From: Pseudanabaena sp. Chao 1811
GTDB taxonomy: Bacteria; Cyanobacteriota; Cyanobacteriia; Pseudanabaenales; Pseudanabaenaceae
Assembly (NCBI RefSeq): GCF_027942295.1
Contig: NZ_CP101416.1
Location: 1,962,001 to 2,026,000 of the forward strand
Reading direction: 5' to 3'
DNA length: 64,000 nt
Shown: piece by piece, positions 1 through 64,000 of the stretch
How the letters are laid out: each line of letters starts with the position of its first letter
Numbering within the stretch: the stretch's first letter is position 1
Made by a program: the position numbers and the translations under genes
The notes under the pieces: generated by a model
What the model was told of the DNA's origin: nothing
What the model saw: only the letters and a program-made list of their open reading frames with translations
Databases searched by the model: none

Positions 1-1
1 C

Positions 2-2017
2 CATGCGCTCTGCATGTTGGAGTCGCGCATTCCCGATGGTTTAAAAACCATTGCCGAACTCAAGCAAAAGGGGCATCCCGTCGCTTTTGTTGGTGATGTC
101 GTTGGCACAGGCTCCTCCCGCAAATCCGCGATTAACTCGGTGCTGTGGCACATCGGCAACGACATTCCTTTCATTCCCAATAAGCGATCGGGCGGCGTAA
201 TTTTAGGAAGTACGATCGCGCCGATCTTCTTTAACACTGCCGAAGATGCAGGAGCCTTACCCATCCAATGTGATGTCACCAAATTGGAAACTGGCGATGT
301 GATTACCATTCATACTCGTGAAGGTAAAATCACGAACGCCGCAGGGGAAACTCTTTCTACTTTCAGCCTCACCCCCGACACGATCGCCGATGAAGTTCGC
401 GCAGGTGGTAGAATTCCCCTCCTAATCGGTCGTAGCCTCACCGCTAGAACCCGTCAGGCTCTGGGACTTCCCGCCAGCGATGTGTTCATCCTTCCCGCCA
501 CTCCCGCCGACACAGGCAAAGGCTACACCCTCGCGCAAAAAATGGTCGGCAAAGCTTGCGGTGTCGCTGGTGTGCGTCCCTACACTTCCTGCGAACCCTT
601 AATGACCACCGTAGGTTCCCAAGACACAACAGGTCCCATGACTCGCGATGAGTTGCAAGAACTCGCTTGCTTAGGATTTAGCGCTGACTTGGTAATGCAG
701 AGCTTCTGCCATACTGCCGCCTATCCCAAACCCACCGACATCAAAACCCATAAGGAACTTCCCGACTTCTTCTCCAATCGTGGCGGCGTAGCGCTACGTC
801 CCAACGATGGCATTATCCATTCTTGGTTAAATAGAATGCTCCTGCCCGATACCGTTGGTACTGGTGGCGATTCCCATACCCGTTTCCCCTTGGGCATCTC
901 CTTCCCCGCAGGTTCTGGACTCGTTGCCTTCGCTGCTGCCCTTGGTATCATGCCCCTTGATATGCCTGAATCGGTCTTAGTTCGCTTTAAAGGCGAATTG
1001 CAACCAGGGGTAACATTGCGCGATATCGTGAATGCGATTCCCTACGTTGCCATTCAACGCGGCTTACTCACTGTTGAGAAGAAGAACAAAAAGAATGTCT
1101 TCGCAGGTCGGATTATGGAAATCGAAGGATTGCCAAATCTCAAAGTGGAACAAGCCTTTGAACTCACCGATGCCACTGCCGAGCGTTCCTGCTCTGGTAG
1201 CACGATCAAACTCAGTACGGAGACCGTTGCCGAATACTTGCGATCGAATATCGCTCTCATGAAGAACATGATCGCTCGCGGCTATAGCGATGCTAAGACC
1301 CTCTTGCGCCGTATCGCCAAAATGGAAGAATGGCTTGCCAATCCTGTATTGATGGAAGCTGATCCCGATGCGGAATATGCAGAAATCATCGAGATCGATC
1401 TCAATGAAATCAAGGAGCCAATTGTCGCCGCACCTAACGATCCTGACAATGTGAAGTTGCTCTCAGAAGTAGCAGGCGATCGCGTGGATGAAGTGTTTAT
1501 TGGTTCCTGCATGACCAATATCGGACATTACCGCGCCGCCGCTAAGGTTCTCGAAAAAGAAGCCGCCGTGAAAGCGCGTCTCTGGGTTGCACCACCTACC
1601 CGCATGGATGAGTTCCAACTCAAAGAGGAAGGAATCTACAGCACCTTTGGTGTCGCTGGAGCCAGAACCGAAGTCCCTGGATGCTCTCTCTGCATGGGCA
1701 ATCAAGCCCGTGTTGCTGATGGCGCGACTGTGTTCTCCACTTCCACCCGCAACTTCAATAATCGCATGGGCAAAGATGCTCAAGTCTATCTCGGTTCCGC
1801 CGAACTCGCGGCAGTCTGTGCCTTACTAGGTAAGATTCCGACTGTGGAAGAATATCAAGCGATCGTCACTAAGAAAATTGATCCTTTTGCCAGTGACCTC
1901 TATCGCTATCTCAACTTCGATCAGATCGCCAATTTTGAAGATCAAGGTCGGGTGATTGCCCTAGAAGATATGCCTCGCATTGAGGATATTTTGGGTATGC
2001 CTGTGGCTGCGAAGTAG
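2..2017 (+). CDS. acnB: Aconitate hydratase B (bifunctional aconitase/2-methylisocitrate dehydratase), 5' truncated by the window
   Basis: Citrate-isocitrate isomerisation in the TCA cycle, cytoplasmic, [4Fe-4S] enzyme. The visible 672 codons match the C-terminal three quarters of AcnB (about 860 residues in the family). The reading frame is open to the left edge (HALC precedes the first internal Met at 14), so the ATG at 14 is not the true start. The swivel-like segment with [16 protein letters not shown] comes first. The aconitase core follows, with GGDSHTRFP and the cluster ligands in [10 protein letters not shown] and GCSLCMGNQ. Codon use and HIP1 sites (e.g. near 1477) are typical of the core genome here. 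It ends 65 bp before xisH, with no strong terminator seen. Identification is secure; only the N-terminus is unseen. Confidence 0.97.
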
Positions 2018-2082
2018 TTAGTTGATTTGCGTATAATGGGGGTGGATGAATTAGTTCACCCTCATTTTTTAGATTTAGAGCT

Positions 2083-2499
2083 ATGCCAGCCAAAGACATT
2101 TATCACGATGCAGTAAAAAATGCCCTCATCAAAGATGGCTGGGTGATCACGGCTGACCCTTATTTGATTCGATATAAGGATGTTGATTTGTTCGCTGACT
2201 TAGCTGCCGAAAAGCCAATCGCTGCCGAACGGCAAGGCAAAAAGATTGTGGTTGAGGTTAAAAGTTTTTTAAGTCCGTCACCAATGCGAGATTTTGAATT
2301 AGCATTGGGGCAGTACATTCTCTATCGAAATTTAATCCAGTTAACTGCCCCTGAATATGCTCTTTATCTAGCCATCAAGGAAAGCAGTTATCAAAACTTT
2401 TTTCTAAGGGATTCAATTCAAGACCTGATACGCATAGATTCAATTAAGTTATTAGTTGTGAATACAATGCAGGAGGAAATCTTACAATGGATAGATTAG
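2083..2499 (+). CDS. xisH: XisH family protein (fdxN element excision controlling factor-like, PD-(D/E)XK fold)
   Basis: 138 residues, the usual XisH length, starting MPAKDIYHDAVKNAL as family members do. XisH was named for its role in excision of the Anabaena fdxN element, but most copies are scattered through cyanobacteria without such an element, so the cellular role here is open. A PD-(D/E)XK-like nuclease signature is visible: acidic D33/D35 in YKDVDLFADL and E58-V-K60 in IVVEVKSF. It overlaps xisI by 13 bp, so the two are almost certainly co-translated. No XisF-type recombinase is in the window. XisH/XisI pairs are often found in accessory islands, which fits the caspase-NACHT genes just downstream. 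Confidence 0.92.
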   Translation: MPAKDIYHDAVKNALIKDGWVITADPYLIRYKDVDLFADLAAEKPIAAERQGKKIVVEVKSFLSPSPMRDFELALGQYILYRNLIQLTAPEYALYLAIKESSYQNFFLRDSIQDLIRIDSIKLLVVNTMQEEILQWID

Positions 2500-2828
2500 A
2501 CAAGTATCGTGATGTTATCAAAAAGATTTTGACTGAATATCATAGCTGGGCTACTAACTCTGATATTAGAGACAGAGAGAGTTGTCTAGTTTTTGATGAG
2601 GTTCACGATCAATATTTTTGGTTTTTAATGGGTTGGCAAGACAAGAGAAAATATAGAAACATTCAGGTACATATCCGTATTAAAAATCAAAAGATTTATA
2701 TTGAGGATGATTGGACTGAGGAGGGAATTGCAAATGAGTTGCTAACAGAAGGTATCCCTAAGTCTGATATTGTTTTGGCTTTTCATGATCCTGAGACTAG
2801 GAAGTTAACTGAGTTTGCTGTAGCTTAG
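2487..2828 (+). CDS. xisI: XisI family protein
   Basis: 113 residues, full family length. It starts MDRLDKYRDVIKKILTEY and carries the conserved YFWFLMGWQDKRKYRN and IYIEDDWTEEGIANELL segments of XisI. It overlaps the 3' end of xisH by 13 bp in a different frame, indicating translational coupling. XisI is the small obligate partner of XisH; its biochemistry is not established. By analogy with other nuclease-fold/small-partner pairs it could modulate XisH, but that is inference. HIP1-rich repeats start right after its stop codon. Confidence 0.92.
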   Translation: MDRLDKYRDVIKKILTEYHSWATNSDIRDRESCLVFDEVHDQYFWFLMGWQDKRKYRNIQVHIRIKNQKIYIEDDWTEEGIANELLTEGIPKSDIVLAFHDPETRKLTEFAVA

Positions 2829-2830
2829 TG

Positions 2831-2894
2831 ATCGCTGGTTAGTTTTATTTTTGAGGTGGCGATCACTGTTTATGGGATGGATAGGCGATCGCCT
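2831..2894. repeat. HIP1-containing repeat, left-flank copy
   Basis: Contains GGCGATCACTGTTTATGGGA followed by TGGATAGGCGATCGCC, preceded by GATCGCTGGTTAGTTTTATT. Nearly the same units recur at 7472-7674 on the far side of the caspase-NACHT gene. They are direct repeats in the same orientation. Confidence 0.7.
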
Positions 2895-3363
2895 ATTCAT
2901 TTCACAGATAAAATCGCTTGATTGTTGATAGATTTATGAGTGTAGCGATCACTTATTTATTTCATAGGTTATAAAATCAATAAGTGTATAATAAACGAAT
3001 ATTTCGGCATATTGAATTTTTAGTGCGTATGTCTTTTGTTAATCTTGACGAAATCTGGAAATTTATTAATGGCGACTTTAATAACATTGGAGTTGACAAA
3101 AGCGTAGTATTTTGGCAGATAATAAAAACTCGCCAATTCAGCCGTTGTAAGAATCTTTGCCATCTGAGTCACTCTATAGAGGTAAATATTTGCTCTATCA
3201 GAGTCTGATCTGACAAGTGATTAATCATGAGAGGTATTCAGCGTAGAGGAAGGAAAAGTCGGACAAATCAGGTTCTGAAAAATCTGACTCTGTTGGCTAT
3301 CGCAACCGCGTCACACATATTATGAAAAATACAAAGCACCATAATAAATAGAGGAATGAAGCA
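2895..3363. other. Intergenic region without a convincing gene
   Basis: About 470 bp, AT-rich, between the left repeat and the 185-residue protein. A 74-codon open frame at 2984-3208 has no recognisable homology, no good ribosome binding site and an odd composition, so I do not call it. A purine-rich GAGGA about 10 bp upstream of 3364 is a reasonable ribosome binding site for the next gene. The promoter of the caspase-NACHT unit probably lies here, but I cannot pick it out. Confidence 0.4.
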
Positions 3364-3921
3364 ATGAGCGAAATTTATAGGGGCACATTTCAAGAGTTAA
3401 AGCCAAAGTTGCTTGATTCTTTCAGCGATGAGCTACACGAGGACGACAGGTATGATGCCTTAACGTTAATCCGTTCCGAACTCGACGTGACCGAACCTAT
3501 TCAAGAAGAAGCAGAATACAGGTCGATCAACAGGGATCTCCTTAGCTCAGATTATTATGCCATTCATAATGACGATTTGAAGTTTTTGAAGGAATGTAGT
3601 GTTGTTGCGGCAGCAATCTACGCTGGCATGCCTAATCCAGTCGGAATTGCTGGAGGTCTCACAGCCTTTCTTTTTCGCTACCGAAAAAAGCGCGTGAAGC
3701 TCACAATGCAGGAAGGCGTTGTCTTGAAAACTCTTGCCAAAGCTCCATCCATCGGCTGGACTATTGATGAGCTGATCGAAAATAAACCGTTACTTAGGCT
3801 TGTTCCGATGCCTGATGTAGCAGCTATTTTAGAAAACCTCAAATCCGTCACCAAGGGCGACAACACAACTACCGCACTCGTGGCTCAGAATGGAAACCGA
3901 TGGAGGGCTATTGATGTCTGA
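3364..3921 (+). CDS. Hypothetical protein with hydrophobic segment and C-terminal winged-helix-like region, partner of caspase-NACHT
   Basis: 185 residues, not recognised as a named family. The N-terminal ~75 residues are acidic and helical. Residues ~76-102 are hydrophobic and glycine-rich (SVVAAAIYAGMPNPVGIAGG) followed by a basic stop-transfer-like FRYRKKR, so a single membrane segment is possible. The C-terminal ~75 residues (MQEGVVLKTLAKAP, then a repeated helix pattern and a terminal strand ending NRWRAIDV) look like a winged helix; this is a pattern reading, not a database match. The 3' end overlaps the caspase-NACHT start by 8 bp, so the two are one translational unit. A membrane-associated effector or adaptor role is inferred from context only. 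Confidence 0.7.
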   Translation: MSEIYRGTFQELKPKLLDSFSDELHEDDRYDALTLIRSELDVTEPIQEEAEYRSINRDLLSSDYYAIHNDDLKFLKECSVVAAAIYAGMPNPVGIAGGLTAFLFRYRKKRVKLTMQEGVVLKTLAKAPSIGWTIDELIENKPLLRLVPMPDVAAILENLKSVTKGDNTTTALVAQNGNRWRAIDV

Positions 3922-6900
3922 GTCCCAAGTACCTCGCGAAAATGGAAGGCGCATAGCCGTCCTCTGTGGAGTTGACGAAGTACCTAAATCTACATTCCCG
4001 AAACTTGGTCGTGTGTCAGAAGAAATAGATGAACTCAAGAAACTGCTAACCACCGAACTCCACCCAAATTTACGGTTTGAGTTACACAAAGGAGAAACCT
4101 ATTCAGGAGAGGAACTCACAAGGGCTGGGTTGATAAAACTAATCAGAGGTCTAAAAGACTATGACAACACCGAATGCATTTTTTTTTACCTAGCTGGTCA
4201 TGGTTTTCCAAATCAAGATGTAGCCGACACCGAATTTTTAACCTACGATGCTTGGCCACTTGAAAGCAATCTGGGAGTACATCTCAGGCATCTACGAGGC
4301 TTGCTAAATCAACTCCCGGCAAAAAATAATATAGCAGTCCTTGACTTTTGCTATTCTGGTGCCATTTCCACCGAAAATTTGGACACCTTGTCCATCATTG
4401 CGTCGAGCCAAAGTGATCAGGTCGCTGATGCTGGGGGAAAGTCGCCGTCCTTCACCAGATGTCTGATTAATGCCATAAAAGAAGCCCAACCAAACCCGAA
4501 GGGTTTTGTTACATGGAATCAAATCGCACATTATGCAAGGACTGCGCACAAAGAAAAAAGCAACGTTGCGATAGCAAAGTATGATCCTGGTACTATTGGC
4601 GACTACCTGTTCAATTACCGTCCAGGAACTCCAGAATCTTCTATTCAAGAGAGTGAGATTAGAATTCAGGAAGCAAAGAAAAATTACAAAGATAAAGTTC
4701 GGAACTGTTATAGCCAAATTCGATTGCTGGGTGGAGGAGAGATAAGCGTTGAACGGCTTTATGTACCTGTGCGGGTAATAAATCAATTATCTCGAGACAA
4801 TAAAGATTCTAGCTCGATGCAGCGTAAATTTGATTTTAAGAATGATCGCTACGGATTAGGAAAGCGAAAAAATCAATACTTTAAGGAAGGAATTGATATT
4901 GCCAAAATCAAACCCAAACTTGCAGTTTTTGGAAAACCTGGATCTGGTAAAACCACGTTTCTGAGAAATTTAGCTGTAGACTGGTGCAAAGATAAGTTCT
5001 TCCCAGAACTAGTTGCTGTTTTAATAGAACTACGTAAGATAAAAGTCTCAGATGATAATTGGAATTTAATTCAAGAAATAGATAAGGAGCTACAATTAGA
5101 GAACTGGGATGAATTTGATCTGTTAAAAAAAGATATTAGAAACTTAAAAGAAAATATAGACCACCTAGAAGAACAGATTCGGATATGTAATAAAGATATT
5201 AAGAATAATAATAAAAAGCTAGAGGAACTGGACTTAAATAAAGACGAAAAAAGAAAAATCGATAAAGAATCACAAAAAATAAACCAGGCTATACAGACGA
5301 AACGCAAGATTAAAGAGGCTTCATCAGAAAAAATGGGGGCTTTAAAAATAAAATTGAAAGCACAACCGTTAGAAATATTGTTGCGCGGTAGGCTTCTCCT
5401 TCTAATAGATGGATTGGATGAGGTTAGCACGATTGAGCTCAGAAGAAATGTTGTCAATCAGCTTAGAGAATTTCATAATTCTAACAATCGTTTAATTTTT
5501 ACCTGTCGCACGCAAATTGAAGAAGTGGAAGCGGTTCTTGCTGATTTCACCCTAGTTGAAGTAGTAGATTTTGATTATGAACAGGCCCAAAAATTTGTAA
5601 TAAATTGGCTTACGGCGAAAGATTATTCTCCTGAAGAGGCAAAAAAGCGATGGGTAAGAATTGATCAAGCTATTCAAAAAAATCCTGACCTGAAGGAAAT
5701 GACAGTAATTCCTATATTACTGAGCTTGATGTGTTTGTACGTAGACAAATTTGACAACGAAGAAGAAGACATTGAAATCTTTAAAAATCGAGAAATACTC
5801 TATGAAAAGGGAATTAACCTACTGTTAGACGACTGGAATAATGAAAAAAAAATTCATGAATGGCAAATTGGCAGTAAGACATATCACAAGCTAAAGCTAA
5901 ATGAAAAAAGAGAATTATTACAGGAACTTGCAGCTCATAAGTTCGAGAATCCGAATAACTTTGTGCTATTTGAGCAACCAGAAATCACAGACCAGATAGT
6001 CCAATGCCTGAATATGAAGGAGGCTGAAGGACTTCAGCCAACTGAACAAGCTCTTCAGGTTTTGAAAGCAATTGAAGCTCATCATGGGTTGTTAATTGAA
6101 AGGGCTGAGGAATTATGGTCTTTTTCTCACCTTACCTTTCAGGAACACTTTACTGTTCAATGGCTTATCAATCTCAGACCTGAAAAACTGGCTGAAAAAA
6201 TTGCGGATCAAAACTGGAGAGATACGATGAAAGGACTTATCAAATCCCAGCAACCTGCAGATCGTCTTGTGAATTTGATTAGGAAGTCTATAGATCTCAT
6301 TATTTCAAGAGATTCTGACCTAGCCCAGTACTTAAGTTGGGTTTCTAAGAAGGCAAGGGCTATAGAAGGGACGATTCAGGAAAAATATAAACCTGCCGCT
6401 ATTCGTGCATTCTATTTTTCTCGTGATCTTCACTTCGCAGATTCCCTATTAGAAGCAATCGACTCTGAATTCAAACGTAATTTCAATCGTAACTACTCAA
6501 ACAATTTTCAATTTGACATCGACGCAGAACTCTATAAAGCCCTTAGGTGGGCAAAGGATATCTGTGAAAATAGTCATCTAGCTCCGATAAATACTCGTCA
6601 TCTTATAGGCGCATTATCTCTAAATAATGCTCGCACACGTGCCTATGATTCTAACCCTAAGCGAGATTTGTCTCACAGTTTTGATCTTGGCTTTGACTCT
6701 AGGCTAGAAAATGATTTGGAGCAACTCCGAAGAGAAATTCCTGATTTTACCTCTGACCCGCAAGAACTTCAAAGTTGGTGGTTAGATCAAGGTAATCAAT
6801 GGCTTGAACAACTATGGAATACAATGAAAACTCATCGCGATATTCCTTACACCCAAAAACCTCTTAACGATCAGCAAAAGAAAACACTAGAAGACTATTA

Positions 6901-7018
6901 TAATGCTCATCATTTCTTGTTTGATTTAATAAAAATTGATGGATCAGTTAGCGAAAAGTGCTTATGTGAGATTGAATATGCTCTGTTTTTGCCTTGTGAA
7001 GAACAAAAACAACAGTAG
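3914..7018 (+). CDS. Caspase-like peptidase (C14) fused to NACHT NTPase, STAND-type conflict protein
   Basis: 1034 residues from the ATG at 3914 (an ATG 24 bp upstream is less likely because it deepens the overlap). Order: caspase domain (~12-230) with catalytic-type His in FYLAGHGF (~96) and Cys in LDFCYSGA (~146); linker; NACHT with Walker A GKPGSGKTT (~340-348) and Walker B LLLLIDGLDE (~494-503); helical region with SHLTFQEHF (~740); and a C-terminal helical domain resembling the NACHT-associated domain of cyanobacterial proteins (AIRAFYFSRD, ~830 on). About 85 Lys/Glu-rich residues (~400-482), predicted coiled coil by eye, interrupt the NACHT core between the Walker motifs. Known bacterial NACHT proteins act in antiphage defence; self-destruction by the protease on activation is the likely mode, by inference. 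The gene is AT-rich and lacks HIP1. Confidence 0.9.
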   Translation: MSESQVPRENGRRIAVLCGVDEVPKSTFPKLGRVSEEIDELKKLLTTELHPNLRFELHKGETYSGEELTRAGLIKLIRGLKDYDNTECIFFYLAGHGFPNQDVADTEFLTYDAWPLESNLGVHLRHLRGLLNQLPAKNNIAVLDFCYSGAISTENLDTLSIIASSQSDQVADAGGKSPSFTRCLINAIKEAQPNPKGFVTWNQIAHYARTAHKEKSNVAIAKYDPGTIGDYLFNYRPGTPESSIQESEIRIQEAKKNYKDKVRNCYSQIRLLGGGEISVERLYVPVRVINQLSRDNKDSSSMQRKFDFKNDRYGLGKRKNQYFKEGIDIAKIKPKLAVFGKPGSGKTTFLRNLAVDWCKDKFFPELVAVLIELRKIKVSDDNWNLIQEIDKELQLENWDEFDLLKKDIRNLKENIDHLEEQIRICNKDIKNNNKKLEELDLNKDEKRKIDKESQKINQAIQTKRKIKEASSEKMGALKIKLKAQPLEILLRGRLLLLIDGLDEVSTIELRRNVVNQLREFHNSNNRLIFTCRTQIEEVEAVLADFTLVEVVDFDYEQAQKFVINWLTAKDYSPEEAKKRWVRIDQAIQKNPDLKEMTVIPILLSLMCLYVDKFDNEEEDIEIFKNREILYEKGINLLLDDWNNEKKIHEWQIGSKTYHKLKLNEKRELLQELAAHKFENPNNFVLFEQPEITDQIVQCLNMKEAEGLQPTEQALQVLKAIEAHHGLLIERAEELWSFSHLTFQEHFTVQWLINLRPEKLAEKIADQNWRDTMKGLIKSQQPADRLVNLIRKSIDLIISRDSDLAQYLSWVSKKARAIEGTIQEKYKPAAIRAFYFSRDLHFADSLLEAIDSEFKRNFNRNYSNNFQFDIDAELYKALRWAKDICENSHLAPINTRHLIGALSLNNARTRAYDSNPKRDLSHSFDLGFDSRLENDLEQLRREIPDFTSDPQELQSWWLDQGNQWLEQLWNTMKTHRDIPYTQKPLNDQQKKTLEDYYNAHHFLFDLIKIDGSVSEKCLCEIEYALFLPCEEQKQQ

Positions 7019-7471
7019 AGTAGAAAAGATAGCACTGATTTCGTAAGATAATGTAATATCATCTGCCCCTATAGCTAAGCAATTAATTCACTATAGTAGA
7101 ACGATAGATCCCCCCACGGCACTAATTATGTCACGGAACCAAGTTTCTAGTTAGGGCTTTCTGAAAAAGCAATAAAAGCATACAAGCAATGGTTTTCAAG
7201 GAGATCGAAAACTCATAAGATACAAGGAAAAGTAAGGTAAATCAGACATCAAAAAGTTTGAGCAAGTCCAGGAAAAATGTCATCAAGATTTACACACTCA
7301 TAATTGACGTTTGTGATAATTGCCGTAATAGCTACTATTTAGCCGATATCCTTCGTGCTGTCCATGCAGTTGCAACTGGAAAAAGCTCTCCTGAGAGAAC
7401 TGAGCAAATTCCAGTCACTCGCCTAAAATCAGCTTAAATAATTAGGACGGTCGCCATATTTTGCTTTTGGT
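7019..7471. pseudogene. Intergenic region with probable degenerate coding remnants
   Basis: No intact gene. Short open stretches on the + strand read like protein but are broken by stops and frame changes: roughly 7150-7237 (LSEKAIKAYKQWFSRRSKTH), then KKFEQVQEKCHQDLHTHN near 7250-7305, then a frame ending at 7437 that contains NSYYLADILRAVHAVATG. They may be remnants of one gene with frameshifts. I do not recognise the family. The remnant sits between the caspase-NACHT stop and the right-hand HIP1 repeat array. Confidence 0.35.
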
Positions 7472-7674
7472 GAATAGGCGATCCCTGTTTAGTTGATTAA
7501 TTTTTAGAGAGGCGATCACTGTTTATGGTGATGGATAGGCGATCGCTGTTTGATTTATTTTTAGAGTGGTGATCGCTGTTTATGGGATGGATAGGCGATC
7601 GCTGGTTGATTTATTTTTTAGAGGGGCGATCGCTGGTTGTGCGAGATTGAATAGGCGATCGCTGATTGATTTTT
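7472..7674. repeat. HIP1-rich short tandem-like repeat array, right-flank copy
   Basis: Alternating units of the type ATAGGCGATCGCTG, TTGATTTATTTTTAGAG, and GGCGATCGCTGTTTATGGGA repeat imperfectly about three times at ~65-70 bp spacing. Four perfect or near-perfect GCGATCGC octamers occur in 200 bp. The same unit is present once at 2831-2894. Confidence 0.7.
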
Positions 7675-7772
7675 TGCGAGAAATGCTTTCTAGTTGTGTG
7701 AAATTGAGTAATTAGGTAAAATTCAGTATAAAATCTTACTTATAACTGTTTTTATGTCCTATTAACTTATCT

Positions 7773-8396
7773 ATGCAATATCCAGACCCTAAAAATCCTC
7801 ATCCAATGGCAGGATTTCCACAAGTTTGCTTTATTCAAAACACAGTTAATAACCCAAATATTATCATTGGTGACTACACCTATTACGACGATCCCGAAGA
7901 CTCAGAAAACTTTGAACGTAATGTTCTGTATCATTTTCCCTTCATTGGTGACAAGCTAATTATCGGTAAATTTTGCGCGATCGCGCGTGGCGTAAAATTC
8001 ATCATGAACGGTGCAAATCATAGTATGTCGGGCATCTCCACCTATCCATTTCAAATTTTTTGGAACGAATGGAAACCCCAAAATCTAGAATTTCCCTACA
8101 AAGGCGATACGGTGATTGGGAATGATGTTTGGATTGGCTATGAAGCGGTGATTATGGCAGGAGTTAAAATTGGTGATGGCGCGATTATTGCCTCCAAATC
8201 TGTGGTTACGAAAGATGTGCCTCCCTATGCGATCGTTGGTGGCAATCCTGCGACAGTCATCCGTCAGAGATTTGATGATCAGGCGATCGCCCAGCTACTG
8301 GAAATCGCATGGTGGAATTGGGATATGGAGAAGATCACTAGAAATCTGGATCGAATTGTAAGTGCGGATATCGTGGCTTTGCAAAATTGCATTTGA
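7773..8396 (+). CDS. Vat/CatB-type xenobiotic acetyltransferase (left-handed beta-helix)
   Basis: 207 residues, close to the length of Vat streptogramin A O-acetyltransferases and CatB-type chloramphenicol acetyltransferases. The fold is shown by hexapeptide repeats ([19 protein letters not shown] and [20 protein letters not shown]). The catalytic His is in ANHSMSG (H83, Vat numbering ~82). The family C-terminus is present: [15 protein letters not shown], then a helix with WWNW. It acetylates hydroxyl groups from acetyl-CoA in the cytoplasm. The sequence resembles Vat along its whole length, but substrate cannot be read from it: environmental homologues may act on other small molecules. The start ATG follows a long AT-rich leader and HIP1 repeats. 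It is in the same direction as the AAC(3)-like gene 132 bp downstream. Confidence 0.88.
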
Positions 8397-8528
8397 GTTA
8401 GGAATTACTAAGAATCTATCTCAATGCCGATTGCGATCGCTTAGAAATCATAGCTCTCAGTAATTGCGATCGCTGATTGTTAATGCGATCAGGTATGACT
8501 TCACACAAAATCTGGAGTGATTTTCCCA

Positions 8529-9026
8529 ATGACACATTCTGCGCCAATTAGTCTTTGCCAGCTTTCCGCCAAAGACCTAGCACTTATGGAGGAATTATTG
8601 GTTATCTTTGGAGAAGCTTTTGATGAAGTTGATACCTATAGCGCATCTCGTCCGAGTGAGGAATATCTCAAGCGTTTGCTAAGTAGCGATTATTTCATCG
8701 CCCTTGCAGCTTTAAAAAATGGAGCAGTAGTTGGAGGTCTCACCGCTTACGAACTACAAAAATTTGAGCAAGAGCGTAGTGAAATTTATATTTACGATCT
8801 GGCTGTTGCAGCAGATCATCGACGAGAAGGAATTGCCACAGCATTAATTCAGGAATTAAAGAAGATTGCGGTAGCACGAGCAGCCTACGTTATTTTCGTA
8901 CAGGCAGACATCGGCGATGATCCTGCGATCGCACTCTATACAAAGCTTGGTATTCGTGAAGATGTACTTCATTTTGACATTGCTGTTGACGATAATAGCG
9001 ATCACCTTGAGGAGATGGATTGTTAA
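8529..9026 (+). CDS. AAC(3)-I-like aminoglycoside 3-N-acetyltransferase (GNAT)
   Basis: 165 residues from the ATG at 8529; a GTG at 8517 is in frame but sits directly on the GGAG ribosome binding site, which favours the ATG. The GNAT fold has the acetyl-CoA loop in [11 protein letters not shown]. The sequence follows AAC(3)-I enzymes closely, with [36 protein letters not shown] and [11 protein letters not shown] at the expected positions. Family members acetylate the 3-amino group of gentamicin-type aminoglycosides. Whether this copy confers resistance is unknown. It is adjacent to a second antibiotic-type acetyltransferase. Confidence 0.88.
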
Positions 9027-9057
9027 TGCGATCTTGTTTGACTTAATAAAACACCAA

Positions 9058-9090
9058 TAAAAAAGCGCCCCAAGGGGCGCTTTTTTATTG
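9058..9090. terminator. Bidirectional intrinsic terminator
   Basis: Stem AAAAAAGCGCCCC / GGGGCGCTTTTTT with a two-base loop, between the convergent acetyltransferase gene and infB. A-tract on one side and T-tract on the other let it work in both directions. Confidence 0.9.
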
Positions 9091-9091
9091 A

Positions 9092-12000
9092 TTACGAAGT
9101 AGCTAGTGTGCGACGCTTCGTGACCATCCGATATGCCTCGATGATATCGCCCTCCTTCCATGCTGAGAACTTAGCGAGTGAGACACCGCACTCAAATCCA
9201 GAGGCGACTTCCTTCGCATCATCCTTAACCCGTCGGAGTGATTCCAATACGGCTGAATGTACGACCTCATTGCCACGCTTAACGCGGACATTACAGTTAC
9301 GGAGCAGCTTACCATTCTGGACATAACAACCAGCCACAGCTCCCTTACCGATTGTAAAGATGGCGCGGACTTCAGCTTGACCAAGGTATTCCTCAACCAT
9401 TTCAGGATCAAGTAAGCCTTCCATTGCATCTTGGATGTCTTCCAAGAGCTTGTAAATGACGTTGTAATCACGGAAGTCAACACCGAGATCGTCAGCCGCT
9501 TGTCTTGCACCCGGAGCCATCGTGGTATTAAAGCCTAATACTACCGCCGAGCTAGCTGCCGCCAAACTGATATCGTTTTCAGTGATTTCCCCAGGGGCAG
9601 AGAGGAGAATACGGAGTTGGACTTCACGCTGAGGCAATTGGGCAAGTGCGCCAAGAATTGCTTCGAGCGAACCCTGTACGTCTGCCTTGAGAATAATATT
9701 GAGTTCCTTGAGATCGCCTTCTTTGACCTTTTCGGACAAAGTACCAAGGGTGACACGACGGGAAGCCATTGCTTGAATCAAGCGAGTTTGGCGCTGATCC
9801 ATCGTGCGTTGATCGGCGATCGCACGGGCTTGTTTTTCGTCGAGATAGACTTCAAACTCATCACCCGCCGCAGGTACATCACCCAAACCGAGGACTTCCA
9901 CCGCAAAGGATGGTGAAGCTTTACCAACTCTTGCGCCGCGATCATCAACCATTGCCCGTACCTTACCAAAGGCAGCACCCGCAACGAAGATATCACCAAC
10001 GCGCAATGTACCGTTTTGAACAAGCAATGTTGCCACGGGTCCTTTTGCCTTGTCGAGGTGAGCTTCGATAACTGTTCCCTTCGCCGTACGGTTGGGGTTA
10101 GCTTGGAGATCTTCGACTTCAGCAACTAGCAAGATCATTTCCAGCAAGGTATCGAGGTTCTCGCGACGGATAGCGCTGACGGGAACCATAATCGTATCGC
10201 CACCCCATTCCTCGGCAACGAGGGAGTACTCGGTGAGTTCTTGACGAATGCGATCGGGCTGAGCTTCGATCTTGTCAACCTTGTTAATAGCAACGACGAT
10301 CGGTACTTTTGCAGCACGGGCATGGCTAATCGCTTCGATGGTTTGAGGTTGAACACCATCATCGGCTGCAACCACAAGCACGGCGATGTCTGTAACCTTC
10401 GTACCTCGCGCACGCATGGCGGTAAAGGCTTCGTGACCAGGGGTGTCAAGGAAGACAATTTGTTGTTTCTCGCCATTATGCTCAACATCAACGTGGTATG
10501 CACCGATATGCTGTGTAATACCGCCTGCTTCCCCTTGAGCCACCTTACTCTTGCGGATGGCATCGAGCAATGTAGTTTTACCGTGGTCAACATGTCCCAT
10601 GATCGTGACTACGGGAGGACGACGCTCTAGTTTATCAAGGTCGCCAATGTCGATCATTTCCGTCTTCAGCGCTAGCTCAACGACTTCAGGATCATGGACT
10701 TCATAGCCCAATTCTGTCGCGACCATCTTCGCAGTCCCAACATCAAGGGTCTGGTTGATATTCGCCATGATCCCCTTCATGAACAGGGTACGAATGACCT
10801 CAGTTTCAGAAAGTACTAAGCGCTTGGCAAGTACTGCTACGGTCATGCCCTCTTCGATTTCCACTGATGTGGGTTTTTCGGGAATGACTTCGACTTGTTG
10901 ATGACGGCGATCGCGACTTGGTGCAGATTTTTTAGACTTTTGCGTAGGCTTGATATCTGCTGCCATGGTTGGCTTGGCTGGTACTGTCGCTGCTTTAGGA
11001 CGGGCAGTAGGACGAGCCAAAGATAGACTGATCTGGGCTAAATCATTAGCACTATCTAGATCAGAGCCATCATCATCATCATCATCAAAATCGCGTAAAT
11101 AGCGCTTGGGCTTATTCAAACGATTTTTTTCTTTTAGCTCTAGTAAATCCTTTTCTTCTTCTTCTTTAGATTTACCTTTGCGTTTGTTTGCCTTGTTAGG
11201 CAGAGTTGGCTTCTCTAGCAACTCAGGCAATACAGGCGCAAATCCTCCCACCGTATCAGCCTTTTTGCCACTCTTGTCGGCAATGACGGGCTTTTCGGGC
11301 GCACGCATCAAGGTGGGCATGGGTGGGCGCAAATTGTGCGGTGGCTCTGTTGGAGCAGTGATCCCTCGTTCGATTAGTACTGAGTCTTTGACTAATTTGG
11401 GTACACGGCTTTGGGGTCTACCGCCAGCAGGGGCAGGTGGCTCAACGGGGCGATTGAGTTTGGGTCTTTCAGGTCTATTTGTTTTGACTGCTTCTTGCTT
11501 AGGTGCATCTCCTGCATCATTCCCACCCTTGTCAGTCTTGATATGCTCGGATCTGCCCTGATTACCTTTAGCAACCACTCTTGTATCTTCTGAAGGCTTA
11601 GCTGCGGGGGGCTTCGGTGCAACGATCGCTTTGGGGGCGATCGCTACAGGGGGCTTGGGACGTTCTGGCGCAACGGGCTTGGTTAATTTAACCTGTGGTG
11701 GTGGTGAAACACTCATCAAAGATTGTTTAGGGGTGAGGGGGCGCTCTGCCTTGTCTGCTTGTGGACGCTCTACCCTTGGAGTTTCCTTGCGTGCTGCATG
11801 ATCCTTGGGAGCATGATCTTTATGGGGTTGCTCTTTAGGTACAGTGACGCGCATCGTTTCATCAACAGGGGCTTTTACAGAATTGGTCACAACAGTTTTG
11901 TCGGCTTTGTCAGTTTTGTCAGACTTGTCAGAAGATTTCGGCGGAACTGGTGGCGTGATTAATTCTGGTTTTGACTCTAGTGGCAATGGCGACTGAGTCT

Positions 12001-12559
12001 CTTTGGTGACTTGGGGACTTTCTGGTGTGGTCAATGCTGTTTCTGATGTCAATTCGATTTTGGATGCAGGTGTGGTTTCGGAAATGGCTAGTTCACTGTC
12101 TGAGACAAGAGGACGGCTAGGAGGCTTAATTAATGATGAAGCAGGGGGCATGGGCAACGGAGGGTTAACAGCAGTTTTAGCAGGAGTTGCTGGGCTAGGC
12201 TCAGCGATCGCAGGTGGGTTAAGAGGAGGTGTAGCTCCTACATTAGCAGAGACAGGCGGAGAGTTGAGCCGAATTGTGGGTTTGCTGACGACAAGAATTT
12301 GTTGCTTGGCAATCCGCGCTTCGGATTCTTTGTGTTTTGCCGTAGCAGCAGCTTTCTTTTCCGCAGCTTTGGGATCGGCAGTTTTGGGATGGGGTTGAGG
12401 GGCTTTGGTGCGTACCAACTCCGCCTCTGATTCGGTAATCGTACTGCTATGACTTTTGACAACTATATTTAACTGCTCGCATACGGCGATAACATCTTTA
12501 GTGTCAAGGTCTAGCTCTCGTGAGAGTTCATACAGTCGAACTCGATTGCTTATACTCAT
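9092..12559 (-). CDS. infB: Translation initiation factor IF-2
   Basis: 1155 residues, long even for cyanobacterial IF-2. Delivers initiator fMet-tRNA to the 30S subunit and promotes subunit joining. An N-terminal IF2_N motif ([19 protein letters not shown]) is followed by ~530 residues of Pro/Lys/Ala-rich low-complexity sequence with an acidic DDDDDD run. A second IF2_N-like domain, the G domain ([15 protein letters not shown] near residue 652, [13 protein letters not shown]) and the C-terminal domains II-IV follow. The usual nusA-ylxR-infB order is not seen: infB is divergent from lepA with ~690 bp between. The extended N-terminus varies in length between species and is not diagnostic. Confidence 0.98.
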
Positions 12560-13251
12560 TGCTTACTCTGCCCTGCGTAACTGTTGTACACGGTGAATTG
12601 AATTTACATAGAAGTTGCTTCCTATCTTTTGCTAGGTTGAATTACATTGACTGAATTACATTGACCATAGTTAATCTTAGAAGCGCCTAGCTATCCCTGC
12701 TAAGCAGGCTAGCCCTAATAGATTTTAAGTTGTTTCAATTTTGAGTTGAAACTACTATAGCTATTATTACTCATGAAACCTAGTAATATGAGGAAGTTAG
12801 AAAACTTCGCCCACAAACTTTGGCAAAATCCCACTTAGTTTACTAGCACTTGTACGTTAACTCTACAGCAATTCTCATGATGAAAATTAGTTTTGATGAA
12901 AGTCCTTTTTAGGAAGTACTTTTAGCAAAATTAATTTAGGGATTTGGATCGCTACAGACTAAACCAAACACCAAAATTCCCTGCATATTGTTTACACTAC
13001 TTTACCTCACTGTGGTTTTGCCACAGTTTGATATAGCAATTCTAAAGGGTTTGTGGAAGCGCACCCCTTAGGGGTGCGCTTCCACAAACCCCAAAATCTG
13101 CAAATGATTTAGGACTGCTATATATAGGAGAAAACTAAAAGCTAATCTCAGTCGGTTTTTGCGGTTTTCAATTTCCTATGGCAAATTAAAAACCGCGATA
13201 AGATAGGATCGGATAATCTCGCAGTGTTTTGAACCGCAGTGTTTTGATTCT
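12560..13251. other. infB-lepA divergent intergenic region with a palindromic element
   Basis: About 690 bp without a supportable gene; it must hold the promoters of infB (leftward) and lepA (rightward). At 13032-13131 lies a composite palindrome. Outer arms TATAGCAATTCTAAA and TTTAGGACTGCTATA flank an inner perfect hairpin GGGTTTGTGGAAGCGCACCCC with its inverted copy. The rest is AT-rich with no clear signal. Confidence 0.6.
13032..13131. repeat. Composite palindromic repeat with TATAGCA outer arms
   Basis: Perfect inner stem of about 21 bp with a 3-base loop (TTA) at ~13048-13093, inside imperfect outer inverted arms ending in TATAGC. A matching outer-arm sequence (TTTTTTAGAATTGCTATAGC) occurs at ~34913-34933. 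Confidence 0.7.
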
Positions 13252-15063
13252 ATGACCAACGTACCTGTCTCTCGCATTCGTAATTTTTCAATCATTGCTC
13301 ATATCGATCATGGTAAGTCTACGCTTGCCGATCGCTTGTTGCAATTTACAGGCACTGTCGCAGATCGAGACATGAAAGCGCAGTTTCTCGACAACATGGA
13401 CTTGGAGCGTGAGCGGGGGATCACCATTAAATTGCAGGCTGCAAGGATGCGTTATGAGGCTCTTAATGGTGAGGAATATACAATTAATTTGATTGATACC
13501 CCTGGACATGTGGACTTTTCCTATGAGGTATCGCGGAGTTTAGCGGCTTGTGAGGGGGCTTTACTGGTAGTGGATGCGTCACAGGGGGTGGAAGCGCAAA
13601 CTTTGGCGAATGTGTACTTGGCTCTAGAAAATAATCTGGAAATTGTACCTGTTCTTAACAAAATTGATCTGCCGGGGGCAGATCCTGAGCGCATTGCCAA
13701 TGAAATTGAGGAGTTAATTGGTCTAGATTGCGTGGATGCGATCCATGCTTCGGCGAAACAGGGGATCGGTATTCGTGAGATTTTAGAAGCGATCGTCTCT
13801 AAAGTGCCAGCACCAAAAGATACGGTCGATCAACCCTTACGGGCCTTGATTTTTGATAGTTATTACGATGCCTATCGGGGTGTAATTGTTTATTTTCGGG
13901 TCATGGATGGCACGGTCAAAAAGGGCGATCGCATTAAATTCATGGCATCAGGTCAGGAATATGTAATCGATGAGTTGGGCGTATTAGCACCGAGCCAGAT
14001 CCAAGTGGATGAACTGCACGCTGGTGAAGTAGGATATTTGGCAGCGGCGATTAAAACCGTTGCCCATGCGCGGGTTGGTGACACGATTACTTCGGCGATC
14101 GATTCTGCTCCTGAGCCTTTCCCCGGCTATGAAGAAGCAAAGCCAATGGTATTTTGCGGCATGTTTCCCACCGATGCTGATCAGTTTGAGGAATTACGGG
14201 AAGCCCTCACCAAACTGAAACTCAATGATGCGGCTTTGAATTATGAGCCAGAAACATCTAATGCAATGGGCTTTGGCTTCCGTTGCGGATTTTTGGGGAT
14301 GCTGCATATGGAAATTGTGCAGGAGCGACTGGAACGGGAATATAACCTTGATCTGATCGTGACTGCGCCATCGGTGGTTTATCGAGTGACGACCAACAAC
14401 GATGAAATCTTGATGGTGGACAATCCTAGCGAATTACCACCACCTAATTCTCGGAAGTCGATCGAGGAGCCTTATGTCAAGTTAGAGATCATGACTCCGC
14501 AAATCTACATTGGTACCTTGATGGATCTTTGTGTAGCCAGACGCGGTGTATTTGTCGATACTAAGTACATCACCACGGAACGAGCCACTTTGATTTATGA
14601 GCTACCCTTAGCTGAGATGGTTACGGATTTCTTCGATCAAATGAAGTCGCGCACTAAGGGCTATGCCAGCATGGAATATCAAGTGATTGGCTATCGTCCT
14701 AACGATCTGGTGCTAGTTGATATCTTGGTAAATGAAGAACCTGTCGATGCCTTGGCATGTATCGTCCATCGCGACAAAGCCTATAACGTCGGTCGGGCGC
14801 TGGTTTCTAAACTGAGAGAGCTGATTCCTAAGCAACAGTTCCAGATTCCGATTCAGGCGGCGATCGGTTCTAAGATTCTTGCCCGTGAAAATATTTCGGC
14901 ATTGCGTAAAAACGTGTTGAGTAAGTGCTATGGCGGTGATATTTCACGAAAGAAGAAATTGCTAGAGAAGCAAAAGAAAGGTAAAAAGCGGATGAAGTCA
15001 ATTGGTACTGTGGAAGTTCCCCAAGCCGCATTCATGGCAATTTTACAGTTGAACGGAGATTAA
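13252..15063 (+). CDS. lepA: Elongation factor 4 (back-translocating GTPase LepA)
   Basis: 603 residues, normal LepA length. GTPase that acts on the ribosome during elongation or initiation under stress. The G domain is at the N-terminus ([31 protein letters not shown]). EF-G-like domains III and V follow, then the LepA-specific C-terminal domain with [18 protein letters not shown]. The start ATG is preceded by a weak purine-rich stretch. It is transcribed alone; a small GC-rich hairpin follows the stop. Confidence 0.98.
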
Positions 15064-15343
15064 TAAGAGCGGCGCTTTGTGCCGCCTTTTATTTAGAGCT
15101 TAGATTACAGAGAAATTTTTGAAAGCGCGGCGAAGCCGCGCTTTCAAAAATTTCTCTGGTTTTCAAGTCAGCGCAAAACGCTATAAATTCTGATTAAACA
15201 AGGCGGCGCTTTGCGCCGCCTTGTTTGTTTAGAGATTTAGATTAACTTCTGAATGAATTATGGGAATAGTCATAATAGGGGAGACAGAAAAATATCATCT
15301 TAAAGGGCTTCTTTAACTAAACATCTATTTAAATGATTGAGAC
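15064..15343. repeat. Intergenic region with three hairpins
   Basis: Three stem-loops. 15069-15088 (GGCGGC-type) follows the lepA stop and may be its terminator. 15109-15157 is a perfect palindrome AGAGAAATTTTTGAAAGCGC with inverted copy around GGCGAAGCC. 15199-15226 is AAGGCGGCGCTTTGCGCCGCCTT. The middle element recurs almost unchanged at 39041-39083. No gene is seen here. Confidence 0.7.
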
Positions 15344-16111
15344 ATGGCTATGTTGTACGCATCAAAAGTTGTCACAACGGCGAAAACTGACGATCGCGAA
15401 GGTTTTCTCGGTTCACTAGAGCAATCAACCCTACCACTGCAAAATGTCGGCGGTGTGAGCTTACTACTGGTGTTGCTATGGGTGGCGATCGGGGCAACTG
15501 CCTATAATTACTGGCAACTACGCAAAACTCGGCAACAACTCAAAATCGAGAAATTAAAAACCGATGAACTTGCCAAAAAGATCAAACTGGCTCTACATAC
15601 CATTGATGAACATGAGCGCAATCCTGATTTGATTCATTCTCGCGAATTTAATTTGGATTACCTCAGCATGAGGATGGAGGAACCCTACTTTTGTGACATT
15701 ATTTTGGCGCAGATTAAAGTCAATTTACGCCAAAAGGTTGCTCCTGCCTTGATGCCAACGGAGGAAGATGGGGGACAGGTGCGAAAAATTGATGTGATTT
15801 TTGATGTGTCCTACCAACCTGAACATCATGATGATTCACAACTTCGAGTTCTCTTTCGTATCCATGTCAAGCTATCAAAAATCCCTGCCCATGGTTCTCA
15901 AAGTATTCTGAAGGAGTTGGCGGCAGGGCTGGAAAATTTTGTATCTGCTTCAGAGGCAAATCGGAATTGGCAGCCTACTATTCAAGGTAGGTTAGCGGTA
16001 ATTAGTTGGGATCAAACCGCTAAGCCAACTCCCGTATTAGTCATTGAGCAAACTAATGAAGGTACGAATGTATTAATGCGGAATAAGCGTCTTGCCAATT
16101 CCAAAATATAG
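15344..16111 (+). CDS. Conserved hypothetical membrane-anchored protein (cyanobacterial)
   Basis: 255 residues from the ATG at 15344 (a second ATG at 15350 is possible). One transmembrane helix is visible at ~38-57 (GVSLLLVLLWVAIGATAYNYW), followed by a basic coiled-coil-like stretch rich in Lys/Gln and then a mixed alpha/beta domain with LDYLSMRMEEPYFCDIILAQ. I recognise the layout from cyanobacterial proteins of unknown function, but cannot name a family or a role. It faces pheA convergently, with a shared terminator. Confidence 0.75.
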   Translation: MAMLYASKVVTTAKTDDREGFLGSLEQSTLPLQNVGGVSLLLVLLWVAIGATAYNYWQLRKTRQQLKIEKLKTDELAKKIKLALHTIDEHERNPDLIHSREFNLDYLSMRMEEPYFCDIILAQIKVNLRQKVAPALMPTEEDGGQVRKIDVIFDVSYQPEHHDDSQLRVLFRIHVKLSKIPAHGSQSILKELAAGLENFVSASEANRNWQPTIQGRLAVISWDQTAKPTPVLVIEQTNEGTNVLMRNKRLANSKI

Positions 16112-16123
16112 CTGTAGACGTTC

Positions 16124-16150
16124 CAAGAGAGTTGCGCCGCAACTCTCTTG
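16124..16150. terminator. Shared terminator between convergent genes
   Basis: Perfect stem CAAGAGAGTTGC / GCAACTCTCTTG with a 3-base loop, followed by a T-rich stretch, between the stop codons of the hypothetical membrane protein and pheA. Confidence 0.8.
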
Positions 16151-16164
16151 AGTTTTGTTTTTAT

Positions 16165-17004
16165 TTATGAAGCGATCGCATAGCTACCGAGAATTTTGAG
16201 ATTTTCAGTCACATTTCGCAGCTCATCTAAGGCTTCATGGAAATTAGGTGTATCTACCGCCGCTTCGACATCGATAAAGAATATATATTCGCCCAGCGAT
16301 CGCTTAGTGGGACGTGACTCGATGCGGCTTAAGTTAATTTGGCGATCGGCGAATACTAGTAAGGGTTTAACCAATGCTCCGGGCATATTGCGCTTGAGGC
16401 TAAATGCTAAAGAAGAATGTGTCCCTTGGGTCGTGGTGGCAGTACGCCCCAGCACCAGAAAGCGCGTGAAATTATCAGGCTGATCGTTAATCGGGAATTC
16501 TAGAATTGGTAAGTTGTAAATTTCGGCGGCGCGTTCTGAAGCGATTGCGGCGGCAGTGATATCTTCAGCAACAGTATGTAAACCTTCGGTAGTGGAATCT
16601 GTGGCGATCTGCTGCACTGTTGGTAAATATTGATCAAGCCATTGTTGGCACTGTGCTAAGCCTTGGGGATGGGAATAGACGGTTTTAACATCTGTGAGAT
16701 TTTCTGCACGGGTAATCAAGGCATGGGCGATCGGTAGCACGATCGCCTGCTGGATTTGTAAAGATTCTGACTGCCAGAGACTATCAAGGGTCATGGTTAC
16801 GCCGCCTTGGATCGAGTTCTCGATTGGTACAACTGCAATATCCACTTCACCATGCTCAGCCGCCTTAATTGCTTGGGAAATGGTGGGATAGGGACACATT
16901 CTGGAAGGATCATGTTCTAGGTCAGGATAGTTCAGTTGCAAATACCGCAGGGCTGCCATCTCTGTATATGTGCCTGCGGGACCAAGATAAGCGATCGTTG
17001 TCAT
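16165..17004 (-). CDS. pheA: Prephenate dehydratase
   Basis: 279 residues. Converts prephenate to phenylpyruvate in phenylalanine synthesis. The catalytic PDT domain (~1-180) starts IAYLGPAGTYTEMAALRY and has VVPIENSIQGGV and the NFTRFLVLG end motif. An ACT domain (~195-275) contains the ESRP-type allosteric motif (IESRPTKRSLGEYIFFID), so feedback control by phenylalanine is expected. No chorismate mutase domain is fused, as is usual in cyanobacteria. It is downstream of ftsH in the opposite sense of operon order, with a terminator between, so it is probably transcribed alone. Confidence 0.97.
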   Translation of the reverse strand: MTTIAYLGPAGTYTEMAALRYLQLNYPDLEHDPSRMCPYPTISQAIKAAEHGEVDIAVVPIENSIQGGVTMTLDSLWQSESLQIQQAIVLPIAHALITRAENLTDVKTVYSHPQGLAQCQQWLDQYLPTVQQIATDSTTEGLHTVAEDITAAAIASERAAEIYNLPILEFPINDQPDNFTRFLVLGRTATTTQGTHSSLAFSLKRNMPGALVKPLLVFADRQINLSRIESRPTKRSLGEYIFFIDVEAAVDTPNFHEALDELRNVTENLKILGSYAIAS

Positions 17005-17015
17005 GATAAATCCAA

Positions 17016-17055
17016 AAAATATAGAGGAGACACATTGTGTCTCCTCTATATTTTT
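17016..17055. terminator. Terminator downstream of ftsH
   Basis: Stem of about 18 bp (AAAATATAGAGGAGACACA with inverted copy) and a short TTG loop, ending in a T-run on either strand. It lies between the ftsH stop and the pheA start. Confidence 0.85.
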
Positions 17056-17080
17056 ATAGCTAATCAGTTGTTTTTGCTAG

Positions 17081-18988
17081 TTAAAACTTTACCGAAGCGG
17101 TTTTCTTTTCGGGTAGCTGGGTGTATTCCGCCACAATCTTGCGAAACTCTTCACCGTCAAGGGTTTCCACATCAAGGAGAATATCGACTAGGCGATCGCA
17201 CAAATCACGATTTTCCTCGATCAGTTTTTTGGCGGTTTCGTAGCAGGTTTGGGCAATTTGGCGAATTTGCCGATCAATGCGATCGCCTAACTTCACCGAA
17301 TAATCGCTTTGGGGCATAAAGTTACGTCCTAGGAAAACTTCGCCACTTTCAGATTCGAGCGCTCCTAAGCCTAAGTCCGACATCCCAAATTGAGTCACCA
17401 TCAGTCTTGCGAGTCGAGCAACCTGTTGGAAATCACCCGATGCACCTGTGGTAATTTCGGCATCACCAAAGACCACTTCTTCAGCAGCACGCCCACCGAG
17501 CATCATGGTGATCGTGTCAATGATTTGCGATCGCGATTCGAGACCATATTCCTCATCGGGTACACCCTTGGCAAAGCCACCGATACCGCCAGAACGAGGC
17601 ACGATCGTAATCTTATCGAGCAATGATGCATTCTTGAGTAGAGTCATTACCAAGGCGTGACCAACTTCGTGATAGGCAACCAAACGCTTTTTGGCGCTAT
17701 CGAGCATTGGTTTCATACTTAAACCGATGGTAATCCGATCAATCGCATCGGCAATTTCCAATTCGCCGATCGCATCTTTATAGCGTCGTGCCGTTAGGAT
17801 TGCTGCCTCATTCAATAGGTTTGCCAAATCTGCCCCTGCAAATCCGGGAGTTAAACGGGCGATCGATTCGAGGGAAACATTTTCGTCGAGCTTTTTATTA
17901 CGAGCATGGACTTTAAGGATTTCTTGACGACCTTTATAGTCGGGATAATCCACCGTAATTTGGCGATCGAAACGACCAGGGCGGAGCAATGCGCTATCTA
18001 AGACATCAGGACGATTGGTTGCAGCAACGACAATTACGCCTGTGTTGCCTTGGAATCCATCCATTTCCGTGAGCATTTGGTTGAGGGTTTGCTCACGCTC
18101 ATCATTGCCGCCGCCGATACCAGCCCCACGCTGACGACCGACCGCATCAATTTCATCGATGAAAATAATGCAAGGGGCGTTGTCTTTTGCTTTTTGGAAT
18201 AAGTCACGGACGCGGGATGCGCCGACACCGACAAACATTTCTACAAACTCAGATCCCGATAGAGAGAAGAATGGTACGCCCGCTTCCCCTGCGATCGCTT
18301 TAGCCAAAAGAGTCTTACCAGTTCCGGGTGGGCCAATCAGCAATACACCCTTAGGGATTTTTGCGCCGACAGCCGTAAAGCGATCGGGCTGTTTAAGAAA
18401 TGTAACAACTTCCTGCAATTCTTCTTTAGCAGTATCAATTCCTGCAACATCTTCAAACAAAATCCCCGTTTTTGCTTCAGGAGAGAATCGCGCCTTCGTT
18501 TTCCCAAAACTTAAGGTTTGACCAGGCCCTCCGGGGGCATTGCTAAGGCGGCGCAGTACCATTAGCAAGATGAAAATCAATAGCAACGGCACAAAAAATG
18601 TACTCGCCAGTTGCCAGAGTAATGTTGGCTGCTGAGGTGTTCTTACCGCGATATCGACGTTGTTTTCCCGCAATGCCTTCATTAATTCGGTATTGCCATC
18701 ACGAGCGATCAAGTCAACCCGAACTTTGCGACCATCTTTCAAAACCGCTTCTGCGGCTAAGCCGTTACTTTCGATATCGATCTTTTGGACTCGATTTTCT
18801 TTAACATTTGAAAGTAGTTCGGTATAGCTAATGGTTGCAGCAGTTTCCCCCTCTGCGCGAACAGAGTTAGGAACAGCGGCGATCGCCACGCTTTGTAAAA
18901 TTGCGAAACTTACGACCGTCGTTTTGACACGCCGCCAAAAGGTTGAACCAGAGATTGCCGAAAAGATTTTTTTTCCAGAAGACATCAC
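17081..18988 (-). CDS. ftsH: ATP-dependent zinc metalloprotease FtsH
   Basis: 635 residues, the usual cyanobacterial/plastid FtsH size. A membrane-bound AAA+ protease that removes damaged membrane proteins; in thylakoids FtsH complexes degrade photodamaged D1. An N-terminal hydrophobic segment (~24-42) ends in an AxA-like site. A periplasmic/lumenal domain and a second membrane helix (~125-145) follow. The AAA domain has Walker A GPPGTGKT (219-226), Walker [12 protein letters not shown] and SRH. The protease domain has zinc motif HEVGH (~438-442). Which of the four cyanobacterial paralogues it is cannot be fixed by eye. Translation from either of the two leading Met codons is possible. Confidence 0.97.
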
Positions 18989-19162
18989 GCCCTGTTGCTC
19001 CTTATAACCCCGTCGATGCGGTAATCGGTTGATTTATTATTTATCTAGTCTAGTGCATTAGCTAAAAACCTGTCATAAAGTCAGAGCGACACTTCGCATT
19101 GCCCTCACATATCGGGCTAGTGACATGCAGGAAAGTTAAGATCAGCTACTTTAGATGGTCGC

Positions 19163-19230
19163 AATTAAATATAAAACCCTAAAAGCTGTGGCGCACGCTG
19201 CGCGTGCGCCACAGCTTTTGGTTCTAGTTT
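19163..19230. repeat. Palindromic repeat, family A copy 1
   Basis: AATTAAATATAAAACCCTAA leads into a perfect ~20-bp stem (GCTGTGGCGCACGC / GCGTGCGCCACAGC) and ends TTTTGGTTCTAG. The same arrangement is at 39175-39238 and, inverted, at 60356-60420. It lies just upstream of the membrane protein gene at 19246. Confidence 0.85.
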
Positions 19231-19245
19231 TTAATAGGAAAAATA

Positions 19246-19650
19246 ATGAATTGGACTGTCGCCCAAATAAAGTGGATTATGCTCATATCGGGGGTACTGA
19301 CTTGTACGATGTTTTATGCTGTGATCGCTCCGCAAGCAGCTCTACGTTCTTTCTTTGGCGATGGTTTAGAGGGACAGCTTGCGGAAATTATTGTCCGTAA
19401 TTGGGGTGCTTTGATTACGCTTGTGGGTGCAATTCAAATTTATGGAGCATTTAAGGAAAACAGTCGCACCTTGATTGTGGTGATCTCCACGATTAGCAAG
19501 TTAGTTTTCGTGAGTTTAGTAATGGTTTACGGTAGACAATATCTAGATAAGGCAGGAATTGCTGTTGTGATTGATGTATCCGTAGTCATTTTATTTATTG
19601 TTTATCTGATTGGCGATCGCCTCAAAAACAATAAATTGTACAAATTGTAA
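19246..19650 (+). CDS. Small four-helix membrane protein of unknown function
   Basis: 134 residues with four hydrophobic segments visible (~9-27, ~50-66, ~75-95, ~105-122) and a short basic C-terminus. An N-in, C-in topology would fit the charges. I do not recognise a specific family; it resembles short DUF-type integral membrane proteins common in cyanobacteria. The ATG at 19246 follows a palindromic repeat by about 15 bp, so the ribosome binding region is close to the repeat. It is monocistronic, with a palindrome downstream at 19752. Confidence 0.7.
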   Translation: MNWTVAQIKWIMLISGVLTCTMFYAVIAPQAALRSFFGDGLEGQLAEIIVRNWGALITLVGAIQIYGAFKENSRTLIVVISTISKLVFVSLVMVYGRQYLDKAGIAVVIDVSVVILFIVYLIGDRLKNNKLYKL

Positions 19651-19751
19651 AGAGAATCAGGAATATTCCTCATAAAAGCGATCGCACTTTTCCAGCAAGC
19701 GAGTTACATAGAGCCGTGTCCCCGACAACTCTGGACTGGGATAGCTAAGTG

Positions 19752-19810
19752 TACAACCCAAGAATTGGATTGGCGGCGCTCCGCGCCGCCAATCCAATTC
19801 TTGGGTTGTA
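19752..19810. repeat. Long perfect palindrome
   Basis: TACAACCCAAGAATTGGATT leads into a GGCGGCG/CGCCGCC core, with a full inverted copy; arm length about 28 bp. It lies in the intergenic space between the membrane protein and the S1-domain gene. The remaining ~300 bp (19651-19964) hold no supportable gene; a 111-codon reverse frame across it reads through the palindrome and is rejected. Confidence 0.8.
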
Positions 19811-19964
19811 TGTCCTAAGACAAGTGACTGTAGATATATGTTAAGAAGCGTAGCGATTTTCGCAAAAGATCGATTTACTTCATATTCTCTATAACGCTGT
19901 GAGACAATTGCATTAAAATACACGCAAGTAACGCTTTGCATCTTTAGCATATTTATCCCTATCC

Positions 19965-20855
19965 ATGAACGCCACAAAAAATATTCAGCCATTTTCTGCC
20001 GATGATTTTGCCAATGCTCTCGCCGAACACAATTACGAATTTGCCGTGGGGCAAACTGTGAGGGGCAAGGTAGTTTCCGTCGAAAGTAGTGGCATTTATG
20101 TCGATATTGGCGCTAAATCTTTAGGTTTTCTGCCCATTGAAGAAGCAACTCTGAGTGGTTCTTCGCGCTCTGGTGATGCTTTCCCTATCGGTAACGAGTA
20201 CGAATTTCTGATTATCAGTAATCAGAATGCTGATGGTGAAGTGAAGCTATCGGTGCGCCGTCTATTATTCAAGCAAGCTTGGCAAACTCTGAAGGATTAC
20301 CAAACCGAGTCGAAGGTATTCGAGACTAAGGTGATTGGTACTAATAGTGGTGGTGTGATTGTTGATGCCGTTGGTTTGCGTGGTTTTGTACCGCGATCGC
20401 ACCTTACTGATGCTACGGATCTGGCTAAGCTAGTTGGCAAAAAGATCCCTGTAATGGTGCTAGATGCTGATGAAACTCGTAAAAAGCTAGTACTATCAAA
20501 CCGTCAAGCTGCTAAACTTGCCGCGATCGGACAACTCGCGAAAGGACAGCTAATTAGTGGCAAGGTAAGCAATATTCGTCCTTTTGGCGCATTTGTGGAG
20601 TTTGCTGGTGTATCTGGCTTGCTGCATGTCAAGGAAATGAGCCAAAAGCCTGTGAGTGATCCCACCCGCGTCTTTCAAATCAATGACATCATTAAAGCGG
20701 TAATTGTCGATATTGATGAATCTCGCGATCGCATTGCCCTGTCCACCAAGCTCCTCGAACTCCACGCAGGCGAGATGCTTGATAACTCCGCACAGGTATT
20801 TGCCGAAGCTGAGGAGCGCCTCGAAAAAAATATCAGCAAGCTCTGGGAAGCGTAG
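19965..20855 (+). CDS. S1 RNA-binding domain protein (ribosomal protein S1 homologue)
   Basis: 296 residues with three S1-like segments: ~28-100 (VGQTVRGKVVSVESSGIYVD), ~115-180 (degenerate), and ~193-262 (KGQLISGKVSNIRPFGAFVEF). Cyanobacteria carry a longer Rps1a and a shorter Rps1b; the length and domain count suit the shorter, Rps1b-type protein, but the assignment between them is inference. The expected role is mRNA binding during translation initiation without strong Shine-Dalgarno dependence. It is followed by a clear hairpin terminator and then psbM. Confidence 0.88.
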   Translation: MNATKNIQPFSADDFANALAEHNYEFAVGQTVRGKVVSVESSGIYVDIGAKSLGFLPIEEATLSGSSRSGDAFPIGNEYEFLIISNQNADGEVKLSVRRLLFKQAWQTLKDYQTESKVFETKVIGTNSGGVIVDAVGLRGFVPRSHLTDATDLAKLVGKKIPVMVLDADETRKKLVLSNRQAAKLAAIGQLAKGQLISGKVSNIRPFGAFVEFAGVSGLLHVKEMSQKPVSDPTRVFQINDIIKAVIVDIDESRDRIALSTKLLELHAGEMLDNSAQVFAEAEERLEKNISKLWEA

Positions 20856-20861
20856 ATCTCC

Positions 20862-20901
20862 GAAAATAGAGATACTACTTCGTGCTATCTCTATTTTCTC
20901 C
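20862..20901 (+). terminator. Hairpin terminator after S1-domain gene
   Basis: Stem GAAAATAGAGATA / TATCTCTATTTTC with a CTACTTCGTGC loop, six bases after the stop region. Confidence 0.75.
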
Positions 20902-21001
20902 CGTGAACTTCTATAATTGTTTTGGCAACAGTAAGTAATCTTTGAGCCTAATATATTAATAGTCATTAAAATATTTAAAATCAGCCCTCAAACTCAAATT
21001 T

Positions 21002-21121
21002 ATGGAAACTAATTTTCTTGGTCTTCTAGCTACTGTCCTAGCAGTATTTGTACCTACCGTCTTCTTGCTGACCCTGTATATCCAAACAGCCAGCCGTGAA
21101 GAAGGTCAAGCAAATAAATAA
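21002..21121 (+). CDS. psbM: Photosystem II reaction centre protein M
   Basis: 39 residues, too short for automatic gene tracks but clear: METNFLGLLATVLAVFVPTV then FLLTLYIQTASREEG. This matches PsbM (about 34-40 residues), a single-helix thylakoid subunit at the photosystem II monomer-monomer interface. The conserved PTVFLL-LYIQT core is present, with N-terminal MExNxLG. The C-terminal tail is a few residues longer than usual. It is monocistronic, with its own strong terminator just downstream. Confidence 0.95.
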   Translation: METNFLGLLATVLAVFVPTVFLLTLYIQTASREEGQANK

Positions 21122-21130
21122 AAAACAGAA

Positions 21131-21170
21131 AAAACAAAAAGCACAGCCCTAGGGCTGTGCTTTTTGTTTT
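21131..21170 (+). terminator. Intrinsic terminator of psbM
   Basis: Perfect stem AAAACAAAAAGCACAGCCCT and inverted copy with no loop mismatch, ending in TTTTTGTTTT, ten bases after the psbM stop. Confidence 0.92.
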
Positions 21171-21309
21171 GGTTAATGCATTATTGCCAATCACTGCATT
21201 TACGGTGCGATCGCCCAACATCACCTATAAAATCATCGTATTACTAGGATTTACTCACATTAGGCTATAAATAGATCATCAAAGCTAAATTTTCTAAGAT
21301 TTGCCTAGC

Positions 21310-23070
21310 ATGAGTAATTGCCTCTGTCTTGCTTGCGATCGCGCTAACCCTTTAACCACAAAATTCTGCACCCAATGCGGCGCTAAGTTACAAATTCAAG
21401 AGCGTTACCGCGCTTTGAAAGTAATTGGACAGGGTGGTTTTGGTAAGACTTTCTTGACTCAGGATGAGGGCAAGCCATCGCAGCCCCGTTGTGTGATTAA
21501 GCAATTTATTTATGAGGATCCTGCGACTTTGCGAGAGGCGCAAAGATTGTTTGAACAGGAGGCAGTGCGTTTAGATGATTTGGGTAAGCATAATCAAATT
21601 CCTGAATTATTAGCCCATTGTGAGCAGGATGGGCGGCAATATTTGGTACAGGAGTTTATCGATGGTGAGAATCTATTACAGGAGTTAAAGCGATCGGGGC
21701 GGTTTAGTGAGGCAAAAATTAAGGATTTATTGCTGGATCTGTTGCCTGTGTTGCAGTTTATCCATGCGGGTAATGTGATTCATCGCGATATTAAGCCAGA
21801 CAATATTATTAGAAGGCGATCGGATGGCAAGTTGGTTTTGGTGGATTTTGGGGCGGCGAAGGTGGCGACACAGACTTCGTTGCAAAGAACAGCGACAATA
21901 ATCGGTAGTCCAGAATATACGGCTCCTGAACAAGCAAGAAGGAAGCCTGTTTATGCCAGTGATATTTACTCTTTGGGGATGACTTGTCTTTATCTATTAA
22001 CTCAAATCCCTCCATTTGATTTGTTTAGTGATTCAGAAAATAAGTGGGTATGGCGACAGTTTCTTAATGGAATATTAGTTAGCAATAATTTGGGGCGTGT
22101 TTTAGATAAGATGATCGAGCCATTGCCAAGCAGATATCAGACGATTGAAGAAATCTTGCAAGATCTCAATCCTCCCAAAAAACCTCCAGCAATATCTACG
22201 CCAATTTCTTCGCCACCAGTTCCATCAGTAGCCACACCCCAAGCACCCAAACCGAGCTTCTTCTCAGGATTATTTTCGCAACCGTCACAGACTCCTGTAT
22301 CAACTTCGAGTAATTCTTCGATTTTGGATTGTGGAAATGGCGTGAAGTTGGAACTAGTGAAAGTGGCGGGTGGGAGTTTTAAGATGGGAAGTAATCGACA
22401 TGCTGGTGAAAAACCCGTTCATCGGGTGAATTTACGTGAGTTTCTCATTGGGAAATATGCTGTAACACAGGCGCAATATCAAGCGGTGATGGGAAATAAT
22501 CCCTCACACTTCAAAGGTGCTCAGAACCCTGTAGAACAAGTCAGTTGGCATGATGCGATCTCGTTCTGTGAGAAACTATCGCAAAAGTCTGGACAGAAAG
22601 TCAGATTGCCGACGGAAGCGGAATGGGAATATGCGGCGAGAGGTGGCAATCAAAGCAAAGGCTATAAATATGCGGGGAGTAATAATTTGAGTGATGTCGC
22701 ATGGTATCGCGAAAACTCTGGTCGTGAAACCCATCCTGTGGGTCAGAAAAAAGCCAATGAGCTTGGTATTTACGATATGAGTGGTAATATTCGGGAATGG
22801 TGCTTAGATGACTGGCACAATAGCTATCAATGCAAGCCCGATCGCTTAAAAAATAATGGTAACGAACCTTGGGGTGTAATGGACTTAAAAAGGAATGCTA
22901 ACGAACCTTGGCTTGGAAGGGTCTCGTGTGTGGGTGCTCTTCATCTTCGCCAGCTTCGCGGCGGTTCTTGGAGCTGTTTTGACTGTCGTGCTGCCCTTCG
23001 CTTAAGTTTCGACGCGCGTAATCAGACCTATTTTATTGGTTTTCGTCTACTTCTCGCTTCTTTTTCGTGA
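21310..23070 (+). CDS. Serine/threonine protein kinase with C-terminal FGE-sulfatase-like (C-type-lectin-fold) domain; possible DGR target
   Basis: 586 residues from the ATG at 21310 (a TTG nine bases earlier is unlikely). An N-terminal zinc ribbon (CLACDR...FCTQCGAKL) precedes a Hanks-type kinase (~33-280) with GQGGFGKTF, HRDIKPDNII and VDFGAAK. A Pro/Ser linker and an FGE-sulfatase-like domain (~345-586) with GGSFKMGS, PVEQVSWHDAISFC, RLPTEAEWEYAARGG and GNIREWC follow. The extreme C-terminus (LRGGSWSCFDCRAALRLSFD ... IGFRLL) has the layout of variable regions of diversity-generating retroelements, which often diversify exactly this domain architecture. Formylglycine-enzyme catalysis is not supported, because the CxxxxC active site is not conserved. 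A 39-bp-period duplication lies before it. Confidence 0.9.
   Translation: MSNCLCLACDRANPLTTKFCTQCGAKLQIQERYRALKVIGQGGFGKTFLTQDEGKPSQPRCVIKQFIYEDPATLREAQRLFEQEAVRLDDLGKHNQIPELLAHCEQDGRQYLVQEFIDGENLLQELKRSGRFSEAKIKDLLLDLLPVLQFIHAGNVIHRDIKPDNIIRRRSDGKLVLVDFGAAKVATQTSLQRTATIIGSPEYTAPEQARRKPVYASDIYSLGMTCLYLLTQIPPFDLFSDSENKWVWRQFLNGILVSNNLGRVLDKMIEPLPSRYQTIEEILQDLNPPKKPPAISTPISSPPVPSVATPQAPKPSFFSGLFSQPSQTPVSTSSNSSILDCGNGVKLELVKVAGGSFKMGSNRHAGEKPVHRVNLREFLIGKYAVTQAQYQAVMGNNPSHFKGAQNPVEQVSWHDAISFCEKLSQKSGQKVRLPTEAEWEYAARGGNQSKGYKYAGSNNLSDVAWYRENSGRETHPVGQKKANELGIYDMSGNIREWCLDDWHNSYQCKPDRLKNNGNEPWGVMDLKRNANEPWLGRVSCVGALHLRQLRGGSWSCFDCRAALRLSFDARNQTYFIGFRLLLASFS
22845..22911 (+). repeat. 39-bp-period internal duplication in the kinase-FGE gene
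   Basis: CTTAAAAAATAATGGTAACG (22845) and CTTAAAAAGGAATGCTAACG (22884), both continuing AACCTTGG, sit 39 bp apart. They encode LKNNGNEPW and LKRNANEPW, so the reading frame is preserved (13-residue unit). Confidence 0.85.
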
Positions 23071-23199
23071 GGACTTCAGCTACCCTCTTACCCTCTTTCC
23101 CTTTGTATTCCCCCATTTCGCCTTTGGCGATCAAATCTTGAACACAGATTAAACGGATTAAGGGATTTCACGGAAATAGGAATTGAGAAAACAATTGTA

Positions 23200-23266
23200 G
23201 GGGTTTAGCATTTGCGCCACAATTTATAAATTATCACCACAATCTTGATCCGCAAATGCTAAACCC
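23200..23266. repeat. Spaced inverted repeat
   Basis: Arms GGGGTTTAGCATTTGCG and CGCAAATGCTAAACCC separated by about 35 bp; lies downstream of the kinase-FGE gene. Confidence 0.75.
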
Positions 23267-23307
23267 TCTCCGCTTTCACAGATAAATTGTCCCTGCGGTT
23301 ACAGGTT

Positions 23308-23375
23308 GAGGGCATAGCATTCCCAAATCAAGGCAACCAGTAAACGTATAAATCTCTGCGGGAATGCTATGCCCC
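23308..23375. repeat. Spaced inverted repeat
   Basis: Arms GAGGGCATAGCATTCCC and GGGAATGCTATGCCCC separated by about 35 bp; same size and design as the neighbour at 23200 but a different arm sequence. Confidence 0.75.
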
Positions 23376-23643
23376 TACGCTTATCGCTTATACTTTTGCT
23401 AGAATTGCCACCAAAATAAACTTTTCCCCCTAACCATGATCGATCGCCTCGAATTCCCACTTGCCAAAGCACAATATCTGCTTAGCTATAGCGGTGAACA
23501 AGGTAAAGGCGGCGATAAAAGTCGATTTTGGCAAAGCGTAATGGGATATGACAGCGCCGAATCGATCCGTGACACAATTTTGCAAAAAGTTACACCACCA
23601 GACCTAGTATTTCAGTGTCAAGATGTTTATGGAGATAGATATA

Positions 23644-24756
23644 CCTTAACAGGGAATAGACTTAACATTTTTAAAAGACTGAAAGCGTAAAGTCAATAAA
23701 GAATCCAAAGCTGTTTTATGAGTAGTGTGGGATTGTGAAAGGCAAGAAGAAATAGCGAATTTGAAAGAAGAAAAATCAGGATAATAGACCGAGTAGAGAC
23801 ATTGCTTTTTGACAAATTTCCAAAGGCGCTCAATCAAGTTCAAGTTTGGGGAGTAAGTAGTCAAATATAGAAGTTCGATGTTTAATGACTGAGCCAACTC
23901 AAAAACTAAAGCACACTTTTGGTAACGAGCATTGTCCAAGACAAGAGTAATGGGTATAGTCAAGCCCAGAGCCGCAAGTTTATAAAGTAAGTCACAGATG
24001 GATTGAGCATTGATATAAGTGTCATTAGTCACGATAACTAGTTCATGAGTAACAGCATTAAGCGCACCCAGGACATTAAACCTTTGCCTTCCTGTCCCAG
24101 TTTTGACAAACAAGCGTTCAAAACACCACAAAAAGCCTAAATAAGCACCGAGGACAAAATGTGCCGCATCGACAAAGAAAACGGCTCTTTGACCAGATTT
24201 AGCTTCCTCTAAGCGTGGTTCTAGTTTTTTTTTAGAAATTCCTCTTGTGCTGCTGGGTCAGCCTTAGCAGGTATTAGCCCCACTCGACGACAACTCATTC
24301 CCATCGATTTCAAAAAATGACGCACCTGTTCTCGACTACGAACAATTCCTGTCAACTCGGCAATTGTTGCTGCTGCATGAGCCAGAGTTTTGGGTGGATG
24401 TTCTCGAAAATATATCTCTAAACTTTCCTGATGCTGTTTGAGTTCACTCTGGGGACGATTAAAGGTCAGTTCTTTGAGTTTGGTTATCCCACCTTCTTTA
24501 TAATCTCGTAAATAACTCAACAATGTCGGTTCAGTGATTCTTAGTAGTTTCGTGATTTCCTTGTGCGCGTATTTCTGGCTTTTTAGGTATAGTGCTTCCA
24601 TTTTTCGCTGTACTCGCGGATGCGGGTGATGGAATCTTTCGTGATGTAGGGCATCCATTTCTTCTTTGCTAAATGTTATTCGGATCATCTTGGAGAAAAG
24701 CTACTGTTTTTTCCATTTTTACCCTTTCAAAAAATAAAGTCTACATCCTGTCTAAG
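23644..24756 (-). mobile_element. IS630-family insertion sequence
   Basis: 1113 bp bounded by imperfect inverted repeats: CCTTAACAGGGAATAGACTT at the left end and, reading inward from the right, CTTAGACAGGATGTAGACTT. It is flanked by TA at 23642-23643 and 24757-24758, the target duplication expected for IS630/Tc1-mariner elements. Removing it restores a DUF6883 reading frame, which fixes the boundaries exactly. Confidence 0.92.
23646..24688 (-). CDS. IS630-family transposase, two frames joined by a predicted -1 frameshift
   Basis: The first frame (24688 to 24221, 155 residues) is the helix-turn-helix half (MIRITFSKEEMDALHHERFH, HKEITKLLRITEPTLLSYL). The second frame (ending 23646) is the DDE catalytic half: VFFVDAAHFVLGAY, LVLDNARYQKCA and NLIERLWKFVKKQ carry the D, D and E. 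The frames meet at a run of nine A on the coding strand (near 24225-24233), just before an in-frame TAG; a -1 slip there continues directly into KLEPRLEEAKSGQ. Programmed slippage at A-runs is known in this family. Both halves look intact, so the element may still be active. The stop codon lies inside the left terminal repeat. Confidence 0.9.
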
Positions 24757-24891
24757 TATATACAGCAATTGTTTCGTTAACCGATCAGCATGAGCAATCA
24801 AGGGAAATCCTCACCGCTTGGATTGCGCTGAAAGGCGAAAACATTGCTAGATTTGTAACAGCAGTACCACAACGTAGCAGGAGGCAAAAAA

Positions 24892-25311
24892 ATGAGTAAG
24901 TTTCAAATGTTTGATTCCGTTACCTTAAATCAAGACATTCAGCTTCACTCTGGTGGAATTGCCCCACAAGGAACTGATGGTGCGATCGTGGAAATATTTA
25001 AAGATGGTGAAGCCTACCTAGTCGAACTATTTGGTGGATGGCTAAAACTAACACCTGAAGGCGATTTAATAGATACATCCCAAGACGATCCCGAAGCATT
25101 TCGCGACACCCTAGATGTAGAAACGCTCTATCCTCACCAAATAAATCCAATAAATGCTCATCAACAAAGCAATAAACAGAAAGTAAAGCAACAACTTTTA
25201 GCATTACTAGAACTACTTCCAGAAGAATCGATTCTGCAAGTTAAAGACTTCACAGAATTTCTTTGCTACAAACAACAAACTACATCAACTTCAGTAGTTT
25301 CCCAAAAATGA
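24892..25311 (+). CDS. DUF4926 domain protein
   Basis: 139 residues. The N-terminal ~65 residues (FDSVTLNQDIQLHSGGIAPQGTDGAIVEIF ... YLVELFGGW) form a small beta domain of DUF4926 type, which often lies beside DUF6883 or PIN-type genes. The C-terminal ~45 residues (KQQLLALLELLPEESILQVK) are helical and resemble DUF2281-like tails. The strong AGGAGG ribosome binding site is 8-9 bp upstream. The start codon overlaps the stop of the interrupted DUF6883 gene (AATGAGTAA), so the two were coupled. Function unknown; an antitoxin-like or immunity-type role is only a guess from the pairing. Confidence 0.8.
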   Translation: MSKFQMFDSVTLNQDIQLHSGGIAPQGTDGAIVEIFKDGEAYLVELFGGWLKLTPEGDLIDTSQDDPEAFRDTLDVETLYPHQINPINAHQQSNKQKVKQQLLALLELLPEESILQVKDFTEFLCYKQQTTSTSVVSQK

Positions 25312-25382
25312 CAAATATTGCAGTCTGTATCGACTTTGTACCGCATCCTCACACTCCTCAATAAGAAGGCTGTATTTTGGAA

Positions 25383-25496
25383 GTGTTCAACGCATTAGAT
25401 GAGTCCATTCATATTGTTGCTATTCCTAAATCTTGGGTTGCTCCTTTGCAATCTAACCAAATTTTTAACGCGCGTAATCTTGCCTTAGCAAGTTAG
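25383..25496 (+). pseudogene. Short open fragment, possible gene remnant
   Basis: 37 codons from GTG: VFNALDESIHIVAIPKSWVA then PLQSNQIFNARNLALAS. It reads like real protein but has no visible ribosome binding site and overlaps the 3' end of the reverse-strand gene. I do not recognise the source family. It may be the tail of a lost gene from the DUF6883/DUF4926 neighbourhood. Confidence 0.3.
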
Positions 25497-26143
25497 TTAA
25501 AAAGTGGAACATTTACTTCTTGATAAGCTGTCAACTGAATCTCGCTTTGCTGAAAAAGATAATTAACGACAGCAAATAAACTTTTTAACTCAAAAATACT
25601 GTAGGGAGCAGGGTGATGGGTAAATTTGTTTCCTTCCAATTTACCAAATTCCCAATTGATACCATTAGAGACAATGCCAAATATAGCGATCGCTGATTTA
25701 TCGGCTAATTCGCCATTTAATCTTTGCGCCGCCACCATCTCGGCTAAACACTGCCCCCATCCCCAATCAAAATTATCCTGTTTTGCCTCCACGATTAGCA
25801 AATAGGGTTTATCAAATACGACTTTACCTAGAGGCGATCGCCTAGCGAGAACATACTCAGGATAACCTGATAGAGGATCGTCGCAGGTTAATAACTGATG
25901 ACTCCAGAGCGTGAACTTGCTGCTATAGGCTTTCCAAATCTCTTTGAGGATTGGATAAATTAAGTTTTCACAGATCGCAAATTCTGAATTATTCACCACC
26001 CCTTCCCGCATTACATATTCTAGGTCTTGCTGAAAGTATTCAGATACAGGAAAAGCGGATTGCGTGATAAAGTTTGCTTCGGTATAGATCACCTGCAATT
26101 CTTTGACTGTTGCTCCCAGACTTTTGAAATTGCTAAATGGCAT
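25493..26143 (-). CDS. Hypothetical protein, PD-(D/E)XK nuclease-like
   Basis: 216 residues from the ATG at 26143; a TTG seven codons upstream is possible. The middle region has the strand-turn-strand pattern of restriction-endonuclease-like folds: GYPEYVLARRS ... FDKPYLLIVEAKQDNFDWGWGQCLAEMVAA, where E-A-K is the expected E-x-K signature and the following helix holds a conserved Q/E. Proteins of this type are common in cyanobacterial genomes as solitary genes of unknown role. No methylase or partner gene is adjacent. A strong terminator separates it from chlP. Confidence 0.65.
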   Translation of the reverse strand: MPFSNFKSLGATVKELQVIYTEANFITQSAFPVSEYFQQDLEYVMREGVVNNSEFAICENLIYPILKEIWKAYSSKFTLWSHQLLTCDDPLSGYPEYVLARRSPLGKVVFDKPYLLIVEAKQDNFDWGWGQCLAEMVAAQRLNGELADKSAIAIFGIVSNGINWEFGKLEGNKFTHHPAPYSIFELKSLFAVVNYLFQQSEIQLTAYQEVNVPLFN

Positions 26144-26182
26144 AGGGGTGATTTGGTCAAACAAGATCTATTGTAATGTCAT

Positions 26183-26213
26183 AAAAAAGGAGCGCGTTAC
26201 GCGCTCCTTTTTT
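26183..26213. terminator. Strong terminator downstream of chlP
   Basis: Stem AAAAAAGGAGCGCG / CGCGCTCCTTTTTT with a TTA loop, three bases after the chlP stop (reverse strand). It can serve chlP leftward. Confidence 0.92.
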
Positions 26214-26215
26214 AG

Positions 26216-27436
26216 TTAGGGGGCTAAGGCATTGCCTCTAAACAAGCTGCCAATTGTCTTTAATGTAATCTTCAACTGGGTGAAAGGATTAGCGGGGACA
26301 ACGGTTTTGTAGAGATAGCTGTCAAAGGTGAGCTTTTGCACATCCTTATCGGCACACATTTCCACAAAGGCTTCACGGGTGGCGTTGGTGGCATAAAACA
26401 CATTCTGGAGAATGTCTAGAACCTTATAGGTCAAGCCATACTGCTTGTCCCAACGCTTGATGTAAACCTTGAGATCAGCTTCGGTAGGAATACGCTTACC
26501 TGCTTCGGCAAACTCAACGATCGCTTCAGCGCACATCCGACCAGACTTCGCAGCAAAGTAAATACCTTCGCCACTGGACTTGGTGACATAGCCTGCCGCA
26601 TCACCAACGAGGGCGATCCGACCGACTACACGGCGAGGACGGGGATGCTCAGGAATGGGGTGGGCTTCGACCTTAATTACTTCGCCACCTTCGATGCGAG
26701 GTAAAGCACGGGCACGAATACCCGCTTGCAATTGCTTGATCAGGCGTTGGTTTTTGTGCATTGTGCCAGTACCAACTGCCACGTGATCGTATTTGGGGAA
26801 GACCCATGCGTAGAAATCAGGCGATACATCATCGCCAACATACATTTCTGCAAGATCTTTGTAATATTCCATCTTGTCTTCGGGGATGCGGATACGCTCT
26901 TGGAAAGCGATCGCATAGTTGTAGTCACCAGCATCCATTGCTTTAGCAACTACGGAGTTAGCACCATCAGCGCCAATAATTATATCGATCTCAAGGGTAC
27001 GCATTACGCCTTCGTTACCACCCTCAGCAAAGTCTGAGTAGGTGATTACATAGGGCTGATTACCATTGTTGTTGATTTTGATATCCAGTACGCGACCATT
27101 AATTAGCTTTGCGCCAAGGTCAGCCGCACGATTGCGTAAAAATGCATCTAAAACTTCGCGGCGACACATACCGATATATTCATCGGGATTGTCTAATTTA
27201 ATGTCTACCTCCACATTGCTGGGGGAGATCATTTTCATATTGCGAACGCGGCGATCGATAATTTCTGGAGGCAATTCAAACTCGGAAACCATACATAAGG
27301 GAATTGCTCCGCCGCAGGGTTTGGCGTTGTCCAGCTTCCGTTCAAATAAATAGGTCTCAATACCTGCTTTGGCAAGTGTTTCAGCCGCACAAGAACCCGC
27401 AGGTCCGCCGCCTACAACAGCAACTCGTAATGTCAA
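26216..27436 (-). CDS. chlP: Geranylgeranyl diphosphate/chlorophyll reductase
   Basis: 406 residues, full length. Reduces the geranylgeranyl group to phytyl for chlorophyll a and tocopherol synthesis, at the thylakoid/cytoplasm interface. The N-terminal FAD-binding Rossmann motif VGGGPAGSCAAETLA is present, followed by AKPCGGAIPLCMVSEFELP, a second FAD motif GDAAGYVTKSSGEGIYFA, and the ChlP C-terminus (YNYAIAFQERIRIP, KVLDILQNVFYATNATREAF). It is transcribed alone. Upstream, 27437-27598 probably holds the promoter; no specific element was identified. Confidence 0.97.
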   Translation of the reverse strand: MTLRVAVVGGGPAGSCAAETLAKAGIETYLFERKLDNAKPCGGAIPLCMVSEFELPPEIIDRRVRNMKMISPSNVEVDIKLDNPDEYIGMCRREVLDAFLRNRAADLGAKLINGRVLDIKINNNGNQPYVITYSDFAEGGNEGVMRTLEIDIIIGADGANSVVAKAMDAGDYNYAIAFQERIRIPEDKMEYYKDLAEMYVGDDVSPDFYAWVFPKYDHVAVGTGTMHKNQRLIKQLQAGIRARALPRIEGGEVIKVEAHPIPEHPRPRRVVGRIALVGDAAGYVTKSSGEGIYFAAKSGRMCAEAIVEFAEAGKRIPTEADLKVYIKRWDKQYGLTYKVLDILQNVFYATNATREAFVEMCADKDVQKLTFDSYLYKTVVPANPFTQLKITLKTIGSLFRGNALAP

Positions 27437-27598
27437 AATGCGCTCCTAAAGCTCTATTTACTCAAGTTTTAACTATTTTGGATGTTAGCATTGCCATTAT
27501 AGCGATCGGGGCAAAATTGATGAATATTAACATTTGTATTGTTTTGTATATAGCTAGCTACAACCTTTACATGTCTAGCAATATAAGTTTTGCTTAGG

Positions 27599-27768
27599 AC
27601 ATAAAACCCAAAAAAGTGGCGGCGCACCGCGCCGCCACTTTTTTGGGTTTTATGTAGATAATTTGAAATGGGCTTTTAGAGAGGGTTTGCTACGCAAACC
27701 CTCTCTAAAAGCCCCAAAGTAAAAGCCTTTCTTAGCAAGGCTTTTACTTTGGGGCTTTTAAAATTTGG
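27599..27768. repeat. Three consecutive palindromes between chlP and the DUF255 gene
   Basis: 27599-27655: arms ACATAAAACCCAAAAAAGTG with GGCGGCGC core. 27670-27715: arms GGGCTTTTAGAGAGGGTTTG around a CTACG centre. 27712-27755: CCCCAAAGTAAAAGCCTTTC with inverted copy. The second and third share the CCCC, so they could form alternative hairpins. They lie downstream of the DUF255 gene (reverse strand) and may act as its terminator. Confidence 0.8.
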
Positions 27769-29817
27769 TTATTTAACTCTAGTCGTACTTCTGAATAACT
27801 GCCGATCGCAGATTTCTTGAGTCATTGCAGGTTCTAGGCAAGCAAAGCCCTGACATACCATCGCGATCGCATCGGGATTGGGTAAATGTTGATCGATGCG
27901 TAACATCACTGAGGGTAAATATTGCTGATTGAGATAGGCATATTGAGCAGGATTTGTCCGCACAAGGGTATGGTTGCGGAACCAGTCAAAGGCGGCTAAC
28001 AAACTTGGGCAAGCCACAGGACTATTGGCAATCACTAGACCGAAGCGTTTGAGGGCTAACTCAGCGCGATCTAAATATTCTAATTTTTCGGTAACGCTAG
28101 CAAGGCGCACTAAATTAGCGATCGCAATGCCATTGGGGGAAGGAGTGGCATTGTCTTGATAATTACGTTCTCGCAAGAGTAAATGTTGACTAGACTCGCT
28201 AGTAGTGTTGAAATAGCCACCCGAAAGGGCATCCCAAAAATCGCGATCAAATTCTGCTTGGATAGCGATCGCCTGTTGTAAATAGAAATCAGCTTCTTCG
28301 GGAATAGCTTGGTGCAAATCTAGCATTGCCTTAATCAAGAAAGCATAGTCCTCTGACTGAGCAGGAACTGCGGCTTGACCTTCATAATTAATTCTTTGGA
28401 GATGCCCTTCTATCCATTGATGTTCGAGAATGAATTTTGCCGCATTCACTGCTAGTTGTTTATAGATAGGCTTTTGGAAAGCGCGATAAGCAGTCGCTAA
28501 ACCTGAAATCATTAACGCATTCCAAGCAGTAATCGCCTTGGTGTCGGTAATGGGTGGTACGCGCCCTTCCCAATCAATTTCGCGAATATCGTCCTGACTA
28601 CGCGCAACAGGAAAAGCATCGGTTGGGCGGGAATATTCGCCATAGCGACGGCAGAATAACTTTAGTAAACAGGCTTCAGTCTCTGGCGAAAGTTCTCCTA
28701 GCTTCTTGCGCTGTAAGACATTGGTTTCTTCAAAGTTGCCATTGACCGAAATCGTAAATTCCTTAATTAACAGGTCAAGTTCCGTATTACTAAAAATCTT
28801 CTTGAGTTCTGCAAAACTCCATACCCAGAACTTGCCTTCTCTGCCTTCACTATCAGCATCTTGGGAAGCATAGAAGCATCCTTCCTCAGCTAGCATCTCA
28901 CGCTGGAGCCAAGTGGCAGTTATTGCACAGGCTCTAGCGATCGCAGGTTCTTTTAATCCCGATAGCCAGAGATTTGCTAGATATTCCATGATCAAGCCAT
29001 TGTCATAGAGCATCTTCTCAAAATGCGGGACTGTCCAAGTATGGTCAACAGTGTAGCGATGCCATCCCCCTGCGACATGATCAAAGATGCCACCTAGAGC
29101 TAAATCTATCCCTCGTTGCTGAGCCTTGTCTTGGAGCATGTTTGTGCTAGATTCAGCATTATTTGCTTCAAATCGACTGGCTCTTAATAGCAAATTTGCA
29201 TAGGGAATCATCGGGAAACAGGTTCCATAATCGCGATTGGTGACGACTTCCGCACATTTCGCAATTCCATTGGCTAAAACCTCATCATTAATAATCGGCA
29301 CAGGAATTAGCTTATTGACTTGGTGCAGGTTGCGTACAATTTGATCTTTATAATCTTGAATATCTTGATAGCGCTCGTAATAGATTTCGCAAATTGATTG
29401 CAGCACGCGCAGGAATCCTGGTCTGCCATAGCGTGGCTCAATGGGGAAGTATGTCCCACCATAAAAGGGAACTAAATCATCGGGGGCAAGAAATAAATTT
29501 AGGGGCCAGCCGCCGCTTTCGCCCATGATCTGTACTGCCTGCATATAGATGCTGTCCAGATCGGGACGCTCTTCGCGATCTACTTTGATCGCCACAAAGT
29601 GATCGTTCATATAGTCAGCAATCACCGTATCCGAAAAAGCCTCATGCTCCATCACCGTACACCAATGGCAACTGGAGTAGCCAACGGACAAAAAGATCGG
29701 TTTATTTTCGGCTTTGGCTTTCTCTAATGCTTCGTTGCCCCAAGGATACCAATCGATCGGGTTGTCAGCGTGTTTGCGGAGGTAGAGACTTTGCGATCGC
29801 GCGAGACGGTTGGGCAT
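27769..29817 (-). CDS. Thioredoxin-domain protein of the YyaL/SSP411 (DUF255) family
   Basis: 682 residues. The N-terminal thioredoxin-like domain (~1-160) has the diagnostic opening [20 protein letters not shown], the active-site-like [11 protein letters not shown] and [17 protein letters not shown] long (alpha/alpha)6-barrel region of glycosidase/epimerase type follows, with [10 protein letters not shown] and [17 protein letters not shown]. The family is widespread and conserved, but its biochemical activity is not settled. It is transcribed alone; the opposite-strand frames inside it are shadows. Confidence 0.92.
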
Positions 29818-29965
29818 AGGGCAAAATTTGCGGCAGTAATTTTATGGGATTTAGGTAGAGATAACTACAGAGTTTAACTCTTTGTGAGTAGTGGAACCAA
29901 GAGTTATTTGTATTAGGTTTTGTGCAGCAGAGATACAGCCTCGTTTTTAGGCTAAATAGTCCAGC

Positions 29966-30016
29966 AAACCAGAGCATTGGGTCACTCGCTACGCGAGTGA
30001 CCCAATGCTCTGGTTT
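29966..30016. repeat. Long palindrome touching the histidine kinase stop codon
   Basis: AAACCAGAGCATTGGGTCAC with inverted copy around GCTACGC; arm ~23 bp. Its right arm ends at the stop codon of the hybrid kinase (reverse strand), so it can serve as that gene's terminator. Confidence 0.8.
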
Positions 30017-33000
30017 TAGCTACTCAATAGTTTCTGTATAGTTTCAGAAAGATGTTTTAACTTGACGGGTTTAGTCAAGTACTCGTTAGCCCCTACTTGC
30101 AAACACCTTTCGCGATCGCCCGACATTGCCAAAGCGGTTAGTGCAATGATCGGTGTAGAAATTAAATCTGGATTAGTACGAATGATTCTAATTGCTTCTA
30201 GTCCATCCATCTTTGGCATTTGAATATCCATCAAAATTAGATTGGGCTTTTCACTATTGGCTAAACCTACTGCGGCTTCTCCATCTTTTGCAGCAATCAA
30301 GCGATATCCTCGGCTTTTTAGATAGTCCCACATGCTGGAAATATTTGCCTCATTATCATCAACGATCAGGATTAATTGAGAGGTTGGTAGCTCTGTTGGC
30401 GTTAATGGTAATGGTGGTGTCAATGTTGCCGATTGTGCTTCTAATAAAGAACTCTGTAATAGATCATTTTGATTCTGATCATAGGGTAAGCGAATCGTAA
30501 ATTTACTACCCTCATTGATCTTGCTTTCAAGCATGACTTTGCCATGATGTAATTCGGAAATACGCTTGACTAGGGCTAAGCCTAAACCAGTACCCGTATA
30601 TTTACGGTTTAAATCACTATCAATCTGCACGAAGGTTTGAAATAGTTTGCCCATATCTTTTTGATCAATACCAATACCTGTATCAATCACAGAGAAATCG
30701 ATAAAATCTTGAGGTGTTTCATCTAGATTCTCTATATGATGAATGGTGGTTACTGCTAAAGTAACACTGCCTCCATCGGGCGTAAATTTAACGGCATTGG
30801 TAAGGAGATTAATTAAGGCTTGACGAATGCGAAGTTCATCGACGCAAATAGAAAGAGGGGTAGAGGGAATTTGCGTGATCAACTGGACATTTTTCTTGAG
30901 GGCAATTTGTTTGACAAAGGTGAGACTATCATGACAAATGGATTGTACAGAATTATTTTGAGTATGTAGTTCTAGTTTGCCTGCTTCAATTTTGGCAAGA
31001 TCGAGAATGTCATTAATTAACTCTAAAAGATGATAGCCACTGCGTTCAATGGTGGCGATCGATTTTTTCTGACGATCGTTTAGTTCGCCTAAAATTTCAT
31101 CTTGCAAACTTTCTGCCATTCCCAAAATTGCATTGAGTGGAGTTCGTAACTCATGGCTCATATTGGCGAGAAATTCATCCTTTAAACGAGTTGCCCGAAT
31201 TAATTCGGTGTTAGCAAGTAATAACTGCTCCTCTACTTGTTTGCGATCGGTAATATCACGAATGGAAGTCAGATACGACATCTGTTGATCCCATTCGATC
31301 TGAGTAACCAGTACTTCTGCTATTTTGATTTTCCCTTTATTAGTTAAGAAGTCCATCTCAAAGGGGCGATCTATTGTAATCGGAATCCCTAGCTCTACAT
31401 CCTTGAGTTCACCGATATGGAGGTTAAAGATTTTTTCGGCAGCAGGATTCGCAAAGATAATCCGTCCCTGTTGGTTGAGAATTACAATTCCATCAGAGCT
31501 TTGGCTGACAATGGTTTGTAAATGTTGTTCGCTCTCTTGTAAGGCGATCGCAGTTTGATAGTGATTAGTCAGATCGACAAAAGTGATAAAGTACGATTCG
31601 TCAATGATTGTGCAATATACATTGACATGTTTGATACTGCCATTCTTGGCGGTAATTCTTGATTCTATCGGTTCGGGGTCTCTATGTTCTCTAATCGCTT
31701 CAGCTAATTTCTGATTAATAGTTGTCGCTACCCATTCGCGATATTCTGGATCAGGATAGGCAAGGGGCAACCACTTCTCAAACGTCGAGACTTCCGAGAA
31801 GGAATAGCCAAACAACTGCTTAAAGTAGGGGTTGTAATAGCGCATTTTTTGCTCAACGCCCTCGGTAATAATTACACCGACGGGCAAATGTTCGAGAATC
31901 GTGCGCTGTTGCCTCTCGATCTCTTTAAGTCTTTGTTCAGCTAGTTTTCGCTTAGTAATGTCTTGAGCATTTCCCACGGTTTGCTTAACTCTGCCATCGA
32001 CATCCCTTGCAAATATGGAAGAGCGATCATAAAGCCATCGCCATTCGCCATTGGCATGTAGCGCCCGATATTCTATTTCAATAATACTGCCATCCTTGGC
32101 AGTATCAAATTGCTTTTGGGACTCTATGACTTTGCTCAAATCATCGGGATGGATGAGCCTCTCAAAAAGGTTCGCTCCCATAGACTGAATTTCTTCTGAA
32201 GAGTAGCCAAGGACAGAAGTTATCGCACTGTTAACATAAATATTACATTTCTCTAGCAAGTCATAGATATAGACGATATCAGGGGAGATATCAACAATGC
32301 GTTGGGTGAAATATTGGCTCTCCTGAAGTTTGACTTGAACTTGCTTGATACTAGTAATATCTAGGGCTGCACAACTAACGCCTATAACTTCTCCCGATTT
32401 ACTGTGTAATGGCTCTACGGTCATATCGTAGTAGTGCGTCACCTGATCTGTAGGAATAGCCACTTCATGGCGTTCCATGATGCCTGTGTCTAAAACCCTT
32501 TGTTTAATTTCCGTGAGTTGGCGGGCTGTTTCGGCAGATGGCATGATGTCGCTATCCAGTTTGCCGATGACCTCATTCGCCTTATAGCCTAATGCAGGGT
32601 TATAGATCCATGTGTAACGTAAATCTCGATCTTGATTAAAAACAACTATGGGCGCATTTTGCAGAGCAAAGGAAAACCTTTGTTCTGTTTGACGTAATTC
32701 GCGATTTTTTTGGATAATTTTAGAGATGATTTTCTCATGAAGTCTTTGATTTTTTTGTTCCGATAATTGGCGGCGCAGAGATTCTTGAGCGATCGCTTTG
32801 AGTAGTTTTTCCGACGTAATTAGCCCAACTGGAAATCCTTTGTTATCTAATACAGGCAAATACTTAAGCTGATGCCGATGAAATAGAGCGATGATTTCAT
32901 CGGTATGCTGACATTGCGATCGCCCAATTGTAATAGGCGAGCTTTGCATTACCTCAACAACTTTTATTTCCCCTAAATTTCTCCCCGCAGCACAAAGCTG

Positions 33001-33165
33001 AACAATATCTTGTTCTGTAAGTATTCCCAATAGCGTTTCCCCCTCCATTGCTAAGACACAGCTTGATTGTGTCTGACTCATAAGACCTATGGCTTGGGTT
33101 ACATATGTATGAGCGGCGATGGTGATGGGACTTTTATCATTTATCCAATCTAAAGTGTTAGACAC
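30016..33165 (-). CDS. Hybrid sensor histidine kinase (CBS pair, multiple PAS, HisKA, HATPase, receiver)
   Basis: 1049 residues, soluble by sequence (no transmembrane helices seen). Order: two CBS domains (~10-135; VVEVMQSSPITIGRSQ, YLPVLDNKGFPVGLI); about four PAS/PAC units (~160-650; LRYTWIYNPALGYKANEVIG, DIVYIYDLLEKCNIYVNSAI, EQKMRYYNPYFKQLFGYSF, SDGIVILNQQGRIIFANPAA); HisKA with NMSHELRTPLNAI (phospho-His ~671); HATPase with DTGIGI and GTGLGLALVKR; and a receiver (~925-1045) with VDDNEANI and phospho-acceptor ~D980 in LILMDIQMPKMDG. CBS plus PAS suggests integration of adenylate and redox/light-type cues, but no chromophore-binding Cys is evident. No cognate regulator is adjacent. Confidence 0.95.
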   Translation of the reverse strand: MSNTLDWINDKSPITIAAHTYVTQAIGLMSQTQSSCVLAMEGETLLGILTEQDIVQLCAAGRNLGEIKVVEVMQSSPITIGRSQCQHTDEIIALFHRHQLKYLPVLDNKGFPVGLITSEKLLKAIAQESLRRQLSEQKNQRLHEKIISKIIQKNRELRQTEQRFSFALQNAPIVVFNQDRDLRYTWIYNPALGYKANEVIGKLDSDIMPSAETARQLTEIKQRVLDTGIMERHEVAIPTDQVTHYYDMTVEPLHSKSGEVIGVSCAALDITSIKQVQVKLQESQYFTQRIVDISPDIVYIYDLLEKCNIYVNSAITSVLGYSSEEIQSMGANLFERLIHPDDLSKVIESQKQFDTAKDGSIIEIEYRALHANGEWRWLYDRSSIFARDVDGRVKQTVGNAQDITKRKLAEQRLKEIERQQRTILEHLPVGVIITEGVEQKMRYYNPYFKQLFGYSFSEVSTFEKWLPLAYPDPEYREWVATTINQKLAEAIREHRDPEPIESRITAKNGSIKHVNVYCTIIDESYFITFVDLTNHYQTAIALQESEQHLQTIVSQSSDGIVILNQQGRIIFANPAAEKIFNLHIGELKDVELGIPITIDRPFEMDFLTNKGKIKIAEVLVTQIEWDQQMSYLTSIRDITDRKQVEEQLLLANTELIRATRLKDEFLANMSHELRTPLNAILGMAESLQDEILGELNDRQKKSIATIERSGYHLLELINDILDLAKIEAGKLELHTQNNSVQSICHDSLTFVKQIALKKNVQLITQIPSTPLSICVDELRIRQALINLLTNAVKFTPDGGSVTLAVTTIHHIENLDETPQDFIDFSVIDTGIGIDQKDMGKLFQTFVQIDSDLNRKYTGTGLGLALVKRISELHHGKVMLESKINEGSKFTIRLPYDQNQNDLLQSSLLEAQSATLTPPLPLTPTELPTSQLILIVDDNEANISSMWDYLKSRGYRLIAAKDGEAAVGLANSEKPNLILMDIQMPKMDGLEAIRIIRTNPDLISTPIIALTALAMSGDRERCLQVGANEYLTKPVKLKHLSETIQKLLSS

Positions 33166-33268
33166 TGGAATTAAAAACTCATAGTCTTATATCATGGCAT
33201 GATTGATTAACTATAAGTTAAGTCACAAAAAATTGGTTGACTACTTCATGATTCTTTGAATCAGTTTA

Positions 33269-33300
33269 GATTACAAGCACCCATTGGGTGCTTGTAATCT
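33269..33300. repeat. Perfect palindrome overlapping the MFS gene stop
   Basis: AGATTACAAGCACCCA and inverted copy, arm 16 bp, overlapping the last two bases of the MFS transporter gene (reverse strand); likely terminator. Confidence 0.8.
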
Positions 33301-34774
33301 ACTCACTTCGTTGTCTTCTTCTGTCTGCAAGACGCATTAATATCTCGGTATGGACTTCGCGAGTAATGGGATAGAAGTAGGCTAGTCCTAAACCAATAAT
33401 TAAGGCGATCGTTGGTAAGGGACCGATCGCTACTCTGATCGCAAACAAAGCAGAATCTGGCTGTACAGGTAAAGGTTGACAAGGAACACTTTCCTTAAAC
33501 TTTGCCCAAGACAAACCGAGTCCTAGCAAGAACAAACCAAGCGCGAGACCAAATTTTTGTAATAGCACCATGAAGGCATAGAAAATACCTTCACGACGTT
33601 GCCCTGTTTCTAGTTCATCCAGATCGGTGACATCGGGAATCATTGACCAAGGGATGAGATAAGCTGTAGAAACTCCAGCACCCGCCATAATTGCTAATAT
33701 ATAGAGCAATACCACTTGTCCTTCTTGCAAGAAGAATAATCCTGCCTGAGCAATAATCCAAATGCCAGACCCCATGAAATAGGCAGCTTTTTTTCCGAAT
33801 CTTTTACTAATCGCACTCCATACAGACAGCATAATGAGGGCAGTACCTTGAACGGCGATCGTGACAAGGATAAAATCACTCTCCTGCATCTTCATCCAAT
33901 TGACAACGAAATAGGGAATGATCGAAGCAGTGATTTGCAGAGCTAGCCAAGAACAGAAGTAAATTCCAATTACAAATAGAAATGGACGATTGTTGAAAAC
34001 TATTTTTAACTGTTCTCCAAAGCTTAATTCTTCGTTATGCGCATCTAGAGATTCGTTATGGAGTCGGTGACGATCGCTAGCGATCGCTCTCCTTTTAATG
34101 CCTAAAACACACCAATAAATTGAAATGCTAGAAATAATCGCACAGACTGCACCTAGCACAATATATTGCATTCCACCTGTATTACAACTACCAGTTTGCC
34201 GCGCAGGATCTTTGAAAAAGGCAAAGATGATTTGGGCAATAATGAGAGAGAGAATACTGCCGCCAATGGAGAAGGTAAAACGGAAAGTATTCAGACTAGT
34301 CCGTTCGTTATAGTCTTGAGTAATCTCAGGGGTGAGTGCGGTATAGGGAAGGTTAACTGCCGTGAAGAAGGTATTAAAGATGATACCGATAATCGCGTAA
34401 TACCAAAAAAGAACCGTTTTGTCAGTACTAGGCACTAACCATTGCGCTAGGAATGTCAGCCCAAAGGGAATTGCCGAATAAATCATCCAAGGCAGCCGTC
34501 TGCCCATTTTGGACTTAGTGCGATCGCTGAGGACCCCGATAATCGGATCATTAATCGCATCAAAGATTTTGCCGATTAATAGGACTAGTCCTGCGAGAGC
34601 TGGATCAAGTCCTGCGACATTGGTAAAAAAGAATAAAAGAAAGAATGAGAGCAGGTTGGTGGTGATGGAAGTACCTAGATCACCTGCACCATAGGCAAGT
34701 TTTTCACCAAAAGTTAGTTTGGCTTGTGTGAGGTCATAGGGTGAGGCATCAAAGGATTTCTCAGAATTACTCAT
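33299..34774 (-). CDS. MFS transporter, GPH (glycoside-pentoside-hexuronide:cation symporter) type
   Basis: 491 residues with 12 hydrophobic segments. The family opening KLTFGEKLAYGAGDLGTSIT is followed by the GPH signature DPIIGVLSDRTKSKMGRRLPW and the central PYTALTPEITQDYNERTSLN. GPH proteins carry sugars with Na+ or H+; cyanobacterial members are of unknown substrate. The cytoplasmic loop after helix 6 is charged. Isolated gene in the inner membrane; no sugar-metabolism genes are nearby, so the substrate cannot be inferred from context. Confidence 0.9.
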   Translation of the reverse strand: MSNSEKSFDASPYDLTQAKLTFGEKLAYGAGDLGTSITTNLLSFFLLFFFTNVAGLDPALAGLVLLIGKIFDAINDPIIGVLSDRTKSKMGRRLPWMIYSAIPFGLTFLAQWLVPSTDKTVLFWYYAIIGIIFNTFFTAVNLPYTALTPEITQDYNERTSLNTFRFTFSIGGSILSLIIAQIIFAFFKDPARQTGSCNTGGMQYIVLGAVCAIISSISIYWCVLGIKRRAIASDRHRLHNESLDAHNEELSFGEQLKIVFNNRPFLFVIGIYFCSWLALQITASIIPYFVVNWMKMQESDFILVTIAVQGTALIMLSVWSAISKRFGKKAAYFMGSGIWIIAQAGLFFLQEGQVVLLYILAIMAGAGVSTAYLIPWSMIPDVTDLDELETGQRREGIFYAFMVLLQKFGLALGLFLLGLGLSWAKFKESVPCQPLPVQPDSALFAIRVAIGPLPTIALIIGLGLAYFYPITREVHTEILMRLADRRRQRSE

Positions 34775-34993
34775 AGGTTAATTGCGTAATTACAGTTTTT
34801 AGATAGTTGCAGCTAGTCTTGTTAGGAATCACCTCTGAAGACGAGTGGCGGCGCAAAGCACTGCTACTCGTCTGCGGGGGGGGGATGCAAGTGATGATAG
34901 CTATATCTGTTGTTTTTTAGAATTGCTATAGCATAGTGCAAACCTTGCTCGGCATAATGGAAATAGTCTTTTCCTTACTTTTCCTTAAGTGTT
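34775..34993. other. Intergenic region with a degenerate palindromic element
   Basis: About 220 bp between divergent genes. Contains an imperfect hairpin around GACGAGTGGCGGCGC ... CACTGCTACTCGTC (~34840-34874), a run of nine to ten G, and the sequence TTTTTTAGAATTGCTATAGC (~34913-34933), which equals an outer arm of the composite palindrome at 13032. It looks like a decayed copy of that element. Promoters for both flanking genes must lie here. Confidence 0.5.
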
Positions 34994-35554
34994 ATGAATT
35001 CAGAGAATCCAACTAGTCCTACATCTAATCAGTTACGCAATTTATTAGTGGCGATCGCGGCAATTATTCTGACTACGGCTCTATTCTTTGGGTTTCAGGC
35101 GCAGCAAAGTAGTACCTCACTGGATGCAGTTGCCGCCGCCGCAATTCCTATTGATGAAGCGATCGCCAATGACAAACCCACCACGATTGAGTTTTATGCG
35201 GATTGGTGTAGCAGTTGTCAGTCGATGGCGGCGGATAATTTGTCCCTCGAGAAGGAATATAGCGATCGCATGAATTTTGTGATGCTGAATGTGGACAATA
35301 CTAAATGGTTGCCAGAGGTGACTAAGTACCGTGTTGATGGGATTCCCAGATTTATTTTTTTAGATCGCGCTAATCAGGCGATCGGTGATACGACGGGAGC
35401 CATCCCCCGCGAAATTATGGCAGCGAATATCGAAGCGGCGATCGCCAATCAGCCCTTGCCCCACAATAGTATTAGTAGCGATCGCACCTCGACCATTGCT
35501 GAACCTAAAGCTGCCGATATTTCGCAACCTCGAGATCACGGCAAAAAGTTATAA
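34994..35554 (+). CDS. txlA: Membrane-anchored thioredoxin-like protein, TxlA/HCF164 type
   Basis: 186 residues. An N-terminal signal anchor (~18-37) precedes a thioredoxin domain (~50-150) with active site WCSSCQ in EFYADWCSSCQSMAADN and the cis-Pro motif GIPRFIFL. TxlA in cyanobacteria and HCF164 in plastids pass reducing power across the thylakoid membrane for cytochrome b6f and c assembly; this one has the family length and the VDNTKWLPEVTKYRVDG segment. The likely position is membrane-bound with the domain in the lumen/periplasm. It is monocistronic and followed by a composite palindrome and a terminator. Confidence 0.88.
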   Translation: MNSENPTSPTSNQLRNLLVAIAAIILTTALFFGFQAQQSSTSLDAVAAAAIPIDEAIANDKPTTIEFYADWCSSCQSMAADNLSLEKEYSDRMNFVMLNVDNTKWLPEVTKYRVDGIPRFIFLDRANQAIGDTTGAIPREIMAANIEAAIANQPLPHNSISSDRTSTIAEPKAADISQPRDHGKKL

Positions 35555-35558
35555 AAAA

Positions 35559-35671
35559 ACGTCAGTTCGACGAAGGCGGAAAATGGTAAAAATCGCCTAG
35601 CGATTTTTACCATTTTCCGCCATTTGCGTGGCGCTTTGCGCCGCGCAAATGGCGTTATCGAACTCACGTTA
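35559..35671. repeat. Composite palindromic element with nested hairpins
   Basis: Outer arms AACGTCAGTTCGA and TCGAACTCACGTT (one mismatch) enclose two perfect hairpins: GGCGGAAAATGGTAAAAATC with inverted copy (35575-35621) and ATTTGCGTGGCGC-type (35622-35651). Confidence 0.75.
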
Positions 35672-35701
35672 AAAAAAGCCCCGCTTTGCGGGGCTTTTTT
35701 T
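35671..35701 (-). terminator. Terminator at the end of the beta-lactamase-like gene
   Basis: AAAAAAAGCCCCGC / GCGGGGCTTTTTTT stem-loop; overlaps the stop codon of the reverse-strand gene and can also close txlA transcription. Confidence 0.9.
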
Positions 35702-37361
35702 ATGGCGTGCTTGGTGAAGCACTAGGAGATGGGGATACGTTGGGATTTGCATTGGGTAGAGGTAATTGAATATTTTCAATTACACTCGTTGCCCCATTGC
35801 TAGGGTTTGAGGAATTGGTGGAATTGGTAGAACTATTAGTCGGATTGTTAGAAGTACTAGAGCTATTGGAATTTGCTGCATTGGGTGAATCGGGGGAAAT
35901 TGCAGGATTGTTATTGTTTGCAGGCAATTTACCACCAGAGAGGAAATAGTCGTAGGTTGCCCGTGAGATTTGACGAATTAACTCATTAGCGCGTTGATCG
36001 TTATCAGGACGCTTAACCATGACGGCGATCGCATAGCGTTTACCATTGGGCATATCGACAATCCCTGCATCACCAACGGCTGAGCGAATATCACCAGTTT
36101 TATGGATGATTCTTGCCTCTTCGCCAATTCCCTTGGGTAATAGGGTATTAGTAACAGGACGGCGCATGATGTCCATAAAGCGATCGCGGCTGCGTGGCTC
36201 AAGTAACTTACCTTTATCCAACATCGCGAGCAATGTCACCATGTCTTGGGTGCTAATGGTATTTGTTCCCTCAAGATCGGGGAGTTTGTTGTTGACAACG
36301 ACATTATTTAATCCCCAAGATTTGAACCGTTGATTGACCGCCGCATTACCTCCCAATCTCTTGATAATCATGTTGGTGGCAGTATTGTCACTGATCATGA
36401 TCATTTGAGTTGCTGTTTCTAAAGCTGAGATTTTTGTACCTATTGGTAAAAACTGAAAATCGCCTGCTTCTCCGACCTTGACATCATCGGTCAGATCTAG
36501 TTGCTCATCGAGCTTGATTTTGCCAGCATCCACATCTTGGAAAAAAGCAACTAGAAGCGGAGTTTTGATCGTACTTGCCGCAGCAATCACTTGATTTGCA
36601 CCAATCTGCACATATGCGCCAGAGTCGAGATCTACCACCATCATTTGCATGGATAGATCCTTTTCTTTGGCGGCTAATTCCTTGATCTTGCTCACCAGTG
36701 GTGTTGCTTCTGTCTTGAGGCTCAGAGGTACAATCTCTTGGGTAGATTTATTTGCTTCTTCCTTAGTGCTAACTTCAGGAACTGCTGCCTTAGCGCGGCT
36801 TAACTGCTGATTTTGCCAAAAGGAGAGGGCTGTACCTGCGATCACACTCAACCCAACACCAGCGATCGCTAAACGAAGGGCTTGCCATCCTAAGGATTTG
36901 GCAGGCGATTTGATGGGAATTGGACGATTGGGATTTTTTTTGCGAGTTCTTAAGTCTGTGGTGCGACTATCAGGGCGATTTTCTGGTCTCTGTTCAGGAC
37001 GTGCTTCAATTCTGCCTTGGCGATTGGGTAATGGTTTGACCTTGCCCTCAGAAACTCTATGATCAAAACTACGATTGTCAAAGCGAGGATCAATGATTGG
37101 CTCAGGCGATCGCGCCGCTTCTCTTACCAAGCGTGGTCGGGAGTCACCACCAATGACGGGGCGGGCAGAGGCTTCACTATTGCTTGTCACAGCCTTGGCG
37201 CGACGCTCACGCAACTTATTTAGACGCGCTTCTCGGCTTTTTTCGTTAGCGTCAGGCGATGAAAAGTTTCTTGGTTCCACTGCTATTTGTAACTCCGATT
37301 CAAGAATGTCTCTGGTTGATTTCAAGAATTTACAGTGTAGATTCCTGAAAAATTTAATCAA
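35700..37361 (-). CDS. Membrane-anchored class A beta-lactamase-like serine hydrolase
   Basis: 553 residues. A basic, low-complexity N-terminus (~1-155, Arg/Pro/Asp rich) is followed by one transmembrane helix (~161-183). A serine beta-lactamase-fold domain (~220-465) carries STIK (S-x-x-K), SDN (ISDNTATNM) and KTG (IHKTGD), the three class A motifs. A Ser/Asn/Thr/Pro-rich tail ends the protein. The intact catalytic motifs support acyl-serine chemistry on beta-lactams or peptidoglycan, in the periplasm. The large cytoplasmic N-terminus and tail are not typical of secreted resistance enzymes, so a cell-wall role is at least as likely. Its start overlaps the end of the TrmJ-like gene by 8 bp, suggesting co-transcription. 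Confidence 0.88.
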   Translation of the reverse strand: MIKFFRNLHCKFLKSTRDILESELQIAVEPRNFSSPDANEKSREARLNKLRERRAKAVTSNSEASARPVIGGDSRPRLVREAARSPEPIIDPRFDNRSFDHRVSEGKVKPLPNRQGRIEARPEQRPENRPDSRTTDLRTRKKNPNRPIPIKSPAKSLGWQALRLAIAGVGLSVIAGTALSFWQNQQLSRAKAAVPEVSTKEEANKSTQEIVPLSLKTEATPLVSKIKELAAKEKDLSMQMMVVDLDSGAYVQIGANQVIAAASTIKTPLLVAFFQDVDAGKIKLDEQLDLTDDVKVGEAGDFQFLPIGTKISALETATQMIMISDNTATNMIIKRLGGNAAVNQRFKSWGLNNVVVNNKLPDLEGTNTISTQDMVTLLAMLDKGKLLEPRSRDRFMDIMRRPVTNTLLPKGIGEEARIIHKTGDIRSAVGDAGIVDMPNGKRYAIAVMVKRPDNDQRANELIRQISRATYDYFLSGGKLPANNNNPAISPDSPNAANSNSSSTSNNPTNSSTNSTNSSNPSNGATSVIENIQLPLPNANPNVSPSPSASPSTP

Positions 37362-38094
37362 GATGAGCCGTGGCCCAATTTATTTGACGTAAAATCCCCC
37401 GCAGCATGGCAACCTCTGATGGACTCAGATTAGCGCGATCGAAGATATTCCGAAACTTTCGCAACCGATGAGCGGCGGTATGTGGATAAACATAGCCGAT
37501 CTTTAGCAGTACTGCTTCAAGTTGCTGGTAGCAAGCTTCTATATCCTCGCGGGGTGCAAGGTCTATGGGTGCTGACTTTAGCAAATCTTGCGCGATTTGG
37601 CTAGTCAAATTTTCGTGACTTTTGGGATCGTCTCGCAGTAGTTGCCATTGATAGCAACAAACCCCCACGGCTTGGGCTAAATTTAGCGATGGATAGTCGG
37701 GATTGACAGGGATTCGCAGCACCTGTTGACAATGTTGAATTTCGGCATTGCTCAAGCCACGATCCTCTGCACCAAAGACGATCGCACTAGTCGCAACCTG
37801 TGATAACCAACTCAAGCCTTGAGGAGGACTAGTTACTTTCATGTCTCCCTTATCGATGCGACCTGCGGTAGCGATCGCTCTCTGGCAACCCATCAGTGCT
37901 TCAGGTAAACTCTCTACAATTATGGCGTTTTCTAAAATTTCACGGGCATGGACTGCCATATGGATCGCTTCATCACTGAGGCGATCGCATTGAGGGTTAA
38001 CTAGCCACAATTCTGACAGTCCAAAGTTTTTCATCACCCTTGCCACTGAGCCAAGGTTCCGCGCCCCCGCCGTCTCTACTAACACAATTCGCAT
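37354..38094 (-). CDS. TrmJ-like tRNA 2'-O-methyltransferase (SPOUT, TrmH family group 1)
   Basis: 246 residues. The SPOUT knot begins MRIVLVETAGARNLGSVARV, with MKNFGLSELWLVNPQCD, the SAM-pocket segment VFGAEDRGLSNAEI and the C-terminal motif VNPDYPSLNLAQAVGVCCYQ. TrmJ methylates the 2'-O of nucleotide 32 in tRNA; the assignment to position is from family knowledge. The helical C-terminal extension (~165-245) suits TrmJ. It lies in a three-gene reverse-strand run (DUF2236, TrmJ, beta-lactamase-like), 5 bp from the first and overlapping the last by 8 bp. Confidence 0.9.
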   Translation of the reverse strand: MRIVLVETAGARNLGSVARVMKNFGLSELWLVNPQCDRLSDEAIHMAVHAREILENAIIVESLPEALMGCQRAIATAGRIDKGDMKVTSPPQGLSWLSQVATSAIVFGAEDRGLSNAEIQHCQQVLRIPVNPDYPSLNLAQAVGVCCYQWQLLRDDPKSHENLTSQIAQDLLKSAPIDLAPREDIEACYQQLEAVLLKIGYVYPHTAAHRLRKFRNIFDRANLSPSEVAMLRGILRQINWATAHLD

Positions 38095-38099
38095 TCTGT

Positions 38100-38960
38100 C
38101 TAGTTACTCCTCTTGGCATGGGTAAAGGTTCCTAATTCTTCAAGTTTGTAACCTTGGGGATAGGTTGGGCGCTTGCGGGCTGTGAGCAAAATCGGTTTAC
38201 TTGGCTCCTGCAACCATCCTGCGAATTTACCTCTCAATTTCAATAAACCTGTGATGCTCTCCCTGAGAAATTTGGGAGGAGATGGGAGATCGAGCACCTC
38301 TAGTAAATGATTGTCAATGGCAGCATAAAGCAATGGTTTACCTAGTGACCAAAATAAACGGGGTAAGTAAAAACTTAAAAATAAATTGACTGTAACTTTA
38401 GCAATGACAGGATTTGAAGAGGCGAGTACAAAGTTTTGCTGCTCATAGTTACGGTTAAACTGCTCAAATTCGTCATAACTCTCAGGAATATCGCGAATAT
38501 GCATTCGATGCCCCATTTCTCTATAGAAGTAAAAACAAGCCAGTTGCTCATTGCGTGTTAGCGATCGCCAGCCATATTTGTCGATCCACCGAATCGGCTC
38601 ATAAATCAGAGTACTGAGAACATAGAGAAAGTCATCATTACTAATCGGAAATCGTCCATGCATTTGATTCATGCGATTTAAAGCTTGCTTACCGCGATCG
38701 CTGTCATAGCCATTTTCGGTAATCTCCGCCAAGATCAGTTGGGTGTCGTCATAGCGTTTACGAGGACGCTTCTGAAATTCTCCAGTCTTGACTATTAGGG
38801 AAGAAATAGCAGGGATGGCATAGGTACGGAAAAGTGCGAATTCAAGAGCACGCTCAATATCCCAAGGGAAGACATGGCAGGTCAGCAAAAACATAATTTC
38901 TTGACAGTCTTTTTGGGGATCGAGATGGGTGATCCGTTCCGTAATTTGTTTGCTTGCCAT
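38100..38960 (-). CDS. DUF2236 (MpaB/rubber-oxygenase-like) domain protein
   Basis: 286 residues, no clear signal peptide. The pattern of the DUF2236 superfamily is present: an N-terminal helical segment around PWDIERALEFALFRTYAIPA, the ALNRMNQMHGRFPISNDDFLYVLSTL motif, and a histidine in YREMGHRMHIRD. These match the residues that bind heme in characterised relatives such as latex-clearing protein. Oxygenase chemistry is a family inference; the substrate is unknown. Likely first gene of a short operon with the TrmJ-like gene. Confidence 0.8.
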   Translation of the reverse strand: MASKQITERITHLDPQKDCQEIMFLLTCHVFPWDIERALEFALFRTYAIPAISSLIVKTGEFQKRPRKRYDDTQLILAEITENGYDSDRGKQALNRMNQMHGRFPISNDDFLYVLSTLIYEPIRWIDKYGWRSLTRNEQLACFYFYREMGHRMHIRDIPESYDEFEQFNRNYEQQNFVLASSNPVIAKVTVNLFLSFYLPRLFWSLGKPLLYAAIDNHLLEVLDLPSPPKFLRESITGLLKLRGKFAGWLQEPSKPILLTARKRPTYPQGYKLEELGTFTHAKRSN

Positions 38961-39040
38961 GCTTTCAGTCCCTACTATCTTGAAAGGATTGCCTTAGAGA
39001 GATTTCGTCTAATTGTCATATTATAGCGCTGTACGCTAAC

Positions 39041-39240
39041 GAGAAATTTTTGAAAGCGCGGCAAAGCCGCGCTTTCAAAAATTGATTTAAGCCGCAACAA
39101 CAAAGCTACAAACCGATTGTTTGTGTCGCGGCAAAACCGTGTCACAAACAATTTGGTTAATTGCTAAGTAGTGCAATTAAATATAAAACCCCAAAAACTA
39201 TGGCGCACGCTGCGCGTGCGCCATAGTTTTTGGTTCTGTT
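39041..39240. repeat. Three palindromic repeats in tandem
   Basis: 39041-39083: GAGAAATTTTTGAAAGCGCG type, the same as 15109-15157. 39110-39157: AACCGATTGTTTGTGTCGCG, imperfect, related to 40763-40826. 39175-39238: family A copy 2, AATTAAATATAAAACCCCAA with GGCGCACGC stem. They fill the space between the convergent-side ends of DUF2236 upstream region and the antiporter gene. No gene is seen. Confidence 0.85.
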
Positions 39241-39241
39241 T

Positions 39242-40624
39242 CTAGCTACTTATTCCATTGGCAGGATTGTTTTTGGTTTGTCCAAAGGCAACACGCAGAA
39301 ATGGTGGGGCTAAGAAGGTGGTGAGAATAACCATAATGATGATCGAGACTTCTAAGGGTTTGTCGAGTACGCCACTGGCGGAACCAATGCCAGCAAATAC
39401 TAGACCTACCTCACCACGGGGGATCATGCCCACACCGATCGCAACTCGATTGATATTAGGTATTCCAAAGACTGCCCAACCTGTGACCAATTTTCCAGCG
39501 ATCGCAACTAAGACTAGGAAAATTGCAATCAATAAACCAGCGCGATTTTCGGGGATCGCAGGATTTAGCACGCCCAAATCAGCCCTTGCGCCAACGGTGA
39601 CAAAGAAAATGGGGACGATCAAATCAGCGATCGGTTTAATTAATTCATCTAGTTCATTACGAGCATCGCTTTCATCTAATACTAGCCCTGCTGCAAATGC
39701 ACCCAAGATCGCTTCTAGATGAATGGCATTACCAATAAATGCCATGATGAAAGCAAAGATAAAGGCGGGAATAATGATATTGCCGCGAGTTTGCAGTTTC
39801 TCAACCAAAGCCACAAAGGTTTTATTGAAAAGCCCGCCCAAGAGAATTGCGCCTAACAAAAAAGTAACAGCGCTAACGATCAGGTAAAACACATTGGTAA
39901 TGTCTACTTCACCTTTTTTTGCCAAGCTGGCGACTACTGCTAAAACAATGATCCCTAAAACATCATCGATGACAGCTGCCCCGACGATGATTTGTCCTTC
40001 CTTCGATTTCAGTTGACCAAGTTCTGCTAAAACCTTGGAAGTGATCCCAATACTCGTAGCAGTCAGGGCAGCTCCAGCAAAAATTGCAGGAATCGCCGCC
40101 ACATGGAAAAAGTACATCAGTCCGATCGTACCTGCGGCAAAGGGAACCGCGACACCAACACAGGCGACAACAATTGCTTGAATACCCACCTCTTTGAGTT
40201 GGCGAAGGTCTGACTCTAAGCCAATCTCAAACAGAAGAATGATCACGCCTAATTCTGCGAGTACCGAAATCACCTCACTTTGAGAATCAAATATGCTCTG
40301 AACAGCTTCAGGTGTGAGTTGATTCAGGGCTTGTAGCGCAGTCATGATCAGTGAATCAGATCCTGTGAATCCACCTTCAGGGAAAATAACTAGATGCAAA
40401 GCTGATACGCCCACGATCACGCCAGCAACGAGTTCTCCTAAAACAGGAGGGAGATCTAAGCGCTTGGCAACTTCACTACCAACTTTGCTAGCTATATAGA
40501 TAATTACAAGGGTTAGCAATACCCCAGACAAGATGATTGGTGAATTTTCTGCTGCGGTAGTTGCCAGTAGTGGCGCAGGGAGATGCCAACCTAGCTGAGA
40601 GGCGATCGCATGATTCAAAAACAT
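39242..40624 (-). CDS. Cation:proton antiporter (CPA2, NhaS3-like)
   Basis: 460 residues with ~12 hydrophobic segments. CPA2 hallmarks: PPVLGELVAGVIVG near the N-terminus, GLESDLRQLKEVG, the antiport site region VGAAVIDDVLGIIVLAVV (the double Asp), and GMIPRGEVGLVFAGIG. The sequence resembles the essential thylakoid Na+/H+ antiporter NhaS3 of Synechocystis, but paralogue assignment is by impression only. A 5' hydrophobic leader (MFLNHAIASQLGWHLPAPLL) is consistent with an N-terminal signal-like helix. Palindromic repeats lie at both ends of the gene. Confidence 0.9.
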   Translation of the reverse strand: MFLNHAIASQLGWHLPAPLLATTAAENSPIILSGVLLTLVIIYIASKVGSEVAKRLDLPPVLGELVAGVIVGVSALHLVIFPEGGFTGSDSLIMTALQALNQLTPEAVQSIFDSQSEVISVLAELGVIILLFEIGLESDLRQLKEVGIQAIVVACVGVAVPFAAGTIGLMYFFHVAAIPAIFAGAALTATSIGITSKVLAELGQLKSKEGQIIVGAAVIDDVLGIIVLAVVASLAKKGEVDITNVFYLIVSAVTFLLGAILLGGLFNKTFVALVEKLQTRGNIIIPAFIFAFIMAFIGNAIHLEAILGAFAAGLVLDESDARNELDELIKPIADLIVPIFFVTVGARADLGVLNPAIPENRAGLLIAIFLVLVAIAGKLVTGWAVFGIPNINRVAIGVGMIPRGEVGLVFAGIGSASGVLDKPLEVSIIIMVILTTFLAPPFLRVAFGQTKNNPANGISS

Positions 40625-40762
40625 AAGCTGTGATTCTTGATACAGGTTTACTGATTCGGAGGAGTAGCATCTTGCGCCCCACCTACTTACTGATTTTCAA
40701 TTCATCCATTTTCGCTTAGGATGCGTATGTATATTACAGCTTGCGCTTAGGGACATGCAGAA

Positions 40763-40826
40763 GAATAAAGAACCGATTTTTTGTGACGCGGCGAAGCCGC
40801 GTCACAAAAAATTTGGTTCTTTATTA
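40763..40826. repeat. Long perfect palindrome
   Basis: AATAAAGAACCGATTTTTTG leads into TGACGCGGC-GAA-GCCGCGTCA, with near-perfect inverted copy, upstream of the ECF sigma gene. A decayed relative is at 39110-39157. Confidence 0.85.
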
Positions 40827-40864
40827 AATCGCAGAACCCTTACCACCGATATTTCTATGATCCT

Positions 40865-41431
40865 ATGAAAATCTCAGAGCAAACTGATGTGGAAGTATTG
40901 CAGGCTTGGCGAGCTGGCAGCAGTCAGGCTTTTGGTATCTTTTACGATCGCTATGGCGAGCTAGTGTATCGCCTATCTCTCAGAATCTTGGGCAATCCGC
41001 AAGAAGCGGAGGATCTCACGCAAGAGATCTTTATCCTGCTAAGTCGCGATACTAACTATGACAGTAAGCGCGGATCGATCGCCGCTTTTTTGTCGGTGTT
41101 GACGCGATCGCGAGCCATTGACCGTATTCGCAAAACGCGATCGCAACAGCAGCATCTCCAAAAATGGGAACAAAGCATTTCCTCAGACCATGACACCAGC
41201 AACTCATCACTCATGGAAAATGCGTCACTTTCAGAACGATCAGAAAAGGTAAAAGCTGCTTTAGCTGACTTACCTGATAAACATCGCCAAGTTTTAGAGA
41301 TGGCATATTTTGACGGACTCAGCCAAACGGAAATTGCCAAAGCTCTTGATACACCTTTGGGAACGGTTAAATCTTGGGCGCGTAATGGGTTGATTCGATT
41401 GAGAGAAAGTTTGAAAGATTCGCTGGAGTGA
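40865..41431 (+). CDS. ECF-type RNA polymerase sigma factor
   Basis: 188 residues. Sigma region 2 (~10-85) has FGIFYDRYGELVYRLSLRIL and QEAEDLTQEIFI. Region 4 (~120-182) has LPDKHRQVLEMAYFDGLSQTE and the DNA-contact helix ending GTVKSWARNGLIRLRESL. Regions 1.1 and 3 are missing, as in group 4 (ECF) factors. Its stop overlaps the region of the anti-sigma start, so the pair is translationally linked; it should be released when the anti-sigma factor is inactivated in the membrane. The probable regulon includes the redox genes immediately downstream. Confidence 0.95.
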   Translation: MKISEQTDVEVLQAWRAGSSQAFGIFYDRYGELVYRLSLRILGNPQEAEDLTQEIFILLSRDTNYDSKRGSIAAFLSVLTRSRAIDRIRKTRSQQQHLQKWEQSISSDHDTSNSSLMENASLSERSEKVKAALADLPDKHRQVLEMAYFDGLSQTEIAKALDTPLGTVKSWARNGLIRLRESLKDSLE

Positions 41432-41439
41432 AAGTAATT

Positions 41440-42249
41440 ATGTCAGTATCCAATTATCCCCATGAATGGGAAGAGTTATTAGCAGGTTATGTCTTAGGGG
41501 ATTTGACCACAGAAGAAGTTACGGAAATGCAGCAGTTGATCGTTGAGCATCCCGAAATCATTCAAGAAATCGATCGCTTGCAAGAAACATTAGCGCTTTT
41601 GCCATTGAGTTTAAATGCTTCCCATCCTTCGCCAAATCTGCGCGATCGCATTGCGGCGGCGGCAATCCCTGTAGCTGAGAATGTCACAAATAATATTGCT
41701 GATTCGCTAGATCCGTTAACTGCTCCCCAAGCTCCAGAGGCTAGGCAAGTACCGCGTCGCCGTCAAAAATTTTGGAAATTATTGGGGATTGGTTTAGGTA
41801 GTATTAGTGCGATCGCGATCGTTGCTTTAGGATTTGATAATTACCAAATGCGCCAACAAATCGCAACCAATCAAATAGAACTGCAAAAATATAAACAGGC
41901 GATCGCTCTCTTGCAAGCCTCTGACAATCGCATGATTTCTCTCAAGGGGATGGGCGCAATTCCTGCGGCAACGGGTAGTGTGATGATCGCGCCTATGGAA
42001 AAAACTGCCATGATCAATATTCAAAATCTCATGCCGCTTCCCCAAGAAAATAGCTATCGACTTTGGGCGATCGTTGATGGCAAAAAGATTGATTGTGCTC
42101 AGTTCCGACCTGACGCACAGGGGAAAGTATTTTTGAAGGTTCCCTTAGGTAGCGCTCTCAAACAATCTAACACCTTAATTATTACCATTGAGCCAAATAA
42201 AGATATGCCTGAACCCACTGGCGAAATGGTGATGAAAGGAGAAGTTTGA
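41440..42249 (+). CDS. Anti-sigma factor (RskA type), membrane-bound
   Basis: 269 residues from the ATG at 41440; a GTG at 41428 overlapping the sigma stop is also possible. The N-terminal zinc-less anti-sigma domain (~1-60) has LLAGYVLGDLTTEEVTEMQQL, as in RskA. A transmembrane helix lies at ~112-130 (LGIGLGSISAIAIVALGF), followed by a periplasmic RskA_C domain (~150-265) with MISLKGMGAIPAATGSVM and PQENSYRLWAIVDGKKIDCA. It holds the ECF sigma factor at the membrane until a periplasmic signal causes release. Confidence 0.9.
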   Translation: MSVSNYPHEWEELLAGYVLGDLTTEEVTEMQQLIVEHPEIIQEIDRLQETLALLPLSLNASHPSPNLRDRIAAAAIPVAENVTNNIADSLDPLTAPQAPEARQVPRRRQKFWKLLGIGLGSISAIAIVALGFDNYQMRQQIATNQIELQKYKQAIALLQASDNRMISLKGMGAIPAATGSVMIAPMEKTAMINIQNLMPLPQENSYRLWAIVDGKKIDCAQFRPDAQGKVFLKVPLGSALKQSNTLIITIEPNKDMPEPTGEMVMKGEV

Positions 42250-42250
42250 T

Positions 42251-42290
42251 CCAAAATTGTAAAAATCGCTATGCGATTTTTACAATTTTG
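42251..42290 (+). terminator. Hairpin after anti-sigma gene
   Basis: Perfect stem CAAAATTGTAAAAATCGC with inverted copy, starting at the stop codon; AT-rich, so a weak terminator or an attenuating hairpin before the lipoprotein gene. Confidence 0.65.
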
Positions 42291-42401
42291 CACTTTGGTC
42301 GAGTTTGTCTCATCCAATTTCTTAACTGCTCCGTATATCAAATAAGTGAACCAAACAAAGGTTACTCTCCATTATTTCTTATTGAACGCGAGCTAACAAA
42401 A

Positions 42402-42833
42402 ATGAACTACAAATTTCTTGGACTGATTGCTGGTTTGGCTCTGACTACTGGACTTGTGTCCTGTAGTGCTACATCTACTCCCACTGAACAATCCACTCCC
42501 GCAGCCCAATCTACTCCTGCAACAAAGCCTACGGATGCGATGAAAAATGATGCAATGAAAGGTGATGCGATGAAGGATAAAACTGGCGATGCGATGAAAA
42601 GTGATGCAATGAAGAAGGATAAGCCTGCGGATGCGATGAAAAATGACGCAATGAAGGATAAGTCTGGCGATGCGATGAAAAACGACGCGATGAAGAGTGA
42701 CAAACCCGCGGATGCGATGAAAAATGATGCAATGAAAAGCGATAAGCCTGCGGATGCCATGAAGAACGATGCGATGAAGAAGGATCAACCTGCGGATGCC
42801 ATGAAAAAGCCCGCGGATGCGATGAAGCAATAG
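42402..42833 (+). CDS. DAMK-repeat lipoprotein (pentapeptide MXKDX-like)
   Basis: 143 residues from the ATG at 42402. A lipoprotein signal peptide (MNYKFLGLIAGLALTTGLVS then Cys, lipobox LVSC) is followed by a Thr/Pro/Ser linker. Then come about 100 residues made almost only of DAMK, DAMKND, DAMKKDKPA and DAMKSD units. The composition (Asp, Ala, Met, Lys) matches the MXKDX-repeat families seen in other bacteria, often next to ECF sigma/anti-sigma genes. Methionine is about a fifth of the repeat region, which suggests metal binding or oxidant scavenging in the periplasm; this is inference. A hairpin (42854-42895) follows. Confidence 0.88.
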   Translation: MNYKFLGLIAGLALTTGLVSCSATSTPTEQSTPAAQSTPATKPTDAMKNDAMKGDAMKDKTGDAMKSDAMKKDKPADAMKNDAMKDKSGDAMKNDAMKSDKPADAMKNDAMKSDKPADAMKNDAMKKDQPADAMKKPADAMKQ

Positions 42834-42921
42834 GTTCGTAAAAATTCGATCAGTAATAATTTTTGAGTGGAAGTCATTCAAAAATTATTACCTTAATCAT
42901 TCCCATTCAAGAGAATTTGCA

Positions 42922-43539
42922 ATGGATAGAAGCTTGCTGCGTCGTCGTCGATTTTTAACTTATGCAGGATTAGGTGTTTTGGGAATTGGTAGTGCAGCGA
43001 TCGCTACTCAGATCAGTTCTCCAAAAAACTCTCCTGATATCGTATCTAACCCCAATATCCCTAAGTCTAACAGTTCAGTTAATCCAGTAGCTATTAATAC
43101 CAGTACCAGTCAACCACTACCAGAATTTCAAGGTATTTCCCAATGGCTAAATTCTGATCCCTTGTCAATTCAGGAATTAAAGGGAAATGTGGTAATGATT
43201 CAGTTTTGGACTTTTAGCTGTATCAACTGTCAGCGTACTTTACCCTACGTGACTAAATGGCATGAACAATACGCCGCCAAAGGATTAAAAATTATCGGTG
43301 TGCATACTCCCGAATTTGCCTTTGAGCGTGATGCTAACAATATCAAAGATGCGATCCAAAAACATGGCATTCATTACCCAGTTCCAGTTGACAATGAGTT
43401 CCAAACTTGGAAAGCCTATGGTAATGAGTACTGGCCCCATCTCTATTTAGCCGATCGCCAAGGTAATCTTGTCTATGACCATATTGGCGAAGGTGCGTAT
43501 GTCAAGACAGAGCAAACCATTCAAAAGCTATTGGGATAG
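42922..43539 (+). CDS. Exported thioredoxin-like protein (TlpA/DipZ type)
   Basis: 205 residues. An N-terminal Arg-rich Tat-like signal (RRRRFLTYAGLGVLGIGSAA) precedes a redoxin domain (~75-205) with active site CINC in FWTFSCINCQRTLP and the IGVHTPEFAFERD and YPVPVDNEFQTWKAYG segments typical of the C-terminal domain of DipZ. It probably works outside the cytoplasmic membrane, kept reduced by the CcdA-like protein encoded 5 bp downstream. Confidence 0.9.
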   Translation: MDRSLLRRRRFLTYAGLGVLGIGSAAIATQISSPKNSPDIVSNPNIPKSNSSVNPVAINTSTSQPLPEFQGISQWLNSDPLSIQELKGNVVMIQFWTFSCINCQRTLPYVTKWHEQYAAKGLKIIGVHTPEFAFERDANNIKDAIQKHGIHYPVPVDNEFQTWKAYGNEYWPHLYLADRQGNLVYDHIGEGAYVKTEQTIQKLLG

Positions 43540-43544
43540 GAGCT

Positions 43545-44234
43545 ATGGGAATTTCTCCTCTGGCGATCGCCTTATCCATAACTGCTGGTTTGTTAACCGC
43601 ATTTTCACCCTGTATATTGCCGATTTTGCCGATTTTAATTGGGCGATCGCTACAGACGCATCGCTATGCACCGATCGCTTTGGTACTAGGTACGATCACT
43701 GGATTTGCGATCGCAGGTAGTCTTTTAGGAATTGCTAGTATTTGGCTGACGGGCTTCACCAATGTGATGCGAATTTTAGCGATCGCTGTTTTACTAGTCC
43801 TTGGTTTGTTATCGATATTTCCCAAATTGAATTATCTGTTGCTAGCCAAGTTACCTATTCCAAAATTCAAAGAACTAACCCGCATCAATTTAGCTAGTGA
43901 ATTTCTCTTGGGTTCTCAATTAGGATTATTGTGGACTCCCTGTGCAGGCTCAGTATTAGGAAGTATCTTAGTTCTAGCGGCAGTCAATCAGGAAATTCTT
44001 AGCGCCTTTATGTTATTGATTTGCTATGGGATTGGTGCAGGTATCCCCATGTTACTACTTGCCTATGCCAGTCGCTATTTTAGTAAATCATTCCTCAGAT
44101 TCCGCGTCCATAGCCAACTTTTACAAAGAATTGGTGGTGTGATGATTGCCATTACAGCGATCGCAATTATTTTGGGATGGGATGTCAAAATCCAACTTTG
44201 GTTAGCACCATTCTTTCCGACCTTAGTTTTATGA
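43545..44234 (+). CDS. CcdA/DsbD-type cytochrome c biogenesis membrane protein
   Basis: 229 residues, six hydrophobic segments. The CcdA Cys pair is visible: LLTAFSPCILPILPILIGRS (first) and LLWTPCAGSVLGSILVL (second). It moves electrons from cytoplasmic thioredoxin across the membrane to periplasmic thiol partners. It lies 5 bp after the thioredoxin gene and 21 bp before the cytochrome b gene, forming an operon; the likely partner is that thioredoxin. Confidence 0.92.
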   Translation: MGISPLAIALSITAGLLTAFSPCILPILPILIGRSLQTHRYAPIALVLGTITGFAIAGSLLGIASIWLTGFTNVMRILAIAVLLVLGLLSIFPKLNYLLLAKLPIPKFKELTRINLASEFLLGSQLGLLWTPCAGSVLGSILVLAAVNQEILSAFMLLICYGIGAGIPMLLLAYASRYFSKSFLRFRVHSQLLQRIGGVMIAITAIAIILGWDVKIQLWLAPFFPTLVL

Positions 44235-44255
44235 AGTTGGACGAGCCTGCGAATC

Positions 44256-44894
44256 ATGCTCACCCAATACCAATTAATTAACCCAGCTAAACCCATGAGT
44301 CCAAAATCTCCAAATCCCAAATCGCCGCCCGCTCCTAAGCAAGCAATATTCATTAAGGCATTTCATTCCATTAATCTCATCGCCTTGATCTTGATGACGG
44401 CAAGTGGTCTGCAAATTTATAATGCAAATCCTGTCTTTGGTGGACGCTCAGGATGGCGATTCCCCAAAGAGATACTCTTAGGCGGATGGCTTGGCGGCGG
44501 TAGGAATTGGCATTTTGCTTCGATGTGGGTGTTTTCCATGAGTTTATTGATTTATGGCATCTATATCTTCCTCACGCGCCGATGGAAGCATCGCTTTGCT
44601 TCTGAAAAAGATATTCAAGCCCTACAAGCCAAAAATCCTAAACGTAAAAACTACGCTTGGCATCGAATCGCCTACACAGCCATCATTCCAATTTTGCTCT
44701 TAGCGATTCTCTCTGGTTTATGTATGTATAAACCTGTGCAGTTTGCATGGATCTCAGGGCTATTTGGCAGTTGGCAAAATCTCCGCATCGCCCATTTTCT
44801 CACCGTGCCGATTGTGCTGATTTTTGCGATCGCGCATATATTCCTCTCCTTCAGAGTTGGTGGTTTCAAAATGATTCGCTCTATGTTTGTTTAG
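44256..44894 (+). CDS. Cytochrome b561-type membrane protein
   Basis: 212 residues from the ATG at 44256 (an internal Met at codon 14 is an alternative start). Four hydrophobic segments carry heme-ligand-type histidines: KAFHSINLIALI, GRNWHFASMWVF, NYAWHRIAYTAII and LRIAHFLTVPIVLIFAIAHI. The layout matches di-heme cytochrome b subunits of formate dehydrogenase/Ni-Fe hydrogenase type. Next to a sulfite-oxidase-fold enzyme, it is the probable membrane electron partner of that enzyme, as MsrQ is of MsrP, though not homologous in detail as far as I can see. Confidence 0.85.
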   Translation: MLTQYQLINPAKPMSPKSPNPKSPPAPKQAIFIKAFHSINLIALILMTASGLQIYNANPVFGGRSGWRFPKEILLGGWLGGGRNWHFASMWVFSMSLLIYGIYIFLTRRWKHRFASEKDIQALQAKNPKRKNYAWHRIAYTAIIPILLLAILSGLCMYKPVQFAWISGLFGSWQNLRIAHFLTVPIVLIFAIAHIFLSFRVGGFKMIRSMFV

Positions 44895-44926
44895 CCTTTA
44901 GCTATTAGCTTTTGGAAGATTTACTT

Positions 44927-45030
44927 ATACCAAATAAAGAAATGGCTACGCCATTTCTTTATTTTAAAACCCCTACTGGGTTTGGTTTCCAACTCAAAAA
45001 AGTGTAACTACACTTTTTTGAGTTGATATT
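44927..45030. repeat. Two palindromes between cytochrome b and molybdoenzyme genes
   Basis: 44927-44964: AAATAAAGAAATGGC-TAC-GCCATTTCTTTATTT. 44992-45025: AACTCAAAAAAGTG-TAACTA-CACTTTTTTGAGTT. They may attenuate but need not fully terminate the operon. Confidence 0.75.
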
Positions 45031-45055
45031 AAATGATTGATTAGGATTATTCAGC

Positions 45056-45817
45056 ATGAAATTTGACCCATATCCACACCGTCGGTTTTCCCGTCGTCAG
45101 TTAATTAAATATGCCAGTTTGTCAGGCATGGGTTTGTTTTTGGGAAGTTGTGCGAATGAGGCTAGTCGCGTGAGTCCCATTTTTAAACCTCTCAACCAAC
45201 AAACTGGAAATGTCAGAGCTTTATTTGAGCCACTCAATCAAAGCATTGAAGAATTAATCTTTCAGTCAAAAAATCCTGCGCCAGAATATCCTGTGAGTGC
45301 AATCGAGCCTAATGCTTTATTAGTTAATTCCTATGACATTACCCCTGTCATTGATCCTAATTCCTTCAAATTAGTAATTGATGGTGCAGTCAATAATCCG
45401 ATGCAATTGAGCATGAGAGATATTCAGGCATTACCCTTAACTTCGATGGTGATTCGTCATGTCTGTGTGGAAGGCTGGGCAGCGATCGTGCAGTGGGGTG
45501 GGATACGTCTCTACGAACTGGCAAAGTTAGTTCAACCGAAAGCGGGAGCGCGTTATGTCTATTTTGAATCCGCCGACAATTACTATGAGAGTTGGGATAT
45601 TGCTTCAGCTTTACATCCCCAAACTCTACTTGCTTATCAAAAGAATGGTCAAGATCTCCCCGTTGAGAATGGCGCACCTCTGCGGTTAGCTTCTCCGATT
45701 AAGCTCGGCTATAAGCAATCAAAATGGATAACTCGCGTCACTTTTACTAATGAGCTTTTCCAGCAACGTCGAGGTTATTGGGTAGATGAAGGTTATGAGT
45801 GGTTTGCAGGATTGTAA
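45056..45817 (+). CDS. Tat-exported molybdopterin-dependent oxidoreductase (sulfite oxidase fold)
   Basis: 253 residues. A twin-arginine signal with lipobox-like end (RRFSRRQLIKYASLSGMGLF, then LGSC) is followed by an Oxidored_molyb domain with the Mo-ligand Cys in RHVCVEGWAAIVQWGG and the LRLASPIKLGYKQSKWITRV end. Related enzymes include MsrP, which repairs methionine sulfoxide, and YedY-like proteins; the substrate here is not readable. Together with the cytochrome b gene upstream it makes a periplasmic two-part redox enzyme. The DAMK lipoprotein, rich in Met, is a possible substrate, purely by context. Confidence 0.9.
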   Translation: MKFDPYPHRRFSRRQLIKYASLSGMGLFLGSCANEASRVSPIFKPLNQQTGNVRALFEPLNQSIEELIFQSKNPAPEYPVSAIEPNALLVNSYDITPVIDPNSFKLVIDGAVNNPMQLSMRDIQALPLTSMVIRHVCVEGWAAIVQWGGIRLYELAKLVQPKAGARYVYFESADNYYESWDIASALHPQTLLAYQKNGQDLPVENGAPLRLASPIKLGYKQSKWITRVTFTNELFQQRRGYWVDEGYEWFAGL

Positions 45818-45927
45818 AATTGCTGGCGTGATCACCTATCGATTTAGTTAGATGCAATCAACAGTTTGAGTGAGATTAAATGATCGTGATCGCGACAACT
45901 ATCGTTATCGTTAGACTTCAAGCTTTC

Positions 45928-45970
45928 GTACTAAGTGCTACAAAAGTGACCTGAAGGCGGTGCTTACTAT
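45928..45970 (+). promoter_or_regulatory. NtcA-type promoter upstream of the Nit1 cluster
   Basis: Perfect NtcA site GTA-CTAAGTGC-TAC at 45928-45941 (GTAN8TAC), followed after 23 bp by TACTAT (TAN3T -10 box) at 45965-45970. This is the canonical class II NtcA-activated promoter geometry. The start codon is 31 bp further on. Confidence 0.85.
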
Positions 45971-46000
45971 GAATAGAAGTTACTAAAGCCAAGGTTCGCA

Positions 46001-47284
46001 ATGTATAACCATTATTCTGTAATCATCGTTGGTGGTGGTCAGGCTGGACTCGCCATGAGCTATTGCTTAAAGGAAAGAGAAATTGACCATATTGTGTTTG
46101 AGAAAAATCGCATCGGGCATTCATGGCGCGATCGCCGATGGGATTCTTTTTGCTTAGTGACTCCCAACTGGCAATGTCAACTCCCCGGTTATCACTACAA
46201 TGGCAGTGACCCCAATGGATTCATGCAAAAAGATGAAATCGTAAAATATATTGAGGAATATGCCGAGTCCTTTTCACCGCCGATTAAAGAAGGTGTGGAG
46301 GTTTTAAAGGTAACTAAAAATGATGCCTTAAATGTATTTGAAATCAATACAACGATTGGGGATTTCACTGCCGATCAGGTGGTGATTGCGGTGGGAGGTT
46401 ACCATAACCCGAAACTACCACGTATTGCGGAGAGATTTCCCACAAGTATCATGCAGTTGCATTCTTCTCAATACCAAAATCCTGAATCTTTGCCTGACGG
46501 TGCGGTGCTGGTGGTTGGGACTGGGCAATCGGGCTGTCAGATTGCGGAAGATTTGCACCTCGCAGGTAAGCAAGTCCATTTATGTGTGGGTAGTGCGCCG
46601 CGATCGCCGCGTCGCTATCGGGGTAAGGATGTCGTTGATTGGCTCGCGCAAATGGGCTATTATGACCTAGCGATCGATGAGCATCCTCAAAAGGATAAGG
46701 TCAGAGCTAAGGCAAATCATTATGTGACTGGTCGCGATGGTGGTCGGGAGATCAATTTGCGCCAATTTGCGATCGAAGGAATGCAACTGCATGGCAGATT
46801 GAAAGCTATTCATCATGATAAATTAGAGTTCTTTGATGATTTAGTCCAAAACCTTGATAATGCTGATGCAGTGGCGGAAAGCATCAAGAAAACTATTGAT
46901 GGATTTATTGAAAAGAACCACATCGAAGCACCGATTGATCCGCCCTATCAACCAGTATGGCAACCTCAAGAATCGATCTTAGAAATAGATTTTGTAAAAG
47001 CGAATATTGGTGTCGTGATTTGGTGTACTGGCTATCATACGGACTTTAGTTGGATTGAGATTCCTGTATTTGATGGCAAGGGCTATCCCGGACATAAGCG
47101 TGGTGTTACGGATGTGAATGGTTTCTACTTCTTAGGATTGCCTTGGCTATACACTTGGGGCTCAGGGCGATTCTCAGGAATTGCGAGGGATGCGAACTAT
47201 TTAGCTGATTGCATGATCTCCAAGAAGAAAGTCTCCTCTTCTAGTGCTTGGAGCATTGTCAACGAATTTCTCATTGGTTCGTAA
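46001..47284 (+). CDS. Nit1-cluster flavin-dependent oxidoreductase (MSMEG_0569 family)
   Basis: 427 residues. A Rossmann FAD motif (IVGGGQAGLAMSYCLKERE) at the N-terminus, followed by a second NAD(P)-type motif VVGTGQSGCQIAEDL and FLGLPWLYTWGSGRFSGI near the end, is the plan of flavin monooxygenases. The HSWRDRRWDSFCLVTPNWQ segment marks the MSMEG_0569 family that travels with nitrilase clusters. The product and reaction of the cluster are not established; a hydroxylation step is expected. An NtcA-type promoter lies directly upstream. A second NtcA promoter follows, so it may be transcribed apart from the downstream operon. Confidence 0.9.
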   Translation: MYNHYSVIIVGGGQAGLAMSYCLKEREIDHIVFEKNRIGHSWRDRRWDSFCLVTPNWQCQLPGYHYNGSDPNGFMQKDEIVKYIEEYAESFSPPIKEGVEVLKVTKNDALNVFEINTTIGDFTADQVVIAVGGYHNPKLPRIAERFPTSIMQLHSSQYQNPESLPDGAVLVVGTGQSGCQIAEDLHLAGKQVHLCVGSAPRSPRRYRGKDVVDWLAQMGYYDLAIDEHPQKDKVRAKANHYVTGRDGGREINLRQFAIEGMQLHGRLKAIHHDKLEFFDDLVQNLDNADAVAESIKKTIDGFIEKNHIEAPIDPPYQPVWQPQESILEIDFVKANIGVVIWCTGYHTDFSWIEIPVFDGKGYPGHKRGVTDVNGFYFLGLPWLYTWGSGRFSGIARDANYLADCMISKKKVSSSSAWSIVNEFLIGS

Positions 47285-47401
47285 CATCCACTACAACAAA
47301 TTCAAAAACTAGCGATTTCGCTAGGTGATTTAGATGGATTTTGGTTGATTGCTGACATTGCGATCGCCATCCCTATACATATAAATAGACTTCGCTCTTC
47401 C

Positions 47402-47444
47402 GTATTCAGTGTTACAAAACACCTTGTGAGAGAGCGCTTAATCT
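47402..47444 (+). promoter_or_regulatory. NtcA-type promoter upstream of the Sll0783-like gene
   Basis: GTA-TTCAGTGT-TAC at 47402-47415, then 23 bp, then TAATCT (TAN3T) at 47439-47444. Spacing is identical to the promoter at 45928. It is 57 bp upstream of the ATG at 47501. Confidence 0.85.
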
Positions 47445-47500
47445 GGCTTTCATCAAGCAATACCAATCATCATCAAACTATCAAACTAAGGATACATATC

Positions 47501-47983
47501 ATGCCTCAAGTTACAGCGCCTGCTCATCAAACTGGTGACTTCTTTGTTGATTACGAAGAGAAAGTATTTCCTGATGTCAAAGCCGAAGCTGGGGAGAAAG
47601 CGTTAGTAACTTTCCATACCGTTGCTTTTGAAGGTTCGATTGGTTTTGTGAACTTACTCCAAGCAACTCGTTTACAACGTAAGGGTTTTGAGACTTCTAT
47701 TTTACTCTATGGTCCTGGGGTAACCCTCGGTGTCCAGCGTGGTTTCCCAAAATTGGGAGATACTGCTTTTCCCGGACATCAGAACTTCAACGATCAGATT
47801 ACTAAATTTATGTCTGAAGGTGGCAAGGTTTATGCCTGTCGCTTTGCATTGCAAGCACTCTATGGTCATGGTGAAACCTCCCTCATCCCTGGAATTCGTC
47901 CCATTAGCCCCCTTGATGTATTAGATATCATTCTCCTCCATCGCAAGGATGGCGCTTTCATTTTAGATACTTGGACTCTCTAA
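47501..47983 (+). CDS. Sll0783/MSMEG_0572 family nitrogen-starvation-associated protein
   Basis: 160 residues from the ATG at 47501; a longer reading frame back to 47345 runs through the NtcA promoter and is rejected. The sequence matches the Synechocystis Sll0783 type ([60 protein letters not shown]). Sll0783 is strongly induced by nitrogen starvation and its mutant is impaired in polyhydroxybutyrate accumulation; the molecular activity is unknown. First gene of the nitrilase operon, driven by its own NtcA-type promoter. Confidence 0.9.
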
Positions 47984-48041
47984 GTTTGCCATTCAATAGA
48001 ACATTAAGAGAGCGTATTAAAAGAGCATCAAGGAATCTTTC

Positions 48042-49013
48042 ATGGACTATTCACGCATAGTTAGAGCTGCTGCCGTTCAAATTAGCCCCGTTTTGTTTAG
48101 TCGTGATGGTACGACAGAGAAAGTTCTCGATGCGATCGCTAAAGCATCTAAAGAAGGTGCTCAACTAGTTGTTTTTCCAGAAACATTTATCCCTTACTAC
48201 CCCTACTTTTCCTTTGTGCAGCCACCTGTCTTGATGGGTAAAGAACATATGCGTCTTTACGAAGAAGCGGTTACAGTACCAAGTCCTGTAACTGAGGCGG
48301 TGAGTAATGCGGCAAAATCCTATAGAATTGTCGTGGTGTTAGGGATTAATGAGCGTGATCATGGTTCGCTGTATAACACACAGCTTATCTTTGATGCCGA
48401 CGGCACATTGGTGCTAAAGCGCCGCAAAATTACGCCGACCTATCACGAACGGATGGTTTGGGGACAGGGCGATGGTGCAGGTCTAACTGTGGTGGATACG
48501 GCTGTAGGGAAGGTTGGGGCTTTGGCTTGCTGGGAGCATTACAATCCTCTAGCAAGATATGCGCTGATGGCACAACATGAGCAAATCCATTGCGCTCAGT
48601 TCCCTGGTTCCTTGGTTGGGCAGATTTTCACCGATCAGATTGAAGTAACAATTCGTCACCATGCTTTGGAGTCAGGGTGCTTTGTGATTAATTCTACGGG
48701 TTGGTTATCTCCTGAACAGGTCGCTCAGATTACAACTGATGAGAAGTTACAGAAGGTGCTGAGTGGTGGTTGCAATACTGCCATTATTGGACCAGAGGGC
48801 AATCATCTCTGTCCACCGATTACGGAAGGTGAAGGCATGGCGATCGCCGATCTTGATTTCTCTCTGATCACTAAGCGAAAGCGGATGATGGATTCGGTCG
48901 GTCACTATGCACGTCCTGAGTTGTTGCAATTACATCTCAACTCTAGTGCTGCATCGGTGATGGCAGAGCAGTTACCTGAAGTGCTAGGAGATCTAGAAAT
49001 TCCTGTTGCTTAA
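48042..49013 (+). CDS. Nit1-type nitrilase
   Basis: 323 residues, C-N hydrolase superfamily. The catalytic triad is visible: E47 in [14 protein letters not shown]129 in [13 protein letters not shown]163 in [16 protein letters not shown]. The ACWEHYNP context is that of true nitrilases rather than amidases. It hydrolyses a nitrile to acid and ammonia; in Nit1 clusters of proteobacteria it has been linked to cyanide use, but the physiological substrate in cyanobacteria is open. It follows the Sll0783-like gene by 58 bp. Confidence 0.92.
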
Positions 49014-49049
49014 TCTCTCTAAATATTTGCCTTTCTAAGGGGCTACCAT

Positions 49050-49190
49050 GTACACACAACTAAGGCGATTCTAAAATATCATTCATAACCCCTCCCTAGC
49101 CCTCCCCTTGCAAAGGTGAGGGAATGAGATTTCTAGTTTTCCCCCTTTGTAAGGGGCAACTAAAGGGGTTTTTTGAGATTTGTGTGTATA
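49050..49190. repeat. MITE-like element inside the Nit1 cluster
   Basis: About 140 bp bounded by TACACACAA and TTGTGTGTA. Inside are CCCCTCCCTAGCCCTCCCCT and CCCCCTTTGTAAGGGG segments that can pair with each other. It sits between the nitrilase and DUF1348 genes; the 248-bp gap holds no gene. Confidence 0.65.
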
Positions 49191-49261
49191 AAAGTTAGTC
49201 TTGATAAGGGGCAGTTAGAGGTAAACAATCCCAGTCGTTAATACATATAAAATTCAAATCA

Positions 49262-49690
49262 ATGGAACTAAAGCCACCATTACCTCCTTTTACGCTGGAA
49301 ACTGCGATCGCTAAGGTGCAAGCTGCCGAAGATGCTTGGAATACTCGCGATCCTGATCGAGTTGCCTTAGCCTATACCGAAGATTCTCAATGGCGAAATC
49401 GAGCGGAATTTTTTAGCGGACGGGATGCGATTCGGGAATTTCTCAAACGTAAATGGGCGAAGGAGATGGACTATCGCCTCAAAAAGGAACTTTGGAGTTT
49501 CACCGATAACCGCATATCCGTACGCTTTGAATATGAGTGGCACGATGACTCTGGTTATTGGTATCGCGCCTATGGTAACGAGCAGTGGGAATTTGCGGAA
49601 AATGGGCTGATGCGACGACGGGAAGCCAGTATTAATGATGTTCTCATTCAAGAATCTGAGCGTAAATTTCGCTGGGAACGTAAGCCCTAA
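49262..49690 (+). CDS. DUF1348/NTF2-like protein
   Basis: 142 residues of the NTF2/SnoaL-like fold: [40 protein letters not shown], a [19 protein letters not shown] core and RREASINDV. The family is catalytically uncharacterised. It lies between nitrilase and radical SAM genes, 28 bp before the latter. DUF1348 is not among the Nit1 genes I remember as core, so it is probably an accessory member; a ligand-binding or isomerase-type role is possible. Confidence 0.85.
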
Positions 49691-49717
49691 CACCAAAATC
49701 ATGACTTGGGTAAGTAA

Positions 49718-50809
49718 ATGAACAAGCAACAGCTAATTACAGACATTCAAACTCAGGGATTGAGTTGGGTTGAGCCGAATGTGGGTGTGGCAGGTCGTAA
49801 AGGTGGCGCTGGCCCTTCTGACCATAAAGCGGTCACAATTGACGGTACGACGGTGATGGTTCCTATTTACACTGGCTCATCGGCGCGATCGCCTTACAAA
49901 GCAACACTCAATCCCGATACGGAGCAGTTAGTCCTCCATTTGGACGATCGCGAAGTGCTACCGATCGCCTTTCCCCAAGAACCAAAATTCTATAGCCTGA
50001 CCACAGCAGATGGTATTCCTTATCGCAAAATCGCCCTATTGCATAGCCGAGATGTCCTTGCGACAACGGTTTTGCAAACCTGTATGCGATACAACAATAC
50101 AGAAACATCTTGTCAATTTTGTGCGATCGGCGCATCTCTAGAGGCAGGTCGCACGATCGCCAGAAAAACGCCTGCTCAACTTGCGGAAGTGACCGAAGCG
50201 GCGGTGCGTCTTGATGGAGTTAAGCATCTGGTTATGACCACAGGTACACCAAATACTAGCGATCGCGGTGCAGCATATTTAACGGAATGTGCGCGGGCAA
50301 TCAAGGCAAAGGTGGATATTCCGATTCAGGCACAGTGCGAACCGCCCGATGATTTTATCTGGTTCGATCGCATGAAGGAAGCAGGGATTGATACTTTAGG
50401 AATGCATTTAGAAGCCGCCGATCCAGAGGTGCGATCGCGCATTATGGCAGGTAAAGCGTCAGTACCCATCGCATATTATTTTGAAGCCTTTGCGGCGGCG
50501 GTGAAAGTCTTCGGTTGGGGACAGGTTAGTACCTATCTGCTGGCAGGTTTGGGTGATAGTTTTGAAACTCTCGTGGAAATTAGTGATCGCCTAATTAAGT
50601 GTGGTGTCTATCCCTTTGTGGTTCCCTTTGTGCCGATCTCTGGTACGCCCTTAGCTAATCATCCTGCACCGAAGAGTGAGTTTATGTTTGCCCTTTACGA
50701 AAAAATTGGTGCAATGCTCAGAGAAGCGGGAATGTCTTCCGCCGATATGAAAGCAGGTTGCGGGAAGTGCGGCGCTTGTTCGGCACTTTCTACCTTTGAA
50801 AAGTTATAG
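49718..50809 (+). CDS. Radical SAM protein, MSMEG_0568 (Nit1-associated) family
   Basis: 363 residues. Instead of the usual CX3CX2C the cluster motif is C122-X9-C132-X2-C135 (TCMRYNNTETSCQFCAIGAS), characteristic of this family. A TIM-barrel pattern follows, with VMTTGTPNTSDRG, IQAQCEPPDDFIW and GMHLEAADPEVRSRI. A second Cys group near the C-terminus (C348, C351, C354 in GCGKCGACSAL) may bind an auxiliary Fe-S cluster. The reaction is not known. It is 28 bp after the DUF1348 gene and 11 bp before the GNAT gene. Confidence 0.92.
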   Translation: MNKQQLITDIQTQGLSWVEPNVGVAGRKGGAGPSDHKAVTIDGTTVMVPIYTGSSARSPYKATLNPDTEQLVLHLDDREVLPIAFPQEPKFYSLTTADGIPYRKIALLHSRDVLATTVLQTCMRYNNTETSCQFCAIGASLEAGRTIARKTPAQLAEVTEAAVRLDGVKHLVMTTGTPNTSDRGAAYLTECARAIKAKVDIPIQAQCEPPDDFIWFDRMKEAGIDTLGMHLEAADPEVRSRIMAGKASVPIAYYFEAFAAAVKVFGWGQVSTYLLAGLGDSFETLVEISDRLIKCGVYPFVVPFVPISGTPLANHPAPKSEFMFALYEKIGAMLREAGMSSADMKAGCGKCGACSALSTFEKL

Positions 50810-50820
50810 AAAACAACAAT

Positions 50821-51327
50821 ATGTCCCAATCCTATATATTTAAACTGGCAACCTCTCCTCAAGAAATAAAAGCATACTTCGATTTGAGAAGAGCCATCTT
50901 TGTGGAAGAGCAGGATGTATTTGAAGAAGATGATTTTGATGATATTGATAAGAAAGCTTATCCGATCGTCGCCATTGAGCCTACTAGCGATCGCGTTGTG
51001 GGCGTAGTCCGAATTTACGAAGCACAGCCTAGACTTTGGTATGGTGGCAGATTGGGAACTCACCCAGAATTTCGCCGTGGTTGGCAGATTGGCAAAGGTT
51101 TAATCCATAAGGCAGTCACCACTGCAAATACATGGGGATGCGATCGCTTTTTGGCAACCGTACAATTACAGAACGTGCGCTTTTTTCAACGCTTGCATTG
51201 GGCATCTCTAAACGAAATGACGATTTGCGATCGCCCCCATCATTTAATGGAAGCCGATCTCAACTTCTATCCTGCGGCGATGGAATTATGTCCTAGTCTA
51301 CTGCGTCAAGATCTCAAGGTGTCTTGA
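50821..51327 (+). CDS. GNAT acetyltransferase, MSMEG_0567/Sll0786 family
   Basis: 168 residues. The GNAT acyl-CoA region appears as GGRLGTHPEFRRGWQIGKGL, with the family-specific beginning FKLATSPQEIKAYFDLRRAI FVEEQDVFEED. Conserved member of the Nit1 cluster directly after the radical SAM gene. The substrate is unknown. Its stop codon overlaps the ATG of the next gene (TGATG), so translation is coupled. Confidence 0.9.
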   Translation: MSQSYIFKLATSPQEIKAYFDLRRAIFVEEQDVFEEDDFDDIDKKAYPIVAIEPTSDRVVGVVRIYEAQPRLWYGGRLGTHPEFRRGWQIGKGLIHKAVTTANTWGCDRFLATVQLQNVRFFQRLHWASLNEMTICDRPHHLMEADLNFYPAAMELCPSLLRQDLKVS

Positions 51328-52289
51328 TGCTGTCAGAATTGGTGACCCGATTAAAGCGATCGCTAAGTTTGCCGCAAAAGCAGGATATTCAAACGGCTGC
51401 CAAAGCGTTACATCAAGGATGGCAACCTGAAGCATGGCAAAGCGATCGGGTTCTAATTGGTGATGATTGCGCGGCAATTCCCGATGGTGATGGCTACTTG
51501 CTATTTGCGGCGGAGGGAATGTTACCTAAGCTAATTGAAACCGATCCTTGGTTTGCGGGTTGGTGTGCGGTGATGGTCAATGTCAGTGATATCTATGCGA
51601 TGGGTGGTAAGCCGATCGCTGTAGTCGATAGCATTTGGAGTCAATCTCGCCCACAGACAGATCCTTTATGGGAAGGAATGAAGGCTGCATCTCTTGCCTA
51701 CCAAGTTCCCATTGTTGGTGGTCATACCAACTGTCACAGTCCCTATGCGGCTCTATCTGTTGCTATCCTAGGACGCGCTCAAAATCTGATTTCTAGTTTC
51801 AAGGCGCAGCCTGATGATCTACTGATTATCGCAACGGATTTTCGTGGTAAATCCCATCCTGATTATGCTTTTTGGAATGCTGCAACTACTGCTGATCCTG
51901 CGCGATTGCGTCAAAATCTGGCGATCTTACCAAGACTAGCGGCGAGGGGTTGGTGTGATGCAGGCAAAGACATCAGTATGGGTGGAATTGTCGGAACATT
52001 ATTGATGCTTTTAGAAACCTCTAACTGTGGCGCAGTTCTCGATCTTGATCGCATTCCTTACCCTGAGTCCCTTGATCTCGAAAAATGGCTAACTTCCTTT
52101 CCCAGCTATGGCTTTCTCTTGAGTATCCGTCCTGAATATTTAGCCAAGGTGCAAGCTGAATTTGCAGATCAGGATTTAGTCTGTGCCGTGATTGGTGAAG
52201 TGCAAGCATCCCATCAGTTAATTTTGCGATCGCAGTCAGAATCCGTTCTATTCTGGGATTTTGATCAGGATGCTTTAACGGGATTTTAA
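51327..52289 (+). CDS. AIR-synthase-related protein, Sll0787 family
   Basis: 320 residues from the ATG at 51327 (a TTG just before it is also in frame). PurM/ThiL-like ATP-binding fold: IGDDCAAIPDGDGYLLFAAE, WCAVMVNVSDIYAMGGKPIA, GGHTNCHSPYAALSVAILGR and DISMGGIVGTLLMLLE. These proteins phosphorylate or activate a substrate with ATP; in Nit1 clusters the substrate is not known. One-base overlap with the GNAT gene. A 91-bp gap follows before the methyltransferase gene. Confidence 0.9.
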   Translation: MLSELVTRLKRSLSLPQKQDIQTAAKALHQGWQPEAWQSDRVLIGDDCAAIPDGDGYLLFAAEGMLPKLIETDPWFAGWCAVMVNVSDIYAMGGKPIAVVDSIWSQSRPQTDPLWEGMKAASLAYQVPIVGGHTNCHSPYAALSVAILGRAQNLISSFKAQPDDLLIIATDFRGKSHPDYAFWNAATTADPARLRQNLAILPRLAARGWCDAGKDISMGGIVGTLLMLLETSNCGAVLDLDRIPYPESLDLEKWLTSFPSYGFLLSIRPEYLAKVQAEFADQDLVCAVIGEVQASHQLILRSQSESVLFWDFDQDALTGF

Positions 52290-52380
52290 ATCAGCCTGAT
52301 TTCGATGCCTGTGACCTGCTTGGCAAGGCACAAATGGTGGAAAATGCTAAACTAGCATCACTAGCTAACAAGTAAATTTC

Positions 52381-53277
52381 ATGACTGATTTGCCAAGTTT
52401 ACGCAGTTCCCAAACCCCAGATATTGCTAGCGGTCATGCTGGTCAAAAAAGTTGGACAGAGGTAGTGAACGATTATGCTGGGAAAGATTTAGGCGAAAGG
52501 AAGACTTGGTATGGCTCCGTTGCCGATGCTTACAATCGGGTGAGACCACGCTATCCATCGGAAATTATTAATCGCACGCTGCAACTAGCCCAATTGCCAC
52601 CGCAAGCCAAAATTCTTGAACTCGGCTGTGGACCCGCGATCGCCACAGTGAACTTTGCTAAGTTGGGATTTTGGCTCTTGAGTCTAGAGCCAAATCTCGA
52701 AGCCGCAACATTAGCCAAACAAAACTGTGCTGAATATCCTCAAGTGGAAATCCAAAATCTTGCCTTTGAGGAATGGGAATTAGAACGCGATCGCTTTGAT
52801 GCAGTCCTAGCGGCAACATCTTGGCATTGGCTCGATCCCGCAATTGCCTATGAAAAATCAGCAGTAGCATTGAAAGCAAAAGGTGTTCTCATTCTATTAT
52901 GGAATACGCCACCGCAACTAGATGAGCAAACCTATCAGTTAGTGGATGAAATCTACCAATCCATAGCACCTTCTATCCCCCTCTATGCCAGACATGAGGG
53001 CAGAAAAACTCATCAAGCAGATTTCTTGAAATTTAGTCAAACTATTATGGATTCGGGCTATTTTCACCATCTTAGCTATGATTCCTCTGTTTATAAAGTT
53101 ACCTACAGCCTTGATGACTATCTATTACTTTTGAGTACGCTATCTCCGTACATCGTTCTGACAGAAGAAACGAGGATTAGCCTCTTTGCAAAGTTACGAG
53201 AAGTTCTATATCGCAACCGAGGCGATCACCTCAATCTATCTTTTGTTTCTGCTTTTCATGTTGCCCACAAAATATAA
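52381..53277 (+). CDS. Class I SAM-dependent methyltransferase
   Basis: 298 residues. SAM-binding motif I is ILELGCGPAIATVNFAKLG, with an acidic LSLEPN at the end of strand 2 and post-motif VLAATSWHWLDPAIAYEKSA. The N-terminal ~40 residues (HAGQKSWTEVVNDYAGKDLG) are an extension. It lies within the Nit1 run, 91 bp after the Sll0787-like gene and only 3 bp before the glycosyltransferase, so it is probably part of the same transcript. Methyltransferases are not among the usual core Nit1 genes. The acceptor is unknown. Confidence 0.85.
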   Translation: MTDLPSLRSSQTPDIASGHAGQKSWTEVVNDYAGKDLGERKTWYGSVADAYNRVRPRYPSEIINRTLQLAQLPPQAKILELGCGPAIATVNFAKLGFWLLSLEPNLEAATLAKQNCAEYPQVEIQNLAFEEWELERDRFDAVLAATSWHWLDPAIAYEKSAVALKAKGVLILLWNTPPQLDEQTYQLVDEIYQSIAPSIPLYARHEGRKTHQADFLKFSQTIMDSGYFHHLSYDSSVYKVTYSLDDYLLLLSTLSPYIVLTEETRISLFAKLREVLYRNRGDHLNLSFVSAFHVAHKI

Positions 53278-53280
53278 TCT

Positions 53281-54453
53281 ATGCTCCAGAATCAAAAGTT
53301 ACGCATCGCTTTAATGACCTACTCCACAAAGCCTAGAGGGAGTGTTGTTCACACCTTGGAGTTAGCATCAGCTTTGCAAGCTTTAGGACATCAGGTTTGT
53401 ATTTTTGCTTTAGATAAGGATGGAGCAGGCTTTGAGCAACATTTGCCTTGCGAATATCAACCTATCCCTGCGAAACCTGCTCCTCCAGAGATTGATCTGT
53501 TGATTAAGCAACGTATTCAAGAATTTGTGGATTATTTAATCGATTATTCGCAAAATTTGCTCCTCAATTATGATATTTATCATGCTCAGGACTGTATCAG
53601 TGCCAATGCTTTAGCGATTTTGCGATCGCAGCAAATCATCCCTCATTTTATCCGTACGATTCACCATATCGAAGACTACAATAGTCCCTATTTACGCAAC
53701 TGTCAGGATCGCTCCATTCGCGAAGCATCGCTATGTCTATGTGTGAGTGATAGTTGGCAGGCGCAAATTCAAGAACATTATCAAATCCATGCGCTGAGAG
53801 TAATTAATGGTATTAATACCAGTCGCTTTTCTAGTCAGAAAAATGGCTCTGAAGCATCTCTAAAACAACGGTTTGGTCTAACAGGTTCACCCATTTATCT
53901 GACGGTTGGTGGCATTGAACCTAGAAAAAATTCTATCAATCTTCTAAAAGCATTTTCTCAAGTATTAATTGATTTTCCTAATGCTCAATTAGTGATCGCA
54001 GGTGGTTCGACCCTCTTCGATTATCAAGATTATCGCCAGCAATTTTTGGATACTGTCCAAGAGCTAGGAATTGATATTGGTAAATCCCTTGTGATTACAG
54101 GTATCCTCACCGATGTGGAATTACAGACAATTTATCGTTGTGCCGATATGTTCGTATTTCCCTCAATCAAAGAAGGTTGGGGACTAGTGATTTTTGAAGC
54201 GATCGCTTCAGGTTTACCGATCATTACTGCCAATATGCTGCCATTTACGGAATTCTTAACAACCTCACAGGCTCTATTGGTCGATCCCAATGATATTAAG
54301 GCGATCGCCCAAGCTATGCGATCTCTGAATGATTCTGATTTCGCGAGTTCTCTCATCCACGCAAGTCAAAGTATTTTATCTGATTACTCATGGGAGCGAT
54401 CGGCAAAAATGCACCTCAACGCATATCAAATGGCAATAATGGCAACAATCTGA
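53281..54453 (+). CDS. Glycosyltransferase, MSMEG_0565 (Nit1-associated) family, GT4
   Basis: 390 residues. The N-terminus RIALMTYSTKPRGSVVHTLE is the family hallmark. A GT4-type donor site follows: LTVGGIEPRKNSINLLKAFS and FPSIKEGWGLVIFEAIASGL with the E-x7-E pattern. It transfers a sugar from an NDP-sugar to an unknown acceptor, cytoplasmic or membrane-peripheral. Together with the methyltransferase 3 bp upstream, it suggests that the pathway makes a glycosylated, methylated small molecule. Last gene of the Nit1 cluster. Confidence 0.9.
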   Translation: MLQNQKLRIALMTYSTKPRGSVVHTLELASALQALGHQVCIFALDKDGAGFEQHLPCEYQPIPAKPAPPEIDLLIKQRIQEFVDYLIDYSQNLLLNYDIYHAQDCISANALAILRSQQIIPHFIRTIHHIEDYNSPYLRNCQDRSIREASLCLCVSDSWQAQIQEHYQIHALRVINGINTSRFSSQKNGSEASLKQRFGLTGSPIYLTVGGIEPRKNSINLLKAFSQVLIDFPNAQLVIAGGSTLFDYQDYRQQFLDTVQELGIDIGKSLVITGILTDVELQTIYRCADMFVFPSIKEGWGLVIFEAIASGLPIITANMLPFTEFLTTSQALLVDPNDIKAIAQAMRSLNDSDFASSLIHASQSILSDYSWERSAKMHLNAYQMAIMATI

Positions 54454-54755
54454 GTGAGACTATGAACGGATATTGGACGTATTATTCAGAGGCGATTGCT
54501 TAAGTCTCAAGCCTAATATAGGCGATCGCATTTTTACGTTAATCTATGGGTAGCAATTTAGGTTACAAAGGGAATTACTATAGTTGTACGGAGTCGGAAT
54601 TTGGGGATTGGGACTTTGCCAGCACTCATAAATTAGCAATTTTTAATAAGATTATTGCAGTTAATGACTAGATTAGTCGTCAGACATTTGTGCTGTTTTT
54701 AGATCCTAAAGGCATAAAAAAACACGCGAAGCGTGTTTTTTTATGCCTTTAGGAT
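54454..54755. other. Intergenic region ending in a long terminator palindrome
   Basis: About 300 bp between the convergent glycosyltransferase and topA genes. HIP1 octamers near 54520 and AT-rich sequence; no gene is seen. The right end (54701-54757) is the palindrome described next. Confidence 0.6.
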
Positions 54756-54757
54756 CT
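54701..54757. terminator. Bidirectional terminator palindrome overlapping topA stop
   Basis: AGATCCTAAAGGCATAAAAA, then AACACGC-GAA-GCGTGTT and full inverted copy, arm 27 bp. The right arm runs into the topA stop codon (reverse strand, 54756-54758). Confidence 0.9.
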
Positions 54758-57467
54758 ACTTAGTTGCTGCTGTCTTTTTGGTTGTAGTCTTTTTTGTGGT
54801 TTTTGTAGCAGTTTTAGTTGTGGCAGCCTTGGCTGTAGATTTGGTTGCGGTCTTTTTGGTTGTTGTTTTCTTGGTTTCGCTGGAAGCCGCCTTAGTCCGT
54901 TTGCTAGTACTTTTGCTTGACTTAGATTTAGTAGCCAACATGGATAGAGCTTCCTCTAGGGTCAAGGTATCTACGGACTGCTCCTTGGTAAGGGATACAT
55001 TTATCTTGCCATGCTTCACATAAGCGCCATATTTACCATCAAGAATCTCGATCGCTTCATCATCATCGGGGTGCTTACCAAGGGATTTGAGGACTTTGGC
55101 GGCGGCAGCTCCACGTAGGACTTTGGGCTGGGCGAGCAGTTCTAAGGCGCGTTCAAAGGTAATTGTGTAGGGATCGTCAGTGGATTTGAGCGATCGGTTA
55201 TCATCCTTATCGCCATTGCCCTTGACATGGCAAACATAGGGACCAAAGCGCCCTGTATTTACAAACACGCGATTGCCAGTATCAGGATGTGCGCCTAAAG
55301 TACGCGGCAAAGCAAGCAACTTCACGGCAACATCGAGAGTCACCTGTTCAGGCTGCATTCCCTTGGGCAAAGAAGCGCGTTTTGGTTTGGGAACTGCGTC
55401 CGTAGCTTGTCCTAACTGCACGTAAGGTCCATACTGACCGACCATCATAAAGATTGGCTCATTGGTCTCTGGATGGATACCAACTTGATCGGGTCCCTCT
55501 AGTTTCTGCTTGAGTAGCATTTCGATTTTGTCAGGGACGAGATCGGAAGGAGTTAAATTTTGAGGAATGGAGGAATTGACGGTGCGATCGCCTTCTCCAA
55601 CTTGGATATACGCTCCAAATTTACCAATCTTCACCTTGACATCATCATCTAAACCTTCGAGATGGACTGTCCTTGCGGCTTCACCATCGATGAGACTATC
55701 GCGAGACTTGACCTGTCCACTTAGCCCTTGCTCACCTGAATAGAATTTCTTGAGATAGGGCAACCATTCCACACTACCTGTAGAAATATCATCGAGGGTC
55801 TGCTCCATTTTGGAGGTGAAGCTGGGATCAACGAGATTGGGGAAATGCTCTTCTAGCAAACTGGTGACAGCAAAGGCGGTAAAGCTGGGAATAAGAGCAT
55901 TATTGACCAGTTGCACATAACCGCGATCGCAGATCGTGCCGATAATGCTGGCATAGGTGCTAGGACGACCGATGCCTTCACTTTCCAACATTTTCACAAG
56001 GGCAGCTTCGGTATATCTCGCTGGTGGTTGAGTTTCATGTCCGACCGTATTTAATTCCCGACAGACGGGATGATCGCCCATTTTGAGCGGTGGCAAGGTA
56101 ATTTCCTTTTCTTCTAAAGCCGCGTCGGGATCGTCGGAGCCTTCGACATAGGCGCGGAAAAATCCTGCGAAATCAATCCGCTTGCCCGAAGCTCGGAAGA
56201 TGGCATCCTCAACGGTTAACTGGACGCTGAGCATGGTTAACTGGGCATCTGCCATCTGTGAAGCAACGGTACGCTTCCAGATCAGGTCATAAAGTGCCAA
56301 CTCACGACCAGACAAACCCGTTTCTTGGGGGGTGCGGAAGGTTTCTCCCGCAGGACGGATCGCTTCGTGGGCTTCCTGTGCGCCCTTAGATTTGGTGACG
56401 TACTGGCGAGGTTCTTTGCTGAGGAAGTTGTTGCCATACATCTTGGTTACGCATTGACGCGCCGCCGCGATCGCTTGTTGCGATAAATGCACGGAGTCAG
56501 TCCGCATATAGGTAATGTAGCCCTGCTCGTACAAAGCTTGCGCTACTCGCATTGAGTCCCTCGCCGACAGGCGCAGTTTGCGGTTTGCCTCCTGCTGCAT
56601 AGTCGAGGTGGTGAAGGGTGGTGAGGGCTTGCGGGTGGTAGGACGTTCTTCGAGATTGCTCACCGACCAAACTTTGCCATTAAGTCTCTCCTTGAGTGCG
56701 ATCGCCGCCGCTTCATCAAGCAATAAAACCTTGCGACCCTTGGCAATTTTGCCTGTCGCCTCATCAAAGTCTTTACCAGTGGCTACATTTGTCCCACCGA
56801 CGGAGACTAGCTGCACAGGAAATTCTTGCTTAGGTGCATAGAGATTTGCCTTCAAGTCCCAATAGCTACCAGATTTAAAGGCACGGCGCTCCCGTTCACG
56901 GTTCACAATGAGACGGACAGCCACCGACTGTACTCGTCCTGCGGATAGCCCCCAAGCAATTTTTTTCCAGAGCAAAGGCGAGAGGGTATAACCAACAAGG
57001 CGATCGAGAATGCGGCGGGTTTCTTGGGCATGGACAAGGCGATCGTCGATCTGGCGACAATTTTTCAAGGCTCCTTTAATTGCTTCGGAGGTGATCTCAT
57101 GGAAAACCATGCGCTTGATCGGTACTTTCGGCTGCAAAATTTGCAACAAGTGCCAAGAAATACTTTCACCCTCGCGATCTTCGTCAGTCGCCAGAATTAA
57201 TTCCTTAACTCCCTTAAGAGCAGATTTGAGTTCACGGACGATCTTTTTCTTATCGTCTGGCACGATATACAGAGGCTCGAAGTCAGCATCAACATTTACA
57301 CCTAGTTTTGCCCACTCAGAGGATTTTAACTCCGCAGGGATGTCACTAGCTGACTGTGGCAAATCGCGCACATGACCCATTGATGCCTCAACTCGGTACT
57401 CTGAGGGCAAAAAGTTACGAATGGTGCGTGCCTTAGTGGGCGATTCGACAATGACAAGAGTAGACAT
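54756..57467 (-). CDS. topA: DNA topoisomerase I
   Basis: 903 residues from the ATG at 57467 (a TTG four codons upstream is less likely). Relaxes negatively supercoiled DNA. Toprim domain at the N-terminus (VIVESPTKARTIRNFL, LATDEDREGESISWHL). Catalytic Tyr is in YITYMRTDSVHLS (~320). Instead of zinc fingers the C-terminal part has four Topo-C repeats with G-(K/Q/R)-(F/Y)-G-(A/P)-Y (KIGKFGAYIQVG, VGQYGPYVQLG, TGRFGPYVCHV, DGKYGAYVKHG). A ~60-residue Lys/Thr/Ala tail follows, as in histone H1-like tails. The tail is common in cyanobacterial TopA. Confidence 0.97.
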   Translation of the reverse strand: MSTLVIVESPTKARTIRNFLPSEYRVEASMGHVRDLPQSASDIPAELKSSEWAKLGVNVDADFEPLYIVPDDKKKIVRELKSALKGVKELILATDEDREGESISWHLLQILQPKVPIKRMVFHEITSEAIKGALKNCRQIDDRLVHAQETRRILDRLVGYTLSPLLWKKIAWGLSAGRVQSVAVRLIVNRERERRAFKSGSYWDLKANLYAPKQEFPVQLVSVGGTNVATGKDFDEATGKIAKGRKVLLLDEAAAIALKERLNGKVWSVSNLEERPTTRKPSPPFTTSTMQQEANRKLRLSARDSMRVAQALYEQGYITYMRTDSVHLSQQAIAAARQCVTKMYGNNFLSKEPRQYVTKSKGAQEAHEAIRPAGETFRTPQETGLSGRELALYDLIWKRTVASQMADAQLTMLSVQLTVEDAIFRASGKRIDFAGFFRAYVEGSDDPDAALEEKEITLPPLKMGDHPVCRELNTVGHETQPPARYTEAALVKMLESEGIGRPSTYASIIGTICDRGYVQLVNNALIPSFTAFAVTSLLEEHFPNLVDPSFTSKMEQTLDDISTGSVEWLPYLKKFYSGEQGLSGQVKSRDSLIDGEAARTVHLEGLDDDVKVKIGKFGAYIQVGEGDRTVNSSIPQNLTPSDLVPDKIEMLLKQKLEGPDQVGIHPETNEPIFMMVGQYGPYVQLGQATDAVPKPKRASLPKGMQPEQVTLDVAVKLLALPRTLGAHPDTGNRVFVNTGRFGPYVCHVKGNGDKDDNRSLKSTDDPYTITFERALELLAQPKVLRGAAAAKVLKSLGKHPDDDEAIEILDGKYGAYVKHGKINVSLTKEQSVDTLTLEEALSMLATKSKSSKSTSKRTKAASSETKKTTTKKTATKSTAKAATTKTATKTTKKTTTKKTAATK

Positions 57468-57650
57468 ATTAGCCTGCAAGGTTCGCGGTAATCAAAAAAA
57501 CAAACGAGTCAAATTAAAGGTTTATGAAATGCCTTCTTAACCTATATACAATGTTTATGCAGAAAATTACTATTTTTAGCTAGACGGTAATTACTTTAAT
57601 CTAATTATGCAAATTTGTAGTTGACATTTTGCTACATTAGTGATGATTGG

Positions 57651-58097
57651 CTAGATATCGCCACGATATCTTGATAAATTTGCTAAATTTTCTAGTGTGC
57701 GATCGCCTTCATAAAACCTACCATTAATCTCCCATGTGGGAAATCCTCTGATCTTTTTAGCGATACAAAGTTGTCTCTGCGGTTTGAATCCACGACGATC
57801 GCATTCAATTATATCCAATTGATTCGTTGCTTCTAGCCCAAAACGCTCCTTCTGGCTATGGCAATGGGGACACCAATAGGCGGTATACACCTTTGCACCA
57901 ATTTTGCGTAAATGCTTGGCTAAGGCGAGCGCTTGCGGTGTTGATCTGGTGGTGACAGGTTCACCCTTTTCCCCTGTGGTTTGGGCGATCGCAGGAGCAG
58001 TTAAGGTTGGCACAAAGGTCAGTGCCGAAAAACTAGTCATGCCTATGATCGTTATGCTAATGCTGGCTAGTCTTGAAGATATATCGTGAAACTTCAT
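57651..58097 (-). CDS. Exported glutaredoxin-like protein, stand-alone homologue of the LTO1/VKOR thioredoxin domain
   Basis: 148 residues from the ATG at 58097; the reading frame extends to 58139 but lacks a good start there. A signal peptide (FHDISSRLASISITIIGMTS; cleavage near APAIAQ) is followed by ALAKHLRKIGAKVYTAYWCP HCHSQKERFG and CIAKKIRGFPTWEINGRFYEG. The CPHC site and cis-Pro GFP are intact. This is the same sequence type as the C-terminal domain of cyanobacterial VKOR fusions (LTO1), which make disulfides in the lumen, but here the VKOR membrane domain is absent. Confidence 0.85.
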   Translation of the reverse strand: MKFHDISSRLASISITIIGMTSFSALTFVPTLTAPAIAQTTGEKGEPVTTRSTPQALALAKHLRKIGAKVYTAYWCPHCHSQKERFGLEATNQLDIIECDRRGFKPQRQLCIAKKIRGFPTWEINGRFYEGDRTLENLANLSRYRGDI

Positions 58098-58213
58098 AAA
58101 GTACACAGTTGCAAAGTTGCTATTGTAACTATATTCCAAAATTTCTCAAGAGGTTTTAGCTATACTTGGCGTACCCTATGGACTTAGGATTTAGAAACTC
58201 TGCTCAGTGCTGT

Positions 58214-59359
58214 ATGTCAAAATTAGAAAATTTACGAATTGCGATCGTTCATGAATGGTTTGTTAACTATGCGGGGTCAGAGCGAGTCATTGAGCAGTTT
58301 TTAAATATATTTCCCCATGCTGATTTGTTTGCAGTTGTTGACTTTTTAGAGGGTTCGCAAAGGGAATATATCCAGAATAAACAAGTCACGACTACGTTTA
58401 TTCAAAAGTTACCCTTTGCGAATAATAAATTTCGACAATATCTGCCATTAATGCCTATTGCGATCGAGCAGCTTGATTTATCAGCCTATGATTTGATTAT
58501 TTCCAGTTCCCATGCCGTTGCCAAAGGAGTTTTAACTTCCCCCCATCAGTTACATATTTCTTATGTGCATTCACCAATTCGCTATGCGTGGGACTTGCAA
58601 CATCAATATCTACAAGAGTCTAATTTAGAAAGAGGAATTAAAAGCTGGATTGCTAGATGGATCTTGCACTACATCAGAATATGGGATACCCGCACCGCTA
58701 ATGGAGTCGATCGCTTTATTGCCAATTCCCAATTTATCGCCCGTCGGATTTATAAGGTCTATCGGCGTGATGCACAGGTGATTTATCCGCCTGTGGATTT
58801 ACAAAATTACGCTCTTTGTGAGCAGAAGCAGGAGTTCTATCTGACCGCTTCAAGATTAGTTCCCTATAAACGGGTTGATCTAATTGTGGAAGCTTTTTCC
58901 CGCATGGGCGATCGCCAATTAGTTGTCATTGGTGACGGTGAGCAAATGTCTAAAATCCTTGCCAAGGCAGGTAAAAATGTGCATTTACTTGGTTATCGTG
59001 AACCAGCAGAACTAAAAGCATATATGCAGAATGCGAAGGCTTTTGTCTTTGCCTCAGAGGAAGATTTTGGCATTACACCAGTAGAAGCTCAAGCTTGTGG
59101 CACGCCTGTCATTGCCTTTGGTCGTGGCGGAGTGACGGAATCGGTGATCGGGTTGGATCGCGATCGCCCTACAGGTGTATTTTTTGGAGCGCAGTCGGTT
59201 GATAGTATCTGTGAAGCTGTACTAGAGTTTGAAAGGAATCAACATCTAATCAAGCCCCAAGCCTGCCGTGAGAATGCAATGCGATTTTCTATAGAGAGAT
59301 TTCAAACCGAGTTTTATAACTTTGTAAAACGGGCTTGGGAAGATTATCGAACGGTCTGA
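58214..59359 (+). CDS. Glycosyltransferase family 4 protein
   Basis: 381 residues from the ATG at 58214 (MSKLENLRIAIVHEW); in-frame starts at 58178 (ATG) and 58166 (TTG) are possible. GT-B fold: LRIAIVHEWFVNYAGSERVI at the N-terminus, DLIISSSHAVAKGV, and the donor-binding segment FASEEDFGITPVEAQACGTP VIAFGRGG with the EX7E pattern. Likely transfers mannose or a similar sugar during exopolysaccharide or LPS synthesis. It stands alone, without other polysaccharide genes nearby. Confidence 0.9.
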   Translation: MSKLENLRIAIVHEWFVNYAGSERVIEQFLNIFPHADLFAVVDFLEGSQREYIQNKQVTTTFIQKLPFANNKFRQYLPLMPIAIEQLDLSAYDLIISSSHAVAKGVLTSPHQLHISYVHSPIRYAWDLQHQYLQESNLERGIKSWIARWILHYIRIWDTRTANGVDRFIANSQFIARRIYKVYRRDAQVIYPPVDLQNYALCEQKQEFYLTASRLVPYKRVDLIVEAFSRMGDRQLVVIGDGEQMSKILAKAGKNVHLLGYREPAELKAYMQNAKAFVFASEEDFGITPVEAQACGTPVIAFGRGGVTESVIGLDRDRPTGVFFGAQSVDSICEAVLEFERNQHLIKPQACRENAMRFSIERFQTEFYNFVKRAWEDYRTV

Positions 59360-59616
59360 GGATGTTCGTTTTTAGTTAAATGTTTAGCTAGATGGTTGTT
59401 TACAGAAATTATTAAACCTAAAAGTGGCTGAGCATAATTCAAAAACCTGTGACGCACGCGCAATATACATCACAGGTTTTTGGAGTATTTTTTGAACTAT
59501 GTCCAGATAGTTAGCATGATTTTTAAAATCTTCTTTTGGGGAGTATTTTGTTTTTATTGCCCCTTCTATGAGATTCTGGTATCAATATAGACCCTGCATA
59601 ATCTGCAAAAGTGCTT
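59360..59616. other. Intergenic region
   Basis: About 255 bp. A partly decayed palindrome AAAAACCTGTGACGCACGCG ... CACAGGTTTTTGG lies at ~59440-59481, preceded by GTGGCTGAGCATAATT, which resembles the outer arm of family A. No gene is seen. Confidence 0.55.
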
Positions 59617-60303
59617 ATGAGTTCGATTCGTGTTGTCCTAATTGAAGACCATGACCTGACCCGCATGGGCATGAAGATCGCTTTACAACAGCAAGGCGAG
59701 CTTGTCTTTGTTGGTGAGGCGGCAACAGGTGCGGAAGGCGTGTCGCTGGTAAATAGCCAACAACCTGACGTGGCGATCGTGGATTTAGGCTTGCCTGATA
59801 TGGATGGCGTAGAGGTAACGCGCCAAATTAAAGCTGCCGCTACAGAAGGTAAATCTACTAAAGTTTTAATCTTGACCCTAACCGATAACCAAGAGACGGT
59901 ACTCGCTGCCTTTGCCGCAGGAGCAGACTCCTATTGCATCAAAGATATTAGCTCTGAGAACTTGGTACAAGCCCTAAAATTAACGGCTGAGGGCAACTCA
60001 TGGATCGATCCTGCGATCGCTAGCATTGTGTTGCAGCAGGTACGGCGCAAGGAAGCAACTGTCGAAATAGATGCTGCCGAGGCTGATTACAAACAAGTAC
60101 TGGAAGCTACTCCCCTGACTGAGCGTGAGTTAGAGGTATTGTCAGAGATTGTCAATGGTAATAGCAATGCCGAAATTGCAGAACGCCTTTACATTACCGT
60201 TGGGACTGTCAAAACCCATGTGCGAAATATTTTGAATAAGCTCTGTGCGGATGATCGCACTCAGGCCGCAGTCCGTGCTTTACGAGCAGGATTGGTCAAA
60301 TAA
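59617..60303 (+). CDS. NarL/FixJ-type response regulator
   Basis: 228 residues from the ATG at 59617; a GTG two codons upstream is in frame. The receiver domain (~1-120) has IEDHDLTRMGMKIAL, the phospho-Asp in VAIVDLGLPDMDGVEV and the SYCIKDISSENLV lysine. The LuxR-type helix-turn-helix (~160-225) has LTERELEVLSEIVNGNSNAE IAERLYITVGTVKTHVRNIL. A transcription factor activated by phosphorylation; no kinase gene is adjacent. Target genes are unknown. Confidence 0.95.
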   Translation: MSSIRVVLIEDHDLTRMGMKIALQQQGELVFVGEAATGAEGVSLVNSQQPDVAIVDLGLPDMDGVEVTRQIKAAATEGKSTKVLILTLTDNQETVLAAFAAGADSYCIKDISSENLVQALKLTAEGNSWIDPAIASIVLQQVRRKEATVEIDAAEADYKQVLEATPLTERELEVLSEIVNGNSNAEIAERLYITVGTVKTHVRNILNKLCADDRTQAAVRALRAGLVK

Positions 60304-60355
60304 ACAAGTCAAATAAATAAAAACTAGATGGGGCGATTTATGCCACATTAAAAAA

Positions 60356-60420
60356 TAGAACTAAAAGCTATGGCGAACGCGCAGCGTTCGCCATAGCTTT
60401 TAGGGTTTTATATTTAATTG
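60356..60420. repeat. Palindromic repeat, family A copy 3 (inverted)
   Basis: TAGAACTAAAAGCTATGGCG AACGC stem, then GCCATAGCTTTTAGGGTTTT ATATTTAATTG: the reverse-complement arrangement of 19163-19230 and 39175-39238. The core differs (GGCGAACGC instead of GGCGCACGC). Confidence 0.85.
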
Positions 60421-60493
60421 TGCTCAGCTACTTACCACATCTAATAGTTTAGAAAAATTCATCTTATTTAAAGCTTTTAGGTTTTATATATGG

Positions 60494-62392
60494 ATGTACA
60501 GATTTTTAGGTGCATCCATGATCTTCTCAATTTTGAGCGGTGTCGCCAGAATATTAAATTTCCTCTCGGATAAGCTAGCCAATTTAGCTAATTTAATATC
60601 TAAGCCATCGAAGTCGAGCAACTATCCACTACTGCCCCAAAATGATCCCGAAATTTCTCAGCGTCAGGCGTTGCTAATTAAGTCTCGGCAACTGTATCAA
60701 TACAACTACACCTATATTGATTCGCTACCAATGGTGGAAAAAGTGCCAACCAGCGAGAGATTTTCTCTATCTTGGGGATTGTTGGTTGGGAAGGTAGTGG
60801 TCAAGGTATTGCTCAATGATCGCGCTAATCCCGCCGCATTTATTGATAAAGAAAAATCGAAAGCCAAGCAACTGGAATTCTCAAAGAAGTTGCTTGAGGC
60901 GAGTATGGCGAAGTCGGATACCGCTTTGGTGGAATTACTGTCCAACTTACCTACAATTCTTGAAGATGATCCTATTGATGTAGAAGGATCGAATATTCAA
61001 GAATACAACGAGCTTTTTTGGATTATTCCCCTTCCGACAATTAGTCAAAGCTTGTTTAGTAATACTGAATTTGCAAGATTGCGGGTTGCGGGTTTTAATC
61101 CTTTGATGATTCAACGGGTAACTTCTCTGGATGCAAGATTCCCTGTAACTGAAGCCCAGTTCCAATCAGTTTTGGCGGATGATTCTCTCGCTGCCGCAGG
61201 TGCGGAAGGACGCTTATATTTAGCGGATTATGCCGAATTAGAAGCGCTGACTGGAGGGACATTTCCGAAGGGTAAGCAGAAATATATTAATGCCCCTTTA
61301 GCTCTCTTTGCGGTTCCTAAAGGCAAAAAGAGTCTGACTCCGATCGCGATTCAGTTAGGGCAAGACCCCAATACACATCCGATTTTTGTTAGTCAACATG
61401 GGGATGAGCCGAATTGGTTGATTGCGAAAACTGTTGTCCAGATTGCTGATGCTAATTACCATCAACTGATTAGCCATTTAGGACGTACCCATTTATTCAT
61501 TGAACCCTTTGCGATCGCCACAAATCGTCAGTTGGCTAACAATCACCCTTTGTATATTTTGCTGAAGCCCCATTTCCAAGGTACTTTGGCGATTAATGAT
61601 GCTGCCCAGTCAGGACTGGTGAGTGCAGGTGGAACTGTTGATAGCTTATTAGCAGGCACTATTGAGACCGCTCGCGCCCTATCGGTACATGGAGTCAAAA
61701 CCTATAATTTTGATGAGGCAATGCTACCTGTTGCGCTCAAAAAACGTGGCGTTGACGATCCAAAGTTACTGCCTGAATATCCCTATCGCGATGATGCATT
61801 ATTGGTGTGGGAAGCGATCGCTACTTGGGTAAAGAACTATCTCTTCGTTTACTATGGCAGTGATAATGATGTTGCTAGGGATTCAGAACTACAAGCATGG
61901 GTCAAGGAAATAATTGCTAACGATGGCGGTCGGGTAACGAGTTTTGGGCAAAATGGACAGATTCGCACCCTATCCTATTTGGTTGATGCTGTGACCCTGC
62001 TCATCTTTACCAGTAGCGCCCAGCACGCAGCAGTGAACTTTCCCCAAGGTGACTTGATGGACTATGCCCCTGCGATTCCTTTAGCTGGCTATACTCCTGC
62101 GCCCACTAGTACTACTGGGGCAACCATAGATAATTTCTGGTCGATGATTCCTGCCATTGATCAGGCAAAAAGTCAGTTAACGATGACCTATATTCTCGGC
62201 TCGGTCTATTACACGACTTTGGGAGATTATGGCAATGCGTATTTCACTGATGATCGCATTGAGAAGCCTCTGCGCGATTTCCAAGACAATTTGAAGGCGA
62301 TCGAGTCTACGATTAAGTCTCGTAATGAACAACGAAATGTGGACTATAGTTATCTCAGACCATCGCGCATTCCTCAAAGTATTAATATCTAA
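60494..62392 (+). CDS. Lipoxygenase family protein
   Basis: 632 residues, no PLAT domain. Iron ligands fit lipoxygenases: H and H in HLGRTHLFIEPFAIATNRQ (~327 and ~332), H and N in AQHAAVNFPQGD, and a C-terminal Ile (QSINI). The sequence LANNHPLYILLKPHFQGTLA IND is also typical. It oxygenates polyunsaturated fatty acids to hydroperoxides; the iron site looks intact. The N-terminal ~50 residues (FSILSGVARILNFLSDKLAN) include an amphipathic helix that may bind membranes. It is 49 bp ahead of the cyclase-like gene, which suggests co-transcription. Confidence 0.93.
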   Translation: MYRFLGASMIFSILSGVARILNFLSDKLANLANLISKPSKSSNYPLLPQNDPEISQRQALLIKSRQLYQYNYTYIDSLPMVEKVPTSERFSLSWGLLVGKVVVKVLLNDRANPAAFIDKEKSKAKQLEFSKKLLEASMAKSDTALVELLSNLPTILEDDPIDVEGSNIQEYNELFWIIPLPTISQSLFSNTEFARLRVAGFNPLMIQRVTSLDARFPVTEAQFQSVLADDSLAAAGAEGRLYLADYAELEALTGGTFPKGKQKYINAPLALFAVPKGKKSLTPIAIQLGQDPNTHPIFVSQHGDEPNWLIAKTVVQIADANYHQLISHLGRTHLFIEPFAIATNRQLANNHPLYILLKPHFQGTLAINDAAQSGLVSAGGTVDSLLAGTIETARALSVHGVKTYNFDEAMLPVALKKRGVDDPKLLPEYPYRDDALLVWEAIATWVKNYLFVYYGSDNDVARDSELQAWVKEIIANDGGRVTSFGQNGQIRTLSYLVDAVTLLIFTSSAQHAAVNFPQGDLMDYAPAIPLAGYTPAPTSTTGATIDNFWSMIPAIDQAKSQLTMTYILGSVYYTTLGDYGNAYFTDDRIEKPLRDFQDNLKAIESTIKSRNEQRNVDYSYLRPSRIPQSINI

Positions 62393-62393
62393 C

Positions 62394-62427
62394 CCATTAG
62401 AACTGCGTAAAGCGCGGTTCTAATGGA
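62394..62427. repeat. Hairpin between lipoxygenase and cyclase-like genes
   Basis: CCATTAGAAC ... GTTCTAATGG stem around TGCGTAAAGCGCG, right after the lipoxygenase stop; could partly terminate or stabilise the transcript. Confidence 0.6.
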
Positions 62428-62441
62428 ATGGGGCAACTTCA

Positions 62442-63704
62442 ATGATCGAGAAACTTAGCAAAAAACGTTACTCCACAAATCTGTTTGATGTTACGCAGGA
62501 CATCATTGGTGCTTTGCCCCTGAAGTTAGTAGAGCAATGGCTGAGTAGCGACCAAACCTATGATGATGCTTTAAAACTCCTAGAAAGCCATCAAGTACAG
62601 GGTTATAGTGTTTCCTCTGACTCCGTTGGTTTGACTAAGCTTTGTCAGCAAAAGGGACTGCTCGAAATTTTGGCAATGATCAACCAACCGAAAAAGATCG
62701 TATATGGTTATGGCAAAGCGATCGCTGGTGAAAGTGTCGGTATTTGGGCGGCGGACAATACGCAAATGTTTTATCCCGATGCCATCGACGCAGCAACGTT
62801 AGTTTCTACATTGCTGACGATTCAAGATGAGATTAGCAAAAGTTGTCAAATTAAAATTGGAATGGGCGCTCATTATGGCAACTTCTATCAAATTAGTGGC
62901 GGTTTGTATGGTGTAGAAGCGGATGCGATCGAAGAAATTGCGGAGAATCATACCAATGGTGGAGAGATTTTAATCAGTCAAGCGATATGCGATCGCCTTC
63001 CTGCAAATCATAACTTTATCCTTGAGCAGCGCCATGATTTACCGTCATACTTAACTGCTGAGGTTGGTAATATTTATCGTGTTTTAGATGGTGAGCGGTT
63101 GGAACAACTACAACCAGTCGATCAACGTTATCCCATTCCCTATTCTGAAGATTTCTATGCTGATTTATTGGCATATGAAACTCGACTCGCTGATCAGGAT
63201 TTTGCTAATTACCTAACCCATAAATATATGCAGCAGAAAGTAGTAGTACTGATCGAGAGTAAAAGTGAGGCGGAAGATATCCATGAAATTGCTATGTTCA
63301 ATCAGCTCTCTTTTTCTGCATTAATGAAAGATATTGGGCTAAAGTTAATTGATTTTCAAAGGGAAGCAGAAATTAAAGTTATTAGTTCTTTAGGGATTTA
63401 TGCTTTTGATGAAGTGGCTACTGCGATTAGCTTTGCTAAAATCTTTCGTCAGGAACTCGCTAAGCAAGATGTCACCTGTCGCATTGGCATTGATCAAGGT
63501 GAAGTTTTGATTTTTAAACTAGCGATCGGTACTAAAGATATTGCGGGAATGCCTGTCAATATTGCCTCGAAAATGGCTCAAGACAAAGGTGAATTTGGTA
63601 AGTTATATTTGAGTGCTGCGCTCAAAGACGTAGCTGATATGAGTGGATTTAAGGAAATCAAATACACTATCTCTGGAGTGGAAATAACAGCGTATGAAGG
63701 TTAA
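62442..63704 (+). CDS. Protein with two degenerate class III cyclase-homology domains
   Basis: 420 residues, soluble. Two cyclase-like domains are seen: ~90-195 (IKIGMGAHYGNFYQISGGLYGVEADAIEEI ... GEILISQAICDRLP) and ~265-415 (VTCRIGIDQGEVLIFKLAIG, DIAGMPVNIASKMAQDKG). The metal-binding Asp pair is not recognisable in either. In the second domain the transition-state N-x3-R appears as NIASK, so catalysis is doubtful. A regulatory or scaffold role is likelier. It lies directly downstream of the lipoxygenase gene and overlaps the TPM gene start by 11 bp. Confidence 0.8.
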   Translation: MIEKLSKKRYSTNLFDVTQDIIGALPLKLVEQWLSSDQTYDDALKLLESHQVQGYSVSSDSVGLTKLCQQKGLLEILAMINQPKKIVYGYGKAIAGESVGIWAADNTQMFYPDAIDAATLVSTLLTIQDEISKSCQIKIGMGAHYGNFYQISGGLYGVEADAIEEIAENHTNGGEILISQAICDRLPANHNFILEQRHDLPSYLTAEVGNIYRVLDGERLEQLQPVDQRYPIPYSEDFYADLLAYETRLADQDFANYLTHKYMQQKVVVLIESKSEAEDIHEIAMFNQLSFSALMKDIGLKLIDFQREAEIKVISSLGIYAFDEVATAISFAKIFRQELAKQDVTCRIGIDQGEVLIFKLAIGTKDIAGMPVNIASKMAQDKGEFGKLYLSAALKDVADMSGFKEIKYTISGVEITAYEG

Positions 63705-64000
63705 TTGGATAACAAGGATCTGCTTAATATTCTGCTCAGTATGCTCAATATTTTTATTATGGGTGATGATATTACCTATAGCCCCATTATGGGCAATTCC
63801 CATTAGTGATATTCCTAACCCACGCAAGTTAAATGCTACTTGGGTGAGTGATGCGGCAAATATTCTCAGTGCGGAAACCGAATCTCACCTCAATCAGAGG
63901 ATTTCGCAACTAGAGTCGCGCAATGGTTCCGAGCTAGCAGTAGTAACGGTTCCTGACACCATTCCCCTACCGAGTCCTAAAGCCTATGCCACAGAACTAT
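63694..64000 (+). CDS. TPM-domain protein (Psb32-like), 3' truncated by the window
   Basis: 102 residues visible from the ATG at 63694, continuing past the edge. A signal peptide/anchor (WITRICLIFCSVCSIFLLWV ... APLWA) is followed by the TPM domain start: IPNPRKLNATWVSDAANILS, ETESHLNQRISQLESRNGSE and LAVVTVPDTIPLPSPKAYA. TPM proteins in thylakoids and membranes include Psb32, which helps protect or repair photosystem II. Overlaps the upstream gene by 11 bp, so the two may be coupled. Confidence 0.88.
   Translation, partial: MKVNWITRICLIFCSVCSIFLLWVMILPIAPLWAIPISDIPNPRKLNATWVSDAANILSAETESHLNQRISQLESRNGSELAVVTVPDTIPLPSPKAYATEL

Follow-up and report, generated by a model that had tools for sequence, protein, structure and literature searches.

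In Pseudanabaena sp. Chao 1811, a gene for a kinase-FGE protein has a 3′ end that a diversity-generating retroelement (DGR) very probably rewrote at some time in the past, and the variable region (VR) with which the gene now ends is probably an orphan, frozen DGR target whose cassette has been lost. The VR looks like a frozen leftover because neither mutator nor template was found on the chromosome. The window, by which we mean the whole stretch of 64,000 nucleotides that was analyzed, covers positions 1962001-2026000 of the single 4,729,581-base contig of its own genome (G000; 99.69% complete). The features relevant to this reading are listed below in window coordinates.

21301..23070, plus strand: kinase-FGE gene, an ORF of 589 aa, with a probable ATG at 21310
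22351..23049, plus strand: FGE-sulfatase domain (C-type-lectin-like fold) by Pfam; best solved-structure sequence match 2y3c
22845..22922, plus strand: 39-nt in-frame tandem duplication, copies 79% identical, just 5′ of the VR
22954..23070, plus strand: candidate orphan DGR VR, stop codon included, with A-biased difference from the G001/G015 templates and low non-A divergence
23066..23077, plus strand: motif CGTGAGGACTTC, common to sister-genome VR 3′ ends
23078..23117, plus strand: C/T-rich tract between motif and hairpin, as behind sister VRs
23118..23130, plus strand: hairpin TCGCC-TTT-GGCGA, identical 3′ of the G015 and G001 VRs

In the kinase-FGE protein, Pfam places a Pkinase domain at residues 36-286 and an FGE-sulfatase domain at residues 351-583, and the kinase motifs HRDIKPDN and DFG can be read in the translation. 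The top sequence match of the FGE domain in the PDB is 2y3c (E 2e-32), a Treponema denticola DGR variable protein, with which the VR part of the domain aligns weakly (1.5 bits). Like the VR of a DGR target, the VR is predicted to sit at the C-terminus of a C-type-lectin-like fold. The last 37 codons of the ORF read RGGSWSCFDCRAALRLSFDARNQTYFIGFRLLLASFS and are directly followed by the stop codon, and the protein ends in ...RQLRGGSWSCFDCRAALRLSFDARNQTYFIGFRLLLASFS*. The C-terminal layout given in the preliminary description, RGGSW-xxxxxC-..., is confirmed apart from the spacing of RGGSW and C, which is four residues rather than five. Behind the gene, at 23646-24688 on the minus strand, two ORFs encode DDE_3 and winged-HTH transposase halves, presumably of an IS630-like element.

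The templates of the sister genomes G001 and G015 run in the same reading frame as the window VR and have asparagines at the variable sites (template repeat, TR, translations: G015, RGGSWNNNARNCRSANRNRNNARNQNNQIGFRVLLVSSS; G001, RGGSWNNNARNCRAANRNRNNALNQNNNIGFRVLLVSSS); the window VR is two codons shorter than either. No template from G000 itself being available for comparison, the VR was scored against templates of other species only, and on this footing it is changed at 17 of 28 A sites and 12 of 89 others with respect to the G001 template (Fisher 2.3e-6) and at 17 of 28 and 14 of 89, respectively, with respect to the G015 template (Fisher 9.2e-6). Within their own genomes, the VR and TR of G015 differ at 16 A sites and those of G001 at 19, each with 0/89 changes elsewhere up to the stop codon; the four non-A differences in each of these two pairs all lie past it. 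Eight in-genome VR/TR pairs have 0-1 non-A changes each. Judged by foreign templates only, the window VR thus appears to differ mainly at template adenines, as the VR of a DGR target does. When the TR region of G015 was used to query the whole of G000, the window VR was the sole clear match (E 5.8e-12; next match, E 2.8). Other FGE genes of G000 fit the genus templates poorly (L007, L008 and L010, with non-A changes of 25/79, 26/74 and 32/74) or weakly (L009, 16/74 to 18/74), L012 having been left out of the template scoring. In the best-template tables, each end is shown with whichever of the compared templates gave the lowest number of non-A changes; one such comparison had no G019 or G021 templates, and the VRs of these two genomes scored 21/79 to 24/87 there.

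The 3′ flank of the window gene has the order TGAGGACTTC, pyrimidine tract, hairpin, and the same order is found, with variants of the motif, at all eight cassette VRs compared (G001, G003 twice, G006, G007, G011, G015 and G017). The motif behind these VRs is of the TGAGGACTT type (in G017, GAGGGCTT) and lies some bases past the stop in five of the eight; the pyrimidine tract comes next, and then a GC-rich hairpin whose loop has 3 bases. Where the window has CGTGAGGACTTC, the templates of G015 and G001 carry the IMH-like GTGAGTACT; TGAGTACT is present in these templates and the pyrimidine tract is absent. Across the window, the 19-base hairpin sequence has a single occurrence, with 0.03 expected at three or fewer mismatches. 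Because two AT-rich 5-bp stems turned up in the window stretch in the same hairpin scan, a stem of this length is weak evidence by itself, and the weight lies on the shared sequence. An IMH-type sequence and a hairpin thus appear to lie 3′ of the VR as they do in DGR targets, with a putative role in homing. Neither motif nor hairpin was found at the target left in the G000 cassette locus. A MITE-like repeat of ~190 bp at 23191-23385, 120 bp behind the VR, is present at that locus as well; it was rejected as a DGR-specific element, with 16 matches on the chromosome and orthologous copies in G002 and G004.

The machinery that would be needed to rewrite the VR was not found on the contig. The RVT_1 profile, to which the 12 DGR reverse transcriptase (RT) loci of the genus score at least 68 bits, had no match in the G000 contig, and the G015 DGR RT as a query found no RT there, the same search returning those 12 loci in 11 of the 26 genomes. 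The window VR used as a query on G000 recovered itself and chance matches of 14-19 bases only, and the G015 TR alone, which has matches in 20 of the 26 genomes, matched only the window VR in G000. An Avd query had no match in G000, an empty result that is weak by itself; in tblastn the same Avd protein matched sister-locus Avd at 52-92% identity. None of RT, TR and Avd was found in the one-contig G000 assembly. The absence of RT and template from the window, noted in the preliminary description, extends to the whole contig, and its proposal that a template acts from elsewhere is not supported in G000. Since neither template nor RT was found on the contig, the case for present activity is refuted, on that description's own terms, as far as this assembly is concerned. 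A 19-aa match to the G015 RT beside the cassette-locus target, which might have been taken for an RT stump, was rejected because it corresponds to Uma2 upstream DNA: the 3′ end of the G015 RT gene is fused to the Uma2 upstream region, and in G001 and G008 Uma2 lies ~770 bp behind the RT. As for a phage source, three IMG/VR contigs encode RT relatives at 29-37% identity, none of them close.

The main alternative is that the VR is an active remote target, rewritten in trans by an RT and template on a plasmid or second replicon outside the assembly. The 3′ signals of the window VR are intact, as such a target would need, plasmids of Fischerella, Anabaena, Nostoc, Microcystis and Acaryochloris carry close relatives of the G015 RT, 64-68% identical to it across 95-96% of the query, and the plasmid-free assembly could be a circularized metagenome contig. 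However, no DGR RT was found on the contig and cassette-locus parts are missing in both G000 and G025. In addition, the non-A divergence of the VR (12-14/89) exceeds that of the eight in-genome pairs, as if homing had stopped, although a diverged template of its own would match this observation too. We regard continued activity as improbable.

The reading of the VR as a frozen target is also informed by the locus at which relatives keep their cassette. In G015 and G001, target, TR, Avd and RT stand in a row upstream of Uma2 and radical-SAM/B12-binding genes. In G008, the contig starts ~200 bases before a TR-like copy, with Avd and RT next; this copy (L081:201-317), at the template position and with a template-type 3′ flank, differs from the G001 template at 10/28 A sites and 0/89 others, and may be a self-mutated template or the product of a chimeric contig. 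The region at 2.120-2.135 Mb of G000 aligns with the G015 cassette locus at 91-94% in the outer flanks on both sides and at 72-79%, in pieces, over the target and the stretch before it. At ~2.127 Mb, target and Uma2 are present in G000, and TR, Avd and RT are missing between them. Between G001 and G000, only the target and downstream flank align, and the far upstream flank does not. Because the G000 target is diverged and without the 3′ signals, we infer the former presence of a cassette in G000 itself from its neighbors.

The closest of these neighbors is G025, which is the sister of G000 (support 0.947) in a flank-gene tree of 22 of the 26 genomes, G003, G006, G007 and G011 being left out for their weaker flank matches. 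G001 and G008 branch outside the group of G015, G000 and G025, and in both of them this Uma2 gene is preceded by Avd and RT. The G025 locus has a target but no TR-Avd-RT. That target (L203) matches its G015 counterpart, a caspase-FGE gene, at 88% identity and is joined to ~149 bp of template 3′ flank, matching G008, G001 and G015 at 74-75% over 275-278 bp; this junction is likely a product of VR-TR recombination. G000 and G025 have in common a 363-bp junction of a repeat and the start of Uma2, 91% identical. Loss of the cassette in the G000/G025 lineage appears to be the simplest account of this arrangement, and horizontal gain of cassettes in other genomes instead is possible.

Orthologues of the window gene in G000, G002 and G004 share their downstream neighbors, a small gene (window 24892-25311) and the repeat, and a full-length DGR RT was found in none of the three genomes. 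G000 and G002 are 80% identical over the FGE body and 92% from the hairpin onward, with 48/95 identities in the block containing most of the VR, so the codon comparison among strains proposed in the preliminary description does place the variation locally in the VR, at the level of species and with one genome for each. The hairpin is broken in the G002 and G004 orthologues. The second copy of the duplication at 22845-22922 lies in a stretch that is largely gapped in these two orthologues, and the G021 orthologue has an in-frame TAA within its FGE domain (L126:4303-4305).

A concentration of differences between better conserved flanks, as seen between G000 and G002, would also be expected if the VR end had been acquired already diversified, through recombination with a DGR target carried by a related strain or by a paralogue, the gene itself never having been a homing target in this lineage. 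Such an origin could further account for the fact that G000 best fits the G001/G015 template type and the G004 orthologue a G003 template, and a plasmid-borne FGE gene of P. galeata has a similar end. Nevertheless, retrohoming is one known mechanism that produces the same pattern, and relatives have a template of this same type in their syntenic cassette; we therefore give recombination only a slight probability.

A bias toward template adenines was rejected as sufficient proof of DGR origin, since control FGE ends share it. The controls belong to one FGE gene family, from G004, G016 and G020, whose ends were taken as non-DGR because they are identical or nearly so in the three species. They too have an excess of changes at A sites (p 1.2e-2, 2.0e-2 and 3.4e-4), because the template Asn codons fall where the fold varies. 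The two kinds of end are separated by the other sites, at which the window VR has 11/87 changes (12.6%) versus 24/71, 25/82 and 26/77 in the controls (30-34%). Moreover, non-A identity rises from gene body to VR. For G001, it is 73/84 (87%) between VR and template versus 387/576 (67%) between body and target (p 8e-5), and for G015 the step is weaker, at 71/87 versus 383/549 (p 1.4e-2). No such step was found in six comparisons of the control family (p 0.14-0.33) or in four that involved two further FGE genes from G000 (p 0.46-0.74).

The step is present at the remote VR of G008, a genome with an RT (p 7e-3 and 4e-4), and at the orphan G016b (p 3e-7 and 4e-7); the remote VR of G019 has it against G001 only (p 0.024; against G015, p 0.23). 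It was not found at the orphan candidates G025, G016a and L085 of G000 (the cassette-locus gene), nor at the G002 and G004 orthologues against the G001/G015 templates. An earlier run covered the window VR, G025, L085 and G016a; the later run, with fixed domain limits and the controls, was made without G025, L085 and G016a. The evidence that discriminates is the low non-A divergence, the body-to-VR step and the common 3′ signals rather than the A excess, and with these added to the A-biased template differences the original suggestion that the C-terminus of the kinase-FGE protein resembles a DGR VR is borne out. That it is instead an ordinary FGE/C-type-lectin end, VR-like by common fold and never a DGR target, is very improbable: FGE domains are common (six matches in G000) and the control ends likewise differ most at template-A sites, but those ends have far more non-A change and no step, motif, tract and hairpin are common to VR genes, and the VR is the one clear template match in the genome.

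Across the 26 Pseudanabaena genomes, the 12 full or nearly full DGR RT loci include two in G003 and one in G021 whose match is without the first 33 residues. G005 has a 142-residue RT fragment (residues 205-346), and 14 genomes, G000 included, are without a DGR RT. A good template repeat lies near the truncated RT of G005 (L242), as in a decaying DGR. Sequences resembling the G015 template at E up to 0.001 were detected in 20 of the 26 genomes, including 9 of the 15 without a full-length RT, namely G000, G004, G005, G010, G013, G016, G020, G024 and G025. The copies are of uneven quality, with a non-A divergence from the best template that ranges from 5/88 (G020b) to 21/88 (G013a), and the genomes are mostly drafts, G024 being 76% complete. 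G013a has no A bias (9/29 A versus 21/88 other sites), and one template-like copy in G020 is frame-broken. G011, with an intact DGR elsewhere, has a short template scrap (L266) with the MITE-like repeat starting no more than 22 bases behind it.

The frozen state of the window VR probably arose as follows. In an ancestor, an Avd-RT complex would have made cDNA from a template RNA of the G001/G015 type, inserting random bases wherever the template has an adenine, and this cDNA would have replaced the 3′ end of the kinase-FGE gene, guided by TGAGGACTT, the pyrimidine tract and the hairpin. Later, template, Avd and RT would have been lost from the cassette locus (~2.127 Mb in G000) in the G000/G025 lineage. 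The ORF and homing signals would have remained, so that one fixed ligand-sensing kinase would now be made, with a binding face that is fixed because RT and template are absent. The lectin-like domain may bind a ligand and so gate the kinase, as hypothesized in passages of Vallota-Eastman et al. (2020; PMC7517822). With its signals intact, the window VR might be used again should a cassette return.

More speculatively, and with considerable doubt, targets in Pseudanabaena may generally outlive their mutator: cassettes would come and go, and dispersed sensor kinases and caspases would retain frozen VRs, in some cases together with homing signals that are still intact. Loss of the DGR would then fix the receptor repertoire, and a cassette regained, for example from a plasmid or a sister species, could restart the waiting targets. 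The genus offers a test ground for such questions: its sister genomes include some whose cassette is intact, some in which it is decaying and some without one, and their orphan VRs stand at conserved loci. A DGR survey that takes the RT as its starting point can miss targets in genomes that have none. Among the titles listed for the open-licence literature searched, none dealt with orphan VRs in RT-less genomes or with Pseudanabaena DGRs.

Among known systems, variable protein 1 of Treponema denticola (2y3c) resembles the window protein in being the top PDB match of its FGE domain, and differs from it in that it is not known to be fused to a kinase. The preliminary description rightly held that FGE/CLec C-termini fused to kinases are known DGR targets in cyanobacteria, where remote targets of kinase-CLec architecture were described by Vallota-Eastman et al. 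(2020; PMC7517822). As presented in passages of that paper, these targets similarly combine a kinase with a C-terminal CLec-type domain, a 3′-terminal VR and a distant RT; however, its 52 genomes have complete cassettes, with similar CLec proteins elsewhere too, whereas neither RT nor TR was found on the G000 chromosome. According to the same passages, all3226 of Nostoc PCC 7120 is likewise a paralogue with remnant TR-VR homology and no nearby RT, but PCC 7120 keeps two DGRs; none was found in G000, where the cassette locus is known by synteny. A degraded DGR cassette is mentioned there for Anabaena sp. 90. In Thiohalocapsa PB-PSB1, passages of PMC10907252 describe targets that have no complete cassette nearby, MITE-like repeats adjacent to degraded parts and degradation of DGR parts by MITE-like elements; that genome has nine DGR loci, for which action in trans was considered, in contrast to the G000 contig, on which no RT was found. 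Passages of these two papers and of PMC8144416 and PMC8867640 name neither orphan VRs of RT-less genomes nor Pseudanabaena DGRs. Kinase-lectin targets are thus already known, and what is added here is a chromosome on which no RT was found, together with an orphan target and a cassette locus, recognized by synteny, from which the cassette is missing.
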